The position numbers and the translations under genes were made by a program. 64,000 bases of DNA, taken from NCBI RefSeq assembly GCF_027594145.1, contig NZ_JAQFFK010000003.1:186001-250000 (forward strand). Direction: 5' to 3'. Below the pieces are notes generated by a model. The model had not been told where the DNA came from. It ran no database searches and was given only the letters and a program-made list of their open reading frames with translations. Origin of the DNA: Methanococcoides alaskense (GTDB lineage Archaea; Halobacteriota; Methanosarcinia; Methanosarcinales; Methanosarcinaceae). Positions 1 through 64,000 of the stretch are shown here, one piece after another; the first letter of the stretch is position 1; every line of letters starts with the position of its first letter.

Positions 1-251
1 GTTGTGGAAGTTACGAAGGATATATTGGCATTTATTGCGACTGCAACCGTGCCATGAGAATTGGAAGCGGCGGCAAATGCGAAGTCTGCAAGGGTGAATA
101 TTGCTCCTCCCTGAACGATGCCCACCCCGTTCAGGTGATGCTCATGGATTTCCATCTTTGCTTTTGCGTAGCCTTCCGAGACTTCCAGAAGCTTAACATC
201 GATGTATTCAGCGAATTTGTCCATTTTGAAGAATTCTTTTATCTTTTCCAT
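1..251 (-). CDS. PaaI-type hotdog thioesterase, C-terminus missing (window edge)
   Basis: Eighty-three codons are visible; the gene continues beyond base 1. It starts at the ATG complementary to 249-251 and encodes MEKIKEFFKMDKFAEYIDV followed by the hotdog core HHLNGVGIVQGGAIFTLAD, about residues 37-55. The Asn and Gly-Gly of this loop, followed by a conserved Asp, are the hallmark of the PaaI/YbgC acyl-CoA thioesterase group. The family hydrolyses acyl-CoA thioesters in the cytosol; the substrate cannot be deduced. No partner gene is visible, because the upstream neighbour is the TnpB element. The family is clear from the motif; the exact function is not. Confidence 0.8.
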   Translation of the reverse strand, partial: MEKIKEFFKMDKFAEYIDVKLLEVSEGYAKAKMEIHEHHLNGVGIVQGGAIFTLADFAFAAASNSHGTVAVAINANISFVTST

Positions 252-372
252 TGTATCGCATCCATTCAGTTCTTTGATAGGATGTGCATGTTTTAAGTAT
301 ACACTATATCTGACCTTCTCTGAAAGTAGTTTTTAATAAAGCGAACGTGTGACATTTAAGTAAGCATTATTC

Positions 373-411
373 GTGAACTACCACCCATTAAAATGAGTGG
401 CTTTCTGCTTC
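373..411 (-). ncRNA. Right end of tnpB element 1: putative omega RNA 3' scaffold
   Basis: Read on the minus strand, the segment goes AAGCAGAAAG, then a stem-loop (CCACTCAT / ATGGGTGG), then GTAGTTCAC. The element at 28.5 kb has the same order, AAGCAGGAAG, a different stem, then GTAGTTCAC, so flanks are conserved while the stem covaries. In studied TnpB systems the omega RNA ends here and the guide is the flanking host DNA; that would be the complement of about 353-372. Boundaries and guide are inference from the two-element comparison. Confidence 0.55.
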
Positions 412-1527
412 ATATCCCAGACCAACGTCCATGACTCCACAGGCTCTTCCCGTAGTCCCTACGGTGCATCGATTAAGAATATTGATCGCTGCATTAACAT
501 CTCTGTCAAGTTCAAGCCCACATTCAGGACATTTGTGAATCCTAACCGATAGACCTTTCCTGACGATGTTTCCACAACCGCTGCATTCCTGTGATGTGTT
601 GAATGGGTTAACCAATTCTACAAAATTGCCAGCCTCTTCCGCTTTGCTTTTTGCCATCTGGATCAGTTGACCCCATGCAACATCATGTATTGATTTTGCA
701 AGATGATGATCCTTAACCATATTCCTGATGCTCAGATCTTCGAACACTATCCAGTCAAACCTGTCGACAAGAGCCCTGCTCAACTTATGGTTAAAATCAA
801 GTCTTTGGTTACGTATCTTTCTGTGAACCTTAACAACTTTGAGTTTTTGTATAAGACGGTTTGATGAACCTTTCTTCTTTTTGCTCAGTCTCTTTTGTTG
901 AACTGCAAGAGATCTCTCTGACTTTCGGTAATATATAGGGGAATCGAATTGTTCCCCATTGCTCAACGTGACACATGAGTTAAGCCCGACATCAATTCCT
1001 ATAGATGTAACAGAGTTGATCTTTTCAGGACTTGCACCCATGTCAACAGAAAAGACTGCATACCATTGATCCCCTTCACGTTTGATGGAACATGTCTTGA
1101 TCTTGCCTTCTATCTCTCGGTGCTGTTTGATCTTGATATTCCCTATCTTGGAAAATTTCAGTTTGTTATCTTCAATTTTGAAACCAGATTGAGGATATGT
1201 GAAACTGTTATACCTGTCCTTCCCCTTGAACCTTGGGTACCCTGGCGTTTCACCTGATCTGCACCGTCTAAAAAAAGCATCAAATGATTTTCCAAGTCTT
1301 CGCAAAACATCCTGTTTAATCTGTGAGAATACTTCAGTCCTACACTCGACATACTTGACCTGATTGATCTGGTCAAATGTTGTTAATCCTTGATTATATC
1401 TTTCATACGCATTCCTTCTGTCCGCAAGAAACTCGTTGTGGAGGTATCTGCATACATCAAGAGTTTTGACCAGGACAATCTCCTGTTCTTTGGTCGGGTA
1501 CAGACGGGATTTGTAGGATTTCCGCAT
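388..1527 (-). CDS. tnpB: TnpB, RNA-guided nuclease of an IS200/IS605-type element
   Basis: The protein has 379 residues, a normal length for TnpB. The RuvC-like centre is complete: Asp179 in SIGIDVGL, Glu263 in IVFEDLSI, and Asp343 in DRDVNAAINI. A zinc finger with Cys315/Cys318 and Cys333/Cys336 (CSGCG, CPECG) lies between the last two. The family forms a complex with an omega RNA made from the element's right end and cuts DNA matching the guide next to a short TAM, which helps the element persist. The stop codon (388-390) lies inside the right-end hairpin, so coding sequence and omega RNA overlap. All catalytic residues are present, so it is probably active. Confidence 0.93.
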   Translation of the reverse strand: MRKSYKSRLYPTKEQEIVLVKTLDVCRYLHNEFLADRRNAYERYNQGLTTFDQINQVKYVECRTEVFSQIKQDVLRRLGKSFDAFFRRCRSGETPGYPRFKGKDRYNSFTYPQSGFKIEDNKLKFSKIGNIKIKQHREIEGKIKTCSIKREGDQWYAVFSVDMGASPEKINSVTSIGIDVGLNSCVTLSNGEQFDSPIYYRKSERSLAVQQKRLSKKKKGSSNRLIQKLKVVKVHRKIRNQRLDFNHKLSRALVDRFDWIVFEDLSIRNMVKDHHLAKSIHDVAWGQLIQMAKSKAEEAGNFVELVNPFNTSQECSGCGNIVRKGLSVRIHKCPECGLELDRDVNAAINILNRCTVGTTGRACGVMDVGLGYEAESHSF

Positions 1528-1598
1528 ATTGTGATATACGTTTTGATACTACTAATATCTATCAGAACCAAGAACAATCAACTGTTTACGCAATTCAT

Positions 1599-1618
1599 CC
1601 ACTCATTGAAATGGGTGG
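1599..1618. repeat. Left-end hairpin of tnpB element 1
   Basis: CCACTCATTGAAATGGGTGG forms an 8-bp stem with one wobble pair. It matches the reverse complement of the right-end hairpin (382-400) at 18 of 20 bases. Its place just upstream of the tnpB start region makes it the likely left-end structure. Confidence 0.55.
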
Positions 1619-1825
1619 TCTTCTTGCTTATTTAATTATAAATGAGATTGGCTGGTTTTAGCGCAAAGACCCCCTTATTTCCAGTGGAGTTATCTCATTG
1701 TGTATATTGTTCGTGTGTGATCGACGGTGACTATGGATAAATAGGCAAATATCCGTAGTTTAAATGTATAATGAGGTTAATAGAAGGTCTTTTAAGTGTC
1801 AACATCCTTGATTCTTAAAGGTGCT

Positions 1826-1839
1826 CTATTTATATTATT
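1826..1839 (+). promoter_or_regulatory. TATA-box region in the 1619-1888 spacer
   Basis: CTATTTATATTATT lies about 50-60 bases before the ATG at 1889, leaving room for a start site near 1860. The rest of the 1619-1888 interval is A+T-rich and shows no gene or RNA that I can recognise. Confidence 0.45.
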
Positions 1840-1888
1840 TTGTTTGATATAAATATCTGTACCGTTTTCAATCGTGGGGGTCATTATA

Positions 1889-2311
1889 ATGGAAAATACC
1901 TATTCGAAGTTTTGGGATGCAGATGAATTCATTCTTGTTAGTGATGGGACCAAGCCTGCAATGAAATGGGCGGTCGAGGAACTCAGGAAGAAAGGGAAAA
2001 CTGTTCATTTTGTGGACCTTTCCGATAGGCCCAAGCTAGATGCGATAAAATCTATAGGTGAAGCTCCGGAAGGTGTGGAAAATGCGGTGATAGGTCTGAC
2101 AAAGACCGAACCGGCAGATGCCATGAAAGGCCTTTTCGAGAAAGGTGTGGTAAATACCTGGGTTCACTGGAAAACGGATACTCCTGCTGTGAGGGAACTT
2201 TGTGCAGATCATCAATGTTACACTGGAAGGTGTCCTATGCTGTATCTTGGGAAGGATCTCAGCATGCATGGTGTTCATAGGATGGTCGCAAAACTGATCG
2301 GTAAATATTAA
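1889..2311 (+). CDS. Small CoA-binding-domain-like protein (Rossmann fold)
   Basis: The protein has 140 residues if it starts at the ATG 1889-1891. That start has GTGGGGG 8 bases upstream; the in-frame GTG at 1874 would use the same bases as codons and is less likely. The sequence has a beta-alpha-beta pattern: a strand ending in LVSDGTKPAMKWA, then FVDLSDRPKLDAI, then an alternating segment with TWVHWKTDTPAVRELC. This resembles the YccU/CoA_binding_2 family, where the ligand is CoA or a nucleotide, although the classical glycine loop is altered. The Cys-rich ending (CADHQCYTGRCPML) might bind metal or be redox-active. It stands alone between a TnpB element and modA; the role is unknown. Confidence 0.65.
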   Translation: MENTYSKFWDADEFILVSDGTKPAMKWAVEELRKKGKTVHFVDLSDRPKLDAIKSIGEAPEGVENAVIGLTKTEPADAMKGLFEKGVVNTWVHWKTDTPAVRELCADHQCYTGRCPMLYLGKDLSMHGVHRMVAKLIGKY

Positions 2312-2340
2312 ATTTAAGTTCTCATCCCGCTTGACAATAA

Positions 2341-2395
2341 AATTTTTATACAAGCAATCTAATCTCATTCCGTTATGTTCTACTAAACATAACGG
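2341..2395 (+). promoter_or_regulatory. modABC promoter with ModE-like palindromic operator
   Basis: A perfect inverted repeat, CCGTTATGTT (2370-2379), six bases, AACATAACGG (2386-2395), sits between a TATA-like AATTTTTATAC (2341-2351) and the modA ATG at 2420. It therefore covers the expected transcription start. The half-site resembles the CGTTATAT-type ModE box that represses molybdate transport operons in bacteria when molybdate is abundant. The palindrome is directly visible; assignment to a ModE-type repressor is inference, since no modE gene is in the window. Confidence 0.65.
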
Positions 2396-2419
2396 TGTAA
2401 TGGTGAGCGGAGGTATTGT

Positions 2420-3238
2420 ATGGATAAAAAGCGTTCTTTAATGGGCATATCTATCATATTGGTAATGGCGATGGCATTGTTTTTGGTTATGGGGTGGGGT
2501 GCTTTTTTAGGATATTCATCATCTCATACAGATGTGAGTTCTGAGGTCATTGTCTCTGCCGCGGCAAGTTTGACCGAAAGTTTCACTGAGGTCGAACGCA
2601 AGTTTGAAGAGTCGCATCCTGATATCGATATAATTCTCAATCTGGCGGGTTCAGGTACCCTGCGTATGCAGATAGAAGCCGGTGCTCCCATCGATGTTTT
2701 TGCTTCAGCTTCCCAGAAGCATATGGACCTCCTCGGTTCCGAGGACATGATCTATGCTGACACAAGGCATGATTTCGCTGAGAACTCTCTTGTAATGATA
2801 GTTCCCAGGTCAAGTGAGAATACTATAAGAACCCTTGAAGACCTTGGGGATGTTTCAATTACAAAGATAGCTATTGGAGACCCGGAGATCGCACCTGTGG
2901 GCAGATATACGAAAGGTGCACTTGAGGCAGCTTCTCTGTGGGATGATGTTAGTGAAAAGCTCATTTATGCGGAGAGTGTGAAGCAGGTGCTCGTTTATGT
3001 TGAGAGCGGGGAAGTTGATGCGGGTTTTGTATATATGACCGATGCGATGGTCTCAGATATGGATAAGATAGACGTTGTTGCACAAATTCCGGTGAGTACC
3101 AGTATAAGCTATCCCATTGCAGTTGTTTCATCTTCAGATGAATTGGAAGCATCCCGGGAATTCATAGATTATGTTATTTCGGATGAAGGAAAAGATATAT
3201 TCGTAAAATATGGCTTTACTGTAATGGATGATAATTGA
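2420..3238 (+). CDS. modA: Molybdate ABC transporter, substrate-binding protein ModA
   Basis: The protein has 272 residues. An N-terminal membrane anchor (about 8-30) is followed by an extracytoplasmic binding protein of the PBP2/ModA family. The opening strand VIVSAAASLTESFTEVE and the segment LNLAGSGTLRMQIEAGAP carry the serines that coordinate oxyanions in ModA. DVFASASQKHMDLL and IGDPEIAPVGRYTKGALE are also characteristic. It captures molybdate (or tungstate) outside the cell and hands it to ModB/ModC. It is the first gene of a three-gene operon, and its stop overlaps the modB start. Molybdate versus tungstate preference cannot be told from sequence alone, though MoeA lies 3.7 kb downstream. 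Confidence 0.92.
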   Translation: MDKKRSLMGISIILVMAMALFLVMGWGAFLGYSSSHTDVSSEVIVSAAASLTESFTEVERKFEESHPDIDIILNLAGSGTLRMQIEAGAPIDVFASASQKHMDLLGSEDMIYADTRHDFAENSLVMIVPRSSENTIRTLEDLGDVSITKIAIGDPEIAPVGRYTKGALEAASLWDDVSEKLIYAESVKQVLVYVESGEVDAGFVYMTDAMVSDMDKIDVVAQIPVSTSISYPIAVVSSSDELEASREFIDYVISDEGKDIFVKYGFTVMDDN

Positions 3239-3906
3239 TGCTTGAAGATGCCTTGATCCCCCTATCTATCACTTTAAAGGTGGCCGTTCTGTCCACCTGT
3301 CTTGTTGCTGTGTTCGGTATTCTCATATCCTATGCACTTGCAAGGAGGGATTTCAGGGGGAAATGGCTCGCTGATATTCTTGTTACCCTTCCGCTTGTGC
3401 TTCCGCCGACAGTTACGGGTTATCTTCTTGTTGTTCTGTTGGGCAAGAACGGTGCAATAGGTAGTTTTCTTTTTGAGACGACGGGTTGGTCATTGCTTTT
3501 CACATGGCATGCTGCGGTGATCGCGGCCTTTGTTGTGTCCCTTCCTCTGATGGTGAAGACCACTGCTTCTGCTATCAGTGCAGTGGATCGTGAACTGGAG
3601 TATGCGGCTTATACCCTTGGGCACAGTGAGCTTGAGACCATGCTTTTTGTGACCCTACCTCTTGCTAAAAAAGGCATACTTGCAGGCATCGTGTTAAGTT
3701 TTGCAAGGGCTGTGGGGGAGTTCGGTGCTACCCTTATGGTTGCGGGCAATATTCCGGGGAAAACGAATACCATGTCGTTGTCCATCTATACGGCGTTCCA
3801 GTCAGGCAATGATGCTCTTGCGAATATTCTTGTCATCACTCTGGTCGTTGTTTCATTATTATCCATGGCACTGGCTGCAAGGTTCGTGGATCGTTGGAGC
3901 GTGTGA
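3238..3906 (+). CDS. modB: Molybdate ABC transporter, permease ModB
   Basis: The start is the ATG at 3238-3240, sharing one base with the modA stop (TGATG); the TTG just before it is also in frame. The protein has 222 residues with five to six hydrophobic helices. It contains the binding-protein-dependent permease loop, here HSELETMLFVTLPLAKKGI, ending in the EAA-like segment that contacts ModC, followed by AVGEFGATLMVAGNIPGKT, which is diagnostic for ModB/CysT-type permeases. It forms the membrane channel for molybdate. Length and motifs are complete. Confidence 0.93.
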   Translation: MLEDALIPLSITLKVAVLSTCLVAVFGILISYALARRDFRGKWLADILVTLPLVLPPTVTGYLLVVLLGKNGAIGSFLFETTGWSLLFTWHAAVIAAFVVSLPLMVKTTASAISAVDRELEYAAYTLGHSELETMLFVTLPLAKKGILAGIVLSFARAVGEFGATLMVAGNIPGKTNTMSLSIYTAFQSGNDALANILVITLVVVSLLSMALAARFVDRWSV

Positions 3907-3915
3907 GGTAGTTAA

Positions 3916-5016
3916 ATGGGCGTAAAAGTGAGCTTGTCAAAGAAGTATAGGTCCCGTGGCAGGAAGGGTGGCAGAGATGATGTTTTTTCTCTGGATGTCA
4001 GCTTTGAGGTGGGGAATGAACTGGTGGTCATTTTTGGTCGCTCCGGTTCCGGTAAGACCACGACACTTCGATGTATCGCAGGGCTGGAAACTCCGGAGTG
4101 CGGAAGTATAATTGTTAATGGAAAAACGTATTTTGATAGCGATTCGGGTATCGATCTCCAGCCACAGTACAGGAGGCCGGGGTATGTTTTCCAGAACTAT
4201 GCCCTCTTCCCGCATATGGATGTGAGGAAGAACATCGTTTATGGTCTTAAGGGGTGGGATACGGCGAAGAAGGAAGATCGTTTGTTCGAGATGCTTCGTC
4301 TGTTGCATATAGAGGGTCTGGAAGGACGTTATCCCTCTCAGTTATCGGGGGGTCAGAAACAGAGGGTTGCCCTTGCCCGTGCCCTTGCACCGAGTCCCGA
4401 TATCCTGTTGCTGGATGAGCCTTTCTCTGCCCTTGATATGGTGGTCAGGATGCGACTGAGGGAGAGGATAAAAACTATTCAGAAAGAGCTTGGCATTCCT
4501 ATACTGTTCATCACCCATAGTCCAGAGGAAGCGATCTCGCTTGCAGACCGGGTCGTGGTCCTTCATGAGGGGCAGGTTCACCAGTCAGGCAGTCCAAGGG
4601 AAGTGTTCTATTCTCCTGTTGACCGGGATGTGGCAGAACTTGTGGGTGTCAGCAATATCTTTGAGGATGGAGATGTGGTCGGGAACTCTCCTGAAGGCTT
4701 TGTTCTTGAAGGCAGAGGTATGCAATTTGTTACAAGTTCGGATGTGTCTGGTTCAGATACTGTTTCCTGGGGGGTAAGGCCGGAGAACATACATCTGATG
4801 GCCTATGATGAGGGTTTGCTTTCAGATGAGGGCAATGTGTTTGCAGGCAATGTTCTTGATGTTACGGATAAGGGTAGCAGCAAGCTGATAGCTGTGGAAC
4901 TTGATGGAAGTAATGTAGTTCTTTTTTGTGATGTTCCGACAAGGCTTCTGGATGAAGCTATGGGATCCCGTGTCATCGTGAAGATCGCAGCGAAGGACGT
5001 ACTGGTCTTTGAGTAA
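3916..5016 (+). CDS. modC: Molybdate ABC transporter, ATPase ModC with TOBE domain
   Basis: The protein has 366 residues. The ATPase domain has Walker A GRSGSGKTT near residue 41, Q-loop VFQNYALFPH, signature LSGGQKQR, Walker B ILLLDEPFSALD and switch ITHSPEEA. After about residue 240 comes a TOBE/Mop-like region (GVRPENIHLM and GNVLDVTDKG) that in relatives binds molybdate and regulates transport. It powers uptake through ModB. It begins 9 bases after modB and ends the operon; a hairpin at 5054-5071 lies just downstream. Confidence 0.93.
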   Translation: MGVKVSLSKKYRSRGRKGGRDDVFSLDVSFEVGNELVVIFGRSGSGKTTTLRCIAGLETPECGSIIVNGKTYFDSDSGIDLQPQYRRPGYVFQNYALFPHMDVRKNIVYGLKGWDTAKKEDRLFEMLRLLHIEGLEGRYPSQLSGGQKQRVALARALAPSPDILLLDEPFSALDMVVRMRLRERIKTIQKELGIPILFITHSPEEAISLADRVVVLHEGQVHQSGSPREVFYSPVDRDVAELVGVSNIFEDGDVVGNSPEGFVLEGRGMQFVTSSDVSGSDTVSWGVRPENIHLMAYDEGLLSDEGNVFAGNVLDVTDKGSSKLIAVELDGSNVVLFCDVPTRLLDEAMGSRVIVKIAAKDVLVFE

Positions 5017-5053
5017 GGTGTATATGTTTTTAAAATTCAAAAAAGCAAATAAC

Positions 5054-5071
5054 AGCCCTTTAAAAAGGGCT
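5054..5071. terminator. Bidirectional hairpin between modC and tRNA-Arg
   Basis: AGCCCTTT, AA, AAAGGGCT is a perfect 8-bp inverted repeat between two convergent genes. Runs of T or A flank it on both sides (TTTTT at 5082-5086; A-rich 5040-5044), so it could end transcription in either direction. Termination in archaea depends mainly on U-tracts, so the hairpin's part is inference. Confidence 0.5.
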
Positions 5072-5088
5072 ATTAAAAGAGTTTTTAC

Positions 5089-5162
5089 GGGACCGGTGGG
5101 AGTTGAACCCACGACCCCCGGGTTAGAAGCCCGGTGCTATATCCAGGCTAAGCCACGGACCC
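5089..5162 (-). tRNA. tRNA-Arg (anticodon TCT)
   Basis: The 74-base cloverleaf reads on the minus strand with acceptor GGGTCCG, anticodon arm CCGGG-CTTCTAA-CCCGG (anticodon TCT, codons AGA/AGG), and T arm GTGGG-TTCAACT-CCCAC. CCA is not encoded and there is no intron. The 3' acceptor strand is CGGTCCC, so positions 4 and 69 form a U-U mismatch while the other six pairs are intact. It converges with modC. Confidence 0.93.
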
Positions 5163-5267
5163 TCAATTATCGTTCTAAGTGAACGAGATGTGACATGGTT
5201 GTTTATGCATAAAAGCCTTTTGTACAGGGGCTGATTTATTGGGGTTTACTACCCATTTGCAAAGTAA

Positions 5268-5277
5268 TTTATATAAG
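5268..5277 (+). promoter_or_regulatory. TATA box of the 5345 membrane-protein gene
   Basis: TTTATATAAG is a near-consensus archaeal TATA box. A start site about 25 bases downstream (near 5297) would leave the in-frame ATG at 5279 outside the mRNA, which argues for the ATG at 5345. Confidence 0.6.
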
Positions 5278-5344
5278 CATGTCATTTATTTTCAATGATG
5301 TTCAAGACTTTGATCTTTGGCATGATACAATAAAGGTTGAACTT

Positions 5345-5875
5345 ATGAATACAGCATTTATCATTTTTGGAATTCTTTTCTTTGCAGCTCTCAGTCTTTA
5401 TAATTTGATACATTCTTTTAAGCATAAGAAAAGTTATCTGCCATCGATCTTTGGGTTTCTTATATGCCTGTCAACAGCTCTTGTTCTTTATGAGCAGCCG
5501 TTGATGGGTGGTTTTGTATTTTTAATTATACTTTTACTGGCGATCCTTTCATCCCGGACTATCTTGGCTATAAGAAAAAGCTCATTATTAAAGGCAATCG
5601 ATGGGGTCGAGATAACTTCCACCTTCTCGACAATGCACATACTGGATATCAGGTTCTGGGCGGCATATGCGTTAAAGAACGGAGCAAAAAAAGCTGCTAT
5701 AGGTTATTCTTTGTCTCAGACCGGTCTTTTACTTCTTGTTCTGGCAATTGTTATGCTCGTTTCTCCGTCCTATATGAAATTTCATGTATGGATGCCTTTC
5801 GTATTTGTATCATTCGTAATGGGATTGCGTGACTCGAATGAGGTGTTCCGAGAGTTTTGCGGATCAAAAATATGA
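5345..5875 (+). CDS. Integral membrane protein of unknown function
   Basis: The protein has 176 residues from the ATG at 5345, which has AGGTTGA a few bases upstream. A longer reading from 5279 is open but would begin almost on the TATA box. There are about five hydrophobic segments: residues 2-20, 35-48, 52-70, 120-140 and 145-160. Short charged loops contain HSFKHKKS and AIRKSSLLKAIDGVE. I recognise no family motif or catalytic residues. It is monocistronic between tRNA-Arg and ilvE. A transporter or a membrane-stress role is possible, but nothing in the sequence decides it. Confidence 0.7.
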   Translation: MNTAFIIFGILFFAALSLYNLIHSFKHKKSYLPSIFGFLICLSTALVLYEQPLMGGFVFLIILLLAILSSRTILAIRKSSLLKAIDGVEITSTFSTMHILDIRFWAAYALKNGAKKAAIGYSLSQTGLLLLVLAIVMLVSPSYMKFHVWMPFVFVSFVMGLRDSNEVFREFCGSKI

Positions 5876-6003
5876 TCATTTTCTTCTCTTAACTGTCTCC
5901 AGAGTTTTGTCTGCTACAAATATTCATATATATTAGCGATACATTTTGGGAACAATACTTACAAAACGTACCCCTTATAAGGTATATTCAATGAGGATCC
6001 ATT

Positions 6004-6882
6004 ATGAGCGAATTACTGATCTACTACAACGGCGAGTTTGTCCCTAAGGACAAAGCAACAGTTTCCATTTATGACCACGGCTTCCTTTATGGAGATGGTG
6101 TTTTTGAGGGTATCAGAGCATACAACGGGCGTGTCTTCAAGCTCGATGAGCACGTTGACAGGCTCTATGATTCCGCAAAGGCAATTGCTCTTGAAGTTCC
6201 TATCACAAAGGCTGAGATGACAGAGGCCATCCTTGAGACATTGAGGAAGAACAACCTCACTGATGCGTACATCCGCCCTATCGTTACACGTGGTATCGGC
6301 GATCTTGGTCTTGACCCGCGCAAGTGCCCAATGCCAAGCATCTATATCATTTCACAGGAATGGGGTGCAATGTATGGCGACCTCTATGAGGTCGGCCTTA
6401 AAGCTATCACAGTCGGTATCAGGCGTAATGCCCCTGACGCACTGTCCCCTAACATCAAATCATTGAACTATTTGAACAACATCCTTGCCAAGATCGAAGC
6501 GAACGCAAAGGGTGGCGATGAGGCTATCTTCCTTGACCAGAACGGTTTCGTCTCTGAAGGTTCCGGTGACAACATCTTTGTTATCAAAAACGGCAAGATC
6601 TACACTCCTCCTACCATCAACAATCTGAAAGGTATCACAAGGGCAACCGCTATCGAGCTTCTTGAAGAACGCGGATATGAGGTAGCTGTTCAGAACCTCG
6701 GTCTTTTCGATATGTACACTGCAGATGAGATCTTCGTTACAGGTACAGCAGCAGAGGCGGCACCTATCACATTGCTTGACGGTCGCAAGATCGGTGATGG
6801 TTCAGTCGGTCCTATCACAAAAGCTGCAGTTGCTGCTTTCGAGGAAGTTACCGGCACCATCGGTACGCCTATCTTTGAGTGA
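6004..6882 (+). CDS. ilvE: Branched-chain amino acid aminotransferase
   Basis: The protein has 292 residues, the usual size of fold-type IV PLP aminotransferases. It contains [20 protein letters not shown] near the N-terminus, the PLP-lysine segment [14 protein letters not shown] near residue 155, the phosphate-binding region [12 protein letters not shown], and near the C-terminus [11 protein letters not shown]. It transfers the amino group between glutamate and the 2-oxo acids of Leu, Ile and Val in the cytosol. GAGGATCC upstream of the ATG is a good ribosome binding site, and a TATA-like run lies at about 5924-5936. It appears to be transcribed alone or with moeA, 49 bases on. Confidence 0.95.
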
Positions 6883-6931
6883 TCTTTAAAGATCATTCTC
6901 ACTTTCTTTTATTTTTAAACTTGAACTTACA

Positions 6932-8149
6932 ATGTCACGAAAAATACTGCGGGATCTTCTTTCGATTGAAGATGCGAGAACCCTTTTCAAAGGGGTAAAG
7001 GTTAGGACACACATAGTGTCTATTCCTATTGAGAGGTCAACAGGTTGGGTTCTGGCAGAGGATGTCATATCGACCATCGATGTGCCTGGTTTTGATAAAT
7101 CTCTTAGAGATGGCTATGCTGTGCGTTCGGAGGATGTTGCTTTTGCAGGTGATATTCCCGTTGCGTTAAAGATGGTAGGGTTTTCTCCAGTGGGGGAGCC
7201 TCCTCAGTACCAGGTAGGCAAGATGGAGGCCGTCGAGGTTGCAACAGGCGGTCCAATCCCGAATGGTGCTGACGCTGTCGTGATGGTCGAGGATACTGAA
7301 CTTAATGGCGATACTGTCCTTGTGAAAACATCTGTAAAGGCAGGTAAATTTTTGATATTGGCAGGTTCCGACATATCAAAGAATGCTTGTTTGCTTTCCA
7401 AGGGGTTGACCATAGGTGCCCGGGAGGTTGGTGTTCTTGCAGCTATTGGCATGCGTGAGGTTGCTGTCAATACTATGAAGGTGGGAATTATTTCCACAGG
7501 CAATGAACTTGCTATGCCCGGCACCGATCTTCAACCTGGGATGGTCTATGACACTAATTCTTATTCACTTTATGCGGCAGCAACAAAATTAGGTGTTGAT
7601 ACGATCGCTTATGGTCTTATTAAGGATGATCAGGATACGGTAAGTGCTGTAGTGAAAAAGGCGATTGGGGAGTGTGATATTGTTCTGACCTCTGGCAGTA
7701 CGTCAGCAGGACCCGATGATTTCATGTATGATATTATTGAAGAGCAAGGAAATGTTCTTGTTCACGGTCTTAATTTCAAGCCGGGTAAACCGGTGGTTTT
7801 AGGGATGATCAATGAGATCCCCATCGTTGCCTTACCTGGACACCCTACGTCTTCACTTACGGTCTTCTATGAGTTCATATTGCCTCTTATCAGAAGGAAC
7901 CTGGATGCTCCTGTGGCTAAAAAGCAGACTCTGACTGCGGTTCTTGGTGAGGATGTCATATCCGGCACCCGGCATGAGATGCTAGCGGTCAGGCTGGAAA
8001 ATGGTGTGGTGTTCTCGACCAGCAGGTCTTCAGCAGCGATCACGACCCTTGCGTATGCGGATGGTTTTATTGAGATCCCGGCGGATGTTCCTATGGTCAA
8101 AAAAGGAATGGAAGTTGTGGTAACTTTTTTCGATGATGCGTTCAAATGA
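6932..8149 (+). CDS. moeA: Molybdopterin molybdenumtransferase MoeA
   Basis: The protein has 405 residues, the usual size for MoeA. It contains the N-terminal motif DKSLRDGYAVRSED near residue 50, then the MoCF-binding domain with GIISTGNEL, the loop TSGSTSAGPDDF, and LPGHPTSSLTVFYEF, followed by the small C-terminal beta domain. MoeA inserts molybdate into adenylylated molybdopterin, the last step of molybdenum cofactor synthesis. In methanogens the cofactor serves formylmethanofuran dehydrogenase. It fits the nearby modABC uptake genes. The annotated ATG is the only good start before the first motif. Confidence 0.93.
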   Translation: MSRKILRDLLSIEDARTLFKGVKVRTHIVSIPIERSTGWVLAEDVISTIDVPGFDKSLRDGYAVRSEDVAFAGDIPVALKMVGFSPVGEPPQYQVGKMEAVEVATGGPIPNGADAVVMVEDTELNGDTVLVKTSVKAGKFLILAGSDISKNACLLSKGLTIGAREVGVLAAIGMREVAVNTMKVGIISTGNELAMPGTDLQPGMVYDTNSYSLYAAATKLGVDTIAYGLIKDDQDTVSAVVKKAIGECDIVLTSGSTSAGPDDFMYDIIEEQGNVLVHGLNFKPGKPVVLGMINEIPIVALPGHPTSSLTVFYEFILPLIRRNLDAPVAKKQTLTAVLGEDVISGTRHEMLAVRLENGVVFSTSRSSAAITTLAYADGFIEIPADVPMVKKGMEVVVTFFDDAFK

Positions 8150-8199
8150 GGCTCTTCTAAGGAAACTCTTTTTTATATTGAAGTTGTGGTAGGGAACAG

Positions 8200-9291
8200 A
8201 TGGGAATACAGGAAGATATTCAGGCAGTCGAGGACGAGATACGTAAAACGTCTTACAATAAAGCTACTTCACATCATATTGGTAGATTGAAAGCTAAACT
8301 CGCACGTTTAAGAGAAGAGGTTGTAAAGAAGGCTTCTACCAAATCCGGCGGTGATGGGTATTCCGTGAAGAAGTCCGGTGATGCTACTGTTGCTCTTGTG
8401 GGTTTTCCTTCTGTGGGTAAGTCCACGTTACTGAACAAGATCACAGGCGCTAATTCAGAGGTGGGTGCCTATGAGTTTACCACCCTTGATGTCATTCCCG
8501 GTGTGCTGGACTATAAGGACGCGACCATTCAGGTGCTTGATGTACCTGGTCTGGTAAGGGGTGCGGCAAGTGGTCGTGGCCGCGGGAGAGAGGTCATAGC
8601 TGTTGTGCGTAATTCCAATCTGGTACTGTTCCTGCTGGATGTTTTCCAGCCCGGGCATTATAAGGTGCTTATACAGGAGCTTTATGATGCGGGGATAAGG
8701 TTGAACACGAGTCCTCCTGATGTAGTTATCAAGAGGAAGGACCGTGGCGGGGTCACTATAAGTACTACGATGGAGCTGGAGCTCACTGATGATCTTATCA
8801 AGGCAGTACTTGGTGAATATAAGATACATAATGCCCATGTTCTGATAAGGGATAACATCAATGTGGACGAACTTATCGATGTTATAATGGGTAACAGGGT
8901 ATACGTTCCTTCAGTCATTGTCGTTAACAAGGTCGATCTTGCCAATGAGGAGATTCTCAATAAGATGGAGGAGCTATTCCCTGATGCAACGTTCATTTCC
9001 GCTAACGAGGAGAAGAACCTCGAAGCCGTGAAGGACCTAATATACGATTCCCTGGATTTCATCAGAGTATATCTAAAACCGCAAGGCGGCCTTGCCGATA
9101 TGGATGAGCCTCTGATAGTGACGGACGGCGTTACCGTTGGTGATATCTGTGAACGTCTGCACCGCGATTTCAGGGATAAGTTCAGGTATTCTCAGGTATG
9201 GGGCACCTCAGCTAAACACCCCGGTCAGCGTGCCGGCCTTGACCATTATCTTGACGATGGTGATCTTCTGACCCTTATCATACAAAAATAA
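8200..9291 (+). CDS. DRG-family GTPase (Obg superfamily) with C-terminal TGS domain
   Basis: The protein has 363 residues. An N-terminal helical segment (MGIQEDIQAVEDEI) is followed by G1 GFPSVGKSTL near residue 70, the effector region with TTLD, G3 DVPGLVRGAA, the DRG-type glycine/arginine stretch SGRGRGRE, G4 NKVD, and a TGS domain over the last 80 residues. The family occurs in all archaea and eukaryotes and binds ribosomes or RNA; its precise role in archaea is unsettled. The start has GTAGGGAAC upstream. A tRNA-Gln gene follows after 49 bases, an arrangement consistent with a housekeeping locus. Confidence 0.94.
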   Translation: MGIQEDIQAVEDEIRKTSYNKATSHHIGRLKAKLARLREEVVKKASTKSGGDGYSVKKSGDATVALVGFPSVGKSTLLNKITGANSEVGAYEFTTLDVIPGVLDYKDATIQVLDVPGLVRGAASGRGRGREVIAVVRNSNLVLFLLDVFQPGHYKVLIQELYDAGIRLNTSPPDVVIKRKDRGGVTISTTMELELTDDLIKAVLGEYKIHNAHVLIRDNINVDELIDVIMGNRVYVPSVIVVNKVDLANEEILNKMEELFPDATFISANEEKNLEAVKDLIYDSLDFIRVYLKPQGGLADMDEPLIVTDGVTVGDICERLHRDFRDKFRYSQVWGTSAKHPGQRAGLDHYLDDGDLLTLIIQK

Positions 9292-9340
9292 ACATTTTTT
9301 GCATAACAAATAAGTATCATTATGCCTATGCAAGGTGTGA

Positions 9341-9413
9341 AGTCCCGTTGAGTAGCGGTCAATCTTTCAAGCCTTTGGAGCTTGAGACCCCGGTTCGAAT
9401 CCGGGCGGGACTA
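9341..9413 (+). tRNA. tRNA-Gln (anticodon TTG)
   Basis: The acceptor arms AGTCCCG and CGGGACT pair perfectly. The anticodon arm is CAAGC-CTTTGGA-GCTTG (anticodon TTG), and the T arm is CCCGG-TTCGAAT-CCGGG. It is 73 bases including the discriminator A, without encoded CCA or intron. An A+T-rich stretch at about 9307-9320 is at the right distance for a TATA box. Confidence 0.93.
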
Positions 9414-9829
9414 CTACATTTATTGTAGGCAGTCCTATTGTTTTTGAATAGGTTTTTTAATTATTCCATATCGAAGAAAGCATTTTCTCAGTTATTCGGA
9501 TATATTCTGAATGCTTTCAAGATCAAGAAGTATTTGATGAAATTGATTATATAATAACCGGAATTATCTCCAATCCCGCCAGATAGGAAGCAAAGTTGCA
9601 GATAAAGGATAGGATCAATACCTTTTTGATATTTAGCTCCAATATCACTGTTCGACTGACTCTGGATAATAACAGTTGCAAGCTCGGCATTCTTCGCGAT
9701 AGAGTTCGAGAAGTACTTGTATAAGAGAAAAAGAGATTATTAAAAAAGAATTTAGAATGGATCATTGGAAGATCGCTTTCCAAATATCCATCCAATTCAC
9801 ATTTTCAGCTATCCTGTATGCCAACGATC
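9414..9829. other. Intergenic region without a supported gene
   Basis: About 415 A+T-rich bases separate tRNA-Gln from the convergent surface-protein gene. An 82-codon minus-strand frame (9547-9795) is low-complexity and has no ribosome binding site. A short plus-strand frame ending near 9724 has no homology that I recognise. It may hold decayed sequence, but I cannot identify it. Confidence 0.5.
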
Positions 9830-11797
9830 TCATTGCTTCCTTAGTCTATATGTGATCGATAGCAAACCAATGATCGCAAATATAGCTTCAAATCCTGGTG
9901 TTCTCTTTTCTTCGGCCGGGGCTGTAGCCTCCAGAACTTCTTGCAGGTCTTCATGCATTAGAAGAGAAACTCCCAGGAATGCTGGATCATCAGAGTAGTA
10001 GACGTATAGACTGTTCAACAGTTCATCAACTTCTGCGTCACCATCAGATCCTTCGCTCACGACAACTGTGATCAGAGCATTTTCTCCAGCTCCTCTGATC
10101 TCTCCCATTTTTGAGGCAACAGAATCCTCTATTTCTTCAGCTGTCAGCTCGATCTCATCCATGTCATGGGTCATTAGAACAAAGAGATCAACATTGGGTG
10201 CAATGTCCTCTATACTTGACCTGTCATACACTGCCGGAATTCCTGCAGCTAATAATATCTTTCCAGCTGTTTTCTCATGGATTATTTCCAGAAGCTGTGC
10301 ATTTTCCTGACACACCTGTTCCAATTCAACAGGGTCGCAGTTTTTCAGGCTTATGTATATCCCATCAAATCCTGCAAGTGATTTCGTGTTGTAATCAAGG
10401 ACTTCCTCGATCACCTCAATTGAACTTTCGTTAATTCCATCTACGAAATCCTTCTTTTCATCAAGGATCATTGCATGGACCGTCATGTTATTTTCATGTG
10501 CAGACTTTATGAACCTTTCAGAGCTCCAGACATTGTTGATATCCGTTCTCAGGAACACTGTATTTATGCCACTGGCTTTTAGATCGTTTATCAGAGAAAT
10601 TGAGCTGTTGTCAGGATAAGGCTCAAAGATAAAGATCGCTTTTGTTCCACCATCAAAGGCAGTCATAGTGATGTCTTTCACAGGAGGCTGAGTGACCTGT
10701 ATATCACTTTCTGGCAAAGGCTCTTGCGTAACGACCTCTCCAGGCAGGACAAAGGTTGGTTCCTGTGGCGTATATTTGCGTACAAATGCATAATCCACAT
10801 CCATATATCCTGTGTTATTCAAGGTACTGGCCGTACTTGAATATAGGTATAATTTCAATTCATTATCCGGGATGTGATCAATTACAGTTTCATCTTCAAT
10901 GTCAGATGAATAATCCATCCTTGTGTCTCTTATCCCGTTATTGAACCATGAAACCTTTTTGAGATCATCCTCTTCATACCATGCAATACCTGATGTATAC
11001 CATGTCTTCTCCGCAATACCAAGGTTTGTCAGATCTCTTGAATTGAACCTATCGTCTTTCTTGGTCAGAGTCCACGAAACCTTGCTCTCATTGGTGAGTT
11101 CTGTACGATGGACTATCATATTTTCGCGTTCATCTTGTGGGTCAACAAATCCCTGCTCCAGTGCCGGGCCTCCCGGGTCGGTCCCTGTGGAAACCTTCAT
11201 TCTCTTGACAACGAACATGGAATTTATCCCAAATTTATCCCTGGAAGTTATTTTTGAAAAATCAGCGGGGTGTCTTTTCGGGGCTACCAGGCTGAGAATC
11301 CCATTGCCAATATCAATATCCCCTCCACCATTTGTTTCTGATCTCCAGTCCGTACTGCTCAAACGAGTTCCGACAAAATCATCGAAGAGATCGAACGTTG
11401 AACCCCCACTGCTAATGTCATTTGCAGCCGGATTTCCATAATGTATTGTCACATCGGTCATTCCATTAGAGGGAATAAAAGGAACTTTGATCCATATTAT
11501 AGCACTCTCTGATCCAGCATCCCACTCTTCGATCCAATGAGATAATTGCTGATCGTTTCTGGAAAATCTGATATCTGCCCCATCAGGCTTTGCTTTTGAG
11601 AAATCGAAATTTGAAGGATCCAGCAGAACCTGTAGCTGGTAATTGGTTAGATCCTTACCAGAGTTCTCTTTTATTGTCATTTCTTCAGAGTAACTCCAGT
11701 CTCCTCCGCCTGCATTGGATAGAGCAAGGCCTGTTCCTGTCATTCCGGTCAAAATAATTATGGAAATGAGCATAAATAAGATTATTTTTCCTTTCAT
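9830..11797 (-). CDS. Secreted DUF2341 protein with TIM-barrel-like domain and PGF-CTERM anchor
   Basis: The protein has 655 residues. A signal peptide spans about residues 1-26. It is followed by a DUF2341-type beta domain (DWSYSEEMTIKENSGKDLTNYQ at the start region; GGSTFDLFDDF near residue 140) and a lectin/LamG-like stretch to about 350. From about 375 a second domain alternates strands and helices (AIFIFEPYPDNSSISLINDL, TVHAMILDEKK, FDGIYISLKNCDP), as in TIM-barrel glycoside-hydrolase-like proteins. It ends with TPGFEAIFAIIGLL then basic residues, the PGF-CTERM signal processed by archaeosortase and lipid-anchored outside the cell. A surface or S-layer-associated carbohydrate role is inference. 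It is monocistronic. Confidence 0.8.
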   Translation of the reverse strand: MKGKIILFMLISIIILTGMTGTGLALSNAGGGDWSYSEEMTIKENSGKDLTNYQLQVLLDPSNFDFSKAKPDGADIRFSRNDQQLSHWIEEWDAGSESAIIWIKVPFIPSNGMTDVTIHYGNPAANDISSGGSTFDLFDDFVGTRLSSTDWRSETNGGGDIDIGNGILSLVAPKRHPADFSKITSRDKFGINSMFVVKRMKVSTGTDPGGPALEQGFVDPQDERENMIVHRTELTNESKVSWTLTKKDDRFNSRDLTNLGIAEKTWYTSGIAWYEEDDLKKVSWFNNGIRDTRMDYSSDIEDETVIDHIPDNELKLYLYSSTASTLNNTGYMDVDYAFVRKYTPQEPTFVLPGEVVTQEPLPESDIQVTQPPVKDITMTAFDGGTKAIFIFEPYPDNSSISLINDLKASGINTVFLRTDINNVWSSERFIKSAHENNMTVHAMILDEKKDFVDGINESSIEVIEEVLDYNTKSLAGFDGIYISLKNCDPVELEQVCQENAQLLEIIHEKTAGKILLAAGIPAVYDRSSIEDIAPNVDLFVLMTHDMDEIELTAEEIEDSVASKMGEIRGAGENALITVVVSEGSDGDAEVDELLNSLYVYYSDDPAFLGVSLLMHEDLQEVLEATAPAEEKRTPGFEAIFAIIGLLSITYRLRKQ

Positions 11798-11846
11798 AAA
11801 ATTCCCCTATCTTATTTATTACTCTGTTTTCATTTATATAATATGT

Positions 11847-12043
11847 GTGAAAAAGCCGGGGGACAATAACTTCTCAAATACTACTCAAAATTATGTATTA
11901 CAGGAGCAGGTTGACGAACACAAGGCAGCCAAAGGCAAGCTTTTCGGTACCTTTGATGGTGTTTTCACACCAACACTGCTTACAATTCTGGGAGTGTTGT
12001 AATTAAAGAGCTTGAAAATGTTGGAAAAAAAGAAGTAGAATAA
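11847..12043 (+). pseudogene. N-terminal stub of an SLC12-like amino-acid/cation-chloride transporter
   Basis: From a GTG at 11847 a 51-codon frame runs to TAA at 12000-12002. Its second half, KGKLFGTFDGVFTPTLLTIL, is the conserved start of the SLC12 (cation-chloride / amino-acid permease) family just before transmembrane helix 1. The family normally has over 450 residues with 12 helices; here the frame stops inside helix 1. A +2 frame then reads VVIKELENVGKKEVE and ends at 12043, which may be the tail of the same or another gene after a deletion. I interpret it as a deletion remnant. Confidence 0.6.
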
Positions 12044-12053
12044 AATTCATATC

Positions 12054-13115
12054 TCAGCAGATCCTTGGTATCAGATCACCTGTAGGTGTATCCACATACC
12101 TCATGCTTCCAATTGTTGTTCTCATCAGGACTTTACCTGAATTCGAATCTGTTGCCTCTCCTATGATCGCAGCATCTTTGCCATACTCATGCTTACGAAT
12201 TATTGATAGCACTTCTTCTGCATTTTCATCCTTTACACAAATGATCGCTTTACCTTCATTTGCTACTTCAAGAGGGTCGATGCCAAGCATTTCACAGGCA
12301 GATGATACTGATCCTCTTATAGGCAGGTCCTTTTGGTCAATAATAATTCCTGTTCCGCTTTTTTGAGCCATTTCGTTCAGTGCACCGGCAAGTCCACCAC
12401 GTGTCGGGTCCTTCATGGCTGATATTGCAGGCTTGCCTTCGATAGTTCGTATTGGAATAACTGACCTTATCATATTCCATAAGGGAGCTACATCAGATAC
12501 CAGATCAGTATTAAGATCGAATCCTTCCCTATGGGCCAGAAGTGATATTCCGTGATCACCTATGGTGCCTGTAAGGATTATTCTGTCACCAGGGCATAAA
12601 CCACAGTCCCTTATCACTTCATACGCGATCCCGATACCTGTGGTATTGATGATGATGGAATCAAGTCCATTTCTATCTACCGTTTTTGTATCGCCTGCTA
12701 TGATAGGAACACCCACCTCTTCTGCAGCTGCGTTCATGGATCGGATTATCTTCTCAAAAGAATCAAGTTCAAATCCCTCCGGCACGACCATTGCACATGT
12801 AAGGGCAAGAGGTGCAGCTCCCATTACTGCAAGATCATTAACTGTACCTGAAACAGCAAGCCTGCCAATGTTGGAATCTGGAAAGAAAGGTGGTTTTATC
12901 ACGTGGCTGTCTGTGGTTATCACGATCTCATCAGATCTCTCACTATCATGAATGTTACTTGCGATGTTTATAGTTGCACCATCATCGAGATCGTCAAGCC
13001 CTACAAGTCCCGCAGATCTGTTAGTTATGTTTTTGAGGATCACGTCACGTATCAGTGTTTGCATTGCCTCTCCGCCAGCTCCGTGTTCCATCCTTACGAT
13101 TTTATCTTTTGACAT
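12054..13115 (-). CDS. hypE: Hydrogenase maturation protein HypE
   Basis: The protein has 353 residues from the ATG at 13115, which has GTGAGGATC immediately upstream; seven further in-frame codons upstream are not needed. It contains VRMEHGAGGEAMQTLI near the start, TTDSHVIKPPFFPDSNIGRLAV, the PurM-like ATP-binding motifs VPIIAGDTKTVD and KDPTRGGLAGALNEMA, and ends in PRIC. The terminal Cys accepts the carbamoyl group from HypF and is dehydrated to thiocyanate, the source of the cyanide ligands of the [NiFe] site. It is the last gene of the hypCDABE operon. Confidence 0.95.
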   Translation of the reverse strand: MSKDKIVRMEHGAGGEAMQTLIRDVILKNITNRSAGLVGLDDLDDGATINIASNIHDSERSDEIVITTDSHVIKPPFFPDSNIGRLAVSGTVNDLAVMGAAPLALTCAMVVPEGFELDSFEKIIRSMNAAAEEVGVPIIAGDTKTVDRNGLDSIIINTTGIGIAYEVIRDCGLCPGDRIILTGTIGDHGISLLAHREGFDLNTDLVSDVAPLWNMIRSVIPIRTIEGKPAISAMKDPTRGGLAGALNEMAQKSGTGIIIDQKDLPIRGSVSSACEMLGIDPLEVANEGKAIICVKDENAEEVLSIIRKHEYGKDAAIIGEATDSNSGKVLMRTTIGSMRYVDTPTGDLIPRIC

Positions 13116-13144
13116 GATCCTCACTATCAGAAACAAGAATCCAT

Positions 13145-13798
13145 TTATTCAATATGCGATTCGATGTACTCTATCCATCTGTCAATGCTGACCCTGTCAT
13201 TTCTAGAGGTTAGCAGTATGGGTATTGATGGATTTAACTGTTCAATGTCAGCTTTCATTTTAGAAGGATCAGCAGATACAGCTTCACTGATGTCCACTTT
13301 GTTCACGATGGCAAGGTCAGAGGTCCTGAATATCATCGGATGCTTCAAAACAGTATCATCTCCCTCACTTACACTTACGACCACAATACGGACGTGTTCA
13401 CCAAGTTTATAGTCCACAGGGCAGATGAGATTCCCTACGTTTTCAATGAACAGAATATCAATATCTTCAAGGTCTATATCTGCTAATGACCTTTCGACAA
13501 GTTTAGCGTCCAGATGACATTCTCGTCCGGTGTTTGCAGCTACAGTTCTCACACCAAGTTTTTCAAAACGGGATGCATCCATCTGTGCTACCACATCACC
13601 CGCAATGACCGCTATTCTGTAACGCTCTTTGAGCGAATTTATAGCCTCTTCAATAAGTGTTGTCTTCCCTGAACCTATGGCTCCCATGATGTTCATGGCA
13701 AAAATTCTGTTTTTAACTAAAAGTTTCCTGTTGCTATATGCAAGTTCATTATTGGCTTTCAGGACATCTTTGTTGATATTTACTACGTGCATTAGCAT
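13145..13798 (-). CDS. hypB: Hydrogenase nickel incorporation GTPase HypB
   Basis: The protein has 217 residues from the ATG at 13798, which follows AAAGGGGTAG; a longer in-frame start at 13822 would overlap hypA. The P-loop GAIGSGKTTLIEEA is near residue 38. Further motifs are AGDVVAQMDASRFEKLGV, the metal-binding NTGRECHLDA, IENVGNLICPVDYKLG and NKVDISE. There is no His-rich N-terminus, so it can insert nickel but not store it. It works with HypA, whose gene is directly upstream (20 bases between the hypA stop and this start). Confidence 0.94.
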   Translation of the reverse strand: MLMHVVNINKDVLKANNELAYSNRKLLVKNRIFAMNIMGAIGSGKTTLIEEAINSLKERYRIAVIAGDVVAQMDASRFEKLGVRTVAANTGRECHLDAKLVERSLADIDLEDIDILFIENVGNLICPVDYKLGEHVRIVVVSVSEGDDTVLKHPMIFRTSDLAIVNKVDISEAVSADPSKMKADIEQLNPSIPILLTSRNDRVSIDRWIEYIESHIE

Positions 13799-13818
13799 TA
13801 TACTACCCCTTTCTAATT

Positions 13819-14202
13819 TCATATCTCGATATCTATCGTCTGAATAATGAGATCATTTCCACCTACCAGCTGAAGCAACTTGCCACATGTAGGGCAGGTC
13901 AGTCCTGTATATTCATAAAGGGGTGGCTGATCTTCACAACGAACGTTATCTGAAACCCCTGCATCTCCCCGGTATCCGCATTCACACTCTCCACATGGTG
14001 ATACGAAATTCACATCGATCTTTACACCTTTGGCAATACCATCCCGGGATAGAACCTCAAGGCAGAACAATAATTGGTCCGCGTTCACATGTGTAAGTCT
14101 GCCTATTTCCAGTTCTATGGAATTTACTGCCAATGCTTTATTATTATGTGCTGTTGCAATTACAGTCTCAAATATCTCACAAGCAAGTGAATATTCATGC
14201 AT
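13819..14202 (-). CDS. hypA: Hydrogenase nickel metallochaperone HypA
   Basis: The protein has 127 residues. It starts MHEYSLACEIFE, and His2 is the nickel ligand in HypA. A zinc domain in the second half has CGECECGY, a later Cys, and CPTCGKLL near the end. This is slightly longer than the usual 113-120 residues, with extra sequence in the zinc region. HypA delivers nickel to the large-subunit precursor together with HypB. It follows hypD after one base, so translation is likely coupled. Confidence 0.93.
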   Translation of the reverse strand: MHEYSLACEIFETVIATAHNNKALAVNSIELEIGRLTHVNADQLLFCLEVLSRDGIAKGVKIDVNFVSPCGECECGYRGDAGVSDNVRCEDQPPLYEYTGLTCPTCGKLLQLVGGNDLIIQTIDIEI

Positions 14203-14203
14203 T

Positions 14204-15295
14204 TTATATTCCTTTGTTACGTGTATATTTGTACCAGTTATAGCATGTGCCTTCCAGGCTTACCATGCAGGGGCCGACCGGATCTTCAGGAGAACATCTT
14301 CTGCCAAAGAGCGGGCATTGGGAAGGTTCAGCACGTGCTGTTAATATTTCAGCACAGATACAGCCTTCATAAAGATCATTTTCATGATCCTCGATCTCGG
14401 AAGCTCTTTTCTCATGAGAGGTCTTGTCATAGATATCAGCATGAACATTTACAGCATCGAACTGCTCAAACTCTTTTTTCAGAGCAAGGCCGGAATTTTC
14501 GATCATGCCAATTCCTCGCCAGTTACTATCGGTCTTCTTAAAGACGTGATACATAATTTCCCGGGCCTTGAGATTTCCCTCAACATTCACACAGCGTGGA
14601 TATGCATTTTCCACACAAGACCTGCCGGATATGATCTGGTCCTGGACCATGGCTATGCTGAGTAGAACATCGAGAACTTCAAACCCTGTTACAACAATTG
14701 GAAATCCCTTTTCTGAGATGGGATCATATGGATCTGTGCCAATGATCGTTGACACATGTCCTGGTGCCAGGAATCCGTCTACGTTCGTATCCTGTGTGAG
14801 GATCTCCATTGCCGGAGGCATAAGTTTATGGGATGTGATAATACTGAAGTTTTCAGGTAGTCCTCTTAATGTTGCAGCGGCATTGGATGGTGCAGTAGTT
14901 TCAAACCCAATTCCAAAAAATACAATATCAAGGGCAGGGTTATCTTTTGCGATCTTTATGGCATCATCGATACTGTAGACCATACGAATATCATATCCAT
15001 CCGATCTGGCATCGAATAAACTTCCCATGGTGCCCGGGACTCTCATCATATCTCCAAAGGAAGTGATCACCTTTCCGGATCTTGCCAGGGCAATTGCAAA
15101 GTCTATGTCCTTTGATGGGGTTACACAAACCGGACATCCCGGGCCGCTTAATAACTGAACGTCTTCAGAGATTATATCACGAATTGCGTATTTTGATATG
15201 GTCCTTTCATGGGTGCCACACACATGCATTATTCGAAGAGGTGTTGCATGTTCATTAATTCTTGATATAAGCTTTTGTTCAATATTTTGCATCAT
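14204..15295 (-). CDS. hypD: Hydrogenase maturation protein HypD
   Basis: The protein has 363 residues. It contains MHVCGTHERTISKYAIR, LLSGPGCPVCVTP, FFGIGFETTAPSNAA, GHVSTIIG and a C-terminal [4Fe-4S] region with CICAEIL, CPLFGRRCSP and GPCMVS. With HypC it holds the iron atom while the cyanide and CO ligands are added. It starts one base after the hypC stop; either Met of the initial Met-Met could serve. Everything expected is present. Confidence 0.95.
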   Translation of the reverse strand: MMQNIEQKLISRINEHATPLRIMHVCGTHERTISKYAIRDIISEDVQLLSGPGCPVCVTPSKDIDFAIALARSGKVITSFGDMMRVPGTMGSLFDARSDGYDIRMVYSIDDAIKIAKDNPALDIVFFGIGFETTAPSNAAATLRGLPENFSIITSHKLMPPAMEILTQDTNVDGFLAPGHVSTIIGTDPYDPISEKGFPIVVTGFEVLDVLLSIAMVQDQIISGRSCVENAYPRCVNVEGNLKAREIMYHVFKKTDSNWRGIGMIENSGLALKKEFEQFDAVNVHADIYDKTSHEKRASEIEDHENDLYEGCICAEILTARAEPSQCPLFGRRCSPEDPVGPCMVSLEGTCYNWYKYTRNKGI

Positions 15296-15296
15296 A

Positions 15297-15527
15297 TCAA
15301 CTGGGGTCCATCAGATCTCTTAATAATTTGAGAATTTCTTCGCTTTCTTCATCAGAGATCAATGAGATGGCATACCCTACATGAACAAGCGCATGCTTGC
15401 CTATGAGCGAACTATCAGCTCCCCCTATAAGATCAAGGTTCACCTTTCTCTTTATACCCCCGATATCCACAGTAGCTGTATTTTCATTCAGGATCGAAGT
15501 TATTTTCCCCGGAATGGCTATGCACAT
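15297..15527 (-). CDS. hypC: Hydrogenase chaperone HypC
   Basis: The protein has 76 residues. It begins MCIAIPGKITSI; the Cys after Met is the essential residue that carries iron to the large subunit. The OB-like core TATVDIGGIKRKVNLDL and the motif HALVHVGYAISLI are conserved. The open frame extends upstream to 15806 but lacks conserved sequence and would overlap the hydrogenase gene, so the start at 15527 is well supported. It is the first gene of hypCDABE, divergent from the hydrogenase structural genes. Confidence 0.93.
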   Translation of the reverse strand: MCIAIPGKITSILNENTATVDIGGIKRKVNLDLIGGADSSLIGKHALVHVGYAISLISDEESEEILKLLRDLMDPS

Positions 15528-15699
15528 ACTATAAAATAAGGGTATTTTGTATTTAATATGTGTTGCCTGCTGCCAATCATGTAGATTGCTATTTATGTAT
15601 GGAGGCAAAATAACTACAATAGTGGGATGGGTTCTAACGATCAATTTTAGTGGGGGTATCCGGATCCATTTCAACGATAATCCATATTGAGATGATCGC
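15528..15699. promoter_or_regulatory. Divergent promoter region, hyp operon and hydrogenase operon
   Basis: 172 bases separate the two operons. On the minus strand TTAAATAC (about 15553-15560) is a plausible TATA box for hypC. On the plus strand CTATTTATG (about 15588-15596) could serve the hydrogenase, giving a leader of roughly 80 bases. Joint regulation of both operons is likely from the layout. I see no clear operator palindrome. Confidence 0.45.
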
Positions 15700-16764
15700 T
15701 TGAGCGAAGAAAGTAAAAATTCAGGTAGCAGTGCCAATGATCTTGATTTCTTAAGGATGGACTGGCACAAGTTCCTTAAAGCAAGAAGGGCGGGCGCGGG
15801 GTTCAAGCTTCTGGAGAACTATAAGAACGATACTCTGGGAGATACTGATTTTCCTGTGACCCATGTCCTGTGGATACAGGGAGCCCAATGTACTGGCTGT
15901 TCTGAGTCTCTATTGGATGCTGCCAATCCGGATCTACTGAAAGCATTTGAGATACTCAACATAGATCTGGAGCGGCATGAAGCATTCCTTGCACATCAGG
16001 GGCTATTTGTGGATGGTGAGCCTGCCAATACGTCAGAACTAAATTCAGAGATCCTGCTCGATGAGATCAGTGAAAGGGGCGATTATATTCTGATGGTAGA
16101 AGGTGCGATCGCAAATGGTCCGGAAGGTTCAGGAAAATATTTCATGTCCGGAAACCGTAGCAGCAAAGAAATGTTCAAAAAGGCAGCCCAGAATGCTGAC
16201 CTTATAATAGCTGTGGGGACCTGTGCTGCATATGGAGGTATCAATGTAGCCAGTAGCGACATAGTTGATATTCTGGACTATAGGGGTGTCGCGTTCACGA
16301 AGAAAGACCCATCAAAAGGGATGTTGAAGGTTCTCGGAATAGATAAACCTGTGATCAATATTCCTGGTTGTCCTCCTCATCCTGATTGGATAATGTTTAC
16401 GTTAAGTGCAATTATCTCCGGTAATATCAAGATACCAGATGACCTGCCTGAGGTGCTGGATGAATTTGGCAGGCCAAAGGTGTTCTTCCCGCCGGATCAT
16501 AACGTCCATAAGGACTGTCCCCGAAAGGAATTCTTCAAAAACAAGGAATTTGACAGTTGTGTTGGTGGGGAAAAATGCCTGTTGAAAATGGGATGTCAGG
16601 CCTTCCTTGCACATGCTGACTGTGCACTGCGTAAATGGAATGACGGGCATAGTTACTGTGTTCAGGCAGGTTCTCCATGTATAGCATGTGTTGAACCGGA
16701 TTTTCCTGATAATGCAAGACCTCTGTATTCAAGCAAGAAAACAAAGAAAAAGGCTGATAGATAA
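15700..16764 (+). CDS. [NiFe]-hydrogenase small subunit without Tat signal
   Basis: The protein has 354 residues. The start is TTG at 15700, preceded by GAGATGATC, a good match to the extended archaeal ribosome binding site. The proximal cluster ligands are Cys64 and Cys67 in GAQCTGCSES, then the Cys in VGTCAAYGG and in PGCPPHPDW. The distal cluster His-Cys is in HKDCPR and the following CLLKMGC. The medial cluster region reads YCVQAGSPCIAC; a Cys stands where many group 1 enzymes have Pro, suggesting a [4Fe-4S] medial cluster. The N-terminus is hydrophilic with no Tat leader, so the enzyme should be cytosolic. It relays electrons from the active site. Confidence 0.88.
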   Translation: MSEESKNSGSSANDLDFLRMDWHKFLKARRAGAGFKLLENYKNDTLGDTDFPVTHVLWIQGAQCTGCSESLLDAANPDLLKAFEILNIDLERHEAFLAHQGLFVDGEPANTSELNSEILLDEISERGDYILMVEGAIANGPEGSGKYFMSGNRSSKEMFKKAAQNADLIIAVGTCAAYGGINVASSDIVDILDYRGVAFTKKDPSKGMLKVLGIDKPVINIPGCPPHPDWIMFTLSAIISGNIKIPDDLPEVLDEFGRPKVFFPPDHNVHKDCPRKEFFKNKEFDSCVGGEKCLLKMGCQAFLAHADCALRKWNDGHSYCVQAGSPCIACVEPDFPDNARPLYSSKKTKKKADR

Positions 16765-18551
16765 TGGTTCGCGTAACAGTTGACCCCCTTACAAGGGTGG
16801 TAGGGCCCTTAAGGCTGGATACTGAGGTTGATGAGAACGGTATCATAAAGGAAGCCAGAAGTTCCAACATGATCTTCAGGGGCTTTGAGCGTATATATCG
16901 TGGTCAGGACCCGAGGGATTCAATTCTCCTTTCACAGAGGATCTGTGGTGTATGCCCGGTTGCACACTCGATATCTGCAGTTAATGCACTTGATGAGCTA
17001 TTTGGTGTTGCCCAGTCTGTTCCAAAGGATGCACTTGTTGCAAGGAACATCAATCATGGCCTGAACACGATCTCAAACCATTTACTTCATTTCTATATTC
17101 TATGGGGTCCGGACCTTGCAAATCCCGCTTATGGTGATGTGCTTTCCACTTTTGGTGACCTGGGAGGTTCGGTATGGAAAGAACTGCTGGGACGATTTGC
17201 CCCGATCAGCTATAAGATCGGTGGAGAGGTTATTCCTCCGGGTAGTTCTTATGTTGGTGTTATACCGATGAAGAAAAGACTACACGATGCCGGTGCTGTG
17301 ATCGGTGGTAAAATGCCTCATCAGACCGTTATGTATCCCGGAGGAGTTACAAACAATCCAACAGCTTCGGACATTAAAACTCTGTCATCGATCATGTCTG
17401 AGGTGGTCGATTTCTTAAACACCAATGCAATACGGATGCCTTTTGAGGACTGGGTTGAGAACACTTATAAAGCGTCTTCCCCAAAGAAAGCTGTTGATTT
17501 CCTTATTGAACACCTTAATGACCTAATTGAAAACTCACTTCAGACGAATGATCTTTCGCGCTTAAATGGCTGGGGAGATGTAGAGCTCTATTCTGCATTC
17601 GGTTCGGAACTTATAGGTGAAAGATTACTAGGACTTCCGATCAGTTTCAAGCACGATAAAATGGGTGGTTATAGTGACCTTTCAAAAGTAAGCTTTCTTT
17701 CATATGGTGGTTTCTATAATGTGGACCATGAGGGCTATGACCCGACAAGCCCTTCAGGTGAACGTTTCCAGACGTCCGGTTTTATGAGCAGCTCTTTAGA
17801 GTTCCATAAATTTGATTCAAATAAGGTCACAGAAAGCGTTAAACATGCTTTCTATGACGATTACGATGGTTACAAGCATCCTTATGAGGGGACTACCGAA
17901 CCATTCACTGATCCTGACCGGATCAATTATCAGAATTTCTCTGAGGAGAAATATACCTGGGCCAAAGCTCCGCGTTATGATGGGATTCCCTGCGAGGTGG
18001 GCCCGTTATCCCGCCTGCTTATTATGAAAGAGCCACTTGTCACGGGTCTTGTACAAATGTTCCGGGAAAACGGATATTCTCCTTTCAATTGTTTTACCAG
18101 AATGATAGCACGCATGCAGGAATTGTTCATTATTACCAATGAAATGATCAAATGGATAACAACAGACCTTGATCCGAATGGAAGATTCCGGGTGGATATT
18201 GTTATGTCAACGTCTAGGGATTCCAGGGGAATGGGTCTTTGTGAAGCTCCCCGGGGTGCACTGGGACATTGGCTCATAACAGATGATGATTCAAAAGTTG
18301 CCAATTACCAGATAGTTACACCGAGTACCTGGAACCTGAGTCCCAGGGACAATGAAGGGGTGCCGGGTCCTCTTGAACAGGCACTGGTAGGATGCAGGAT
18401 ATCTGCGGTCGATAACTGGCTGGGAGTTGATTTCAGCAATCCTACCGGTATTTTACATGTGGGAAGGTCTTATGATCCCTGTATCACATGTGCTGTCCAC
18501 ACCATAGACCTAACTGGGAAGAACCCTCCCGGTACATTCAGGCTGTTGTGA
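16764..18551 (+). CDS. [NiFe]-hydrogenase large (catalytic) subunit
   Basis: The protein has 595 residues. The N-terminal pair of nickel-binding Cys is in RICGVCPVAHS near residue 60, and the C-terminal pair is in DPCITCAVH. A 16-residue tail follows that His (TIDLTGKNPPGTFRLL) and should be removed by the protease encoded next. VDPLTRVVGPLRL and the length fit group 1-type uptake enzymes related to methanogen Vho/Vht. The ATG overlaps the small-subunit stop by one base. No cytochrome b gene follows, unlike vhoGAC/vhtGAC, so the electron acceptor is unknown. Confidence 0.92.
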   Translation: MVRVTVDPLTRVVGPLRLDTEVDENGIIKEARSSNMIFRGFERIYRGQDPRDSILLSQRICGVCPVAHSISAVNALDELFGVAQSVPKDALVARNINHGLNTISNHLLHFYILWGPDLANPAYGDVLSTFGDLGGSVWKELLGRFAPISYKIGGEVIPPGSSYVGVIPMKKRLHDAGAVIGGKMPHQTVMYPGGVTNNPTASDIKTLSSIMSEVVDFLNTNAIRMPFEDWVENTYKASSPKKAVDFLIEHLNDLIENSLQTNDLSRLNGWGDVELYSAFGSELIGERLLGLPISFKHDKMGGYSDLSKVSFLSYGGFYNVDHEGYDPTSPSGERFQTSGFMSSSLEFHKFDSNKVTESVKHAFYDDYDGYKHPYEGTTEPFTDPDRINYQNFSEEKYTWAKAPRYDGIPCEVGPLSRLLIMKEPLVTGLVQMFRENGYSPFNCFTRMIARMQELFIITNEMIKWITTDLDPNGRFRVDIVMSTSRDSRGMGLCEAPRGALGHWLITDDDSKVANYQIVTPSTWNLSPRDNEGVPGPLEQALVGCRISAVDNWLGVDFSNPTGILHVGRSYDPCITCAVHTIDLTGKNPPGTFRLL

Positions 18552-18597
18552 GATATTATATTTCATCATATGATCAGAATATACATCGGAGGCCGAA

Positions 18598-19092
18598 ATG
18601 TCTGAATTTGATCCGTCTCTTCGCATAATCGGATGTGGGAATATTCTAATGGGGGACGATGGTGTTGGAGTTCGGGTTGTCGAGGCTCTCGAAAAAATGG
18701 GGGCCGGTATTCCGGAGGATATTGATATACTGGATGCTGGTGTATGTGGCCTGGATATCCTGAACCTGCTGGAAGATGTTGATAAGGTAATTATTGTTGA
18801 TTCAATGGTTGGCAGTGGAAGTACGAAAAGAGGTTCAATTCTTCGTTTCGAACTTGAGGACCTTTTGAATAAAGACCATGAAGATGTTGGAATTTTTTCC
18901 GCTCATGATATCAGTATATCTGATATCCTGTCCATTGGGAAACATGTTCAGGACCTTCCTGAGATCATCGTTTTTGGGATCGAGATCGGCGAGGTAAAGG
19001 AGGAGCTATCAATGGACCTTAGTTCGGAGGTTCTTGATGCAGTGGAGCGGGTGATTCCGTATATTATTGAGGAAATGGTAGGAACATCTTAA
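18598..19092 (+). CDS. Hydrogenase maturation protease (HyaD/HycI family)
   Basis: The protein has 164 residues. It contains IIGCGNILMGDDGVGVRVVEAL at the start (the Glu/Asp nickel-sensing motif of the family is represented by the DDGVG Asp), LDAGVCGLDILNLL, IIVDSMVGSG, FSAHDISISD (conserved His) and FGIEIGEVKEELS. It checks nickel insertion and cuts off the C-terminal tail of the large subunit. The start has CGGAGGCC upstream. It lies 46 bases after the large-subunit gene in the same operon, so that subunit is its evident substrate. Confidence 0.92.
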   Translation: MSEFDPSLRIIGCGNILMGDDGVGVRVVEALEKMGAGIPEDIDILDAGVCGLDILNLLEDVDKVIIVDSMVGSGSTKRGSILRFELEDLLNKDHEDVGIFSAHDISISDILSIGKHVQDLPEIIVFGIEIGEVKEELSMDLSSEVLDAVERVIPYIIEEMVGTS

Positions 19093-19155
19093 GGCTAAAA
19101 CACTGAGTCTACTTTCCCCGAGATCTTATATTATCTTGAACCAGGTACATTAAAG

Positions 19156-21432
19156 ATGCAAACTCAATGCAGAAAGATCAATGTTAGCGGGGTAGTTCAG
19201 GGTGTTGGCTTTCGCCCATTCGTATATAATGTCGCAATAGAGAACGGACTCTGCGGTTATGTAAAAAATGCAGGTAATGAAGTAGAGATAGTTGCAGAAG
19301 GAGAGAAAGAGGAGCTCGAGCGTTTCCTCCACAATCTTTATTTTAAGAAGCCAACGCTATCACAGATCGACCAAATAAGAACGAAGGTTTTTCCTGTATC
19401 AGGTTTTTCTGATTTCTCGATACTTAACAGTGAACAGGATGAAACTACCAACTCCATCATCCCGCCTGACACTGCGATCTGTTCCGATTGCCTGCAGGAC
19501 ATGTATAATAGCAAAGACAGGCACTATCATTACCCTTTTACATCCTGTACGAACTGTGGTCCGAGATATTCTCTGGTAAGTTCTCTTCCTTTTGATAGGG
19601 AAAATACCAGTATGCTTGAATTCCCACTGTGCCCGGAATGCGGTCTTGACTACAAGATACCTTCTGACAGACGATTTCATGCACAGGCCACTTGTTGTCC
19701 AAATTGTGGTCCTGTCCTTTCATTTACTAATGGAAGCGGTGATGTCCTTGCATCCGGACATGATGCTATTATCAAATGTTCTGAACTCATAGATGATGGA
19801 TCAATTGTTGCAGTCAAAGGATATGGTGGATTCCATCTTGTGTGTGATGCTAATTCAGACAGTGCGGTCCTAAAGCTCAGGAATTCTCTTGATCGTCCTG
19901 CACAGCCTTTTGCGGTGATGGCAAAAGATGTTGGAACGGTATGTTCTTTTGCCAGTATCAGTGCAGATGAAAGTTCCTTATTGCTCAGCAGGCAGCGTCC
20001 AATAGTTGTCCTGGATAAAAGTGATGATCTTTCACTATCGTGTCACATAACTCCTGATCTGCACAATATAGGGGTAATGCTACCTTACTCAGGCACACAC
20101 CACCTTCTGTTCGATAATAGTGATACGGATGTTTACGTAATGACATCTGCAAATCTTCCAGGTCTTCCAATGGTGACCGATAATGGGGAGGCATTGTCAC
20201 ATCTCGAAAGGATCGCAGATCATTATCTTCTTCATAACTATGCTATCAGGAACAGGACCGATGACACGGTGATCAGGTCCGTTAATGGTAGAATGGCCTT
20301 TATAAGACGATCGCGGGGTTTTGTACCTGAGAGGATAGAACTTCCGTTCCCAATAGAGCCGGCGATAGGTGTGGGTCCCGAACTAAATACTACTGTTACC
20401 CTGGCAAAGAAGAACAATGCATATATTTCCCAATATATTGGGAACACAAGGCACTTTGAGACCGCTCAGTACCATAAGCAGGTTGTTTTGAACTTAGGAC
20501 AATTGACAAAAATTGAGCCTGGCTTATGGGGTTGTGATCTGCATCCGGAATTCAATACCACGCGGTTCGCACAGGAAACAGGTGGGGATGACACGGTTTT
20601 CGTGCAACATCATTATGCACATATCGTCTCTCTAATGGTGGATAACCTTTTGCCGGTTGATTCAAGGATCATTGGAATTGCTCTTGACGGTGCAGGTTAC
20701 GGGGAAAATGGAACAATATGGGGTGGAGAGATCCTTGAAGCCACTTATTCCGGTTATGAAAGAACTGCCCATCTTATGGAGCAGCCAATGCCTGGGGGGG
20801 ATGTGGCTGCAACATATCCTTCGCGTATGCTTCTGGGAATGCTGCATGATGTTCTTGAGCCGAAAGAATTGAGGGACTTGCCTCTTTATTTTAAGCATGG
20901 CGAACCAGAACGTAACATTGCATTGGACCAACTGGAAAAAGGTATAAACCTGGCTAGAACGAGTAGTGCCGCGCGGGTGCTTGATAGTGCAGCAGCACTT
21001 CTTGGTGTCTCACATTATCGCAGTTACCAGGGTGAGCCTGCAATGAAGCTGGAATCAGTTGCAAAAAAGAGTTTACATAACGTAGATCTGCCTGTTAAGT
21101 GTAAACGAGGCGTGCTTGATACTACCAGTTTGTTGTACGATCTATACGAAAGGACCGATACATACGCAGTCTGTGATCTGGCATATTCTATAGAAGATAC
21201 ACTTGCATTCGGGGTTGCAGAACTTGCCATCTCATCTGCTAAAAAAAGGAACATTGATGTTATAGGACTCAGTGGCGGAGTTGCATACAACGAACACATA
21301 ACAGGCCGGATCAGTGAAGTTGTTAAAGATGCCGGGTTTGAATTTATTACACATAAGAAAATTCCCTGTGGCGATGGCGGGGTATCTTTGGGACAAGTGG
21401 TGGTTGCAGGGTCCTCTGAAAGAATTTCTTGA
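19156..21432 (+). CDS. hypF: Carbamoyltransferase HypF
   Basis: The protein has 758 residues, full length. The domains in order are: acylphosphatase-like (VQGVGFRPFVYN near residue 14), two zinc fingers (CSDCLQDM with CTNCGPRYS; CPECGLDY with CPNCGP), a YrdC-like nucleotide-binding domain, and a Kae1-like carbamoyltransferase with VQHHYAHIVS, ALDGAGYGENGTIWGGE and LSGGVAYNEHI. It makes carbamoyl-adenylate from carbamoyl phosphate and transfers the group to HypE. It completes the set of six Hyp proteins at this locus and follows the protease gene after 63 bases. Confidence 0.95.
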   Translation: MQTQCRKINVSGVVQGVGFRPFVYNVAIENGLCGYVKNAGNEVEIVAEGEKEELERFLHNLYFKKPTLSQIDQIRTKVFPVSGFSDFSILNSEQDETTNSIIPPDTAICSDCLQDMYNSKDRHYHYPFTSCTNCGPRYSLVSSLPFDRENTSMLEFPLCPECGLDYKIPSDRRFHAQATCCPNCGPVLSFTNGSGDVLASGHDAIIKCSELIDDGSIVAVKGYGGFHLVCDANSDSAVLKLRNSLDRPAQPFAVMAKDVGTVCSFASISADESSLLLSRQRPIVVLDKSDDLSLSCHITPDLHNIGVMLPYSGTHHLLFDNSDTDVYVMTSANLPGLPMVTDNGEALSHLERIADHYLLHNYAIRNRTDDTVIRSVNGRMAFIRRSRGFVPERIELPFPIEPAIGVGPELNTTVTLAKKNNAYISQYIGNTRHFETAQYHKQVVLNLGQLTKIEPGLWGCDLHPEFNTTRFAQETGGDDTVFVQHHYAHIVSLMVDNLLPVDSRIIGIALDGAGYGENGTIWGGEILEATYSGYERTAHLMEQPMPGGDVAATYPSRMLLGMLHDVLEPKELRDLPLYFKHGEPERNIALDQLEKGINLARTSSAARVLDSAAALLGVSHYRSYQGEPAMKLESVAKKSLHNVDLPVKCKRGVLDTTSLLYDLYERTDTYAVCDLAYSIEDTLAFGVAELAISSAKKRNIDVIGLSGGVAYNEHITGRISEVVKDAGFEFITHKKIPCGDGGVSLGQVVVAGSSERIS

Positions 21433-21752
21433 AAACATCAATAGCATTAGATACTGAAAAACAAGTAGGTATGCACCTGCGAAACAAGAACATTGAAAAT
21501 GATAGGTCCGATGAAGATCATTCACATGGGAGTGAATGTGAACGAGTACACAATCATATTAAATGGACAATTTTAGGACTATATAGTTTTGTTAATGAGT
21601 TGGGCGGGACGATTTTATTATTTTTTGATAATTCTATTATATGTTATTTTATCAGCATGTATTCTAATTGAGGCACAGGAAATCATCCCGACAATTTTAA
21701 AAAGGTTTATTAATTATTTCAGTTATCATATTTTCAGGGATGTATAAAACAA
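21433..21752. other. A+T-rich intergenic region at the island edge
   Basis: A 66-codon frame at 21471-21671 contains DEDHSHGSECERVHNH, a His-rich stretch, and then hydrophobic residues. It has no clear ribosome binding site or family match. Base composition shifts to A+T-rich from about 21590. TATA-like sequence before the NUDIX gene (AGGTTTATTAATT, about 21702-21714) is the likely promoter of the next two genes. Confidence 0.4.
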
Positions 21753-22148
21753 ATGAAACACTATGACGTAGTTGCAGCAATAATCATGGATGATGATAAA
21801 GTTCTATGTGTTCAAAGAAATCATGGGAAGTACGATTACATTTCTTTAAAATATGAATTCCCAGGTGGAAAAATAGAACCTAATGAAACTAGGGAACAAG
21901 CATTAGAACGTGAATTATTAGAGGAACTCGATCTAAATATAGAAATAGGGAGAGAATTTCTAACTGTAAATCATCAGTATCCTGATTTTAGTATCACTAT
22001 GCACAGTTTCATTTGCACTGCTTTAAATTCAACATTGAACCTGAAAGAACATATTGCGTTTAAGTGGTTAAATCCAGAAAATTTATCAACTTTGGATTGG
22101 GCTGAAGCAGATTTACCAATTATTTCAAAATTAATGAAGGAATATTAA
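21753..22148 (+). CDS. NUDIX hydrolase (MutT-like)
   Basis: The protein has 131 residues. The Nudix box runs from GGKIEPNE through REQALERELLEELDL, matching Gx5Ex7REUxEExGU except that the last Gly is replaced by Asp. The strand VVAAIIMDDDKVLCVQRN at the start is typical of MutT / CTP-pyrophosphohydrolase proteins, which hydrolyse damaged or non-canonical nucleoside triphosphates. The stop is one base before the helicase start, so the two are translated together. Composition and codon use (A+T-rich) match the helicase rather than the core genes, suggesting they moved as one unit. Confidence 0.9.
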   Translation: MKHYDVVAAIIMDDDKVLCVQRNHGKYDYISLKYEFPGGKIEPNETREQALERELLEELDLNIEIGREFLTVNHQYPDFSITMHSFICTALNSTLNLKEHIAFKWLNPENLSTLDWAEADLPIISKLMKEY

Positions 22149-22149
22149 A

Positions 22150-25074
22150 ATGGATGAATTTTCTGAATCTTTATTAGATAGCTTGAAAACTGGTTTTATT
22201 GATCAGTCCTTTACTTCAAAAAAAGAGTATCTTCCAGAGTTATTAGTAAATGATACTGATAATGGGAAAAAAGTATTAAAGACAATAACTAGGGAACTAA
22301 AAAATTGTGACGAATTTTGGTTTTCTGTAGCATTTGCAACAAAAAGTGGTGTAACTAGTCTAATTAATTCATTCCAAGAACTTGAAAATGCTGGAATTAA
22401 TGGAAAAATATTGGTATCCCAATATCAATATTTCACTCAGCCAGAAGCATTAAGGGCTTTGTCAAAATTTAAAAACATTGACTTAAAGATAGCAGTAGAC
22501 TGTGATTTTCATGCAAAGGGATATCTATTCAGAAAAAGCAATAGATATAACTTAATTATTGGCAGTAGTAATCTTACAGCTAATGCATTATGCTCAAATA
22601 AAGAATGGAATTTAAAAATTTCAGCTACTCCTGATTCAAAATTGATAGTTGATTCCATCAATGAATTTAGAAATGAATTTGAAAATGCTGTATTGGTAGA
22701 TGATGAATTCATTGAATCCTATGCGTTAGATTATAATTTGAATAAGAAATTCATTTCAAGTTCAAGAAAAAGCATCGAATCTCACCACAATGATTCAATA
22801 ACTCCCAATTCAATGCAAAAGGAAGCATTGGAAAACTTGAAAGATTTAAGGTCAAACAATAAAGATAAAGCTTTATTAATTTCTGCAACAGGAACTGGAA
22901 AAACATATCTTTCTGCATTTGATGTAAAAGCATATAATCCGAAAAAGTTTTTATTTGTAGTTCATCGAAGAAATATTGCAGAAAATGCGATGAAAAGCTT
23001 CGAAAAAATTTTTGGCGACAGTCGAAGCATGGGTCTTTACTCAGGAAATGAAAGAGAAATTAATGCAGATTTTATTTTTTCAACAATTCAAACTATTTCT
23101 CGTGATGAACATTTAAGGCAGTTTAATGAAAGTCATTTTGATTATATAGTTATAGACGAAACTCATCGAGCAGGGGCAAAAAGTTATCAAAAAATCCTCA
23201 ATTATTTTAAACCAAAGTTTTTGTTGGGTATGACTGCTACTCCTGAAAGGACAGATGGCTTTGATATCTTTTCTCAATTTGAACACACCATTGCATACGA
23301 AATACGTTTGCATAGAGCTTTAGAAGAAAAAATGTTATCGAATTTTCATTATTTTGGTGTGACTGATGTTACGGTAGATGGTCAAGTCTTAGATGAGGAT
23401 GCTGCTTTCTCTTTATTAACAGCTAAAGAACGTGTGGATAGAATAATTGAAAACGCTGAATTTTATGGCTGTGATAATGGCTGTGTGAGAGGACTTATTT
23501 TTTGTAGCAGGGTTGATGAAAGTCAGGGACTGTCTGATGCATTTAATACAAGGGGATACAAGACAATTTCATTATCTGGCAAAAATAGTGAGGAAGAGCG
23601 AATTAATGCAATAAACAGATTGGAAAGTTATGATCCTTCTGAAAAATTAGATTATATTTTTACTGTTGATATCTTCAATGAAGGCGTAGATATTCCAAAA
23701 GTAAATCAAATTATTATGCTGAGACCAACAGCATCAGCCATCATTTTCGTACAGCAATTAGGAAGAGGATTGCGTAAAGCTAATGACAAAGAATATCTTA
23801 CTGTAATTGATTTCATAGGCAATTACAATAATAGTTACTTAGTCCCAATTGCATTATATGGGGACACTACTTACAACAAGGATACATTGCGTAAATTGAT
23901 GTTAAGTGGAAGCAGTTTAATTCCGGGTGCTTCAACTATCAATTTTGATAAAATTACGCATGAGAGGATTTTTACAGCAATTGACAAAGCGAATTTACAT
24001 CTCAAAAAAGATCTTGTAAAAGATTACGAGCTTTTAAAATTCAAGATAGGTAGTATTCCTATGATGATGGACTTTGTAGAACATGGTTCTCGTGATCCAC
24101 AATTATATGCAAAATATTTAAAATCCTATTTTAATTTTGTATCAAGTCAAGAGGAATCATTACAAGACAAGCTCTCTAAAAATGAAGTCAAATTACTCGA
24201 ATTATTCTCAAATGAGATCGCAAACACAAAAAGAGTCGAAGAAGTTGTTATTCTCAAAAAACTGATTTCTCAAAAAATTCTGTTAAAGGAAGAATTTAAA
24301 GCAATTATTTTTGATAAATATGGAATTTCGCTTCCTGATGAAACAATAGAATCGTCTATCAAAAATATCAATTTTGAATTTGTAACTGAAAATCATAATA
24401 GAAAACTAGTGAGTGTAAGTGAAAAATATGATTTAAACATCATTTCTTATGCAAATGAAGTGATCACATTTAATAATGAATTTATAGATTTACTCAAAAA
24501 TGAGACTTTCTTGCGTTTTCTAAATGATATGCTGGACTATTCCGAAACAATTTATAATCGAAATTTTGACAAAAATAAATATGTTGATGGCTTCCTATTG
24601 TATCAGAAATATTCCCGAAAAGATGTTTTTAGAATTCTGAATTGGGATAAGAATCCTTTGGCACAAAATGTTGGAGGTTATCTTATTAGTCCTCAGAAGA
24701 CAAATTGTCCAATATTTGTGAACTATCACAAAGAAGAGGATATTTCGAGTACTACGAAATATGAAGATGGTTTTGTCAATAATTCTGAATTTGAATGGAT
24801 GTCTAAATCTGGAAGAAAACTGGATAGCAAAGATGTTGCTACTATTAGAAATTACAGAAAGGGTCTTAGATTGCCTTTATTCATCAAAAAAAGCAATGGC
24901 GAAAGTAATGATTTCTACTATATGGGTGATGTGACCCCAATTGATGAAAGTTTCGAACAAACTAATCTGGTTGATGACAATAATAAAAATGTTTCAGTTG
25001 TAAAAGTAAAATATAGGATGAATCACCCTGTTGAAGATTCGATTTATGATTATATTACAGCACCAAGCAGTTAA
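22150..25074 (+). CDS. PLD nuclease-SF2 helicase-DUF3427 protein
   Basis: The protein has 974 residues. An N-terminal phospholipase-D-type domain has HAKGYLF and GSSNLTANAL near residue 120-145. An SF2 helicase follows: Walker A SATGTGKTYLSA near 245, DETHRAGA (DExH box), MTATPERTDG and QQLGRGLRKA. The C-terminal 170 residues (VDGFLLYQKYSRKDVFRILNW region) match DUF3427. Such proteins are found in genomic islands, often next to a NUDIX gene as here. A role in defence against foreign DNA is inference from architecture and context. All helicase motifs are present and the frame is intact. Confidence 0.88.
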   Translation: MDEFSESLLDSLKTGFIDQSFTSKKEYLPELLVNDTDNGKKVLKTITRELKNCDEFWFSVAFATKSGVTSLINSFQELENAGINGKILVSQYQYFTQPEALRALSKFKNIDLKIAVDCDFHAKGYLFRKSNRYNLIIGSSNLTANALCSNKEWNLKISATPDSKLIVDSINEFRNEFENAVLVDDEFIESYALDYNLNKKFISSSRKSIESHHNDSITPNSMQKEALENLKDLRSNNKDKALLISATGTGKTYLSAFDVKAYNPKKFLFVVHRRNIAENAMKSFEKIFGDSRSMGLYSGNEREINADFIFSTIQTISRDEHLRQFNESHFDYIVIDETHRAGAKSYQKILNYFKPKFLLGMTATPERTDGFDIFSQFEHTIAYEIRLHRALEEKMLSNFHYFGVTDVTVDGQVLDEDAAFSLLTAKERVDRIIENAEFYGCDNGCVRGLIFCSRVDESQGLSDAFNTRGYKTISLSGKNSEEERINAINRLESYDPSEKLDYIFTVDIFNEGVDIPKVNQIIMLRPTASAIIFVQQLGRGLRKANDKEYLTVIDFIGNYNNSYLVPIALYGDTTYNKDTLRKLMLSGSSLIPGASTINFDKITHERIFTAIDKANLHLKKDLVKDYELLKFKIGSIPMMMDFVEHGSRDPQLYAKYLKSYFNFVSSQEESLQDKLSKNEVKLLELFSNEIANTKRVEEVVILKKLISQKILLKEEFKAIIFDKYGISLPDETIESSIKNINFEFVTENHNRKLVSVSEKYDLNIISYANEVITFNNEFIDLLKNETFLRFLNDMLDYSETIYNRNFDKNKYVDGFLLYQKYSRKDVFRILNWDKNPLAQNVGGYLISPQKTNCPIFVNYHKEEDISSTTKYEDGFVNNSEFEWMSKSGRKLDSKDVATIRNYRKGLRLPLFIKKSNGESNDFYYMGDVTPIDESFEQTNLVDDNNKNVSVVKVKYRMNHPVEDSIYDYITAPSS

Positions 25075-25090
25075 TAGGGCTAAGTTGGGC

Positions 25091-25137
25091 TAAAGCCGTC
25101 GTAGTGCTTTTTTGGGACTACTACGGTATGCTCTCTG
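25091..25137 (-). pseudogene. Fragment of a HIT-family gene
   Basis: These 47 bases match 25699-25745 inside the intact HIT gene with only 4 differences and the same orientation. On the minus strand the fragment encodes REHTVVVPKKHYDGF, the HIT motif region RGHTVVVPKKHYDSF of the intact gene, then runs into a stop. It lies directly after the helicase gene. It is a partial duplicate or the remnant of a related gene left by rearrangement. Confidence 0.7.
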
Positions 25138-25263
25138 ACAACTTTCAAAACAAAAGGTATAATTTTAAGTCAATACAATCTAAACTATTAGTATCTGTTA
25201 ATATCTATCAAATTAATAGATAATCTGGTTTTAGCAAATAAAGTTGAACTTTTGTGAGAAATC

Positions 25264-25392
25264 ATGAATACACAAGGTGTATCTTATGCTACGGCAAGAA
25301 ACGACTTATTTCATCTTGAAGAAATTGGTCATCTCAAAAAACAAAAATCCGGGAAGGAGTTTTTATTTGTTTTAATACGCAATGATGCATAA
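25264..25392 (+). pseudogene. Winged-helix fragment (C-terminal HTH piece)
   Basis: An ATG-initiated frame of 42 codons encodes VSYATARNDLFHLEEIGHL then KKQKSGKEFLFVL. This is a winged helix-turn-helix recognition helix and wing such as those at the C-terminus of Fic-family or DeoR-like proteins. The rest of such a protein is missing upstream, where stop codons occur. It is probably the last piece of a deleted gene, although a tiny DNA-binding protein cannot be excluded. Confidence 0.5.
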
Positions 25393-25435
25393 AAGCGTTA
25401 AGATCAATAACTCCTCTCTCATACTTTGAGCTTTA

Positions 25436-25846
25436 TCAATCAACCCTCAACATCTCAGCCAATTCTTCCAGATCGTTCCCTGCACCGCTGACAGATACTA
25501 TCGAATGCATTGAACCGCCATTATCCCCGTCCATTCTCGGAATGATGTGTACATGCACATGTGGCACTACCTGACCGGCAGCAGCCTTGTTATTGAGACC
25601 GACATTTGAGCCGTCCGCTGACATTGCATCCTCTAACATCCCTGTTAGCATTTTCACGGTGGCGAAAAGGGAACCTGCATCTTCCGTTGGCATATCGGTA
25701 AAGCTGTCGTAGTGCTTTTTTGGAACAACTACGGTATGCCCTCTGGAACAGGGGTTTATGTCAAGGAAAGCATAGGTCTCCTCGTCTTCATAGATCTTAT
25801 GGGATGGGATATCTCCCTTTATTATATTGCAGAACAGACAATCCAT
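25436..25846 (-). CDS. HIT-family nucleotide hydrolase/transferase
   Basis: The protein has 136 residues from the ATG at 25846, preceded by GAGGAG at the right distance; five further upstream codons would include that site. It contains the N-terminal metal motif CLFCNII, RGHTVVVPKKHYDSF, and the catalytic triad GQVVPHVHVHIIPR near the C-terminus. HIT proteins hydrolyse nucleotide phosphoramidates or dinucleoside polyphosphates. This gene has the composition of the core genome and appears to be a resident gene surrounded by island material. On the minus strand TTATAAATAAG (about 25873-25885) is its likely TATA box. Confidence 0.92.
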   Translation of the reverse strand: MDCLFCNIIKGDIPSHKIYEDEETYAFLDINPCSRGHTVVVPKKHYDSFTDMPTEDAGSLFATVKMLTGMLEDAMSADGSNVGLNNKAAAGQVVPHVHVHIIPRMDGDNGGSMHSIVSVSGAGNDLEELAEMLRVD

Positions 25847-26241
25847 ATTTTGACTCCTCATATATAGTTCTGCTTTACTTATTTATAATATTCTGACGGA
25901 CATTCTTTATTTCTTGTGTCTGTTGTATGTTGCTAGCAATGCTATTGCGAGCAGTGCTGAGGGTTAATTCTTTTCCATTTCCAATCTAAGCCTTCGTACC
26001 GATTCTACCAATTGATAGGGTGACTGAGTTTCCTTCAATGCGTGGTTTTTTGGATAAGGAGTAGATTGAATCTGTGATATATCGTAGGGTGTGACTTTGA
26101 ATTATAAAAAGAAAGGTTGAAATCGTTAGTTTTCACGTTTTAAAAATCGATATGCTTATATTTACCATACATGCTATTATGGCACATATAAAATATTTAA
26201 TTCAAATAATATGTCGGGGTAGTATATTGGTGTTACACATA
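25847..26241. other. Intergenic region between HIT and NERD-helicase genes
   Basis: The interval holds the divergent promoters. TTATATTTA at 26156-26164 is the best TATA box for the NERD-helicase gene. The in-frame ATG at 26152 falls on this box and so is not a likely start. No gene is supported in the rest. Confidence 0.5.
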
Positions 26242-28239
26242 ATGCAGGTTGATTCATCCAATTTAACAAATGGGGAAAAAAGGATTGCTAATAAGATAAA
26301 ACAGATTTATGCAGATTCAACTTGGAACGCATATCTCTATTATCAACCTCGCATTAAAAAATGGAATCCGGATTTTGTTTTGATTGATGAATATAAAGGC
26401 GTTTCCATTATTGAAGTCAAGGATTGGAGTTTGGAAAATATCGAAAAAATAAATCCATTAACTGCAGTTATTAATGGTACATCGAGACACAATCCAATAT
26501 ATGTAGCAAATGAATATTACAATGCTGCAAAAAGCAGATTGCAGAACCAATTAACATTATTAGATGACAATTATGAACTAAAGTATGGTCTCTATTCTAA
26601 TCTAGTATTTACTAATTTAAAGTCACGCGAAATCGAAGAATGGGATCCATGTTTTTTTCAACCACCTTCAAAGTGCATAACGTCTGAAAGAATCAGTGAT
26701 CTTACAATTAACGATCTTTTTTCTGAAGAAGTTCAATATATTGAAGAATATGATTTTTCAGTACTTAGAAGCGCTTTCTTTCCTGAAATAAAAGTTAAAA
26801 GTGTACAGAAGGAGTTATGGGAATATGGTAGAAAAAACAGCACTGAAAATAGCATAATTAAAACGCTTGATTCTGAACAAGAAAAGTTTGCAAGAAGGAT
26901 TCCGTATGGTCATTACATGGTTTCAGGAATTCCTGGAAGTGGGAAAACAGTTATCCTTTTGGCAAGAGCTGTAAATCTTGCTAGGGAAAATCCAAACTGG
27001 AAAATTAAGATTCTAACTTACAATGCCACTCTTGCTACAAAATTGAATCATAAACTTGAGTCGATTCATGAAGATTTAGGCATCATGGGAGTAAACTACC
27101 AGAACATTGAAATTTCAACATTCCATAGCCTTGCAAAATCAGTTGCAGATATTGGTTCTGTTCCTGATCCTGTCCCAGAGAACTATTGGAAAATAATATT
27201 ACCTTACAAAGCAATCGAAAATGCACGTCCTATTTACGATGCTATTTTGATCGATGAATATCAAGACTTCCATGATAGTTGGATGAAACTTTGTTTGTTG
27301 TTATGCAAAAAGTATGATTATAATGGTCAACAAACTGAAAACTTGTTTTTGGCTGGTGACAGATTACAGAGTATCTATAACCCCTCTACACACAATTGGA
27401 AAAGTTTAGGAATTAATATTGCAGGTAGATCCAAACTGTTAAAGACATCTTACCGATCAGGCAGCACTCACGTGAATTTAGCTCTGGATTATTTAATGAA
27501 AAATCCATCAACAAAAAGAGAAGTTGAGAACTTTTATGAAGGTAGAGATGGAATCTGTTGTGATTTTGATATTGACAACAATCTTGAGTTCATTAAAGGC
27601 GATTTTAAAGTAATCAATGAGTTACTTGAAGATTTATTGAAAAAACCACAGTACAATCCTGAAGACATACTAGTTTTGGTTCCAAGTAATTGGCTACGTG
27701 ACAAGTTGTATAAGTTTTTAAGTAAAGGTCTGAAAACAAACTCAGTAGCTACAAAATACGTTATGGAAAACAAGATTAATTTTGTTACATACCATTCTGC
27801 CAAAGGTATTGAAGCTAAAGTTTGTATCCTTGTTGATGTAGATAAAGTCACAGACAAGAAACTTTTGTACGTAGGGATGACTCGTGCTTCTGAGAAATTG
27901 ATAATTCATTCTCCAGATTCAGAGGGTGGGCCTGTTTTCAATGAGTTACTTGAATGTTACAATCATCTTGTGAGTGACAAACCTCCCTCAGCTGAAAAAA
28001 AGGAAGTGTTTGAGCCTGCGAAACCAGTTAAAGATTTAAAGTCGGATCATGAGAAGTACAAACTTGATGATGTAAGAAAGACTCATTCAAATGCATACCA
28101 GAAATGGACTTCTGAGGAAGAATCCAATTTGATTAAAATGTACGCACATGGAAATAAGTTTGATAAAATAGCTTCTGAGTTAGGAAGACAGAAAGGTGGA
28201 ATTAAAGCACGTCTACAGAAGCTCGGTCTTGTTAAATGA
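26242..28239 (+). CDS. NERD-domain SF1 helicase with C-terminal Myb-like HTH
   Basis: The protein has 665 residues from the ATG at 26242; an in-frame extension to 26152 would begin within the promoter. The N-terminal NERD nuclease-related domain has PDFVLIDEYKGVSIIEVKDW (Asp and Glu-x-Lys of the PD-(D/E)XK fold) near residue 50-70. A UvrD/Rep-like helicase follows, with Walker A SGIPGSGKTVILLA, Walker B AILIDEYQDFHD, KTSYRSG, TYHSAKGIEAK and VGMTRASEKL. The last 45 residues (KWTSEEESNLIKMYAHG) resemble a Myb/SANT-like HTH. It probably processes DNA ends or invading DNA. It stands alone in the island; the defence role is inference. Confidence 0.87.
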   Translation: MQVDSSNLTNGEKRIANKIKQIYADSTWNAYLYYQPRIKKWNPDFVLIDEYKGVSIIEVKDWSLENIEKINPLTAVINGTSRHNPIYVANEYYNAAKSRLQNQLTLLDDNYELKYGLYSNLVFTNLKSREIEEWDPCFFQPPSKCITSERISDLTINDLFSEEVQYIEEYDFSVLRSAFFPEIKVKSVQKELWEYGRKNSTENSIIKTLDSEQEKFARRIPYGHYMVSGIPGSGKTVILLARAVNLARENPNWKIKILTYNATLATKLNHKLESIHEDLGIMGVNYQNIEISTFHSLAKSVADIGSVPDPVPENYWKIILPYKAIENARPIYDAILIDEYQDFHDSWMKLCLLLCKKYDYNGQQTENLFLAGDRLQSIYNPSTHNWKSLGINIAGRSKLLKTSYRSGSTHVNLALDYLMKNPSTKREVENFYEGRDGICCDFDIDNNLEFIKGDFKVINELLEDLLKKPQYNPEDILVLVPSNWLRDKLYKFLSKGLKTNSVATKYVMENKINFVTYHSAKGIEAKVCILVDVDKVTDKKLLYVGMTRASEKLIIHSPDSEGGPVFNELLECYNHLVSDKPPSAEKKEVFEPAKPVKDLKSDHEKYKLDDVRKTHSNAYQKWTSEEESNLIKMYAHGNKFDKIASELGRQKGGIKARLQKLGLVK

Positions 28240-28277
28240 TAATTCAGAAGAGTTTTCCCAATTATTTTGTAAGGGGT

Positions 28278-28433
28278 TCAATGAATCCCATGGTCGCTTT
28301 TGTATGGCTTATGACGCTTCTTAAAACCATGCAAGAGATCGATTGGGATGCCTTCTGGAAACGCTTCACATACAGCTAACTTATTTCTTAGGTCCTGTAC
28401 ATTCTTTTGGAGCAAAAATGCATCGTTTTTCAT
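28278..28433 (-). CDS. Short conserved archaeal protein, probably truncated
   Basis: The ATG at 28433 follows AGGTGGT and opens a 51-codon frame. It contains KNVQDLRNKLAVCEAFPEG, then IPIDLL and a His/Lys-rich end (KKRHKPYKSDHGIH). The ending resembles the common archaeal/bacterial tail with IP and DHRxPYxGDxGIxFE in small uncharacterised proteins. Here a TGA cuts it directly after GIH, and a one-base shift would restore FEPLT. The function is unknown; it is likely a small or slightly decayed gene. Confidence 0.5.
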   Translation of the reverse strand: MKNDAFLLQKNVQDLRNKLAVCEAFPEGIPIDLLHGFKKRHKPYKSDHGIH

Positions 28434-28502
28434 AGCACCACCTGCCAAACGTTCCTTCTTTTAAGGAAATGATCATTTGCAGCTGGTCATACTTCTTCTA
28501 CT

Positions 28503-28600
28503 GTGAACTACCCCATGCTTACGCATGAGGCTTCCTGCTTCATTCTTTGAACTATCGTTCACAAGTCCACAGGCTCTTCCCCCCGTTCCGAAGGTGATTC
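28503..28600 (-). ncRNA. Right end of tnpB element 2: putative omega RNA region
   Basis: On the minus strand the segment has CCACAGGCTCTTCCC in complement, AAGCAGGAAG, a stem-loop CCTCATGC-GTAA-GCATGGGG, and ends GTAGTTCAC at 28503. The order is the same as at 373-411. The sequence is still open in the tnpB frame after the TGA at 28599-28601 and would encode a tail similar to that of TnpB 1. The guide predicted from the element edge is the complement of about 28483-28502. Confidence 0.55.
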
Positions 28601-29720
28601 AAATGTTTAGTAAATTTTGATTTTGAAGCGCAAACTTCTTGATATTGATTGCAGCATTGATGTCCCTGTCATGCTCTGTATTACATTCAGGACATCTCCA
28701 ATCTCTATCTTTCAAAGTCATTTTACCGCTGTGGAAACCACATACATTACATAATTTAGAAGATGGTTCAAACTGACCTATCTTCAATAATGTTTTCCCG
28801 TGCCAATCTGCTTTATATTCGAGTTGTCGGAAAAACTCACTCCATGAAACATCACTGATTGCTTGTGCAAGACAATGATTTTTTAACATACCTGAAACAT
28901 TCAAGGATTCTATTGAAATTGCTTGGTTCTCGCTTATAAGTTTAGAAGTAGTTTTGTGCAGAAAATCCATTCTCTGATTTCGTATTTTTTCGTGAATTTT
29001 TGCCACGGTATGTCTCGATCTATTTCTGTTATTTGAACCTTTTTGTTTCTTACTCATCCGTTTTTGTAAGATTTTCATTCTATCAATGCTGTTTTTAAGA
29101 TGTTTAGGATTGTCAATCTTTTCACCATTGGAAAGTATGGCGAAGTGAGTAAGTCCAACATCTATTCCCAACGTCGTCTCATCATCGAAAGTTTGTGTAT
29201 TTGGAAGTTTTTTCCCATCATCCACAAGAATACTGATGTAGTATTTTCCAGTAGGAGTTCTGGATAATGTAGCGGTTTTTAATTTACCTTCAAATTTCCT
29301 ATGCAACTTTGCTTTTATTGGTTGCTTTATTTTTGGAAGTTTGATTGTATTAGTTTCAAAATCCACTGAATAATGTTGTGGTATCTGGAATGATTGTACG
29401 GGATTTTTTCTTGACTTGAAATTTGGGAAGCCTTTTTTCTCCCTGAAAAAACGAGTGAAAGCAGATTCGAGATTGATGAGTGTATTTAGTAATGATTGAG
29501 AATTGACCTCTTTTAACCATTCATTGTTTGGTTTTAGGTCATGAACAAGTCGATGCTGTAATTCAAATCTCGATAAGTGTTCTTTATCAACTTCATACGC
29601 TTTGTTCTTCTGCTCTAGTGCCCAATTATACGTAAACCTACATGCACCAATATGTTTTACAATAATCTCATTTTGAGATTCCGTGGGGTACAGTCGGTAT
29701 TTATAGGCTTTAAGCATCAA
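28599..29720 (-). CDS. tnpB: TnpB, RNA-guided nuclease, second element
   Basis: The protein has 373 residues. The RuvC-like residues are intact: Asp in LGIDVGLTHF, Glu in ISIESLNVSGM, and Asp in EHDRDINAAINI. The zinc finger is CNVCG with CPEC. It is only moderately similar to the TnpB at 388-1527, so it is an independent element rather than a copy. No tnpA is present. The frame ends in TGA about 30 codons earlier than in TnpB 1, but the downstream sequence remains in frame and encodes GTGGRACG and EAGSLMRKHG, matching the GTTGRACG...EAESH tail of TnpB 1. The missing tail lies outside the catalytic domain, so the nuclease may still work. Confidence 0.92.
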   Translation of the reverse strand: MMLKAYKYRLYPTESQNEIIVKHIGACRFTYNWALEQKNKAYEVDKEHLSRFELQHRLVHDLKPNNEWLKEVNSQSLLNTLINLESAFTRFFREKKGFPNFKSRKNPVQSFQIPQHYSVDFETNTIKLPKIKQPIKAKLHRKFEGKLKTATLSRTPTGKYYISILVDDGKKLPNTQTFDDETTLGIDVGLTHFAILSNGEKIDNPKHLKNSIDRMKILQKRMSKKQKGSNNRNRSRHTVAKIHEKIRNQRMDFLHKTTSKLISENQAISIESLNVSGMLKNHCLAQAISDVSWSEFFRQLEYKADWHGKTLLKIGQFEPSSKLCNVCGFHSGKMTLKDRDWRCPECNTEHDRDINAAINIKKFALQNQNLLNI

Positions 29721-29893
29721 TATAACATATGTTTTAACAATATATCAATGTTTTGTAAAATAATGTTGTATGCGGATAGTACTCCTTTCATCCCCCACCT
29801 TACGAAAGGGAGTGACAGCTGCGTTGAGATCTCGATATCCAGAAGTATTTGAGGAAATGGAACACATCGATAAGTCGGGAAAATGAATCAAAA

Positions 29894-30913
29894 TTAGTTA
29901 TTTGATGAAATTATGTCAAAGACTTGATCCAAAATATTTTCCATTATAAGGACATCCTGGATCACATATATATTTTCAAACACTTGGCTATCCCCCAAAT
30001 CTTGCCGAAAGTTCTTTGTAAATAGTATTCCCTTTTCGACACCAAGTAAACTCATTGTGCCTTTTAATTTCAAAACGTCTGGCATCCCCACGTTTCCTTT
30101 ATCTTTACATTTGCATTCGATAATACAGTAAGGTTCATTATTCTTGGTTATAAGGACATCCACTTCGGTAATGGTACTCCCTGTATTTATTTCAGAGTCT
30201 CTCAACAAATCATCTACACTGTCCACTTGACTCTGATAATCTTTTGAAACACTTACCCCATGGTGAATTCCTATCAACTCAGTTTCTTGAAATTTAGTCT
30301 TTAGTGAATGATATAGCCAGAGTTCTAGAAATAAACCACTGTTTTCTTTTTTCATCCACAATTCATTAAATTTATCTGAAATGCTATAAAAACAGATTTT
30401 TGGAGTTACTTCACATGGTTTGAAATGCTCAATAGCATCGCATTTATCAGGACATGTGATCGCATCAAAAGTTATTCCGTTACTTTTGTCATCGATACTA
30501 TCAATCTATGATGAAAGTGAAAGGACACCAATTCTTTCAGCTTTTTCACAAACGTGACTCAATTCTCTTTCAAGTTCAGTTGTGAATAGATTATTTGCTT
30601 TGTTAGCTAACATTGCAATATAATTAAAAAATGGGGAGTCACTTGTACCAGGCAACGAAACAGGTATAATTTTTGATTTTCTTACAAAATCTAACAAATG
30701 AAACAAATCCATATCTTTTCCATTGCATTTTTTCAATAGATCTGCATATGTAGAATCGATAAAAAATTGACGAAGGGATAAGTCATCTTCCAACTTCATG
30801 AATAAATTACGAATAGATGTATCTTCAATGATAGAATTATGAGATAAAATAAATTCGAAACCGTTTTCAGCTGGGAGTACGGTGGGGGAGATACTTTCGG
30901 TAGACATAATCAA
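29894..30913 (-). CDS. PD-(D/E)XK nuclease-like protein with in-frame TAG (possible pyrrolysine)
   Basis: Two open segments, 135 codons (30509-30913) and 203 codons (29897-30505), lie in the same frame and are separated only by TAG at 30506-30508. The 48 codons after TAG contain no ATG, GTG or TTG, and the first later candidates (TTG 30361, ATG 30355) have no ribosome binding site. A single readthrough protein would have 339 residues. Its C-terminal half carries GLFLELWLYHSL, then EVDVLI (Asp252) and CIIECKCK (Glu266, Lys268), the PD-(D/E)XK nuclease pattern resembling DUF1887/Card1-type C-terminal domains. The N-terminal half is mostly helical and unrecognised. The start overlaps the preceding gene by about 41-47 bases. 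A nonsense mutation is the alternative. Confidence 0.65.
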
Positions 30914-31280
30914 TGATTCTTGCTCTTGGAAGTTTTGCTAATTTCGCTAATTTCATCATCGTAGAACTTGGAATTTGCTTAGATTCAGAACTGACCGCAG
31001 AGTCGGATAACCTATAACAATAAGTTATGTACTCTCCATGAGTTTCACAGTCTTCAATGATGTCGCCTTCAAATACCATTTCGTCAAGAGTGTCGGTCAA
31101 TTCTTGAGAATATGGACCATAGTGATATTCATCATAATCAAATTGTTTATCTAGTCCCAATTCCTCTTGCCCTAAAAATACAATCTTTTGCAGTTTCGTC
31201 CTTCCTTTTATATCTGGAATACCCGAAAACATTTCGCGAAGAAAATCTTTGCGAGATTGACCTATACGATCCTCTGACAT
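30867..31280 (-). CDS. YwgA/DUF4065-like protein
   Basis: The protein has 137 residues from the ATG at 31280, which follows GAGAGGGGGTG; the ATG at 31301 lies before that site. The core RTKLQKIVFLGQEELGL and FDYDEYHYGPYSQELTDTL is typical of the YwgA / DUF4065 (SocA/Panacea-related) fold, in which KLQK and YGPYS are conserved. Members often act as antitoxin-like or regulatory partners of an adjacent gene. Here the stop lies inside the start of the nuclease-like gene, so the two are translationally coupled and probably form one module. The role as partner or regulator is inference. Confidence 0.75.
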   Translation of the reverse strand: MSEDRIGQSRKDFLREMFSGIPDIKGRTKLQKIVFLGQEELGLDKQFDYDEYHYGPYSQELTDTLDEMVFEGDIIEDCETHGEYITYCYRLSDSAVSSESKQIPSSTMMKLAKLAKLPRARIIDYVYRKYLPHRTPS

Positions 31281-31301
31281 TTGAATCACACCCCCTCTCA
31301 T

Positions 31302-31575
31302 GATATTTAATACTTGCCTCTTTCTACAATTTCTAATTGCAACGCTATTTAATATTAACCTTTCTAGTGAGGTGAAAGTAATACTTATATATTTTTATTT
31401 TTTGGAGGAATGTCAAAAATTGATACTCAAAGTAATCCTTTACCTCTTTTATGACCCCAAGTATGCATCACGAAACCTTCTTGCATATAGTTCCCCTCAA
31501 ATGTGATGGCTTCACTTAGGGGCCATATTTACCGCGTAACTTGCATTGATGTACTTACCTTTTCAATTACATTTT
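31302..31575. other. Intergenic region at the right edge of the island
   Basis: The segment holds the promoter of the YwgA-like operon (minus strand, ATTAAATA at about 31303-31312) and, on the plus strand, CCATATTTACC (about 31523-31533) as a possible TATA box for the FtsX gene. No gene is supported. A+T content falls after this point, consistent with the island border. Confidence 0.4.
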
Positions 31576-32745
31576 ATGCGCTTATATTCTGTTGTGTTAA
31601 AAGATGTTTTCCGCAGGAGAACTAAACTTGCGATCGCAGTCCTGGGGATCATTGTTGCAGCATCCGCTATGGTTGCGGTTGTTACAACGTTTTCTGCTGC
31701 AAATGATAGCCTTTACGAAGAGTCGAACAACTTCGGTGCTAATATCATCGTAAGGCCGCAGACAGACTCAATACCCTTGTTAGCAGGTTCGACATCTCTC
31801 GGTTCGATATCCACTGGTAATAACTACATATTAGAATCTGATATTCCCGGAATATACGATATCGAGAACAGTGCGAATCTAGGGGTGGTGGCACCTCGTT
31901 TGTATGGAGTTGCAGGACTTGGACACGAAAATGTCATAGTAATGGGGGTTGATGTGGAACAGGAACAAGATCTCAGGTCGTGGTGGAACGTGAATGGGGA
32001 ATGGCTATCCAATCCCAATGGGACGGAAGTGATGCTTGGCTCGGACATAGCAAGACCACTGGGTCTGGATACTGGCTCGATGATCACCCTTGAAGGGAAT
32101 GGTGTTGACATGGACCTTGAAGTGGTGGGTATTGTTGATAGCACGGGTGGGGAGGAAGACGGCTACATAATAATGCCTCTTTCTGTTTCTCAGACCCTTC
32201 TCGATAAAAAAGGAAAGGTCAGCAGCATTGATGTTCGTGCTCTTTGTAATGACTGTCCGGTGTCCGAAATGAGCCTCCAGATAGAAGGCGCCCTGCCGGA
32301 TGTGGAGGCCAGGGCAATGAGTCAGATCGTTCAGAGTGAGATGGCCATGATCAAGCATACTCAAACTTCTGCAATGGCTATCTCGATCATAACTCTGCTT
32401 GTGAGTACCCTTACCGTTGCTTCTACCATGCTTGCATCTGTGAACGAAAAGATAAGGGAGATAGGTATCATGCGTGCAATTGGCGCAAGCGATCATCAGG
32501 TCATATCAATGTTGTTCCTTGAAGGGGCGTTGATAGGAACGATCGGAGGCAGCATTGGCTTCGGGACCGGAACTTTACTGTCCTACATAATTGCCCCCTT
32601 ACTGGGCTTTGCTGAACCTTTCCCAATGTGGGAACTTCTGCCTCTGGTATCCGGTATGGCTGTGATGGTGGGAATTGTCGCATCCATAATCCCGGCAAAG
32701 CGGGCATTGAATATCGATCCTGCGGAGGTGTTAAGGAGTGTCTAA
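31576..32745 (+). CDS. MacB/FtsX-type ABC transporter permease
   Basis: The protein has 389 residues from the ATG at 31576; the in-frame ATG at 31549 is possible but lies close to the presumed promoter. One helix near the N-terminus (AIAVLGIIVAASAMVAVV) is followed by a MacB-type extracytoplasmic domain of about 210 residues, then three helices of the FtsX domain (ISIITLLVSTLTVASTMLA; EKIREIGIMRAIGAS is the characteristic cytoplasmic loop). It pairs with the ATPase encoded next, whose GTG start overlaps its stop. With the DUF2318 lipoprotein gene downstream it resembles part of the P19-type iron-uptake locus; other export roles are possible. Confidence 0.85.
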   Translation: MRLYSVVLKDVFRRRTKLAIAVLGIIVAASAMVAVVTTFSAANDSLYEESNNFGANIIVRPQTDSIPLLAGSTSLGSISTGNNYILESDIPGIYDIENSANLGVVAPRLYGVAGLGHENVIVMGVDVEQEQDLRSWWNVNGEWLSNPNGTEVMLGSDIARPLGLDTGSMITLEGNGVDMDLEVVGIVDSTGGEEDGYIIMPLSVSQTLLDKKGKVSSIDVRALCNDCPVSEMSLQIEGALPDVEARAMSQIVQSEMAMIKHTQTSAMAISIITLLVSTLTVASTMLASVNEKIREIGIMRAIGASDHQVISMLFLEGALIGTIGGSIGFGTGTLLSYIIAPLLGFAEPFPMWELLPLVSGMAVMVGIVASIIPAKRALNIDPAEVLRSV

Positions 32746-33400
32746 TGGACTTATCCATGCAAGTGGTTTGAAAAAGAGCTACAAAATAGGTCCCAATGAT
32801 GTCGAGGTACTGCATGGCATCGATATGGACATTGAAAATGGGGAATTTGTGTCCATCATGGGGCAATCCGGGTCCGGTAAAACTACCCTGATGAACCTGA
32901 TCGGCATGTTGGACAGGCCCACTGAAGGGTCCATTCTCATAGACGGGGATGATATTACTACGATATCCCGGAAAGAGATGGTCGATTATAGGCGTAGGAC
33001 TGTGGGTTTTGTGTTCCAGCAATTCCATCTGATCCCCTCTCTTACCGCATATGAGAATGTTGCCTTGCCTCTTGTTTTTGCAGGGGATAGGGGTCATAGT
33101 GCAGCCCTTGATGCTCTTGAAAGAGTGGAGCTTTCCCATCGTCTGGACCATAAACCATCTGAGCTCAGTGGGGGGGAACAACAAAGGGTCGCTATCGCAA
33201 GGGCATTGGTCATGAGTCCAAAGATACTGCTTGCGGATGAACCCACAGGAGCACTGGATAAAGGAACAGGGGAGAGGATAATCTCCCTTCTCAATTCTCT
33301 GAAGGACGATATGACAGTGGTCATGATAACGCACAATCACGACCTTGCCAGAATGTCGGACAGGATCATCAACTTACAAGACGGAAAAATAAAGGAATGA
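32738..33400 (+). CDS. LolD/MacB-type ABC transporter ATPase
   Basis: The protein has 220 residues. The start is GTG at 32738, with AAGGA directly before it and eight bases of overlap with the permease gene. It contains Walker A GQSGSGKTTLMNLIG near residue 42, Q-loop FVFQQFHLIPSLTAYENV, signature LSGGEQQRVAIARAL, Walker B ILLADEPTGALD and switch MITHNHDLA, all typical of the MacB/LolD group. It drives the conformational cycle of the FtsX-type permease encoded upstream. Confidence 0.92.
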   Translation: MSNGLIHASGLKKSYKIGPNDVEVLHGIDMDIENGEFVSIMGQSGSGKTTLMNLIGMLDRPTEGSILIDGDDITTISRKEMVDYRRRTVGFVFQQFHLIPSLTAYENVALPLVFAGDRGHSAALDALERVELSHRLDHKPSELSGGEQQRVAIARALVMSPKILLADEPTGALDKGTGERIISLLNSLKDDMTVVMITHNHDLARMSDRIINLQDGKIKE

Positions 33401-33406
33401 TATAAA

Positions 33407-33922
33407 ATGAATTCAAAATTAATAGGGACCATACTGTTGATAATGATCGCGGTTGCGTTTGTACCTGGATGTCTTGAAAATAATGCACAGGCAGAAACTG
33501 CTGTTGAACCTGTTGCGGGATCTGTCGTTAAACCTATTGCAGCAACGTGGATAGATCCGGAAGTATCGGGCAATATTGTTACGATCCCTGTCCAGGCGAT
33601 CGAGGAGAATGTGAACACTCATTTCAAGGTAAATGCCGATACAGGTGAGATCGCAGTTATGGCCTATAAGTTAGGTGACGACATAATAGTCCGATCGAAC
33701 GTTTGTCCACCATGTGGTTCAATTGGTTTTTCCCTTGACAAGGATGTGCTTGTCTGTGATTCATGCAGAACGACTTTTGATGCTAATAACGGAGAAGGGA
33801 TACAGGGATCATGTGTAGCATATCCGAAAGAGAACATTCCTTATACCATCTCTAATGGAAATGTTGTAATGGAGCTGGATAATATTGTGGCAGCTCATCT
33901 CGAAACAGTTCAGAGGGGATGA
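33407..33922 (+). CDS. DUF2318-like lipoprotein with paired Cys motifs
   Basis: The protein has 171 residues. A lipoprotein signal with lipobox VPGC lies near residue 22. Later NVCPPCGSIGFSL, LVCDSCRTTFD and GSCVAY give two CxxC pairs and a further Cys, as in DUF2318 (Fe-S-membrane) proteins. In bacteria DUF2318 proteins occur with an FtsX permease and an ABC ATPase in iron-uptake loci of the P19/FTR1 kind; this trio has that composition. I infer extracytoplasmic metal or redox work together with the ABC pair. It begins 6 bases after the ATPase gene. Confidence 0.78.
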   Translation: MNSKLIGTILLIMIAVAFVPGCLENNAQAETAVEPVAGSVVKPIAATWIDPEVSGNIVTIPVQAIEENVNTHFKVNADTGEIAVMAYKLGDDIIVRSNVCPPCGSIGFSLDKDVLVCDSCRTTFDANNGEGIQGSCVAYPKENIPYTISNGNVVMELDNIVAAHLETVQRG

Positions 33923-34082
33923 GGGGGGATAAAAGCTCCTCTTTCCTCTATTTTTATTATGATGTTCTATTTTTGTCTTTGTTTTTGTCGCGTTTGATCA
34001 ATTCCTGAATAAATATAGAATAAATTTGCTAAAGGTCGATCTCCAATAACTTTAATACACTTAAAAAGTAACCAAAAATTAT

Positions 34083-34493
34083 ATGAAAATATTACTTCCC
34101 ACTGACGGGTCAGGATATTCGGAAAACGCTGCAATGGTTGCAGGTCAGATCGCAAGCAAACACGATTCTGAGGTCATAATCGTTCATGTGGTCGAAGACA
34201 AGGGGCTTGGTAGGAAAACCTGGCGTGAGAACGGTGCTGAGCATGTGATCAATAGCGTAAGGGAAGAACTTCTCAAAAGAGGGTGTAAAGAACAGAGCAT
34301 CATCTCGGAGATAGTTGATGGCCATGCCGCAGAAATGATCGTAAAGACTGCAAAAAAGCACAATGTCGACAGGATCGTTATAGGTACCCGGGGTCACACT
34401 GGAATAAAACAGATAATGGGTTCTGTGACACTGAAGGTCCTTCAACTTTCTCCAATACTTGTTCTGGTCGTTCCTCCGGAATTCCGTTTATAA
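34083..34493 (+). CDS. Universal stress protein UspA family
   Basis: The protein has 136 residues. It starts MKILLPTDGSGYSENA (the Asp of the ATP-binding Usp fold) and near the C-terminus has IVIGTRGHTGIKQIMGSVT, the G-2x-G-9x-G(S/T) nucleotide-binding motif, followed by VLVVPP. ATP-binding Usp proteins respond to stress in the cytosol; the target is unknown. It is monocistronic, with a TATA-like CTTTAATACACTTAAAA upstream. The 160 bases before it show no gene. Confidence 0.9.
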   Translation: MKILLPTDGSGYSENAAMVAGQIASKHDSEVIIVHVVEDKGLGRKTWRENGAEHVINSVREELLKRGCKEQSIISEIVDGHAAEMIVKTAKKHNVDRIVIGTRGHTGIKQIMGSVTLKVLQLSPILVLVVPPEFRL

Positions 34494-34506
34494 TGAAAAA
34501 TGTTGA

Positions 34507-35316
34507 TCAAAGGCTGATATGTTCTCTGATCATCTCTTTTCCCGCAAGGACATCTTCGATGGAAAAAACCTCAAGATTGAATATCCCTTTGTAACCTTTA
34601 AGCGAATTAAGCACTGAATAATCGATCGTACCGGTTCCGGGTGCCATGTGCTCATCTCCATCGTAATTAGGGGTCCATTTTCCGTAATTGTCATGCAGAT
34701 GCACATGTATCACTTGTTCTGATACTGTCCTGATGAACTCGTTCAATTTATCGTGGTCTCCGCCGCAGGTCAGGTTCGCGTGTCCTATGTCAAATGTCAC
34801 CCCAAGGTTCGTAGAATCCACTTCATTGACCACTTTGAGCAGTTCCTCTGCTTCACAACAGAGATTGCCGGGGTCGGTTGCCTCTTTATTCTCGAGTCCT
34901 AACATGACATTGTTCTCTGATGCAAAAGCTGCAAGTCTTTTCAGATTGGTTGTCATCCTGCCAAGGGACCTTTGTCTGTCATCGCCAACTCTGCCGGGAT
35001 GAACGACAACTGCTTTCGTATCGAGCTTTCCTGCAAGTGATATGCATTCTTCCATCAGCTTGAAGTGCATGGGTTCCATGGATGCAGTATCAACCACAAG
35101 GCCCTTTGGATATGTTGGAACGTCTGCAAAATAATGTGCATGCATGGATGTATCAAGATCGCATGTGGACAGTTCGTCGAGGATCTGGTCCAGCCTGTCT
35201 TTCTGAAGTTCCTTCCCTTCATATACTCCAAGTTTTGGCATATAGAGTTCCACAGATCGGACATGTTGGTCCAGCTCTTTAAGACCGCCTGCAAAGGAAG
35301 ATGCACCTATTATCAT
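34507..35316 (-). CDS. Sugar phosphate isomerase/epimerase-like TIM barrel
   Basis: The protein has 269 residues of the AP-endonuclease-2/xylose-isomerase-like fold. Metal-site signatures are KAVVVHPGRV, VMLGLENKE, LGVTFDIGHANLT and VIHVHLHDNYG, with the final Glu in IFNLEVFS. It should bind two or three divalent metals. The substrate (sugar phosphate, hydroxypyruvate-like or abasic DNA) cannot be decided. It diverges from the U32-like gene, leaving 84 bases for two promoters. Confidence 0.82.
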   Translation of the reverse strand: MIIGASSFAGGLKELDQHVRSVELYMPKLGVYEGKELQKDRLDQILDELSTCDLDTSMHAHYFADVPTYPKGLVVDTASMEPMHFKLMEECISLAGKLDTKAVVVHPGRVGDDRQRSLGRMTTNLKRLAAFASENNVMLGLENKEATDPGNLCCEAEELLKVVNEVDSTNLGVTFDIGHANLTCGGDHDKLNEFIRTVSEQVIHVHLHDNYGKWTPNYDGDEHMAPGTGTIDYSVLNSLKGYKGIFNLEVFSIEDVLAGKEMIREHISL

Positions 35317-35400
35317 ATTGATTAGAACGAAAATAGCCTTTAATAACTATTTTGGTCTGAGGTGACAAACCAAAATCCTTATCTAAATTTACACGATAAG

Positions 35401-36444
35401 ATGGTTTCAATGAAGCTGTATGTACCCCATGTAGGTCATCTTGAAGGACTTGAAGACCTGCTTTCAGGATCTGATGATATCTATGCTGTCTATATGGCAG
35501 GGTCTCCCGATTATATTGGCACTGGCAGGACCAACCTGAGTGCGCCGAAGCTCGAGGAGATCGCTATACAGACAGAGTACGCACATGATAAGGGCGTGAA
35601 AATGGAGATAATCCTTAACAGTTCCTGCATGGGTGGACAGCAACTTACGCCGGAAGGTTACCGAACCATCGATTGGTATTTCGATAAGTTGAACGGCATC
35701 GGGATAGATTCGATCACTGTCGCAGATCCCCTTTTTGTGGAAATGCTCGCAAAGGATTATGATATGGATGTGGTGGTCTCGGTACTCTCTTTTGTGGATT
35801 CTCCGCAGAAGGCCGAGTTCTATGAACAACTTGGAGCGACTACTATAGTCATTGATCCTGCAGTGAACAGGCAATTCGATAAACTCGAATCGATAAGGGA
35901 CGCAGTATCATGCGATCTTAAGCTTCTTGTAAACGAGGCATGTTTGTATCAGTGCCCTTTCAGGTATGCACACTTCAATTTCTTCTCACATGCCAATGGT
36001 CCGGGGCCAAAGCCGAACGTGCTTGATGATTATTACTACTTCAAGTGCCTGTCCTTGAGGATCAATGACCCGCAACAGCTCATAAAGTCCCCCTGGATAA
36101 GGCCGGAGGACCTTAAGGAATATCGCCATATCACGGACACATTCAAGATCGGTGGCAGGACGCAGTTCGTCAACTGGATCCTTAATGCCGTAGATGCTTA
36201 CGCTAATGAGAGCTATGAAGGCAATCTTATGGACCTTTTGGATAGCATAAAGGACCTGAAGGACCATTTCTTTATCCCGAACAGTGAGCTGAGCGGGGCC
36301 ATAGAGCAATGGAAAAGATGCGACAAGGTCTGCCACAAGTGTGGATATTGTAAGCGCCTTGCTGAGAAGATCATTCGGGTATATTCCCAGGATGAGGACG
36401 GACGTTGTATGGTACCATTGGGATCATCAGGAGATAGAACATGA
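35401..36444 (+). CDS. Peptidase U32-family-like protein
   Basis: The protein has about 347 residues from the ATG at 35401 (also ATG 35410; an in-frame GTG at 35362 would lie on the probable transcription start). An N-terminal TIM-barrel-like region (MKLYVPHVGHLEGLEDL, AVYMAGSPDYIG, GVKMEIILNSSC) is followed by NEACLYQCPFRYAHFNFF, which resembles the Fe-S Cys motif of UbiU/UbiV/YhbU-type U32 proteins. C-terminal KVCHKCGYCKRLA adds more Cys. Two or three Cys clusters suggest an Fe-S protein. The role is unknown; the family includes hydroxylases and tRNA-modification proteins. Its stop overlaps the next gene by four bases. Confidence 0.72.
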   Translation: MVSMKLYVPHVGHLEGLEDLLSGSDDIYAVYMAGSPDYIGTGRTNLSAPKLEEIAIQTEYAHDKGVKMEIILNSSCMGGQQLTPEGYRTIDWYFDKLNGIGIDSITVADPLFVEMLAKDYDMDVVVSVLSFVDSPQKAEFYEQLGATTIVIDPAVNRQFDKLESIRDAVSCDLKLLVNEACLYQCPFRYAHFNFFSHANGPGPKPNVLDDYYYFKCLSLRINDPQQLIKSPWIRPEDLKEYRHITDTFKIGGRTQFVNWILNAVDAYANESYEGNLMDLLDSIKDLKDHFFIPNSELSGAIEQWKRCDKVCHKCGYCKRLAEKIIRVYSQDEDGRCMVPLGSSGDRT

Positions 36445-36827
36445 CTATTACACAAGATATGCTGAAAGCACGTGGAGCATTGGAGAACAAACTTCGGGAA
36501 CTTTTGGGTATACCTGTCTTTCTGATCGAGATGGATGCCTTTGCTCTTCCTTGTGGATGTGGTGGTATCACAATAAACACGCGTGGACTCCAACTGGATG
36601 ATCTGGAGGTCTTCGAAGAGCATATCCTCAAATACTTTACTGAAACGGTCACATCCCTTGAGATCGACCCATCTTTCCTTTTTGTCCGTCTTATTCCTGG
36701 GACCTCTGAAATTGCATCTATCAATGCACGTATGCTTTGTAGCAATTGTTACATGGATTTTGCCAGAGGAAGCGGCAAACGACCACGTCCTGATATTTAT
36801 ATCTTAAGGTTCGACAGTCGAGAATGA
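36441..36827 (+). CDS. Conserved methanogen protein of unknown function (DUF5402-like)
   Basis: The protein has 128 residues. ATGA overlap with the U32-like gene shows translational coupling. It contains ALPCGCGGI (three close Cys/Gly) near residue 35 and LCSNCYMDFARG near residue 105, so a metal or Fe-S site is possible. I think it matches the methanogen family DUF5402, but I am not certain. No enzyme motif is visible. It may serve the same pathway as the upstream U32-like protein. Confidence 0.6.
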   Translation: MTITQDMLKARGALENKLRELLGIPVFLIEMDAFALPCGCGGITINTRGLQLDDLEVFEEHILKYFTETVTSLEIDPSFLFVRLIPGTSEIASINARMLCSNCYMDFARGSGKRPRPDIYILRFDSRE

Positions 36828-37007
36828 GAATAATTCTCGCAGAACCCTTTTTTTACAGAAAAGTTCCGAAAGGTTTATGAATGATTTTAGATAATGCTGT
36901 CCATCTTACGTTAGTCTATGCCATATTTACGTAATATGTGGCTAAAATATCGAAGATAGTTATTCGCACTTATATTATTGATTTAGAACTACGAAGGAGG
37001 AAAATAA
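36828..37007 (+). promoter_or_regulatory. mtr operon leader and promoter region
   Basis: 180 bases without a gene precede mtrE. AAGGAGG at 36994-37000 is a strong ribosome binding site. Several A+T-rich TATA candidates occur: CCATATTTACG near 36920, and CTTATATTATT at 36969-36979, which is too close to the ATG to leave the ribosome binding site in the mRNA. The upstream one is therefore more likely. Confidence 0.45.
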
Positions 37008-37913
37008 ATGGAACCACTCATGGGCATGGGTGTTCTAGCACTTATGGGCGCTGCCGCAACTATTGCTGGCACAACTGAGGATCTCGAATCTGATGTCGGA
37101 TCTCAGAGTAACCCTAATTCACAAGTACAGCTAGCACCCCAGATGATGTATCCACATAGGATCTACAACAAAGCAATTTCTGGTGAACCACCATCGAATG
37201 CACTGATCTGTGCTATTGGCGGAACCGTGGCATCTGTATTGATGACCGCAAGTCTGTCTGTGATCTTTGCTATCGCTATTGGTGCACTTGTTGCTACCGC
37301 AGTACACGGAACATATTGTATTACGGCTTACATGGGCCGTACCGCAAGTCAAAAACGTTTCAGACAACCGATCTATCTTGATATTCTCAGATCACATACG
37401 CCAGTGATGATGGGATATGCATTCATTACAACATTCTGTATCCTTGTTGTATCATACATTATGGTGGCCGTTCTTGCACATCCTTTCCCACTTACGCTTC
37501 TTGCGTTCATTTGGGGGATCACCGTCGGAGCTATCGGTTCATCCACTGGTGATGTTCATTATGGTGCAGAGCGTGAATTCCAGAACGTTGAGTTCGGATC
37601 AGGTCTCAATGCTGCAAATTCCGGTAATATTGTAAGGAAAGCAGAATCTGGTCTTCGTAATGGTATCGACAATTCATGGTTCTGTGCAAAGTTCGGAGGC
37701 CCAGTAACCGGTCTTGCATTCGGTATGACCGTTTTCTTAAGCGGTTGGGTAACAGCTGTTTTTAACCCTGCTACCAGTCTCACAATGGGATGGCTTTCAG
37801 TTGCAGCAGGAGTTATTTTAGTGTTACTTATGATCATCTGGAACAGAAAGATCGAAGTAGCAGCACGTAAGGCATTTGGTCCTTACAAGGAAGAAGAGGA
37901 GGTCGCTGCATGA
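37008..37913 (+). CDS. mtrE: Methyl-H4MPT:coenzyme M methyltransferase subunit E
   Basis: The protein has 301 residues with about six membrane helices. It contains [21 protein letters not shown] at the N-terminus (first helix), the conserved loop [20 protein letters not shown], and near the middle [17 protein letters not shown]. It is one of the membrane subunits (C, D, E) that form the sodium channel part of Mtr, which couples methyl transfer from H4MPT to coenzyme M with sodium pumping. In methylotrophic growth the complex also runs in reverse to oxidise methyl groups. It is the first of eight genes. Confidence 0.96.
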
Positions 37914-38629
37914 TAGATGTAGCAGGAATTATCGCAGAGAACATTTTATACATCGCAATGGTGACCATTGGCGGTATGCTTATTTCATGGAGTGTTCACT
38001 TCGTGCCTGTAGGTGGAGCACCTGCAGCTATGGCACAGGCAACCGGTATTGGTACCGGTACTGTACAACTGGCTGCTGGAGCAGGTCTCACAGGACTTGT
38101 GACCGCAGGAGCCGTTATGTCAGTATCTGACAGTTTACCACTTGTTGCTGCATCCGGTGGAGTCGGAGCAATGATCATGATCTCTGTAACAATGATCGTG
38201 GGAACATGGGTCTACGTATATGGTGTTGGTGTACCACCAGCATCCGCAAAAGTGGACTATGACCCTATCACAAAGGACAGGCAGGACATCTACGTTTCAC
38301 AGGGTACTGAGGGACACGGACTTCCAACCGTCTCATATGTGAGTGGTGTTATCGGCGGTGCTCTTGGTGGCATTGGCGGGTCAGTTATCTACTTCGCTCT
38401 CATGAGCACCAGTACTGGTCTCAGCCAGAGTGACCTTGTAGCACTTGCAAGTATTTTCGCTGTAGGTATCTTTTTCGTGAACGCAGTAATTCCTTCATAC
38501 AACATTGGAGGAACCATCGAAGGTTTCCACGACCCTAAGTTCAAGAAATGGCCAAAGGCAGTTCTTGCATCCTTTGTAGCAACATTGATGTGTGCTTTCG
38601 TTGGTATACTCACAATCGGAGGTCTCTAA
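37910..38629 (+). CDS. mtrD: Methyltransferase Mtr subunit D
   Basis: The protein has 239 residues with about six membrane helices. Its ATG overlaps the mtrE stop (ATGA). [20 protein letters not shown] near residue 30 and the loop [23 protein letters not shown] are conserved in MtrD, followed by [16 protein letters not shown]. It is a membrane subunit of the sodium-translocating module together with MtrC and MtrE. Confidence 0.95.
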
Positions 38630-38630
38630 T

Positions 38631-39440
38631 ATGTCCGCAGGAGGAGCTGGTGGAGAAGCCACAGGTGGCATTCCACAGAATAAGTTGATCGCTCTGGGAG
38701 CTCTCGGAGGTCTCGCAGGAGCATACGGAGGTCATTTCCTTTCCGTTGCATCACCCGCATTCGCATTCATTGGTGCACTTGGCGCTATCTGTGCGATCGT
38801 TTGGGGAAGTGCAGCTGTCAGGCGTGTAGCAAGTTACGGTCTTGGTACCGGTGTTCCATCCATTGGTATGATGGCACTTGGTATGGGTGTTGTTGCATCC
38901 ATGTTCGGACTTGCAGTCGGCGGCATTGCCGGACCTATCGTAGCATTTATTACGGCAGCAATTATCGGATTTGTCATTGGTGTACTCGCTAACAAGGTCC
39001 TTGGAATGGGCATTCCTATTATGGAACAGTCCATGACAGAGATCGCTGGTGCAGGTGCACTTACCATCATCGGCCTTAGTGTCGCAATGACAGGTACCTT
39101 CATGTTCGATGCAGTACTGGAAACCGTTGTTGCAACCGGATATATCGCAGTGATCTTCATCGCTGGTGGTATGGCAATTCTCCATCCATTCAATGCGAAC
39201 CTTGGTCCTGATGAAACTCAGGATAGGACATTGATGACCGCTGTTGAGAAAGGTGCGATCGCAATGGTCGTTGCAGGTATCGTAGCAACCGTCGCAGATG
39301 GCGCATCTGCTGTTCCATCTATACTGATCGGTGTTTTCATATGGTACATTGCATTCAGTAAGTTTGTCAAACTCGTTAACAGAGACGCGTATAAGGTTCT
39401 TGGAACCGGTCTTCTGCCTACTGAGGAGGAATTAGAATGA
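38631..39440 (+). CDS. mtrC: Methyltransferase Mtr subunit C
   Basis: The protein has 269 residues from the ATG at 38631, which follows GGAGGT; the frame is open further upstream inside mtrD, but only as a shadow. The start [18 protein letters not shown] is typical. Several glycine-rich helices follow, with [17 protein letters not shown] and [32 protein letters not shown] near the C-terminus is conserved. It is an integral membrane subunit of the sodium-pumping module. Confidence 0.95.
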
Positions 39441-39760
39441 GCATGGTACACGTAGCACCAGAAGCACATCTTGTATTAGACCCACTTACATCAGTTCTGG
39501 CAGCAGAACGTGAGGACATCATCTGTTACTCAATGGATCCGATCATGGAACAGGTCAATGAACTTGATAAGATCGCTGATGATCTGGTCAATTCACTTTC
39601 ACCTGACATGAAGCTTTTGAATGCCTTCCCCGGAAGGGAAGACACAGCATTAAAAGCAGGTTTCTTCGGTAACACTTTCTATGGTGTTGTAGTCGGTCTT
39701 GTCTTCTCAGGTATGATAGCATTGACACTATACATCCTCAGTTTGATCGGAGGTCTATAA
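39437..39760 (+). CDS. mtrB: Methyltransferase Mtr subunit B
   Basis: The protein has 107 residues. It contains [20 protein letters not shown] at the start and one C-terminal membrane helix ([17 protein letters not shown]). It overlaps mtrC by four bases (ATGA). MtrB is a small single-helix subunit of the complex that sits between the cytoplasmic methyltransferase parts and the membrane module. Confidence 0.94.
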
Positions 39761-39761
39761 T

Positions 39762-40487
39762 ATGGTAGATAAGAGAGAACCAGCAGTAGACTGGCCAACC
39801 CTAAAAGGTGAATACGAGGTAGGGGACGTAAAGAACTGCGTTGCTGTTATCACCTGTGGATCACACATACCTGGCGCCCCACAACTTGAAGCAGGGGCTG
39901 CAATTACAGGTCCATGTAAAACAGAGAACCTCGGTCTTGAGAAGGTCGTTGCACAGATCATTGGAAATCCTAACATCAGATTCGTGATCATTACCGGTTC
40001 CGAAGTCAAAGGACACATTACCGGTGAAGCGTTCATGATGGTCCACAAGAACGGTGTAAGTGATAACCGTATTGTGGGTGCAACAGGTGCTATTCCTTAT
40101 GTCGAGAACCTCACTGATGAAGCGGTCGAAAGACTTCAGCAGCAGGTTGAAATGATCGACATGATCGGTACCGAGGATATGGGGCAGATCGTTGCAAAGA
40201 TCAAAGAATGTGTGGCAAAGGACCCTGGAGCACTTGATGTTGATCCTATGGTCTTAGAAGTCGGCGAAGGTGACGGCGAAGCCGAGGAAGAGGCCGGCGG
40301 ACTTAAGCCAATGGCAGCTGAGATCGCAACGATCAGGAACCGGATCCTTGATATTGACAGGGAAATGGTCATTGCCGGTAACTGGAACAAGTATCATGCA
40401 GGTGTACACGCAGGTAAGGTCGAAGGTATAATGATCGGTCTTGCAATCACGCTGTCACTACTTGGCCTATTGTTATTCGGGAGGTAA
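39762..40487 (+). CDS. mtrA: Methyltransferase Mtr subunit A, corrinoid-binding
   Basis: The protein has 241 residues. The cytoplasmic domain contains [35 protein letters not shown] and [14 protein letters not shown], in which His85 is the likely axial ligand of the cobamide (His84 in the best-studied enzyme). The last 20 residues form the membrane anchor ending [10 protein letters not shown] Glu/Gly-rich linker ([14 protein letters not shown]) separates the cobamide domain from the rest. MtrA carries the methyl group between MtrH and coenzyme M; cobalt demethylation drives sodium export. Confidence 0.96.
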
Positions 40488-40492
40488 TTGAC

Positions 40493-40732
40493 ATGGCAGA
40501 AGAAATAGAATCTGGACAGGGAGTCCCAATGGTAATCAGCCCACAGATGGGTGCCATTGAAAACGTTGTCGATAGAATTCGATACAGGGCTCAGCTTATC
40601 GCAAGGAACCAGAAGCTCGACTCCGGAGTTAACGCGACAGCTGCAACCGGCTTTATTGTCGGTTTTGCATTCGCAGTTGTTATGGTACTGATACTCCCAT
40701 TGATCATCTGGCAGGTAGGTGGTGTAATATGA
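40493..40732 (+). CDS. mtrF: Methyltransferase Mtr subunit F
   Basis: The protein has 79 residues. It starts [20 protein letters not shown] and ends in one membrane helix ([20 protein letters not shown]). It is related to the C-terminal part of MtrA, as is usual for MtrF. GGGAGGTAAT-type ribosome binding sequence (GGGAGGT) overlaps the mtrA end. A small single-helix subunit of the complex. Confidence 0.93.
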
Positions 40733-40956
40733 GCGACGCAAAGAACACAACACCAAGTGTTGTAACAGACCCTGCAGATTTCAATGAGGTTCTTGAGAAG
40801 CTCAATTTGATCGACGAGAAGATCGAATTCGTAAACAGTGAGATCGCACAGAGGATCGGAAAGAAATTAGGTAGGGATATAGGCATAATGTACGGAGCAA
40901 TAGCTGGTATATTGATATTCTTGATCTACATTTCACTCTCTCCTATACTCATCTGA
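40729..40956 (+). CDS. mtrG: Methyltransferase Mtr subunit G
   Basis: The protein has 75 residues. It has a long amphipathic stretch ([20 protein letters not shown]) and a C-terminal helix ([18 protein letters not shown]). The family motif [12 protein letters not shown] lies between them. It overlaps mtrF by four bases. MtrG is a small helical subunit of Mtr. Confidence 0.93.
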
Positions 40957-40970
40957 TAAGAGGTAATAAC

Positions 40971-41927
40971 ATGTTTAAATTTGACAAGAAACAGGAAGTA
41001 TTCGAGGTTGGCGGCGTCAAGTTCGGCGGTCAGCCGGGTCAGTACCCAACAATTCTGATCGGTTCAATGTTCTACAACAGGCACAAGATCGTGACCGATG
41101 AAGATGAGGGAGTTTTCGACAAGGAAGCAGCAGACAATCTCTGGAACCACATGCTTGAGATGACCGATGTAACAGGTAACCCATGTGTTAACCAGATCGT
41201 CGGTGAAACGCCACAGGCTATCAAGAAATACATCGATTGGTTCGTTGCAGAAGATGACAAGACACCTTTCCTTATCGACTCATCCGCAGGAGAAGTACGT
41301 GCTACAGCAGCAGAATACGTTACAGAGATCGGTGTAGCTGACAGGGCTATCTACAACTCTATCAACGGTAGTATCCACGACGATGAGATCGAAGCTATCA
41401 GAAAGAGTGATATCAATGCTTCAATCGTCCTTGCGTTCAACGCAACAGACCCAACCGTAAAAGGAAAGCTTGAGGTTCTTGAGACCGGTGGTCCAGGTCA
41501 GACCATGGGTATGCTCGACATCGCAAAGGACTGTGGCATCACAAAACCACTCGTTGATGTAGCTGCAACTCCACTCGGAGCAGGCGCTGGTGCATCCATG
41601 AGAGCAGTAATCGCTGTAAAGGGTCACTTCGGACTCCCTGTAGGTGGCGGATACCACAACCTTGCTTCTGCATGGGACTGGATGAAGGATTACAAGAAGG
41701 GCTTCGAAACAAAGGAACAGCGCAAGGCAGTTTACATGCCAGCAGATATCGGAACGAACCTTGTCCCACAGACACTCGGTTCCAACTTCCAGCTGTTCGG
41801 TCCTATCGAGAACACTGACACAGTCTACCCTGCAACCGCAATGGTAGATATCATCCTTGCTGAGACCGCAAAAGAACTCGGTCTTGAGATCATGGATGAG
41901 AACCACCCAATCAACAAGCTGGTCTAA
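40971..41927 (+). CDS. mtrH: Methyltransferase Mtr subunit H
   Basis: The protein has 318 residues, a soluble TIM-barrel methyltransferase. It contains KFGGQPGQYPTILIGSMFYN, FLIDSSAGEVR, YNSINGSIHDDEI and GGPGQTMGMLDIAKDCG, which match MtrH and the pterin-binding family. It transfers the methyl group from methyl-H4MPT (or methyl-H4SPT in this lineage) to MtrA. AAGAGGTAAT precedes the ATG. A T-rich run after the stop (41939-41957) probably ends the operon. Confidence 0.96.
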   Translation: MFKFDKKQEVFEVGGVKFGGQPGQYPTILIGSMFYNRHKIVTDEDEGVFDKEAADNLWNHMLEMTDVTGNPCVNQIVGETPQAIKKYIDWFVAEDDKTPFLIDSSAGEVRATAAEYVTEIGVADRAIYNSINGSIHDDEIEAIRKSDINASIVLAFNATDPTVKGKLEVLETGGPGQTMGMLDIAKDCGITKPLVDVAATPLGAGAGASMRAVIAVKGHFGLPVGGGYHNLASAWDWMKDYKKGFETKEQRKAVYMPADIGTNLVPQTLGSNFQLFGPIENTDTVYPATAMVDIILAETAKELGLEIMDENHPINKLV

Positions 41928-42117
41928 ACAACCAGCTTTTCATTTTCTTTTTTTCATTAACTTATTTCTAATTTCCAGATCTGTATTTTGGTTTCCTCTT
42001 CTGGTTCATAAGAGTTGTAAAACTCCAAAAGGAATTATTCCTGCATAAATTATTTTCTTTAGAAAAATAGTGAATGGAGTGGCATTTTATTTATACGGTA
42101 GGTTCAAATTACGCTTT

Positions 42118-42340
42118 ATGGATCAAAAAAATTTTCCGACACTCATTTTTGTCATTATGATATGTCTTGCAATTATACTGTTACTTGGCCTATTGTTATT
42201 CGGGAGATAATTGACATAGCAGAAAAATAAAATTCGGAACGGAAGTCTCAATATTCATTAGCCTACAGACATTCGGTCTTGATATCATGGATGAGAACAA
42301 CTCAATCAACAAGCTGATCTAAACAAGCAGCTTCTGATTT
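42118..42340 (+). pseudogene. Decayed partial copy of the mtr operon (mtrA' - mtrF' - mtrH')
   Basis: From about 42154 to 42210 the sequence copies the 3' end of mtrA (LLGLLLFGR then a stop). At 42211-42270 it copies the mtrA-mtrF junction and the first codons of mtrF, whose ATG is now ATA. At about 42271-42340 it jumps to the last codons of mtrH (FGLDIMDENNSINKLI, stop 42320-42322) and the first bases downstream. All else between mtrF and mtrH is deleted. A 30-codon frame, 42118-42210, still encodes a single helix with a new N-terminus (MDQKNFPTLIF); whether it is expressed is unknown. The segment lies directly behind the intact operon. Confidence 0.8.
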
Positions 42341-42394
42341 TTTAAAACCTCACATGCTTTGTTCAAGAGCAGCATGCATGTAAAAAAGTGAGAA

Positions 42395-43315
42395 TTAAGG
42401 TCGCTCCTCGATCATCTCAAAAAAAGCTTTGTTCAATGTCGAATTGAGGTCAATGCCCAGTTCCTCTACGGTATATCCAAAAGCAAGCCCTAACAATTGT
42501 GTGTAATGCAAGACTGGTATTGAATGCTCTGTACCATCTCTTTCATTAAGGTCAGTTTGTCCTACATCAAGCTGCATGTGGCAGAACGGGCATGCATTGA
42601 CAATACAATCAACACCTGCTGCTTCTATCATTGACAATTTATGTTCTGTGAGGGCAAGGGCTTCATCACTCAAAGCAGACCTGACACCTCCACCAGCACC
42701 ACAACATTCCATCTTATCCTGATAATCCACGCTCACTGCACCTGTGGCCTCAACAAGTTCATCAAAGAAAGAAGGCCTTTCCACACTCATACCTGTCCTC
42801 TCCTTTGAAGGCTTCAGCAGGTGGCAGCCATAATGCACAGCAACCCTGATCTCCAGAGGTTGTGTGACAAGTTCACGTATATTCCCGGGCTCTATTTCCT
42901 GATATAAGAACTCTGTAATATGGCGAATATCCTGTGTACCTTTAAATTCCCTGTCTACGGCTGCAAGGTGAGAATTAACACTTTCCTTTAGGTCCTCGTC
43001 AGCTTTCAATTCATTATTCGCATCGGAAAGGGACCCATAACATCCATTACAGATAGTAAGTATGTCCCGTCCAAGATCTTCGGTCAATGTAATATTCCTG
43101 CTGGACAGGGCAAGCCATGTGGTCTTATCGAACGACCGAAGAATTCCCGGTGCCGGACAACATGAAGCCCCTTCAAGATCGACACAATCGATATCCAATT
43201 TCTCAAGGCATAGCTTTGTGCTTTTTTCAATACCTGGGTATCGATTAGGGATCACACACCCGAGAAACAGCGACATTTTGTTCATTTCGTGTTCCTTCCT
43301 TGCAGATTCACTCAT
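42395..43315 (-). CDS. hdrB: CoB-CoM heterodisulfide reductase subunit B (HdrB)
   Basis: The protein has 306 residues. Two CCG domains are present: MSLFLGCVIPNRYPGIEKS with GASCCPAPGI, and VHYGCHLLKPS with ECCGAGGGVR, followed by IVNACPFCHMQLD. The Cys residues hold the non-cubane [4Fe-4S] clusters that cleave the CoM-S-S-CoB disulfide. It overlaps the hdrC stop by eight bases. In this family the soluble HdrABC works with electron bifurcation; hdrA is not in this window and must lie elsewhere, as is common in Methanosarcinaceae. Confidence 0.93.
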   Translation of the reverse strand: MSESARKEHEMNKMSLFLGCVIPNRYPGIEKSTKLCLEKLDIDCVDLEGASCCPAPGILRSFDKTTWLALSSRNITLTEDLGRDILTICNGCYGSLSDANNELKADEDLKESVNSHLAAVDREFKGTQDIRHITEFLYQEIEPGNIRELVTQPLEIRVAVHYGCHLLKPSKERTGMSVERPSFFDELVEATGAVSVDYQDKMECCGAGGGVRSALSDEALALTEHKLSMIEAAGVDCIVNACPFCHMQLDVGQTDLNERDGTEHSIPVLHYTQLLGLAFGYTVEELGIDLNSTLNKAFFEMIEERP

Positions 43316-43802
43316 TTGATATCAACTCATCGAATTTACAGTTGGCAAGCAATTTCCTAACTTCACTCAATGCATCCGGGAAACTGTGTACTGTGGGTGG
43401 CAAAGCATCCATCCCAAGTGCTTCTCTCTTTGCTTTGTTCTCAGCATTTATGGGCACCGCATGCCCGTGTTCGATCAATAGTTTGCCCACGGTGTGATGT
43501 TCCGGGAGGATGATCCCTTCATGTACTGCTATCGCACGTATCTCAAAAATTGCATCAACAATATTAATTCCCCTCGGGCAACGTTCCTGACAATTATAAC
43601 ATGTTGTACATGTCCAAAGTGTCTCATCAGAAAGCACAGATTCACCTTTGCGAGCCTTCCTGAGCAAATTCCTTACATTCAGACTCGTATGCCTTCCAGA
43701 CGGACAACTGCCGGTACAAACGCCACAATGCATGCATTTGAGAATGTCAGTTCCCGTTTTATCCAGCCTGGATAGAAAAGTTGATCCATTTGTAGCAGAC
43801 AT
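43308..43802 (-). CDS. hdrC: CoB-CoM heterodisulfide reductase subunit C (HdrC)
   Basis: The protein has 164 residues. Two ferredoxin-like [4Fe-4S] motifs are visible: CMHCGVCTGSCPSGRHT near residue 23 and CTTCYNCQERCPRGINIVD near residue 65. It passes electrons from HdrA to HdrB. It is the first gene of the hdrC-hdrB pair. The 185 bases between this start and xseA hold divergent promoters, and no other gene is seen there. Confidence 0.93.
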   Translation of the reverse strand: MSATNGSTFLSRLDKTGTDILKCMHCGVCTGSCPSGRHTSLNVRNLLRKARKGESVLSDETLWTCTTCYNCQERCPRGINIVDAIFEIRAIAVHEGIILPEHHTVGKLLIEHGHAVPINAENKAKREALGMDALPPTVHSFPDALSEVRKLLANCKFDELISNE

Positions 43803-43987
43803 TAAAATGATTTATCCTTTCATACCTAATAAAAGATGTCGTTGCATTTTTACAAGCTGGGACTTTATGTCTATGATGCCTATGAATAATTTACTTACGT
43901 ATCCATACTTAAATTACTTTCAACCTACTCGCTCTATATACTAATAGGAAAAAGACATAATCGTACGTCATGATGGAGACTTGAACA

Positions 43988-45211
43988 ATGCCCGCATATA
44001 CTGTTACAGAACTGAACAACCTCATCAAGAACACTCTGTCGAACAATCCTAAACTTAATCAGATCTGGGTGCAGGGGGAGATCTCCAATCTTACAAAGCA
44101 TAGTTCGGGTCATTATTATTTTACTGTCAAGGATGGAAAAAGTCAGATAAGTTGTGTCAGCTTCAAGTCTGTGAACCGGACTCTCCGGTTCGAGCTGGAA
44201 TCCTCCATGAAGGTACTGGTATTCGGTTCAGTGGATGTGTATGTGGTACGCGGGCAGTATCAACTCTATGTTCAGGACATTCGTCCCGATGGTGTGGGCG
44301 AGCTATACAAGGCTTATGAGCAGCTTAAGAACAAGCTTGAGAAAGAAGGTATCTTCAGTGATGTTCACAAAATACCAATACCTGAATATCCTCTGAGGGT
44401 CGGGGTTGTAACTTCTCCCACGGGAGCTGCGATACACGATATTCTGAATGTTATCGGCCGTAGGTATCCGGTCAATATCTTATTAAGCCCTACCATTGTT
44501 CAGGGGGAGAGGTCTGCGGAAAGTATTGTCAGGTCAATTGAACTGCTTAACCAGACGGATGTTGACGTTATAATTGTGGGGAGGGGTGGCGGTTCCCTTG
44601 AAGATATGTGGGCTTTCAATGAAGAGGTGGTCGCAAGGGCCATTTTCAATTCCAAAAAACCGATAGTTTCCGCTGTGGGGCATGAAACGGATTTTACCAT
44701 TGCTGATTTTACTGCTGATATGCGTGCTCCGACCCCCTCTGCTGCGGCAGAACTTGTAGTGCCGGATAAGAAAGAGGTAAAAAGGCATCTTGCAACATTG
44801 TCCTCCCGATTAGAGAATAAGGTGGGGCATGTTATTTCAGAAGGGAAAGGTCGGCTGGAAAATGTCCGGAATAAACTGGAGCCGCAACATATAATGGATA
44901 TGCTGATGCAGGACTCTCAGTATCTGGATGAGCTTACCATGAAACTGACCTCTTCCATGGGGAGGGCCCTGGAGGATAAAGCGTTCGAACTTAAATTCCA
45001 TTCGTCTAGGCTCAATGCGGTAAGTCCCCTGAACACGATCATAAGGGGGTATAGTATAGCGTTAGATCCTGAAAGGAAGGTATCTATCTCAAGTGTCAGC
45101 GAGCTGAAGGAGAATGCGCAATTGGATGTTATTGTCAATGACGGGATATTTGAGTGTAAGGTTGAAAATATAATCCGTGACAGGAAGAAATACCTGCATT
45201 ACGAAGGGTGA
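43988..45211 (+). CDS. xseA: Exodeoxyribonuclease VII large subunit
   Basis: The protein has 407 residues. An N-terminal OB domain (YTVTELNNLIKNTLSNNPKL, VQGEISNLTKHSSGHYYFTVKD) is followed by the catalytic domain with VGVVTSPTGAAIHDILNVI, VIIVGRGGGSLEDMWAFNEE and AVGHETDFTIADFTADMRAPTP-type motif, and a coiled-coil C-terminal part. The family degrades single-stranded DNA to oligonucleotides from both ends. It is mainly bacterial; its presence in Methanosarcina-type archaea is known and probably reflects old gene transfer. It is followed by xseB after four bases. Confidence 0.94.
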   Translation: MPAYTVTELNNLIKNTLSNNPKLNQIWVQGEISNLTKHSSGHYYFTVKDGKSQISCVSFKSVNRTLRFELESSMKVLVFGSVDVYVVRGQYQLYVQDIRPDGVGELYKAYEQLKNKLEKEGIFSDVHKIPIPEYPLRVGVVTSPTGAAIHDILNVIGRRYPVNILLSPTIVQGERSAESIVRSIELLNQTDVDVIIVGRGGGSLEDMWAFNEEVVARAIFNSKKPIVSAVGHETDFTIADFTADMRAPTPSAAAELVVPDKKEVKRHLATLSSRLENKVGHVISEGKGRLENVRNKLEPQHIMDMLMQDSQYLDELTMKLTSSMGRALEDKAFELKFHSSRLNAVSPLNTIIRGYSIALDPERKVSISSVSELKENAQLDVIVNDGIFECKVENIIRDRKKYLHYEG

Positions 45212-45215
45212 TAAT

Positions 45216-45485
45216 ATGGGAAATACAAAGAAGACCAAGTCTGAAAAAGAGGCGACAGAAAAAGAACAGACCTTCGAAGCATCTCTGGAGGAGCTAGAAC
45301 GTCTAGTGGATCAGCTTGAAAGAGGGCAGCTTACACTTGATGAAAGTATTGAGACCTTTGAGAAAGGTATGAAACTGGCACTGCTTTGTAATCAGAAGAT
45401 CGAGGATTCCGAGAAGAAGGTAGAGGTTCTGATGGAAAGGAGCGGAAAGCTTGTAACAGGACCATTCAATGGGTCCGATCAGTGA
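45216..45485 (+). CDS. xseB: Exodeoxyribonuclease VII small subunit
   Basis: The protein has 89 residues from the ATG at 45216, which follows GAAGGGTGAT. It contains FEASLEELERLVDQLERGQL, SIETFEKGMKLALLCNQKI and a final Lys-rich helix with VEVL, the XseB signature. It binds the large subunit's coiled coil in several copies. The in-frame upstream ATG at 45177 lies within xseA and lacks a ribosome binding site. Confidence 0.92.
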   Translation: MGNTKKTKSEKEATEKEQTFEASLEELERLVDQLERGQLTLDESIETFEKGMKLALLCNQKIEDSEKKVEVLMERSGKLVTGPFNGSDQ

Positions 45486-45587
45486 GAAGTTTTTGCAATA
45501 TATAGTGTTACTGGCAGTATTGGTGGCGACGCGGGTGTGCTGGACTCGAGAAAGTATAAGTAATCCTTATGCATATAGAAAATTATA

Positions 45588-46967
45588 ATGTCCGAACTTC
45601 AGAATTTACCGTGTTGTATTGAGGGACTTGATGAGATACTTGGTGGGTTTAGAACCCCTTCGACTATCCTTGTTGCCGGTACAGCTGGGGTCGGTAAGAC
45701 CACAATGGCACTTCAGATGCTTTCAAATGCCGCAAAGAACGGAGAGAAAGTGCTGTACATACCGCTTACAACAGAGACATCTGAAAGATTCGAGAAATTG
45801 CAGTCTGTTTTCCCGTTCCTCTTCGAGAATGTCAGTATCCATCCATTAAGTAGACAGGCTGCTGAAAAGGATCCACTGAGCATGTTGATCGAAATGGGGA
45901 ATGTTATAACCTCAGAAAATCCTGATCGCATCGTCATTGATCCTATAACTCCTATGGGATTTGGTTTCGTTGAACAGGAAAGAAGGCGCTTTTTCTATAC
46001 GCTTGACTCCATGCTCAAGGAATCGAATGCTCTTGTGCTGCTGACAGCTGAACTTCTGGAAGAACAGATACATGGGTCTGTGGTTAGTCATCTTACCGAT
46101 GGTATCATTTACCTGTCAAAAGAGAATTCCGGTTATCATACTGCACATAAAATGAGAGTTATTAAGATGCTGGGACTCGATCTCCAAAAGAGGGGGGTAA
46201 GCACTGCCAGGGATTACAGTTATGATGTAAGTTCTGAAGGGTTCGTCGTCTATCCCCGCCTGGTAAGTTCTAAAGTTGATGGGGTAGCTGAAACAAAGAT
46301 AAGGTCTGGGATTGAAAATCTCGATCTTATGCTCTACGGGGGCATAATTGCAGGTAGCAGTATGCTCGTTGCAGGTGAGCCTGGCTCGGGTAAGTCGGTC
46401 TTCGCATGGAATTTCATGATGGAAGGTCTCATTAATGGTGAGAATGGGGTAATCGTATCCTATGGTGAAAGGCCGGAACAGATCATCAGGGAAGCGGCAA
46501 AGTTCAGCTGGGATATGCAAAAGTATGTCGATTCCGGGCAATTACGGTTCATTCATTCCAATCCTGAGGAAATTCATCCTGCGGAACATGCAATAAGACT
46601 AAAGGAACTCATAGATGAACTTGGTATTACGCGTATTGTTCTGGACGGCCTTGTCAATCTGGAGATCACATTCCCTGATGATATAAAACTTCGTGGATAC
46701 CTGCTTAGCCTTACAAATTATCTCAACAGTATGGGCGTATCCTCAGTTTTCACAACAGAACTGGACCCGCAGACGGGCAGAATCATGAGCAATGATGCAT
46801 CATTTATCATGGACACTGTGATAACCCTTACGCAGATACTCTGTTCCAATGAGTTCAAAAGGTATCTGAGGATACTGAAATCCAAAGGTTCTCGCCATGG
46901 TCTGATCATGCGGGAATACACGATCTCTGACACTGGCATCAAGCTTCAGTGTGATGTGTTGCCTTGA
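45588..46967 (+). CDS. Double KaiC/RadA-like ATPase-domain protein
   Basis: The protein has 459 residues with two RecA-fold domains. Domain 1 has Walker A GTAGVGKTTMALQML near residue 30 and a Walker B-like region PDRIVIDPITPMGF. Domain 2 has Walker A GEPGSGKSVFAWNFM near residue 263 and ITRIVLDGLVNLE. Archaeal KaiC-like proteins with two domains are thought to regulate signalling or taxis rather than a clock; this one lacks the circadian neighbours kaiA/kaiB. The role is unknown. A small winged-helix gene converges on it 51 bases downstream. Confidence 0.83.
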   Translation: MSELQNLPCCIEGLDEILGGFRTPSTILVAGTAGVGKTTMALQMLSNAAKNGEKVLYIPLTTETSERFEKLQSVFPFLFENVSIHPLSRQAAEKDPLSMLIEMGNVITSENPDRIVIDPITPMGFGFVEQERRRFFYTLDSMLKESNALVLLTAELLEEQIHGSVVSHLTDGIIYLSKENSGYHTAHKMRVIKMLGLDLQKRGVSTARDYSYDVSSEGFVVYPRLVSSKVDGVAETKIRSGIENLDLMLYGGIIAGSSMLVAGEPGSGKSVFAWNFMMEGLINGENGVIVSYGERPEQIIREAAKFSWDMQKYVDSGQLRFIHSNPEEIHPAEHAIRLKELIDELGITRIVLDGLVNLEITFPDDIKLRGYLLSLTNYLNSMGVSSVFTTELDPQTGRIMSNDASFIMDTVITLTQILCSNEFKRYLRILKSKGSRHGLIMREYTISDTGIKLQCDVLP

Positions 46968-47018
46968 ATGGCAGGATAAGTAAAAAAGGTATAAAAGTAG
47001 CATAATACTACTTTCATT

Positions 47019-47258
47019 TTATATTGAAAGTACGGTCCTTGCAACCGTTGTGCCAAGTTCTGTGAGTTTGTAAACTCCACTTTCCTCAACTATAAGCTCT
47101 TTTGCGGTGAGTTCTTCGAGTATCTTATCCGCAGATATTTTTGCAATATGCATGTTCTTAGCGATGCGTGCTCCTTCCAACTGTCCTCTGGATTCGAGTA
47201 AGGCCAATAATTTCTGTCTGTTCTTGTTTCCGGTAACAAAACCCATTAATTCTTCCAT
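47019..47258 (-). CDS. Small winged-helix DNA-binding protein
   Basis: The protein has 79 residues. The pattern is NRQKLLALLESRGQLEGARIA, KISADKILEELTAKELIVEE and GVYKLTELGTTV, that is helix, helix, recognition helix, wing. It resembles the short ArsR/MarR-like regulators common in methanogens. There is a good start with GAAAATGG context preceded by GTGAGAAA. The target is unknown. Just upstream of it (47259-47371) lies the SRP RNA promoter. Confidence 0.72.
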   Translation of the reverse strand: MEELMGFVTGNKNRQKLLALLESRGQLEGARIAKNMHIAKISADKILEELTAKELIVEESGVYKLTELGTTVARTVLSI

Positions 47259-47371
47259 TTTCTCACCATATACAGTTTACTACTACATCGTATAACTATA
47301 TTCGTACAGTTGTTCTTCCATTGTTGCATGCGTGATAGGAATACTTTTATTACCTGTAAAGCATAACTATG

Positions 47372-47691
47372 CGTGGCGGGCTAGTCTGGGTAGGCCGGCG
47401 TTACCTGTAACCCGAAATCGCCGATATGCGGGAGACGAAGCCAAAAGAAGTTGTTTTGATCAGATTCAAACCTGTGATCTCAACGTAGAAGCCCCGTCCT
47501 GCTTGGATGATGTTGGTAGGAGGACCAATTGGAGAATTGGTTCACCTATCTTTGCAGTGGGAACCAGTCGAGGCCCGGAAGGGAGCAGACCTACCATTGA
47601 CATTTGTCGCTTGGAGGGCTGCGGGGTGGAGGAGAGATCACAGATCATTTGGGTCTGTGATGTTCAGCAACTCGCGGTATGCCCGCCACTT
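47372..47691 (+). ncRNA. ffs: SRP RNA (7S RNA)
   Basis: About 320 bases form the archaeal signal recognition particle RNA. GTGGCGGGC (47373-47381) pairs perfectly with GCCCGCCAC (47681-47689) to close the molecule. The 5' domain contains GGGTAGGCCGGCG and TACCTGTAACCCG, the two loops that interact. The helix 8 core GGAAGGGAGCA (from 47577) that binds SRP54 is unmistakable, within CAGTCGAGGCCC and GACCTACC. A TATA-like ACTTTTATTA lies near 47343. The ends are accurate to a few bases. Confidence 0.93.
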
Positions 47692-47766
47692 TGCACTTCT
47701 AACGAAAAGCGTTATATAATGCTATTGCCTTTATGGAATCGCATTGGCGTGAAAATAACTCTTAAT

Positions 47767-47851
47767 GACGAGATAGCCAAGCCCGGTATGGCGCAGGATT
47801 GCTAATCCTGTGGTGCCCGGCACCTCGGGGGTTCGAATCCCCCTCTCGTCG
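47767..47851 (+). tRNA. tRNA-Ser (anticodon GCT)
   Basis: The 85-base class II tRNA has acceptor GACGAGA / TCTCGTC, anticodon arm CAGGA-TTGCTAA-TCCTG (anticodon GCT, codons AGC/AGT), a long variable arm (GTGCCCGGCAC) and T arm GGGGG-TTCGAAT-CCCCC. CCA is not encoded and no intron is present. It follows the SRP RNA by about 75 bases. Confidence 0.95.
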
Positions 47852-47920
47852 TCCTTTTATATCTTTTGTTGACTATGCTTTTTTTAATTATGATCGAAAA
47901 AGGAATGGTAGGCTTAGATA

Positions 47921-48160
47921 ATGGTCGATGGTAAACTGATAATCCCTGTGCTCAATGAAGTGCCTGTGGAAAAAAAGGGCCACAAGTCGGATGGTTGTGG
48001 CGGTTGTTCAGGTGGTACCTGTGGTGCATTCGGAATACGTGCAGGTTCTGAAAAGAACGAAGTACTCAGGAACATCCTTATCTTCGCAATAATGGGAATT
48101 GGAATGCTCGTTGGAGTATATCTTATTGTTAAACTGCTGAACCTGGTTGCCGGGATCTGA
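47921..48160 (+). CDS. Small Cys-rich membrane protein, unknown
   Basis: The protein has 79 residues. The N-terminal half has CGGCSGGTCG, three Cys in a Gly-rich stretch, suggestive of metal binding. The C-terminal half is one membrane helix (ILIFAIMGIGMLVGVYLIV). GGTAGGC precedes the ATG. It converges with the RNase P gene. No known family is recognised, but the start signal and the composition support a real gene. Confidence 0.65.
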   Translation: MVDGKLIIPVLNEVPVEKKGHKSDGCGGCSGGTCGAFGIRAGSEKNEVLRNILIFAIMGIGMLVGVYLIVKLLNLVAGI

Positions 48161-48165
48161 ACAGC

Positions 48166-48492
48166 TTATTTTTTTAAATGGTATGGTATCCTCACTTCTT
48201 GTCCGCACTTAAGGCATGTTATGGTCATGTACCTTCCATGAAGTCTTACTCTTGAGCTACTTCCGGGGACAAGGTATGAGCTGCATCCTCTGCACATTTT
48301 ACGTTTCAGGGAAGGTGGGAATCGCAATCGATATTTCATGCCGATACGTCTTGCCAGCTGTACATATCTGTCGCTTCTTTCAGGGTTGGAGCTGTATTCC
48401 TCGGCTGCCAGTTTGAACAGGCGTTCGATCCTCTCAGTTGCCACATCTTTTATAATATTTTTTTGCTTCTTTTTCATTCGGGACATGTACAT
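48166..48492 (-). CDS. rnp4: RNase P protein component 4 (Rpp21)
   Basis: The protein has 108 residues (starts at 48492, 48486 or 48474 are all possible; AGGT fits 48492 best). Typical features are KKKQKNIIKDVATERIERL at the start, RYVQLARRIGMKYRLRFP, and two zinc-binding pairs, CRGCSSYLVPG and CLKCGQEVRIPY. It binds the RNase P RNA with Rnp1 and helps remove tRNA 5' leaders. It is monocistronic. Confidence 0.93.
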   Translation of the reverse strand: MYMSRMKKKQKNIIKDVATERIERLFKLAAEEYSSNPERSDRYVQLARRIGMKYRLRFPPSLKRKMCRGCSSYLVPGSSSRVRLHGRYMTITCLKCGQEVRIPYHLKK

Positions 48493-48521
48493 ATTACCTA
48501 TTGTGTATACGCATGATCATT

Positions 48522-49178
48522 TTAAAGAATTATAACTTCGATGTTAGGATCCTTTGCATTGATGAGCTCTTTGAACTTCTGTGGGTCTGCATCAGTACCT
48601 TCAACAAGGCCATAATGCATGGGAATTGCGACCTTTGGTCCTATGGTTATGGCCGCTTCTGCTGCCTCTTCTTCACTCATTGTGAAATCTGCACTTATGG
48701 GCAGAAGGACCACATCTGCATGTATCTCGGCCATTTCGGGGATCAGGTCTGAATCGCCGGCATGATATATCCTTATGTCTTCAAGTTCGACTATATAACC
48801 TACGCCTTCTCCTCGGGGATGGTTTGGTTTATTCAGATTGTAGGAAGGCACTACCTCTATATTCACTCCCTTTATTGCCAGATCTCCTGTGAGTTCATCT
48901 CCTTCAATGATCCTGCGTGCATCGCCTTTGAACTCTAATGACATCTTTTCCGGGATCAATGTCGTTGTCATACTTCCGCGGACCGCCCGTATGGAAGCTG
49001 GGTCACAATGATCGAAATGTTCGTGTGTCAGAAGTATGATGTCAGCTTCATCTTCAGGACCTATCTCATCTGGAACTGCATATGGATCAATGTATATCAC
49101 TGTTTTCTGCCCGCGCAATATGAATCCGGCATGGCCTAGCCATTCTATTGATACATTACCAATTGTCGTGCTTTTCAT
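48522..49178 (-). CDS. Metallo-beta-lactamase-fold metal-dependent hydrolase (UPF0173 type)
   Basis: The protein has 218 residues. It contains IEWLGHAGFIL at the start, the metal motif LLTHEHFDHCD (HxHxDH type), later IYHAGDSDLIPEM and IPMHYGLVEGTD. These match the UPF0173/YtkL group of zinc hydrolases. The substrate is unknown. Its start is separated from the DUF1699 gene by about 250 bases containing two promoters. Confidence 0.88.
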   Translation of the reverse strand: MKSTTIGNVSIEWLGHAGFILRGQKTVIYIDPYAVPDEIGPEDEADIILLTHEHFDHCDPASIRAVRGSMTTTLIPEKMSLEFKGDARRIIEGDELTGDLAIKGVNIEVVPSYNLNKPNHPRGEGVGYIVELEDIRIYHAGDSDLIPEMAEIHADVVLLPISADFTMSEEEAAEAAITIGPKVAIPMHYGLVEGTDADPQKFKELINAKDPNIEVIIL

Positions 49179-49325
49179 GGTCTGGTCTCCTGAAACGTTC
49201 TGTCAAATATGCATCTTCTGAACTTATGCTGGCATTAATGGTACAATATATCTTAAAACTGCCGAATTCCCTTAAGTATGAATCTTATTTCCATCTGGTA
49301 ATTTTTTACAAACAACACTGATAAT

Positions 49326-49376
49326 CTTTATATAGAAGAGGTTGTGTATATACAAATAGATGTGTTGTATATGCAA
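49326..49376 (+). promoter_or_regulatory. DUF1699 promoter with two palindromic sites
   Basis: CTTTATATAG (49326-49335) is a TATA box. Downstream, TGTATATACA (49345-49354) is a perfect palindrome and TTGTATATGCAA (49365-49376) a near-perfect one. Their centres are 21 bases apart, on one face of the helix, and they flank the expected transcription start near 49358. This looks like a repressor operator; the regulator is unknown. Confidence 0.5.
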
Positions 49377-49435
49377 ATTTTTACATAATGCTTAAAATAA
49401 TCACGGCACAATCGAAAAACAGGAAGGGTCAAATA

Positions 49436-49831
49436 ATGAAGATTAGAGTCGTAAGTTCAAAAGAAGAGATTAAGACGTTAAGCGAAAACGAAGAGATCGT
49501 CCACCTTGCATTCAGACCATCAAACACGGATATCTTCGAGCTTGTTAAAAAATGTCCAAGTGTCAAAGCACTTCACATTCCAAGTTCATACAAGAAGACT
49601 ATCTCCAAGTCTGCAAAGATGTATCTTGAAATGCAGGACATAAACCTTCTCGAAGGCGATGTATGGGGCCACAGAAAGGATATCAACGAATATTCCGAAG
49701 TATCTCAGGGCGTCTATGATCGAATAAAGGAGTACCGCGACGAAGGTCTCTCTGAAGAAGAGATCAATGAGAAGATGGTCAGAGAAACCAGGCTTAGCCC
49801 GGATTTCATTGAATTCCTGATGAAGCAGTAA
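49436..49831 (+). CDS. DUF1699 family protein
   Basis: The protein has 131 residues from the ATG at 49436, preceded by GGAAGGGTC; the upstream in-frame ATG at 49388 lacks a ribosome binding site. It contains MKIRVVSSKEEIKTLSENEE, VKALHIPSSYKKTISKS and GDVWGHRKDINEYSE, which I recognise as the DUF1699 family of Methanosarcinaceae. The C-terminal third is helical and charged. The function is unknown. The paired palindromes upstream suggest tight regulation. Confidence 0.82.
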   Translation: MKIRVVSSKEEIKTLSENEEIVHLAFRPSNTDIFELVKKCPSVKALHIPSSYKKTISKSAKMYLEMQDINLLEGDVWGHRKDINEYSEVSQGVYDRIKEYRDEGLSEEEINEKMVRETRLSPDFIEFLMKQ

Positions 49832-49875
49832 TTTACTGCACTTGAAAAACGAAAAAACGAAATCCCTAAGAAGAA

Positions 49876-49897
49876 GGTCGGTATTTATACCGACCTC
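49876..49897. terminator. Strong hairpin after the DUF1699 gene
   Basis: AGGTCGGTAT, TT, ATACCGACCT is a perfect 10-bp inverted repeat 45 bases after the stop, followed by TCTCCCC and then a T-rich stretch. It is a likely mRNA 3' end or stabiliser. The remaining bases up to 50078 hold no supported gene. Confidence 0.5.
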
Positions 49898-50078
49898 TCC
49901 CCACACTTTTTACATTTATTATGTTTGCTGATCATTCATCAAATATCTGGACTACCAGTTCACGTGACCTCGAACGGTGGCAAGTGCCTGTTCTATATCT
50001 AAAATAAGACCTGGTCCTATTCAATAGTTGGGATGGCTACTATTGAAACAACTGCGTGATCAGCGATTTTGAAATGTC

Positions 50079-50258
50079 TTACTCTATATTTGTCAATTTA
50101 ATGCCTGCAAGGGATACTGTCAGTACGAATAGCACTAAAGCTCCTAAAAAACCATATCCTTGTGGCTCCATACCCGTTGCGTGAACCATTATAAGAAGCA
50201 CTACGAATACAACGACCGAACCAATAGCCAGCAAGATTTCCATTGTCTTTTTGTTCAT
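50079..50258 (-). CDS. Small two-helix membrane protein
   Basis: The protein has 59 residues from the ATG at 50258, which follows TAGGT; the longer frame to 50342 lies over the divergent promoter. There are two membrane helices: ILLAIGSVVVFVVLLIMV and FLGALVLFVLTVSLAGI, joined by a short loop (HATGMEPQGYG). No family is recognised. It diverges from the nuclease-like gene. Confidence 0.6.
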   Translation of the reverse strand: MNKKTMEILLAIGSVVVFVVLLIMVHATGMEPQGYGFLGALVLFVLTVSLAGIKLTNIE

Positions 50259-50359
50259 TGTACCTACATTATAAGCCTGATACATCAATGTAACGCCGGT
50301 GGAAGAAGGAATATAAGAGAGGACAACAATATCTAAACACAAAATTCAATGGTAAACAC

Positions 50360-50860
50360 ATGACAGAATTCGAGAGGGAACTTGTACTATCTTTCAATGC
50401 TTTTTTTGAAGATGCTGATGTAAGGGGGATCGCACATAGGCTCAAACAGCACCGATTCACGCCGCAGTTCCTGGATGTACTGGTGGATTCCCTTAACCCG
50501 GATTACTACCTGGGCATAGAATGCAAGAGCATTTCGGTTGAAAAGGGTGCAAACGCACTTTATTTTACCCAGCATTTCACAGTTGATAAAAAGGGTGCTC
50601 ACCAGATAGTCCGCATATCTGACTTTCTGAGAAGGTCGGGGCGTACAGGCTATCTCGCGGTAGAATTAAGAATGGGTGCTGGAAAATCCAGAAAAGCACA
50701 CATCATCCCCTGGGATGAGTTGAGGGAACGGTACAACGATGAAACATCGTTGAAATACACTGTTGAAGAGATACAAACCTATCCTGAGATGGAAAGGAAA
50801 AAAGGACATTATCTTATCGAACCTACAAAATGGAGAGGCGGCATAAGAATTCTTGAGTAA
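50360..50860 (+). CDS. PD-(D/E)XK nuclease-like protein (Hjc-related)
   Basis: The protein has 166 residues. It begins FERELVLSFNAFFEDADVRG, followed by DVLVDS and YLGIECKSISV, the Asp and Glu-x-Lys of the PD-(D/E)XK fold, as in archaeal Holliday junction resolvases. The total length exceeds Hjc (about 130) and the C-terminal WRGGIRILE differs. A structure-specific DNA nuclease is likely; Hjc identity is not certain. It is 20 bases from the DHH phosphoesterase gene, so it is probably co-transcribed with it. Confidence 0.68.
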   Translation: MTEFERELVLSFNAFFEDADVRGIAHRLKQHRFTPQFLDVLVDSLNPDYYLGIECKSISVEKGANALYFTQHFTVDKKGAHQIVRISDFLRRSGRTGYLAVELRMGAGKSRKAHIIPWDELRERYNDETSLKYTVEEIQTYPEMERKKGHYLIEPTKWRGGIRILE

Positions 50861-50880
50861 TGGTAAAAGGTGGCATATAA

Positions 50881-52266
50881 ATGTTGGAAAGAATTCAGGA
50901 GATCAGATCAAAAGCTATGGAGTGTTCATCCATAATTAAAGATCAAGGTTCTGTATATGTGGTCTCACATATAGATGCGGATGGGTTGACCTCTGCAGGG
51001 ATAATATGCAAAGCACTGGAGAGAGCAGGGATCGAACATTCCATCCATTTTGTAAAACAGCTCGATGAGGTGGAGATCGAATCAATAGCGAACCTTAATC
51101 CGGAACTTGTCATTTTTACTGACCTTGGAAGCGGGATGATCAACTCTCTCAATGCTCACGGAATAAATGCAGTTATCGCTGATCACCATCAGCCAAGGGG
51201 TGAAATGGAACATCACCTCAATCCTCATCTTTATGGCTTCAATGGCTCATACGAGCTTAGCGGCTCTGGGATGACCTATATCCTGGCAAATGCCCTCGGG
51301 GACAATAAAGATCTTGCAGACCTTGCTATAGTGGGCGCAGTAGGGGACCTTCAACATCTTAAAAAAGGCCATCTTACCGGTCTAAATCGATATATTCTCG
51401 AAGAGGGCGCCCAGGCAGGTGTTCTCAGTTTTGAAAAGGATATAATGCTCTTTGGAAAACAGACCCGTCCGGTCTTCAAACTGCTCCAGTATGCGTCAGA
51501 CCCATATCTGCCCGGACTTACCGGTAATGAAGATGCCTGTATAGGATTTCTTCACGACCTTGGGATACAGTTCGGCGGGGATGAACGATGGAGGCGCTGG
51601 ATCGATATTGGGCAGATGGATAAACAGAAGATCGTATCAGCTCTTGTCCAGTACTGTCTCCGGGCAGGGCTTCCTCCCTATAAGATCGAGCGTCTGATCG
51701 GGGAAGTGTATCTGCTCACCAATGAAAAGGAAGGTACTGAGATGAGGGATGCTTCCGAATATTCCACCTTGCTGAATGCAACCGCACGATATGGTCACGC
51801 CGATATCGGACTGGCAGTGTGCATGGGTGACAGGGGTGAAGCATACGAATCTGCAAAGAAGCTTCTGAGCGAGCACAGGCAGAACCTTGTCAATGGACTT
51901 ATGTTCGTCAAAGAGCAAGGTGTGACCCAGCTCGACAATCTTCAGTATTTTGATGCCGGTTCGAGCATACTTGAGACCATAGTGGGCATTATTGCAGGCA
52001 TGAGCACATCCGTTATCGGTAATCGAAATCTGCCCATAATCGCATTCGCAGACGCAAAGGATGGCGTAAAAGTGTCGGCACGCGGTACGCAGGACCTGAT
52101 ACGCAAAGGGCTCAATCTCTCTGAAGCCATGTCAATGACCGCTGCAGAGGTCAATGGTGCAGGAGGCGGGCATGATATTGCAGCCGGAGCTACGATCCCT
52201 GAAAGTGCAAAAGAAGAGTTTATAAAAAAGCTTGATGCCGTTATTGGCAAACAACTAAAAAGATGA
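50881..52266 (+). CDS. DHH-family phosphoesterase (RecJ-like)
   Basis: The protein has 461 residues. It contains VYVVSHIDADGLTSAGI (DHD-type motif), VIFTDLGSGM, VIADHHQPRG (the DHH motif) and near the C-terminus GAGGGHDIAAGATIP, the DHHA1 signature. Archaeal members act as RecJ-like exonucleases (GAN) associated with the replisome, or as oligoribonucleases. It begins 20 bases after the nuclease-like gene and may work with it in DNA repair. Confidence 0.9.
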   Translation: MLERIQEIRSKAMECSSIIKDQGSVYVVSHIDADGLTSAGIICKALERAGIEHSIHFVKQLDEVEIESIANLNPELVIFTDLGSGMINSLNAHGINAVIADHHQPRGEMEHHLNPHLYGFNGSYELSGSGMTYILANALGDNKDLADLAIVGAVGDLQHLKKGHLTGLNRYILEEGAQAGVLSFEKDIMLFGKQTRPVFKLLQYASDPYLPGLTGNEDACIGFLHDLGIQFGGDERWRRWIDIGQMDKQKIVSALVQYCLRAGLPPYKIERLIGEVYLLTNEKEGTEMRDASEYSTLLNATARYGHADIGLAVCMGDRGEAYESAKKLLSEHRQNLVNGLMFVKEQGVTQLDNLQYFDAGSSILETIVGIIAGMSTSVIGNRNLPIIAFADAKDGVKVSARGTQDLIRKGLNLSEAMSMTAAEVNGAGGGHDIAAGATIPESAKEEFIKKLDAVIGKQLKR

Positions 52267-52269
52267 GGT

Positions 52270-53028
52270 TTAGATAAGGTCCTCGATGTGCTTCATACTG
52301 TCAATGCCAATGAGCGCTGACATTGCACTAGTGCGGACCTCAAAACCTTGTTCCTTCGCCATTGCCATGGGGTTGGTCCCTCCAATAACAACAACGCCTA
52401 AATGGTCACGTTCAACAGGAACATCCAGCACACGAGTATTTGGCTCCCCTACCTCCATTATTCCGCTAAGGCCAGCTTCCATTAGGTCTGAAAGGATATG
52501 GTCGATATCATCCCTTGCTACTAGGGGAGCTTCCCTGAGATTTGCAAGGATCTTGCCGGAACCTGTTCTCAGCATCTTCGTGACCGATGTTATGTCCTGG
52601 GACATTAGGACCTCGAGGGGGTCAATGGTGGTACTGGCATAAGTGACCACATCAGTAAAACGAACCGGTTGCCCGTTCTTTATCTGTACCACTCCTCCAA
52701 AGCGAGGATTTATCATAACGCCGCCCTTCAAAAGAACTCCATCGATGGTTATGCTGCAAACAGTAGCAATTCCAACATCTCCTTGTGCTATCTTCAGATC
52801 GCCGATGGTCTCTCCACTTTTTATTATCTTCAGGAAAGGGCTGACCGATAATCCGCTTCTGATGACAAGGTTATATACCTCCAGAACGGCTTCGAGATCT
52901 TGTTCCTTTACAAGGGACAGGTTCACTATCAGTTCGCCAGTCATATTTTCCGGATCAAAAGTGGTCCTGTACATAAGGTCTTCAATGCGGGAGGAAGTGA
53001 ATTGTACGCGATTGGGTTGTTTGATCAT
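52270..53028 (-). CDS. nrpR2: NrpRII, nitrogen regulator consisting of the DUF128 domain only
   Basis: The protein has 252 residues. It is an NrpR regulatory domain (DUF128) with [30 protein letters not shown] and [18 protein letters not shown], and no DNA-binding HTH at the N-terminus. In Methanosarcina the repressor is split: NrpRI carries the HTH and NrpRII (this type) senses 2-oxoglutarate and contacts the transcription machinery. It controls nitrogen fixation and ammonia assimilation genes. It converges with the DHH gene, three bases apart. Confidence 0.85.
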
Positions 53029-53115
53029 AGGTAGCTCTCGTTTCTCTAAAGTAAGGAAATTACTGTATTAGAGTTTTGTGTCTGGGCTACAATGAAAAAA
53101 AAGAAAGTTGTATTA

Positions 53116-53847
53116 TCAGACATTGATAATACTTTCAAACACACCTGCAAAATTTTGTGGACTTTTAAGGAATTCAAGTTTTTCAGTATCATTCACAAGG
53201 TCGTACATGTCCCTGCCACAGAAAAGGCCAAATTCAGGAATATCTGTCGGAGTTATGTACCTTATTTCCGGAAGGTTCTCATAATGATGGTTCTTCATGA
53301 ATCCGGACTCTAACAGATAATAAGCCCCTCCTTCCATATCTCTGAAAGGTGCATAACTGGAAGAAAAATCACAGCAGACCCAGTTTGCCATCTTAAGGAT
53401 CTCGTCGGAAGCGTTTACCGTCACATGCCCGTAATCAGGAGGGATCAGCGCAATGTCGCCCTTTTTTGCTTTAATGACGACCGTATCCACAACGTCATCT
53501 CCCACATGTTTTTGCAGAATGTATGTTGCTTCGCCTTCAAGCACCTGGTATACCTCAGGGTAGGATATCTCCTGTCCCGGTACATTTGGATGATAATGGC
53601 CGGCGGTCTTGATGAACTCACTTCCGAACATAGCCGGAGGAATTACTGTGATATCATAACGAAGATGCGACTTGTTAATTATTTTCAAGTCTTCCTCAGA
53701 CAATGAAAGATGCCTGAACATATAGTATAGTTCCATATCATCCACTGATCCGAACCATTCGTGGTCATAAACGACCTCTTTCATATCATGTAACATCCGT
53801 ATGTTAGGCTGTCTTTCCACTCCCCCGAATTCAATTGTGTATCCCAT
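53116..53847 (-). CDS. pgiA: Cupin-type glucose-6-phosphate isomerase
   Basis: The protein has 243 residues from the ATG at 53847, which has AAAGGTGAT at ideal spacing. The cupin metal ligands are in KTAGHYHPNVPGQEISYPEV (His-His-Glu) and a later His in PPDYGHVTVN. YEVYQVLEGEATYILQ-like sequence completes the sugar-binding motif. It interconverts glucose-6-phosphate and fructose-6-phosphate for gluconeogenesis and glycogen turnover. The frame stays open for 44 more codons upstream to a second ATG at 53979 with its own ribosome binding site; see the repeat entry. A 287-residue form is therefore possible. Confidence 0.9.
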   Translation of the reverse strand: MGYTIEFGGVERQPNIRMLHDMKEVVYDHEWFGSVDDMELYYMFRHLSLSEEDLKIINKSHLRYDITVIPPAMFGSEFIKTAGHYHPNVPGQEISYPEVYQVLEGEATYILQKHVGDDVVDTVVIKAKKGDIALIPPDYGHVTVNASDEILKMANWVCCDFSSSYAPFRDMEGGAYYLLESGFMKNHHYENLPEIRYITPTDIPEFGLFCGRDMYDLVNDTEKLEFLKSPQNFAGVFESIINV

Positions 53848-54045
53848 TATATCACCTTTCAAGTAACAGCTGTGGCCAGTCAAAAGCTGTACCTCAGCCA
53901 CATTTCCCACATTCATGTCATGCAACATCCCTATGTCAGGCTGCATTTCCACTCCCCCTAATTCTACCTTATGTCCCATTATATCACCTTTTCAAGTAAA
54001 AGCTGCAGCCAGCCAAGAGCTGTTCAAAGGCCACATTCCCCGCTT
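53782..54045 (-). repeat. Tandem duplication of the pgiA leader (RBS plus first codons)
   Basis: Two direct repeats of 132 bases, 53782-53913 and 53914-54045, each contain on the minus strand a CAAGAGCTG or CAAAAGCTG segment, ACTTGAAAAGGTGATATAATG (or one A fewer) and about 20 codons (GGVERQPNIRMLHDMK versus GGVEMQPDIGMLHDMN). They differ at about one base in five. The unit is exactly 44 codons, so the reading frame is preserved through both copies. Confidence 0.82.
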
Positions 54046-54163
54046 TCTACTGTTTAATAGGTCTATACTACATTTTAAATTTAACTCCTATCTTATAATA
54101 AACAAAGAGGCGCAATGTCACTAAAACAGCAACCTTAAGATACAAAAGAACATACAATGAGGC

Positions 54164-55615
54164 ATGGAGAGGGAGATCAGAATACTGCATACTGGTGACA
54201 CTCATATTGGTTATCGTCAATATCATAGTGAGGTACGCAGACAGGATTTCATCAATGCCTTTTCCAGTGTGATCGATGATGCCATTGATATGAAAGTGGA
54301 TGCTGTTGTCCATGCAGGCGATCTTTTCGATTCAAGGAATCCTACCCTGGAGGATATTCTTGATACCATCAAGATCCTTTCCAAATTAAAACGACAGAAA
54401 ATTCCTTTTCTCTCCATCGTAGGTAATCATGAAAGCAAACAGCACACTCAATGGCTGGACCTTTTCGAGAGTATGGACATTGCATCAAGACTTGGCACTA
54501 GGCCATTTCTGATCGACGGTGTTGCTATTTACGGTATCGATAATGTTCCACGATCTAAGATACCCCTTTATGATTATTCCGATTTCACTGCTGAGAATTG
54601 CGGGGAGTGGAACCTTCTCGTTATGCATCAGTTAATGGCACCGTTCCCATTTGGGGAATGGGATTGTGAGGATGTGATAAGCTCCCTTCCATTTGATCTT
54701 CATGCCATACTTCTGGGTGATTACCACAAGAATGAAAAAACAAAGGTGGGCAGTACATGGGCTACCTATTGTGGAAGTACTGAACGTAATAGTGCATCAG
54801 AGAGCGATCCTCGGACCTATAACATCATTACTATCAACGATGATGGTCTCGATATCAGTCGGCGTAATATAGTCACAAGGGATTTTCTTTTCATTCCTGT
54901 GGAGCTCAGGGAAAAAGATGCCGCTTACGAACTTATCATTAATACTATCAAAGGCTACGATGTTGCCGGGAAGGTCGTCTTCCTGGATATCTCCGGCAAT
55001 TCCGATGTATCCATTTCTTATAATGAGATAGAGGACCTCCTTGCAAAACAGGAAGCTCTTGTGACGCGCATACGGGATATGCGGCATGGCGAGGGAGTCT
55101 CTGAAGATATGGATGTCGAAGTCTCTTTCTCGGATCCTGAAGAAGCTGTCAAAAGGGAAATAAAGAATATGACGCTTACCAGTGGCGGTATCCTCATCGA
55201 TGAGGTGGTAAGGGACAGCTCAGTTCCGAAAACAAAGGTAGATCTTGAAACAGAGTCTAAAATAGGTGTTTTGCTATCCACGATCGATTTTTCAGTCCCT
55301 GTTTTGAATGTCGGTCTTCGGGACAGCTCTCAGGTAGTGGGTGAGTACGGAAAGGCCGAAATCGATGTGGTGGATAACCATGGCGAAACAATAGCTGAAC
55401 CGGCTGAAAAGTACGTCCCTGATAATATTTCCGAACAGGTCCCGGAAGTTCAAGATACCAATATGATCACAGCAAGCACGATTGAAACTGTTTCTGATGA
55501 CGAAACGTTGAAAGACTCTGATGATGATACCCCGGAAGATCCTGAAAAGAAGCCCGTGGAGAAGGGGGATGTGCATGCAAAACCACGTCAGTACAATCTG
55601 GGGGATTATCTGTGA
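54164..55615 (+). CDS. mre11: DNA double-strand break repair nuclease Mre11
   Basis: The protein has 483 residues. The phosphoesterase motifs are in order: LHTGDTHIGY near residue 10, VVHAGDLFDSRNPT near 48, IVGNHESKQHT near 85, LLVMHQLMAP and LLGDYHKNE, all metal ligands of Mre11. The C-terminal third is acidic and low in complexity (ETVSDDETLKDSDDDTPED), ending ARQ-YNLGDYL-like residues that may bind Rad50. It resects DNA ends with Rad50. The rad50 GTG overlaps its stop. TGAGG precedes the ATG. Confidence 0.94.
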   Translation: MEREIRILHTGDTHIGYRQYHSEVRRQDFINAFSSVIDDAIDMKVDAVVHAGDLFDSRNPTLEDILDTIKILSKLKRQKIPFLSIVGNHESKQHTQWLDLFESMDIASRLGTRPFLIDGVAIYGIDNVPRSKIPLYDYSDFTAENCGEWNLLVMHQLMAPFPFGEWDCEDVISSLPFDLHAILLGDYHKNEKTKVGSTWATYCGSTERNSASESDPRTYNIITINDDGLDISRRNIVTRDFLFIPVELREKDAAYELIINTIKGYDVAGKVVFLDISGNSDVSISYNEIEDLLAKQEALVTRIRDMRHGEGVSEDMDVEVSFSDPEEAVKREIKNMTLTSGGILIDEVVRDSSVPKTKVDLETESKIGVLLSTIDFSVPVLNVGLRDSSQVVGEYGKAEIDVVDNHGETIAEPAEKYVPDNISEQVPEVQDTNMITASTIETVSDDETLKDSDDDTPEDPEKKPVEKGDVHAKPRQYNLGDYL

Positions 55616-58278
55616 AACTTAAAAGAGTACGTGTTGAGAATATCAGGAGTTACAGTGACCTTGATATTAGTTTCAATGATGGTGTTACTGTTGTATCCGG
55701 TGTGAACGGCAGTGGTAAATCCAGTTTGCTGGAAGCCTGTTTTACAGGGCTTTTCGGAAGTCGGGCTCTTTCAAAGGATTTCGTAATTTCGGATATTATT
55801 CGAAAAGGGGCTACAAAAGCATCAATTGTTGTGGATTTCGAGAATCAGGGGAATGATTACAGTATCGAGCAGGGGTATAAGGTAGATGCAAGGTCCGGCA
55901 AGGCATCGAACAACAGGTCTGTTTTCAAGATAAATGATGAAGTGATGGTGGACCAGGCAAATCAGACATATGAAGCTGTAAAGGCACTTCTGAAAATGGA
56001 TGAGGAAGCCTACACTAACTGTGTATACATCAGGCAGGGAGAAATTGATGTACTCATCAACGCCAAGACAAAAGACCGGCAGCGAATGATCGATGACCTT
56101 CTTCAGATAGGCAAGCTTGAAGAATACAGGGAACGTGCAAGCAGTGCAAGGGTTGGTGTTGGGAGGCACCAGAGGGAGGCTGATGCACGTCTTAAGGATA
56201 ATATTGCTGACATTGAGGTCCTTGAAGGTTCAAAACCTTATCAGGTCCTCAACGGCCTCAGGACCGAAGTGACCGGGATCGAAAAAGCGATTCTGGACCT
56301 CGGGTCAAAAAAAGAACGGGCTAAAGAGCTGATCGAATCTATCGGTGACCGTATCGGGAAATATTCTGAGACCTTGGAACAGAAGAAAAAGGCCGATTCT
56401 GAGATAAAGGATTTCAAGATCAATATCTCAAAGGAGCATGCCAATATCGAGAGTTCCAGGGCTCAGGTGGACTCAGGGAACAAGGATATTTTGGCCCTTA
56501 ATAGTTCCAATGTCTCCCTTTTAGTACTGATAGAGGTCGCAGATGGTTCTGATATCGAGGGATGTGTTACTGATCTTGAAAAGCAGGAAATTTCTGCGCG
56601 GGATGGGCTTAACGTTGCTGTCAAAAAAAGAGAGCTCGCATTGAACAATGAGGCAGCTCAAAATAATTTCCTCCTGAATCTGAACAAACAACTGAAAAAT
56701 TCGGTTGGTAGCATACGAACCCGGGAAGAGAAAGTCGTATCTGTAAAAAATGATCTCAAAAAGTGTCTGGGAGACGTCGAACAGATCGGATCGATCATCC
56801 AAAATAAGTACGGTGACGCAAAAGAACTCGGTTTTGCGGAAGATAAGCTGGATGGTATTGATGATATTTCTGAACTTTTGAACCTTAAGCAAACACAGCT
56901 TCACGGTAAAGAAAAAGAAATATCTACCAAGGTTGCAGAACTTGAGAAAAAGATACAGAAAAGCAAAGACCTTCTTAGCAAGGGGCTTTGTCCTACCTGC
57001 GGGCAGGACCTTCAGGGTTCTAAAGTATGCGAAGAGAGCGCTGGGGATGAGGGTCAGAAAACTGAGCTTGTCCATGGGCTGGAACTGATAAGGGCAGACC
57101 AGGAAGAGATCAAGGTAAAGGTGGAACGTGTAAGGAATGTGCGGGATATCATTAAAGCGATAGCTGAGGCTGAAAAGCAGTTATTGCTTAAGAAGAGCGA
57201 GATCACTTCCATTGAGAAGGGTATAGAGGAGCATCTAAGTTCCATCAAGGAAGAAAATGATAAGGTACTAGATCTTGAAAAACAGATCGATGAATGCAAG
57301 CGTTCGATAGCTGAGCTGAAAAGTGGGATGGAGTCTCTTAAAAGTGAGGAGTCCGCTGCACAGGAACTTCATGGGAAGTTATTGCATAAACTGGAGGCAG
57401 CAAGGCAGATACGTTCCAATATTCTGAAGGTCCGGGATATACAAAGTAACATCAACCGTCTTCAGGACGGGGTGAAAAACGGACTGGAAAAGATAGAACT
57501 GTTCGAGTCGCAGATAAATGAACGTAAGCAACGCATCCTTAAACTTGATGAGGCATTGGGGGACGTTGATCTGAAGAAGCTCCAGGCAGATAGATCTCAG
57601 TATGAAAGTGCATATAATGGGATCGTCTCTGAGGTGGAAATGCGGGATAGGCGTAAGGGTGAACTCCACAAGGAGATCGGACGGATCGAAGGGGATATCC
57701 AGCGACTGAACGAGCTTAAGCTAAAGCAGAAGATGTTGGTGAACAAGAAGGATTTCCTTGCAGCAGTCTATCGGGATGCAGAGGAACTTGAAACGATGTA
57801 TCTGCGTCTTCGCGTGGAGCTTCGTGCGAAGAACATTGACGCTCTTGACAGGTTACTGAACGAGATATTCTCTTTTATGTACACAAACAATGCCTATTCT
57901 CATATCAGCCTTGATCCGGAATACAATCTGACGATATACGAGAAGGACGGTACGCCTCTTGAACCCAAGTTATTGAGTGGGGGGGAGCGGGCAATATTCA
58001 ATCTGGTCCTTCGGTGTGCCATATACCGTTTGCTGGCAAACGCACCGGGAAGTACGGGTAGTACCGAGCTGCCGCCACTGATCCTTGATGAGCCTACTGT
58101 TTTCCTTGACCGTGGTCACGTCCATCAGTTGATCAAACTTATCGATATGATGAGGAATATTGGGGTTGGTCAGATATTGATAGTATCCCACGATGAGTCA
58201 TTGATAGATTCAGCAGACCATGTTTTTGTCGTTGAGAAAGACCCTATCACAAATAGCTCTTCAATATCCGGCAAATGA
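55612..58278 (+). CDS. rad50: DNA double-strand break repair ATPase Rad50
   Basis: The protein has 888 residues. The start is GTG at 55612, overlapping the mre11 stop (GTGA). Walker A GVNGSGKSSLLEACF is near residue 33. Long coiled coils flank a zinc hook, CPTCGQ, with Cys460 and Cys463. The C-terminal lobe has signature LLSGGERAIFNL and Walker B LPPLILDEPTVFLD, then the His-switch SHDESL. Dimers joined by the hook tether DNA ends and regulate Mre11. The coiled-coil arm is of typical archaeal length. Confidence 0.95.
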   Translation: MKLKRVRVENIRSYSDLDISFNDGVTVVSGVNGSGKSSLLEACFTGLFGSRALSKDFVISDIIRKGATKASIVVDFENQGNDYSIEQGYKVDARSGKASNNRSVFKINDEVMVDQANQTYEAVKALLKMDEEAYTNCVYIRQGEIDVLINAKTKDRQRMIDDLLQIGKLEEYRERASSARVGVGRHQREADARLKDNIADIEVLEGSKPYQVLNGLRTEVTGIEKAILDLGSKKERAKELIESIGDRIGKYSETLEQKKKADSEIKDFKINISKEHANIESSRAQVDSGNKDILALNSSNVSLLVLIEVADGSDIEGCVTDLEKQEISARDGLNVAVKKRELALNNEAAQNNFLLNLNKQLKNSVGSIRTREEKVVSVKNDLKKCLGDVEQIGSIIQNKYGDAKELGFAEDKLDGIDDISELLNLKQTQLHGKEKEISTKVAELEKKIQKSKDLLSKGLCPTCGQDLQGSKVCEESAGDEGQKTELVHGLELIRADQEEIKVKVERVRNVRDIIKAIAEAEKQLLLKKSEITSIEKGIEEHLSSIKEENDKVLDLEKQIDECKRSIAELKSGMESLKSEESAAQELHGKLLHKLEAARQIRSNILKVRDIQSNINRLQDGVKNGLEKIELFESQINERKQRILKLDEALGDVDLKKLQADRSQYESAYNGIVSEVEMRDRRKGELHKEIGRIEGDIQRLNELKLKQKMLVNKKDFLAAVYRDAEELETMYLRLRVELRAKNIDALDRLLNEIFSFMYTNNAYSHISLDPEYNLTIYEKDGTPLEPKLLSGGERAIFNLVLRCAIYRLLANAPGSTGSTELPPLILDEPTVFLDRGHVHQLIKLIDMMRNIGVGQILIVSHDESLIDSADHVFVVEKDPITNSSSISGK

Positions 58279-58382
58279 CATTTTTCGAAAAAATGCAACC
58301 ATAAGATATATTATATCTTTTAGCCTATTAAAGCCAGGATAATGGTTTGAACATAAGGGATGGACGACTTGCGAGGGATCTA

Positions 58383-59159
58383 ATGAGCGCCGAGAACAGA
58401 GACTTTGTAATAGAGAGGCTTGAGCGGAAGCTAGTTGAAAAGGAAGTAGGTATGGAGGCAATAAGCACTAATCTTCGTGATTCTATCATGAGGGAGCTCC
58501 GTAATGACCTCAAGAACGACCTTGATATCAACAATCGGCTCAACAGGATCGAGCAGGACGTAAAGGAACTTTCAAGCAATATAAATGGAATGATGGATGA
58601 ACTTCTCGACCAGAAATCTCAGTTGAGATCTCTTAGGAAAGATCTTCCAAGATCAGACCTCGGATTTGCAAAGTCTATAACTGATATGGCCTTTGATGTT
58701 TCGGCACAAAAACCTCTGGAAGCGGTTCCTGGATCAAAAATTCGTCTTACTGACTCCCTTTTTGGTCAGAGGTCAGTTCCAAAACCCGCAGTTGAGGTGC
58801 CAGTTCCTGATCTAAAGGCTCAGGAAGCAAGATCGCCTGTGTCACAGACATCTTCAGGTTCGAACTGGGGCAACCTTATTAATTCTGGCGAGATCAATAT
58901 GAAAATCCGTGAAATAAAGGTAGAGGAGCCAGTGCAGAGTCCGCAGGATAGTATTCCTTCTGAATACATTGTTGCAAATGATATGAGGTCCCCATTTGAA
59001 AGAAGTACTCCTCCAACCCCAAAGAACGATGACTGTGAATATATTGTCGCTGAAGATGGGAAGTCATTGAGCAGGCGTTCTGAGACCGAACTTGAGACTG
59101 TGGAAGATCGTGATGGTGAAGATACGGTGATCACAACGACTCGCAGAAGATCTTTATAA
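58383..59159 (+). CDS. Coiled-coil protein of unknown function preceding smc
   Basis: The protein has 258 residues from the ATG at 58383 (GAGGGATC upstream); a TTG at 58347, 12 codons earlier, is the alternative. The first 100 residues form a charged coiled coil (RLERKLVEKEVGMEA, RLNRIEQDVKELSSNINGMM). The rest is low-complexity with two similar pieces, SEYIVANDMRSPFERS and CEYIVAEDGKSLSRRS. No family is recognised. TATA-like ATATATTATATC lies at about 58303-58314. It is 19 bases before smc and likely co-transcribed with it, so a role in chromosome organisation is possible. Confidence 0.72.
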   Translation: MSAENRDFVIERLERKLVEKEVGMEAISTNLRDSIMRELRNDLKNDLDINNRLNRIEQDVKELSSNINGMMDELLDQKSQLRSLRKDLPRSDLGFAKSITDMAFDVSAQKPLEAVPGSKIRLTDSLFGQRSVPKPAVEVPVPDLKAQEARSPVSQTSSGSNWGNLINSGEINMKIREIKVEEPVQSPQDSIPSEYIVANDMRSPFERSTPPTPKNDDCEYIVAEDGKSLSRRSETELETVEDRDGEDTVITTTRRRSL

Positions 59160-59178
59160 TCCATTACCGAGGAATGTT

Positions 59179-62100
59179 GTGTATATTAAGGAACTTGAAT
59201 TTATAAATTTCAAATCTTTTGGCAAAAAAGTTAAGATACCGTTCTTTGATGATTTTACTACCATTTCCGGTCCGAACGGAAGCGGGAAATCAAATATCAT
59301 CGATGGTATCCTTTTTGTTCTTGGTCTTTCGAGCTCACGAACATTAAGGGCTGAAAAACTTACTGATCTGATATACAATGGCGACAAGGCAAAAAGGCCG
59401 GATTTTGCACAGGTTACTATTAAATTCGATAATACTGACCGTGAGATGCCGGTGGATGCCGATGAGGTTACCATAAGTCGAAAGATCAGGGAGACTGATA
59501 ATGGCTATTATAGCTACTTCTATTTTAACGGCAAGGCTGTGAGCCTCACTGAGGTCCATAATTATCTTTCAAAGGCAAGAGTGACGCCGGAAGGTTACAA
59601 TGTTGTCATGCAGGGAGATGTTACCCGCATCATTACAATGACCCCGAACGAGCGGCGTAAGATCATCGATGAGATCGCCGGTGTTGCTGAGTTCGATAAC
59701 AAGAGGGACAGGGCGCTCAATGAACTTGAGATCGTCAGGGAACGCGTTGAAAGGGCGGATATACTGATCGAGGAAGTGGAAAAACAGCTCGAGAAGCTCA
59801 AGGTGGAACGTGATCAGGCGGTCAAGTATCAGGCACTCAAGCAGGAGAAGATGAAGTTCGAGGGTTTCGTACTTCTTTCCAAGCTCAAGGATGCAAAAGT
59901 TGAACTTGAGAATGTCGACAAGGATATTTCTTTCAAGAAAGAAGTGCAGGAAAAGCTGCAATTATCTATCGAGGAGAGGAAGGAGAAGCTTGCAGGGATC
60001 GAGAAGGAGCTTACTGGGCTCACATCTGAGATACAGAGGATGGGCGAGGACGAGCAGATACAGGTCAAAAAAGACATCGAGGGAATAAAGGGAGAAGTAT
60101 CCCGATGTGTCAATAGTATCGAGCTTGCAGACAATGAGATCGAAGATATTGATTCCAGACGCAAGAAAGCTTTCCTTGATATCGAGGGAACAAAGAACAA
60201 GATCAACGATGTTGATTCTAAGCTTTCTGAAGAATCACTTCGTAAGGACAGTATTCTCTCTGAGATCTCTGAAAGGAAGACCGAGAGAATGATCCTGCAA
60301 AGCAGGATATCTGATGTGGATGAGAAGTTCGCACAGACGCGTGATGAGCTTTCAGTATTCAAGTCCGAACTTGAGACCGTGAAGAACGATAAAAGTGAAC
60401 TTATGCGTCAGGAAGACCGTTTGCTGGATTCGTTGAGGAGGAAGTCTGCTGAGGTAAGGGATATCGAGAACGAGATCACGGATGCCAAGGGTAAATCCGA
60501 GTCCTCTGACAGTGATACGAAGTCTGCACAGTATGATATAGAGAAGCTAACGGAGCAGATCAATTCTCATACCCGCGATCTTGATGATCTTGAAAGTAAC
60601 CGTTTCCAGATCAAGAGCGTTGTTACTGACCTTGATGTCACATTACGCAAACATCAGCAGGACTATGCGTTGCTTGAGGCGCGCGTGCGTGCTGCGGAGG
60701 ACACAAGTAATTATTCAAAAGCCGTTGACATGATCATTGCCGAGAAGAAGCATCATGGTCTTCCCGGAATATATGGGACCATAGCAGAGCTTGGAAGTGT
60801 CGATCAGAAATATGCAAATGCTCTCAGCGTTGCTGCCGGGGGACGTATGCAGGCAGTGGTCGTTGAGACCGATGAGGATGCATCAAGGGCCATCCAGTTC
60901 CTGAAACAGCAGCGTGGAGGCCGTGCAACCTTCCTTCCTCTGAGCAAGATGGAATCAAGAAGGCCGTACAAGGACCTTTCTGACAGGAAGGGTGTTGTGG
61001 GCTATGCTATCGATCTTATCGATTTTGAGTATAAGTTCGAAGCGGCATTCTGGTATGTCTTCAGAGATACCCTTATTGTGGATACGCTTGAGAACGCACG
61101 CCGTCTAATTGGCGGCCTTCGTATGGTAACTCTCGAAGGAGAGGTCATTGAGAAAAGCGGTGCTATGACCGGTGGCTCGATGGGGCGAAATTCCGGACTC
61201 TCATTTGCGGCTGCTGAGAAGGATAAATTGTTCAAGATCGCAGAGCAGCTTACCGAATTTGAATCAAGACGCAATACTGCTATCAAGAAACTGGATGCTG
61301 TCGAGGGACATATTGCTGATCTCAAGCGTGAGATCCACGAATTTGAAAAAGAGATATCTAAGAAGGAAATGATCTTTGAAGAGATCGGCGGCAGGGCTGA
61401 ACGTCTTACGCAGCTTATTGAAGCTAAGAACAATGAGCTTGAGCAGATCGAAGGGGAGAGGGCAAAGCTTCGTGAAGAGATGGAACAGGTCGCTTCAAGG
61501 AAGGCAGAGATGGAAGGGCGTTCCAAAGAGCTTGAAGCTGAGATCGCTGTCCTTGATGAGAAACTGTCTGATTCTGAAGTTCCTGAGCTTAACAAACAGG
61601 CTGATCGTGTCGATGAGGAATTGCGCAGGCTGGATGGGCGTATACGTGATATCGAGGCGGATATCAATGCCCTGAACCTTGATCATGAATATGCTTCCAA
61701 GAAGATCGAAGATGATCGTCAGCTTATAAAAGAGATGGAAGAGAAAAAATCCACTCATCGGGAACGTGTTGCCGGGTTCAAGGCCAAGATAGCTGAACTT
61801 GAGTTCGATCTCGAGGAAAAGCAAAGGCGTGAGAAGGAACTGACCGAAGAGCTCAGGGATATGCAACAGAAGCGTGCTCTGAAGCAGACCGAATACAATC
61901 TGGCCGAGAAGGACTTTGCTTTCGTTCGATCAAAACTCGATGATGCGGACAAGGCGATGATGGTACTGGAAGCTACTCTCAATGCTCTTGTGGACCAGAC
62001 AAAGGACCTGAAGGAGGAACTTGTGAGGCGTGGTATCGAAGAGGTCGAGGATGTTCCTAATTATGAGACAGTTAGCACAAGGATCGCCTCCATCGAGAAG

Positions 62101-62703
62101 GCCATGGAACGTCTCGAGCCTGTTAACATGAGAGCCATCGATGAATACGATGAGGTGGATGGAAGGGTCGTGGACCTTAAGACCAGAAGGGCCATTCTCT
62201 TTAATGAACGGGAACAGATCCTTTCTCGTATCGATCAGTATGAGACGCTCAAGAAAGATGCTTTCATGGAAACTTTCCATGGTATCAACGAACCTTTCAA
62301 GGAGATCTTCCACGAACTTTCTGATGGTTCCGGGGAACTCGTACTTGATGATACTGACGAACCCTTCAATGGTGGACTTACCCTTCGGGCACAGCCAAAG
62401 GAGAAGACCCTGCAGCGTCTGGAAGCAATGTCCGGTGGGGAGAAGAGTCTTACTGCACTGGCATTTGTCTTTGCTATCCAGCAGTATCGCCCTGCACCTT
62501 TCTACGCATTCGATGAGATCGATATGTTCCTTGATGGTGCGAACGCTGACCGTGTTGCACAGCGTGTTAAAAAAGCAAAGGGTAAGGCACAGTTTATCGT
62601 CGTGTCCCTGCGTAAGCCGATGATAGAGGCGGCTGAGCGTACCATTGGTGTGGCCATGCAGGAGAACAATATCACAAGCATTACGGGTGTGAAATTACGT
62701 TGA
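59179..62703 (+). CDS. smc: Chromosome segregation ATPase SMC
   Basis: The protein has 1174 residues. The start is GTG at 59179 with GAGG six bases upstream. N-terminal Walker A SGPNGSGKSNIIDGI near residue 34, coiled-coil arms, the hinge around 510-660 (GLPGIYGTIAELGSVDQKYA; YVFRDTLIVDTL), the second arm, and the C-terminal head with AMSGGEKSLTALAF and Walker B FYAFDEIDMFLDGAN. Length and layout are standard. It condenses and segregates chromosomes with ScpA and ScpB, encoded directly downstream. Confidence 0.96.
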   Translation: MYIKELEFINFKSFGKKVKIPFFDDFTTISGPNGSGKSNIIDGILFVLGLSSSRTLRAEKLTDLIYNGDKAKRPDFAQVTIKFDNTDREMPVDADEVTISRKIRETDNGYYSYFYFNGKAVSLTEVHNYLSKARVTPEGYNVVMQGDVTRIITMTPNERRKIIDEIAGVAEFDNKRDRALNELEIVRERVERADILIEEVEKQLEKLKVERDQAVKYQALKQEKMKFEGFVLLSKLKDAKVELENVDKDISFKKEVQEKLQLSIEERKEKLAGIEKELTGLTSEIQRMGEDEQIQVKKDIEGIKGEVSRCVNSIELADNEIEDIDSRRKKAFLDIEGTKNKINDVDSKLSEESLRKDSILSEISERKTERMILQSRISDVDEKFAQTRDELSVFKSELETVKNDKSELMRQEDRLLDSLRRKSAEVRDIENEITDAKGKSESSDSDTKSAQYDIEKLTEQINSHTRDLDDLESNRFQIKSVVTDLDVTLRKHQQDYALLEARVRAAEDTSNYSKAVDMIIAEKKHHGLPGIYGTIAELGSVDQKYANALSVAAGGRMQAVVVETDEDASRAIQFLKQQRGGRATFLPLSKMESRRPYKDLSDRKGVVGYAIDLIDFEYKFEAAFWYVFRDTLIVDTLENARRLIGGLRMVTLEGEVIEKSGAMTGGSMGRNSGLSFAAAEKDKLFKIAEQLTEFESRRNTAIKKLDAVEGHIADLKREIHEFEKEISKKEMIFEEIGGRAERLTQLIEAKNNELEQIEGERAKLREEMEQVASRKAEMEGRSKELEAEIAVLDEKLSDSEVPELNKQADRVDEELRRLDGRIRDIEADINALNLDHEYASKKIEDDRQLIKEMEEKKSTHRERVAGFKAKIAELEFDLEEKQRREKELTEELRDMQQKRALKQTEYNLAEKDFAFVRSKLDDADKAMMVLEATLNALVDQTKDLKEELVRRGIEEVEDVPNYETVSTRIASIEKAMERLEPVNMRAIDEYDEVDGRVVDLKTRRAILFNEREQILSRIDQYETLKKDAFMETFHGINEPFKEIFHELSDGSGELVLDDTDEPFNGGLTLRAQPKEKTLQRLEAMSGGEKSLTALAFVFAIQQYRPAPFYAFDEIDMFLDGANADRVAQRVKKAKGKAQFIVVSLRKPMIEAAERTIGVAMQENNITSITGVKLR

Positions 62704-63542
62704 ACGATATTCCAGAGGAGCCTGAAGGGATCGATGCAAGTATGGATGAAGCAGGCGCTGGCATCGATGAGGTCGTCAAAATATCCGGTAGTTCCATTGA
62801 TCCTGAGTTTCTTGAGACCCTTCGCTCCCTCGGTGTCGATGAATCGCAGATAGAGATATCCGATGATGTTCTCTGTGAACCTGTGGAGATATTCGTCACC
62901 CTTGCGAAGAACGGGGATATTAATCCCTGGGATATTGATATTGTCGAAGTTACAGATAAGTTTCTGGCATATATAGAAGATCTTAAGATAATGGACCTCA
63001 GGATCTCAGGAAGGACACTTCTATATGCATCTATTCTTCTCAGGATGAAATCTATAGGTATCGTTCAGGAAGAAGAGGAAGTGGATGATGATCTCCTGGA
63101 CGATGACATGGATTTTTATGACATCAAGGAATATCCAGTACCAAAGCTTCCTATACGCCGTACTGCAACCCGGCCGGTCACTCTTCAAGAGCTTATCACT
63201 GAGCTTAAGAAGGCGGAAAAGGTCGAGACCAGAAGGAAAGACCGCAGAATACGCCGCCGTCTTGAAGTGTTTGATAGGGTCACTACAGACGATGTGCTCG
63301 GGATAGCCCATGAGGAGGATATACGCGGCAGGGTGGACACTCTTTATACTTCTCTGGAAGAGTTGTTTAGAACTAGGGATGAAGTTATGTTCTCGGACCT
63401 TGTAGACTGGTCCGGAAGCCGCTCGGAAAGATTGATGACGTATATCTCACTGCTGTTCCTTGCTTCTGAGAAAAAGGTATTGTTGGCACAGGAAGAACTT
63501 TTCGGGGAATTATTTGTGCTTCCCCCAGCTGTCATTGAATGA
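62700..63542 (+). CDS. scpA: Segregation and condensation protein A (ScpA)
   Basis: The protein has 280 residues. The TTG at 62700 overlaps the smc stop (TTGA). The family motifs are EPVEIFVTLAKNGDINPWDI, the segment TDKFLAYIEDLKIMDLRISG and, at the C-terminus, a winged helix. ScpA (kleisin) bridges the SMC heads and recruits ScpB. The N-terminal 55 residues are longer than in bacterial ScpA and acidic. Confidence 0.9.
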   Translation: MNDIPEEPEGIDASMDEAGAGIDEVVKISGSSIDPEFLETLRSLGVDESQIEISDDVLCEPVEIFVTLAKNGDINPWDIDIVEVTDKFLAYIEDLKIMDLRISGRTLLYASILLRMKSIGIVQEEEEVDDDLLDDDMDFYDIKEYPVPKLPIRRTATRPVTLQELITELKKAEKVETRRKDRRIRRRLEVFDRVTTDDVLGIAHEEDIRGRVDTLYTSLEELFRTRDEVMFSDLVDWSGSRSERLMTYISLLFLASEKKVLLAQEELFGELFVLPPAVIE

Positions 63543-63558
63543 TTTGAAGGGGAAATAA

Positions 63559-64000
63559 ATGAGCGATAGAGAGATCATAGAAGCTGTACTTTTTGCGGCT
63601 GGTGAAGCTGTTGACACACAGACGCTTGCGAAGGTCCTCAATAGGTCAGCAAGGAATGTCGCACCTGTGATCCGGTCCCTGATGGAAGAGTACTCGACAC
63701 GCGAGTCCGGAATGGAGATCATAGACCTTGGCGGGCGTTATGTCATGCAGGTCAAACCAAAATATACTGATGTTATAAGTCCCATCGCACCAAAGGAATT
63801 GAAAGCGCCTATACTTCGTACGCTTTCCATGGTTGCTTATCATCAACCCGTTGTCCAGTCGGAGCTCGTTGATATGAGGGGCAATTCCGTTTATGATCAT
63901 ATTCGGGAACTTAAGGACAGGGGCTTCATTGAAGCAGTGCCTCATGGGAGGACCAAACTTCTTCAAACGACTCCGCTATTTGCAGATTATTTCGGTCTTG
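63559..64000 (+). CDS. scpB: Segregation and condensation protein B (ScpB), partial
   Basis: 147 codons are visible; the gene continues past the window. It starts MSDREIIEAVLFAAGEAVDT after GAAGGGG, and contains YVMQVKPKYTDVI, LRTLSMVAYHQPVVQSELV and LKDRGFIEAVPHGRTKLL, all typical of ScpB with two winged helices. It forms the condensin-like complex with SMC and ScpA. It follows scpA after 16 bases. Confidence 0.93.
   Translation, partial: MSDREIIEAVLFAAGEAVDTQTLAKVLNRSARNVAPVIRSLMEEYSTRESGMEIIDLGGRYVMQVKPKYTDVISPIAPKELKAPILRTLSMVAYHQPVVQSELVDMRGNSVYDHIRELKDRGFIEAVPHGRTKLLQTTPLFADYFGL

What the first reader, a model, noticed from the sequence alone, without database searches (positions are those of the whole stretch)
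29894..30913. In-frame TAG inside a nuclease-like gene: candidate pyrrolysine protein or readthrough
Codon-by-codon reading shows that the 135-codon segment and the downstream nuclease segment share one frame with a single TAG (30506-30508) between them. The 48 codons after TAG have no start codon of any kind and read as ordinary protein (ITFDAITCPDKCDAIEH). The PD-(D/E)XK residues lie only after the TAG, so readthrough would be required to make the nuclease. Methanosarcinaceae decode TAG as pyrrolysine for methylamine methyltransferases; a pyrrolysine in a nuclease of an island would be new. If real, nuclease production would depend on the pyrrolysine supply.
Basis: partly seen in the sequence, partly recalled or inferred. 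Interest (0 to 1): 0.88.

Follow-up and report, generated by a model that had tools for sequence, protein, structure and literature searches.

The report
Nuclease gene with internal pyrrolysine codon
A defence-type DNA-cutting enzyme gene in a methane-making archaeon is interrupted by one TAG codon that this organism very probably reads as the rare amino acid pyrrolysine; it is a further case of a known phenomenon rather than a new kind of system.

Summary
On the minus strand, 30913-29894 is one frame with a single TAG at 30506-30508, and the Mrr-type nuclease match lies only after it. The pyrrolysine reading survives the tests that could be run. The genome has a complete pylT-S-B-C-D cassette and both its mtmB genes carry a TAG. 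The only two relatives found are uninterrupted one-frame proteins (342, 331 aa) with Tyr and Cys at the TAG position. In a 464 kb sample of the genome TAG ends only 3 of 321 ORFs of at least 150 aa. The part after the TAG shows no faster change. So the TAG most likely inserts pyrrolysine in a variable linker and the full nuclease is made. The TAG is not conserved, so nothing shows that pyrrolysine matters for activity or acts as a switch; neutral gain, as reported for M. acetivorans Thg1, fits best. A recent nonsense mutation or an assembly error cannot be excluded without peptide or read data. Verdict: a new member of a known kind, of modest interest.

The parts
29894..30913 (-). full Mrr-like nuclease gene read through the TAG (339 residues)
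   Evidence: full-length one-frame relatives
30506..30508 (-). in-frame TAG, codon 136, probably pyrrolysine; Tyr and Cys in the two relatives
30509..30913 (-). N-terminal segment before the TAG, 135 codons, no family match that passes a cut-off
29894..30505 (-). C-terminal segment with the nuclease domain (Mrr_cat; D252, E266, K268 of the read-through protein invariant in 3 of 3)
30867..31301 (-). upstream partner gene, 144 aa, overlaps the nuclease start by 47 bases; partial DarG and PDC-M19A matches; same overlapping neighbour in both relatives (47 and 35 bases)

Best explanation
This is a two-gene, overlapping unit of a probably acquired, defence-type island in a methylotrophic archaeon that encodes pyrrolysine. 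The second gene makes a nuclease with an N-terminal part of unknown family and a C-terminal Mrr-like PD-(D/E)XK domain. A sense codon in the linker became TAG. Because the cell has a CUA tRNA for pyrrolysine and scarcely uses TAG as a terminator, the ribosome inserts pyrrolysine there and the whole nuclease is still made, possibly with some truncated 135-residue product. The change is most likely neutral. Shown: gene structure, relatives, cassette, TAG usage in a sample. Inferred: actual insertion, its efficiency, the enzyme's activity, neutrality.
For: Cassette: tRNA-Pyl with CTA anticodon; PylS, PylB, PylC, PylD and MtbA above NCBIfam cut-offs. Need to decode: both mtmB matches have exactly 1 TAG. 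TAG as ORF end, at least 150 aa, in samples of 464 kb (own) and 400 kb (each other): own 3 of 321, same-genus G016 7 of 267, G076 10 of 227, G061 31 of 276, while TAG makes up 17-20% of stop trinucleotides in all four; own against G076 P 0.01, G061 P 3e-8, G016 not different (P 0.20). Of the own 3, two run on 107 and 157 codons, the first with a winged-helix match after the TAG, and one is pylB. Relatives: found in 2 of the 110 other genomes of the family searched, open frames without a stop. No decay: columns where one protein alone differs number 13, 15, 22 before and 21, 27, 27 after the TAG (own, L004, L005), so the own copy changes least on both sides. A random single-base nonsense change here would be TAG only about 23-24% of the time. 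Same-family precedent: an amber reporter in M. acetivorans gave 20-30% full-length product with pyrrolysine (PMC2933860 section 7).
Against: The TAG is in neither relative. No peptide, RNA or read data. Only two relatives, at 40 and 38% identity, too far for a dN/dS test; a very recent nonsense mutation would look the same. In the first 49 aligned columns after the TAG the own branch is only tied for shortest. pylB shows that a TAG in this family can still be a terminator, and in the precedent the reporter product was mostly amber-terminated. The gene's codon fit is below the 5th percentile of sampled genes. The run-on statistic loses significance without doubtful ORFs. The RNA downstream of the TAG folds only a little better than shuffles (z -1.75).
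Confidence: 0.82

Rival explanations
1. Recent nonsense mutation: the TAG acts mainly as a terminator and the gene is a young pseudogene on a mobile island.
For: TAG not conserved; gene not found in the other 10 genomes of the genus; TnpB gene next door; low G+C, 32-34% against 43.8 sd 3.7 for sampled genes.
Against: No other stop or frameshift in 339 codons; no faster change after the TAG; in the sample TAG is rarely an ORF end, and mtmB must be decoded.
Confidence: 0.1
2. Two separate proteins: the N-terminal part ends at the TAG and an internal start (TTG 30361 or ATG 30355) makes the nuclease domain alone.
For: The invariant residues D252, E266, K268 lie after both starts (codons 185 and 187).
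Against: Both relatives are single proteins with invariant residues between the TAG site and that start; by eye no Shine-Dalgarno motif before either start.
Confidence: 0.04
3. Assembly or sequencing error at the TAG.
For: Draft assembly, 76.6% complete, 6 contigs; reads not available.
Against: One in-frame codon and no frameshift; other genes of the sample also continue past a TAG.
Confidence: 0.04

Closest known systems
Thg1 (tRNA-His guanylyltransferase) of Methanosarcina acetivorans
   Same: In-frame TAG in one lineage only, translated as pyrrolysine, not needed for activity (PMC2933860 section 9; the original paper is not held)
   Different: RNA-processing enzyme, pyrrolysine physically observed; here a DNA nuclease of an island, sequence evidence only
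Amber-containing transposases and a TetR regulator of Methanosarcina
   Same: TAG in genes outside methylamine metabolism, some mobile; close M. burtonii copies of the transposases lack the amber (PMC2933860 section 9; PMC3639795 passages)
   Different: The amber is conserved among the M. acetivorans and M. mazei transposase copies; here it is in one of three known family members
Mrr_cat (PF04471) restriction endonucleases
   Same: C-terminal domain, 25.3 bits against a cut-off of 21
   Different: N-terminal part without family, overlapping small partner gene, a TAG in the linker; the two relatives score below the Mrr_cat cut-off
Archaea that read TAG as pyrrolysine throughout (recalled: Kivenson and others, Science 2025; not held, nothing seen)
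   Same: TAG rare as ORF end in the sampled genome
   Different: No proteome here; pylB still seems to end at a TAG

Membership tests
Pyrrolysine-containing proteins | pylT, pylS, pylB, pylC, pylD in the genome | tested here: met
   A first look for PylC with PF21360 found nothing, but TIGR03909 hits at 575 bits over 248.3
Pyrrolysine-containing proteins | coding homology on both sides of one in-frame TAG | tested here: met
   relatives align 16-334 and 23-339 of 339
Pyrrolysine-containing proteins | pyrrolysine detected in the protein | not testable with these tools
   needs mass spectrometry
Functionally required pyrrolysine (as in MtmB) | TAG conserved among relatives that have pyl genes | tested here: not met
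   Tyr and Cys at the site; PylB hits in G061 and G076 indicate at least pylB there; their other pyl genes were not searched
Mrr-like PD-(D/E)XK nuclease | profile match over the curated cut-off | tested here: met
   window protein 25.3 bits over 21; against: the two relatives have 14.2 and 15.3 for Mrr_cat and match HSDR_N best, 17.7 and 17.6 under a cut-off of 25.1
Mrr-like PD-(D/E)XK nuclease | catalytic D and ExK residues present | tested here: met
   D252, E266, K268 invariant in 3 of 3; that these are the motif residues is recalled knowledge
Mrr-like PD-(D/E)XK nuclease | PD-(D/E)XK fold | tested here: inconclusive
   single-sequence model useless, mean pLDDT 30.2
DarG-type antitoxin or known defence pair (partner gene) | match over a curated cut-off | tested here: not met
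   DarG 23.4 bits against 250; PADLOC PDC-M19A E 8.3e-8 and DarG 7.6e-7, partial matches, no cut-off given; Pfam: no match above a cut-off for the 3 copies

The most novel reading that the evidence does not exclude
The TAG is a kept switch: the nuclease (and so its balance with the overlapping partner) is made in full only when the cell makes pyrrolysine, coupling an island's defence or toxin-like enzyme to methylamine metabolism and keeping it silent in hosts without pyl genes.
Probability: 0.06. Interest if true: 0.75.

Novelty: new member of a known kind. Interest (0 to 1): 0.36.

Why it matters
It adds a probable DNA nuclease of a defence-type island to the genes that carry a pyrrolysine codon outside methylamine metabolism. 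Annotation with the standard bacterial and archaeal table splits it into two fragments and hides the enzyme, and would do the same to other genes of this genome that continue past a TAG. If the insertion were shown to control the nuclease, it would link the genetic code of a host to what mobile genes can do in it.

Tried and rejected
PF21360 as a marker for PylC gave no match in the own genome although pylC is there: a profile miss. Scans for relatives with the single protein and with the three-row alignment found none in genome contigs, none in viral contigs (alignment only), none in plasmids (single protein only); these tools say that records very near the window's genome may be left out, and the phage collection was not searched. 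A sample of 392 genomes of the phylum gave the same three only. Solved structures: one chance-level hit, a ribosomal protein, E 0.071. Structure predictions of the read-through protein and of the partner, each from one sequence, had mean pLDDT 30.2 and 40.1 and were neither used nor searched. A specific RNA structure after the TAG: z -1.75, 8 of 200 shuffles as good, not pursued. Papers: search listings only; passages of PMC8211752 and PMC11363022 added nothing that I use.

Rows dropped: none from the main counts. Of the 8 own ORFs of at least 100 aa that end in TAG, two (L015 from 405 and from 1182) look spurious to me by eye and one (L017) is unclear; they stay in the count, and one search gives the result without the two and without the finding itself.

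Full report
What is there. The feature lies on the minus strand. From a TTG at 30913 (an ATG follows two codons on) the frame runs 135 codons to a TAG at 30506-30508 and then 203 further codons to a TAA at 29894-29896. No start codon occurs in the 48 codons after the TAG; the first are TTG at 30361 and ATG at 30355. Pfam Mrr_cat matches residues 245-300 of the read-through protein, 25.3 bits over a cut-off of 21; the part before the TAG has no match above a cut-off.

Is it one protein? A search of 111 genomes of the family, the own one included, found the protein in 3: the own genome and two others, G076 and G061. In both relatives it is a single open frame, 342 and 331 aa, without an inner stop. 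In the alignment (40 and 38% identity to the window protein) the TAG column holds Tyr (TAC) in L004 and Cys (TGC) in L005. Most neighbouring columns vary, so this looks like a loosely constrained linker between the invariant VCEKA on one side and the nuclease part on the other. D252, E266 and K268 are invariant. In all three genomes a small gene of 135-148 aa overlaps the nuclease start by 47, 47 and 35 bases; its copies are 53 and 59% identical to the window copy, so the pair is a conserved unit. A sample of 392 genomes of the phylum showed the same three only; genome contigs, viral contigs and plasmids gave none, with the reservation that records near the window's genome may be left out there.

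Does this cell read TAG? The sequence tests point that way. tRNA-Pyl with anticodon CTA lies at L008 11132-11203, followed by pylS, pylB, pylC, pylD and mtbA, all over their NCBIfam cut-offs. Both mtmB matches carry one TAG in an otherwise open frame. In 464 kb of the own genome (the window and 20 stretches of 20 kb) 3 of 321 non-overlapping ORFs of at least 150 aa end in TAG, and 8 of 405 of at least 100 aa. The comparison genomes, 400 kb each, give 7 of 267 (G016, same genus), 10 of 227 (G076) and 31 of 276 (G061) at 150 aa, while TAG is 17-20% of stop trinucleotides in all. The own share differs from G076 (P 0.01) and G061 (P 3e-8) but not from its genus mate G016 (P 0.20). The ORF choice is mechanical (greedy by length), so these are estimates.

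What follows the TAGs? Of the 8 own ORFs, five run on 60 codons or more, against 52 of 397 with TAA or TGA ends (permutation P 0.0014); G016 gives 7 of 15 (P 0.0006), G076 2 of 18 (P 0.37), G061 6 of 38 (P 0.20). But one of the five is the finding itself and two look spurious; without the finding it is 4 of 7 (P 0.008), without all three 2 of 5 (P 0.14). So this statistic supports only mildly. By content, three other own genes appear to continue past a TAG: a protein with DUF4116 repeats before and a winged-helix match after it (L012), a DUF3795 protein whose 30 codons after the TAG read as a cysteine-rich tail (L018; no family match above a cut-off there), and a 2,437-codon ORF that goes on for 157 codons to what looks like a membrane segment (L015). 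The exceptions are pylB, whose TAG comes two residues after the end of its family match, and perhaps L017.

Is the gene decaying? Counting columns where exactly one of the three proteins differs, own, L004 and L005 have 13, 15, 22 before the TAG and 21, 27, 27 after it; estimated own branches are the shortest on both sides, and tied with L004 in the first 49 columns after it. There is no second lesion. A random single-base nonsense change in this gene would be TAG about 23-24% of the time, a mild point for TAG being the tolerated one. The gene's codon fit is better than shuffles but below the 5th percentile of sampled genes, as an acquired gene or a decaying one might be. With only two distant relatives a very young nonsense mutation cannot be excluded.

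Where does it come from? G+C is 32% before and 34% after the TAG against a mean of 43.8 (sd 3.7) for sampled genes. Its neighbours are a TnpB gene, a NERD-UvrD helicase, a type IV restriction enzyme and a PDC-S07 candidate. The other 10 genomes of the genus gave no match. So it is probably an acquired, defence-type island; the partner gene resembles parts of DarG and PDC-M19A only weakly, so a toxin-antitoxin role is a guess.

How it most likely works. A sense codon in the linker turned into TAG in a host that decodes TAG. Pyrrolysine is inserted, the full nuclease is made, and selection does not object. The review PMC2933860 (sections 7 and 9 read) reports that an amber reporter in M. acetivorans gave mostly terminated product but 20-30% full-length product with pyrrolysine, and calls UAG both sense and stop in archaea with pyl genes; it also describes Thg1 of M. 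acetivorans, with an amber codon that only that lineage has and that is not essential for activity. PMC3639795 (12 of 18 passages and section 16) discusses the same drift for other genes. The present case fits that pattern, so it is a new member of a known kind. In this genome efficiency may be higher than in M. acetivorans, since TAG is nearly free of its stop role, but that is inference.

Names. A 2025 report of archaea that read all TAG codons as pyrrolysine is recalled and was not seen.

Noticed in passing
L008 8576-9817 (-): pylB ends in TAG, and the 42 codons after it are open and overlap pylC. In 11 of 11 genomes of the genus, the own one included, the match to the 106-residue query has exactly one TAG and no other stop; the TAG end is in print for M. 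mazei, M. acetivorans and M. burtonii (PMC2933860 section 9). Where TAG is rarely a stop it could extend PylB when pyrrolysine is plentiful, but the overlap with pylC may explain the open frame.
   Followed up: partly
L013 7942-9063 (+): A TnpB-like gene of the own genome has an in-frame TAG at codon 297 inside its Cas12f1-like TNB match (residues 280-345): another mobile gene with a probable pyrrolysine.
   Followed up: partly
L012 2378-3259 (-), L015 10206-17993 (+), L018 9794-10213 (-): Further own-genome ORFs that appear to continue past a TAG: a DUF4116 protein with a winged-helix match, a very long protein with a C-terminal membrane-like segment, and a DUF3795 protein with a cysteine-rich tail.
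   Followed up: partly
window 21753-28239: Defence-type genes near the finding: PDC-S07 candidate, type IV methyl-directed restriction enzyme and NERD-UvrD helicase.
   Followed up: no
window 30867-31301 (-): Small partner gene, 53 and 59% identical in the two relatives, with partial matches to DarG and PDC-M19A; may be an antitoxin-like or regulatory partner of the nuclease.
   Followed up: partly
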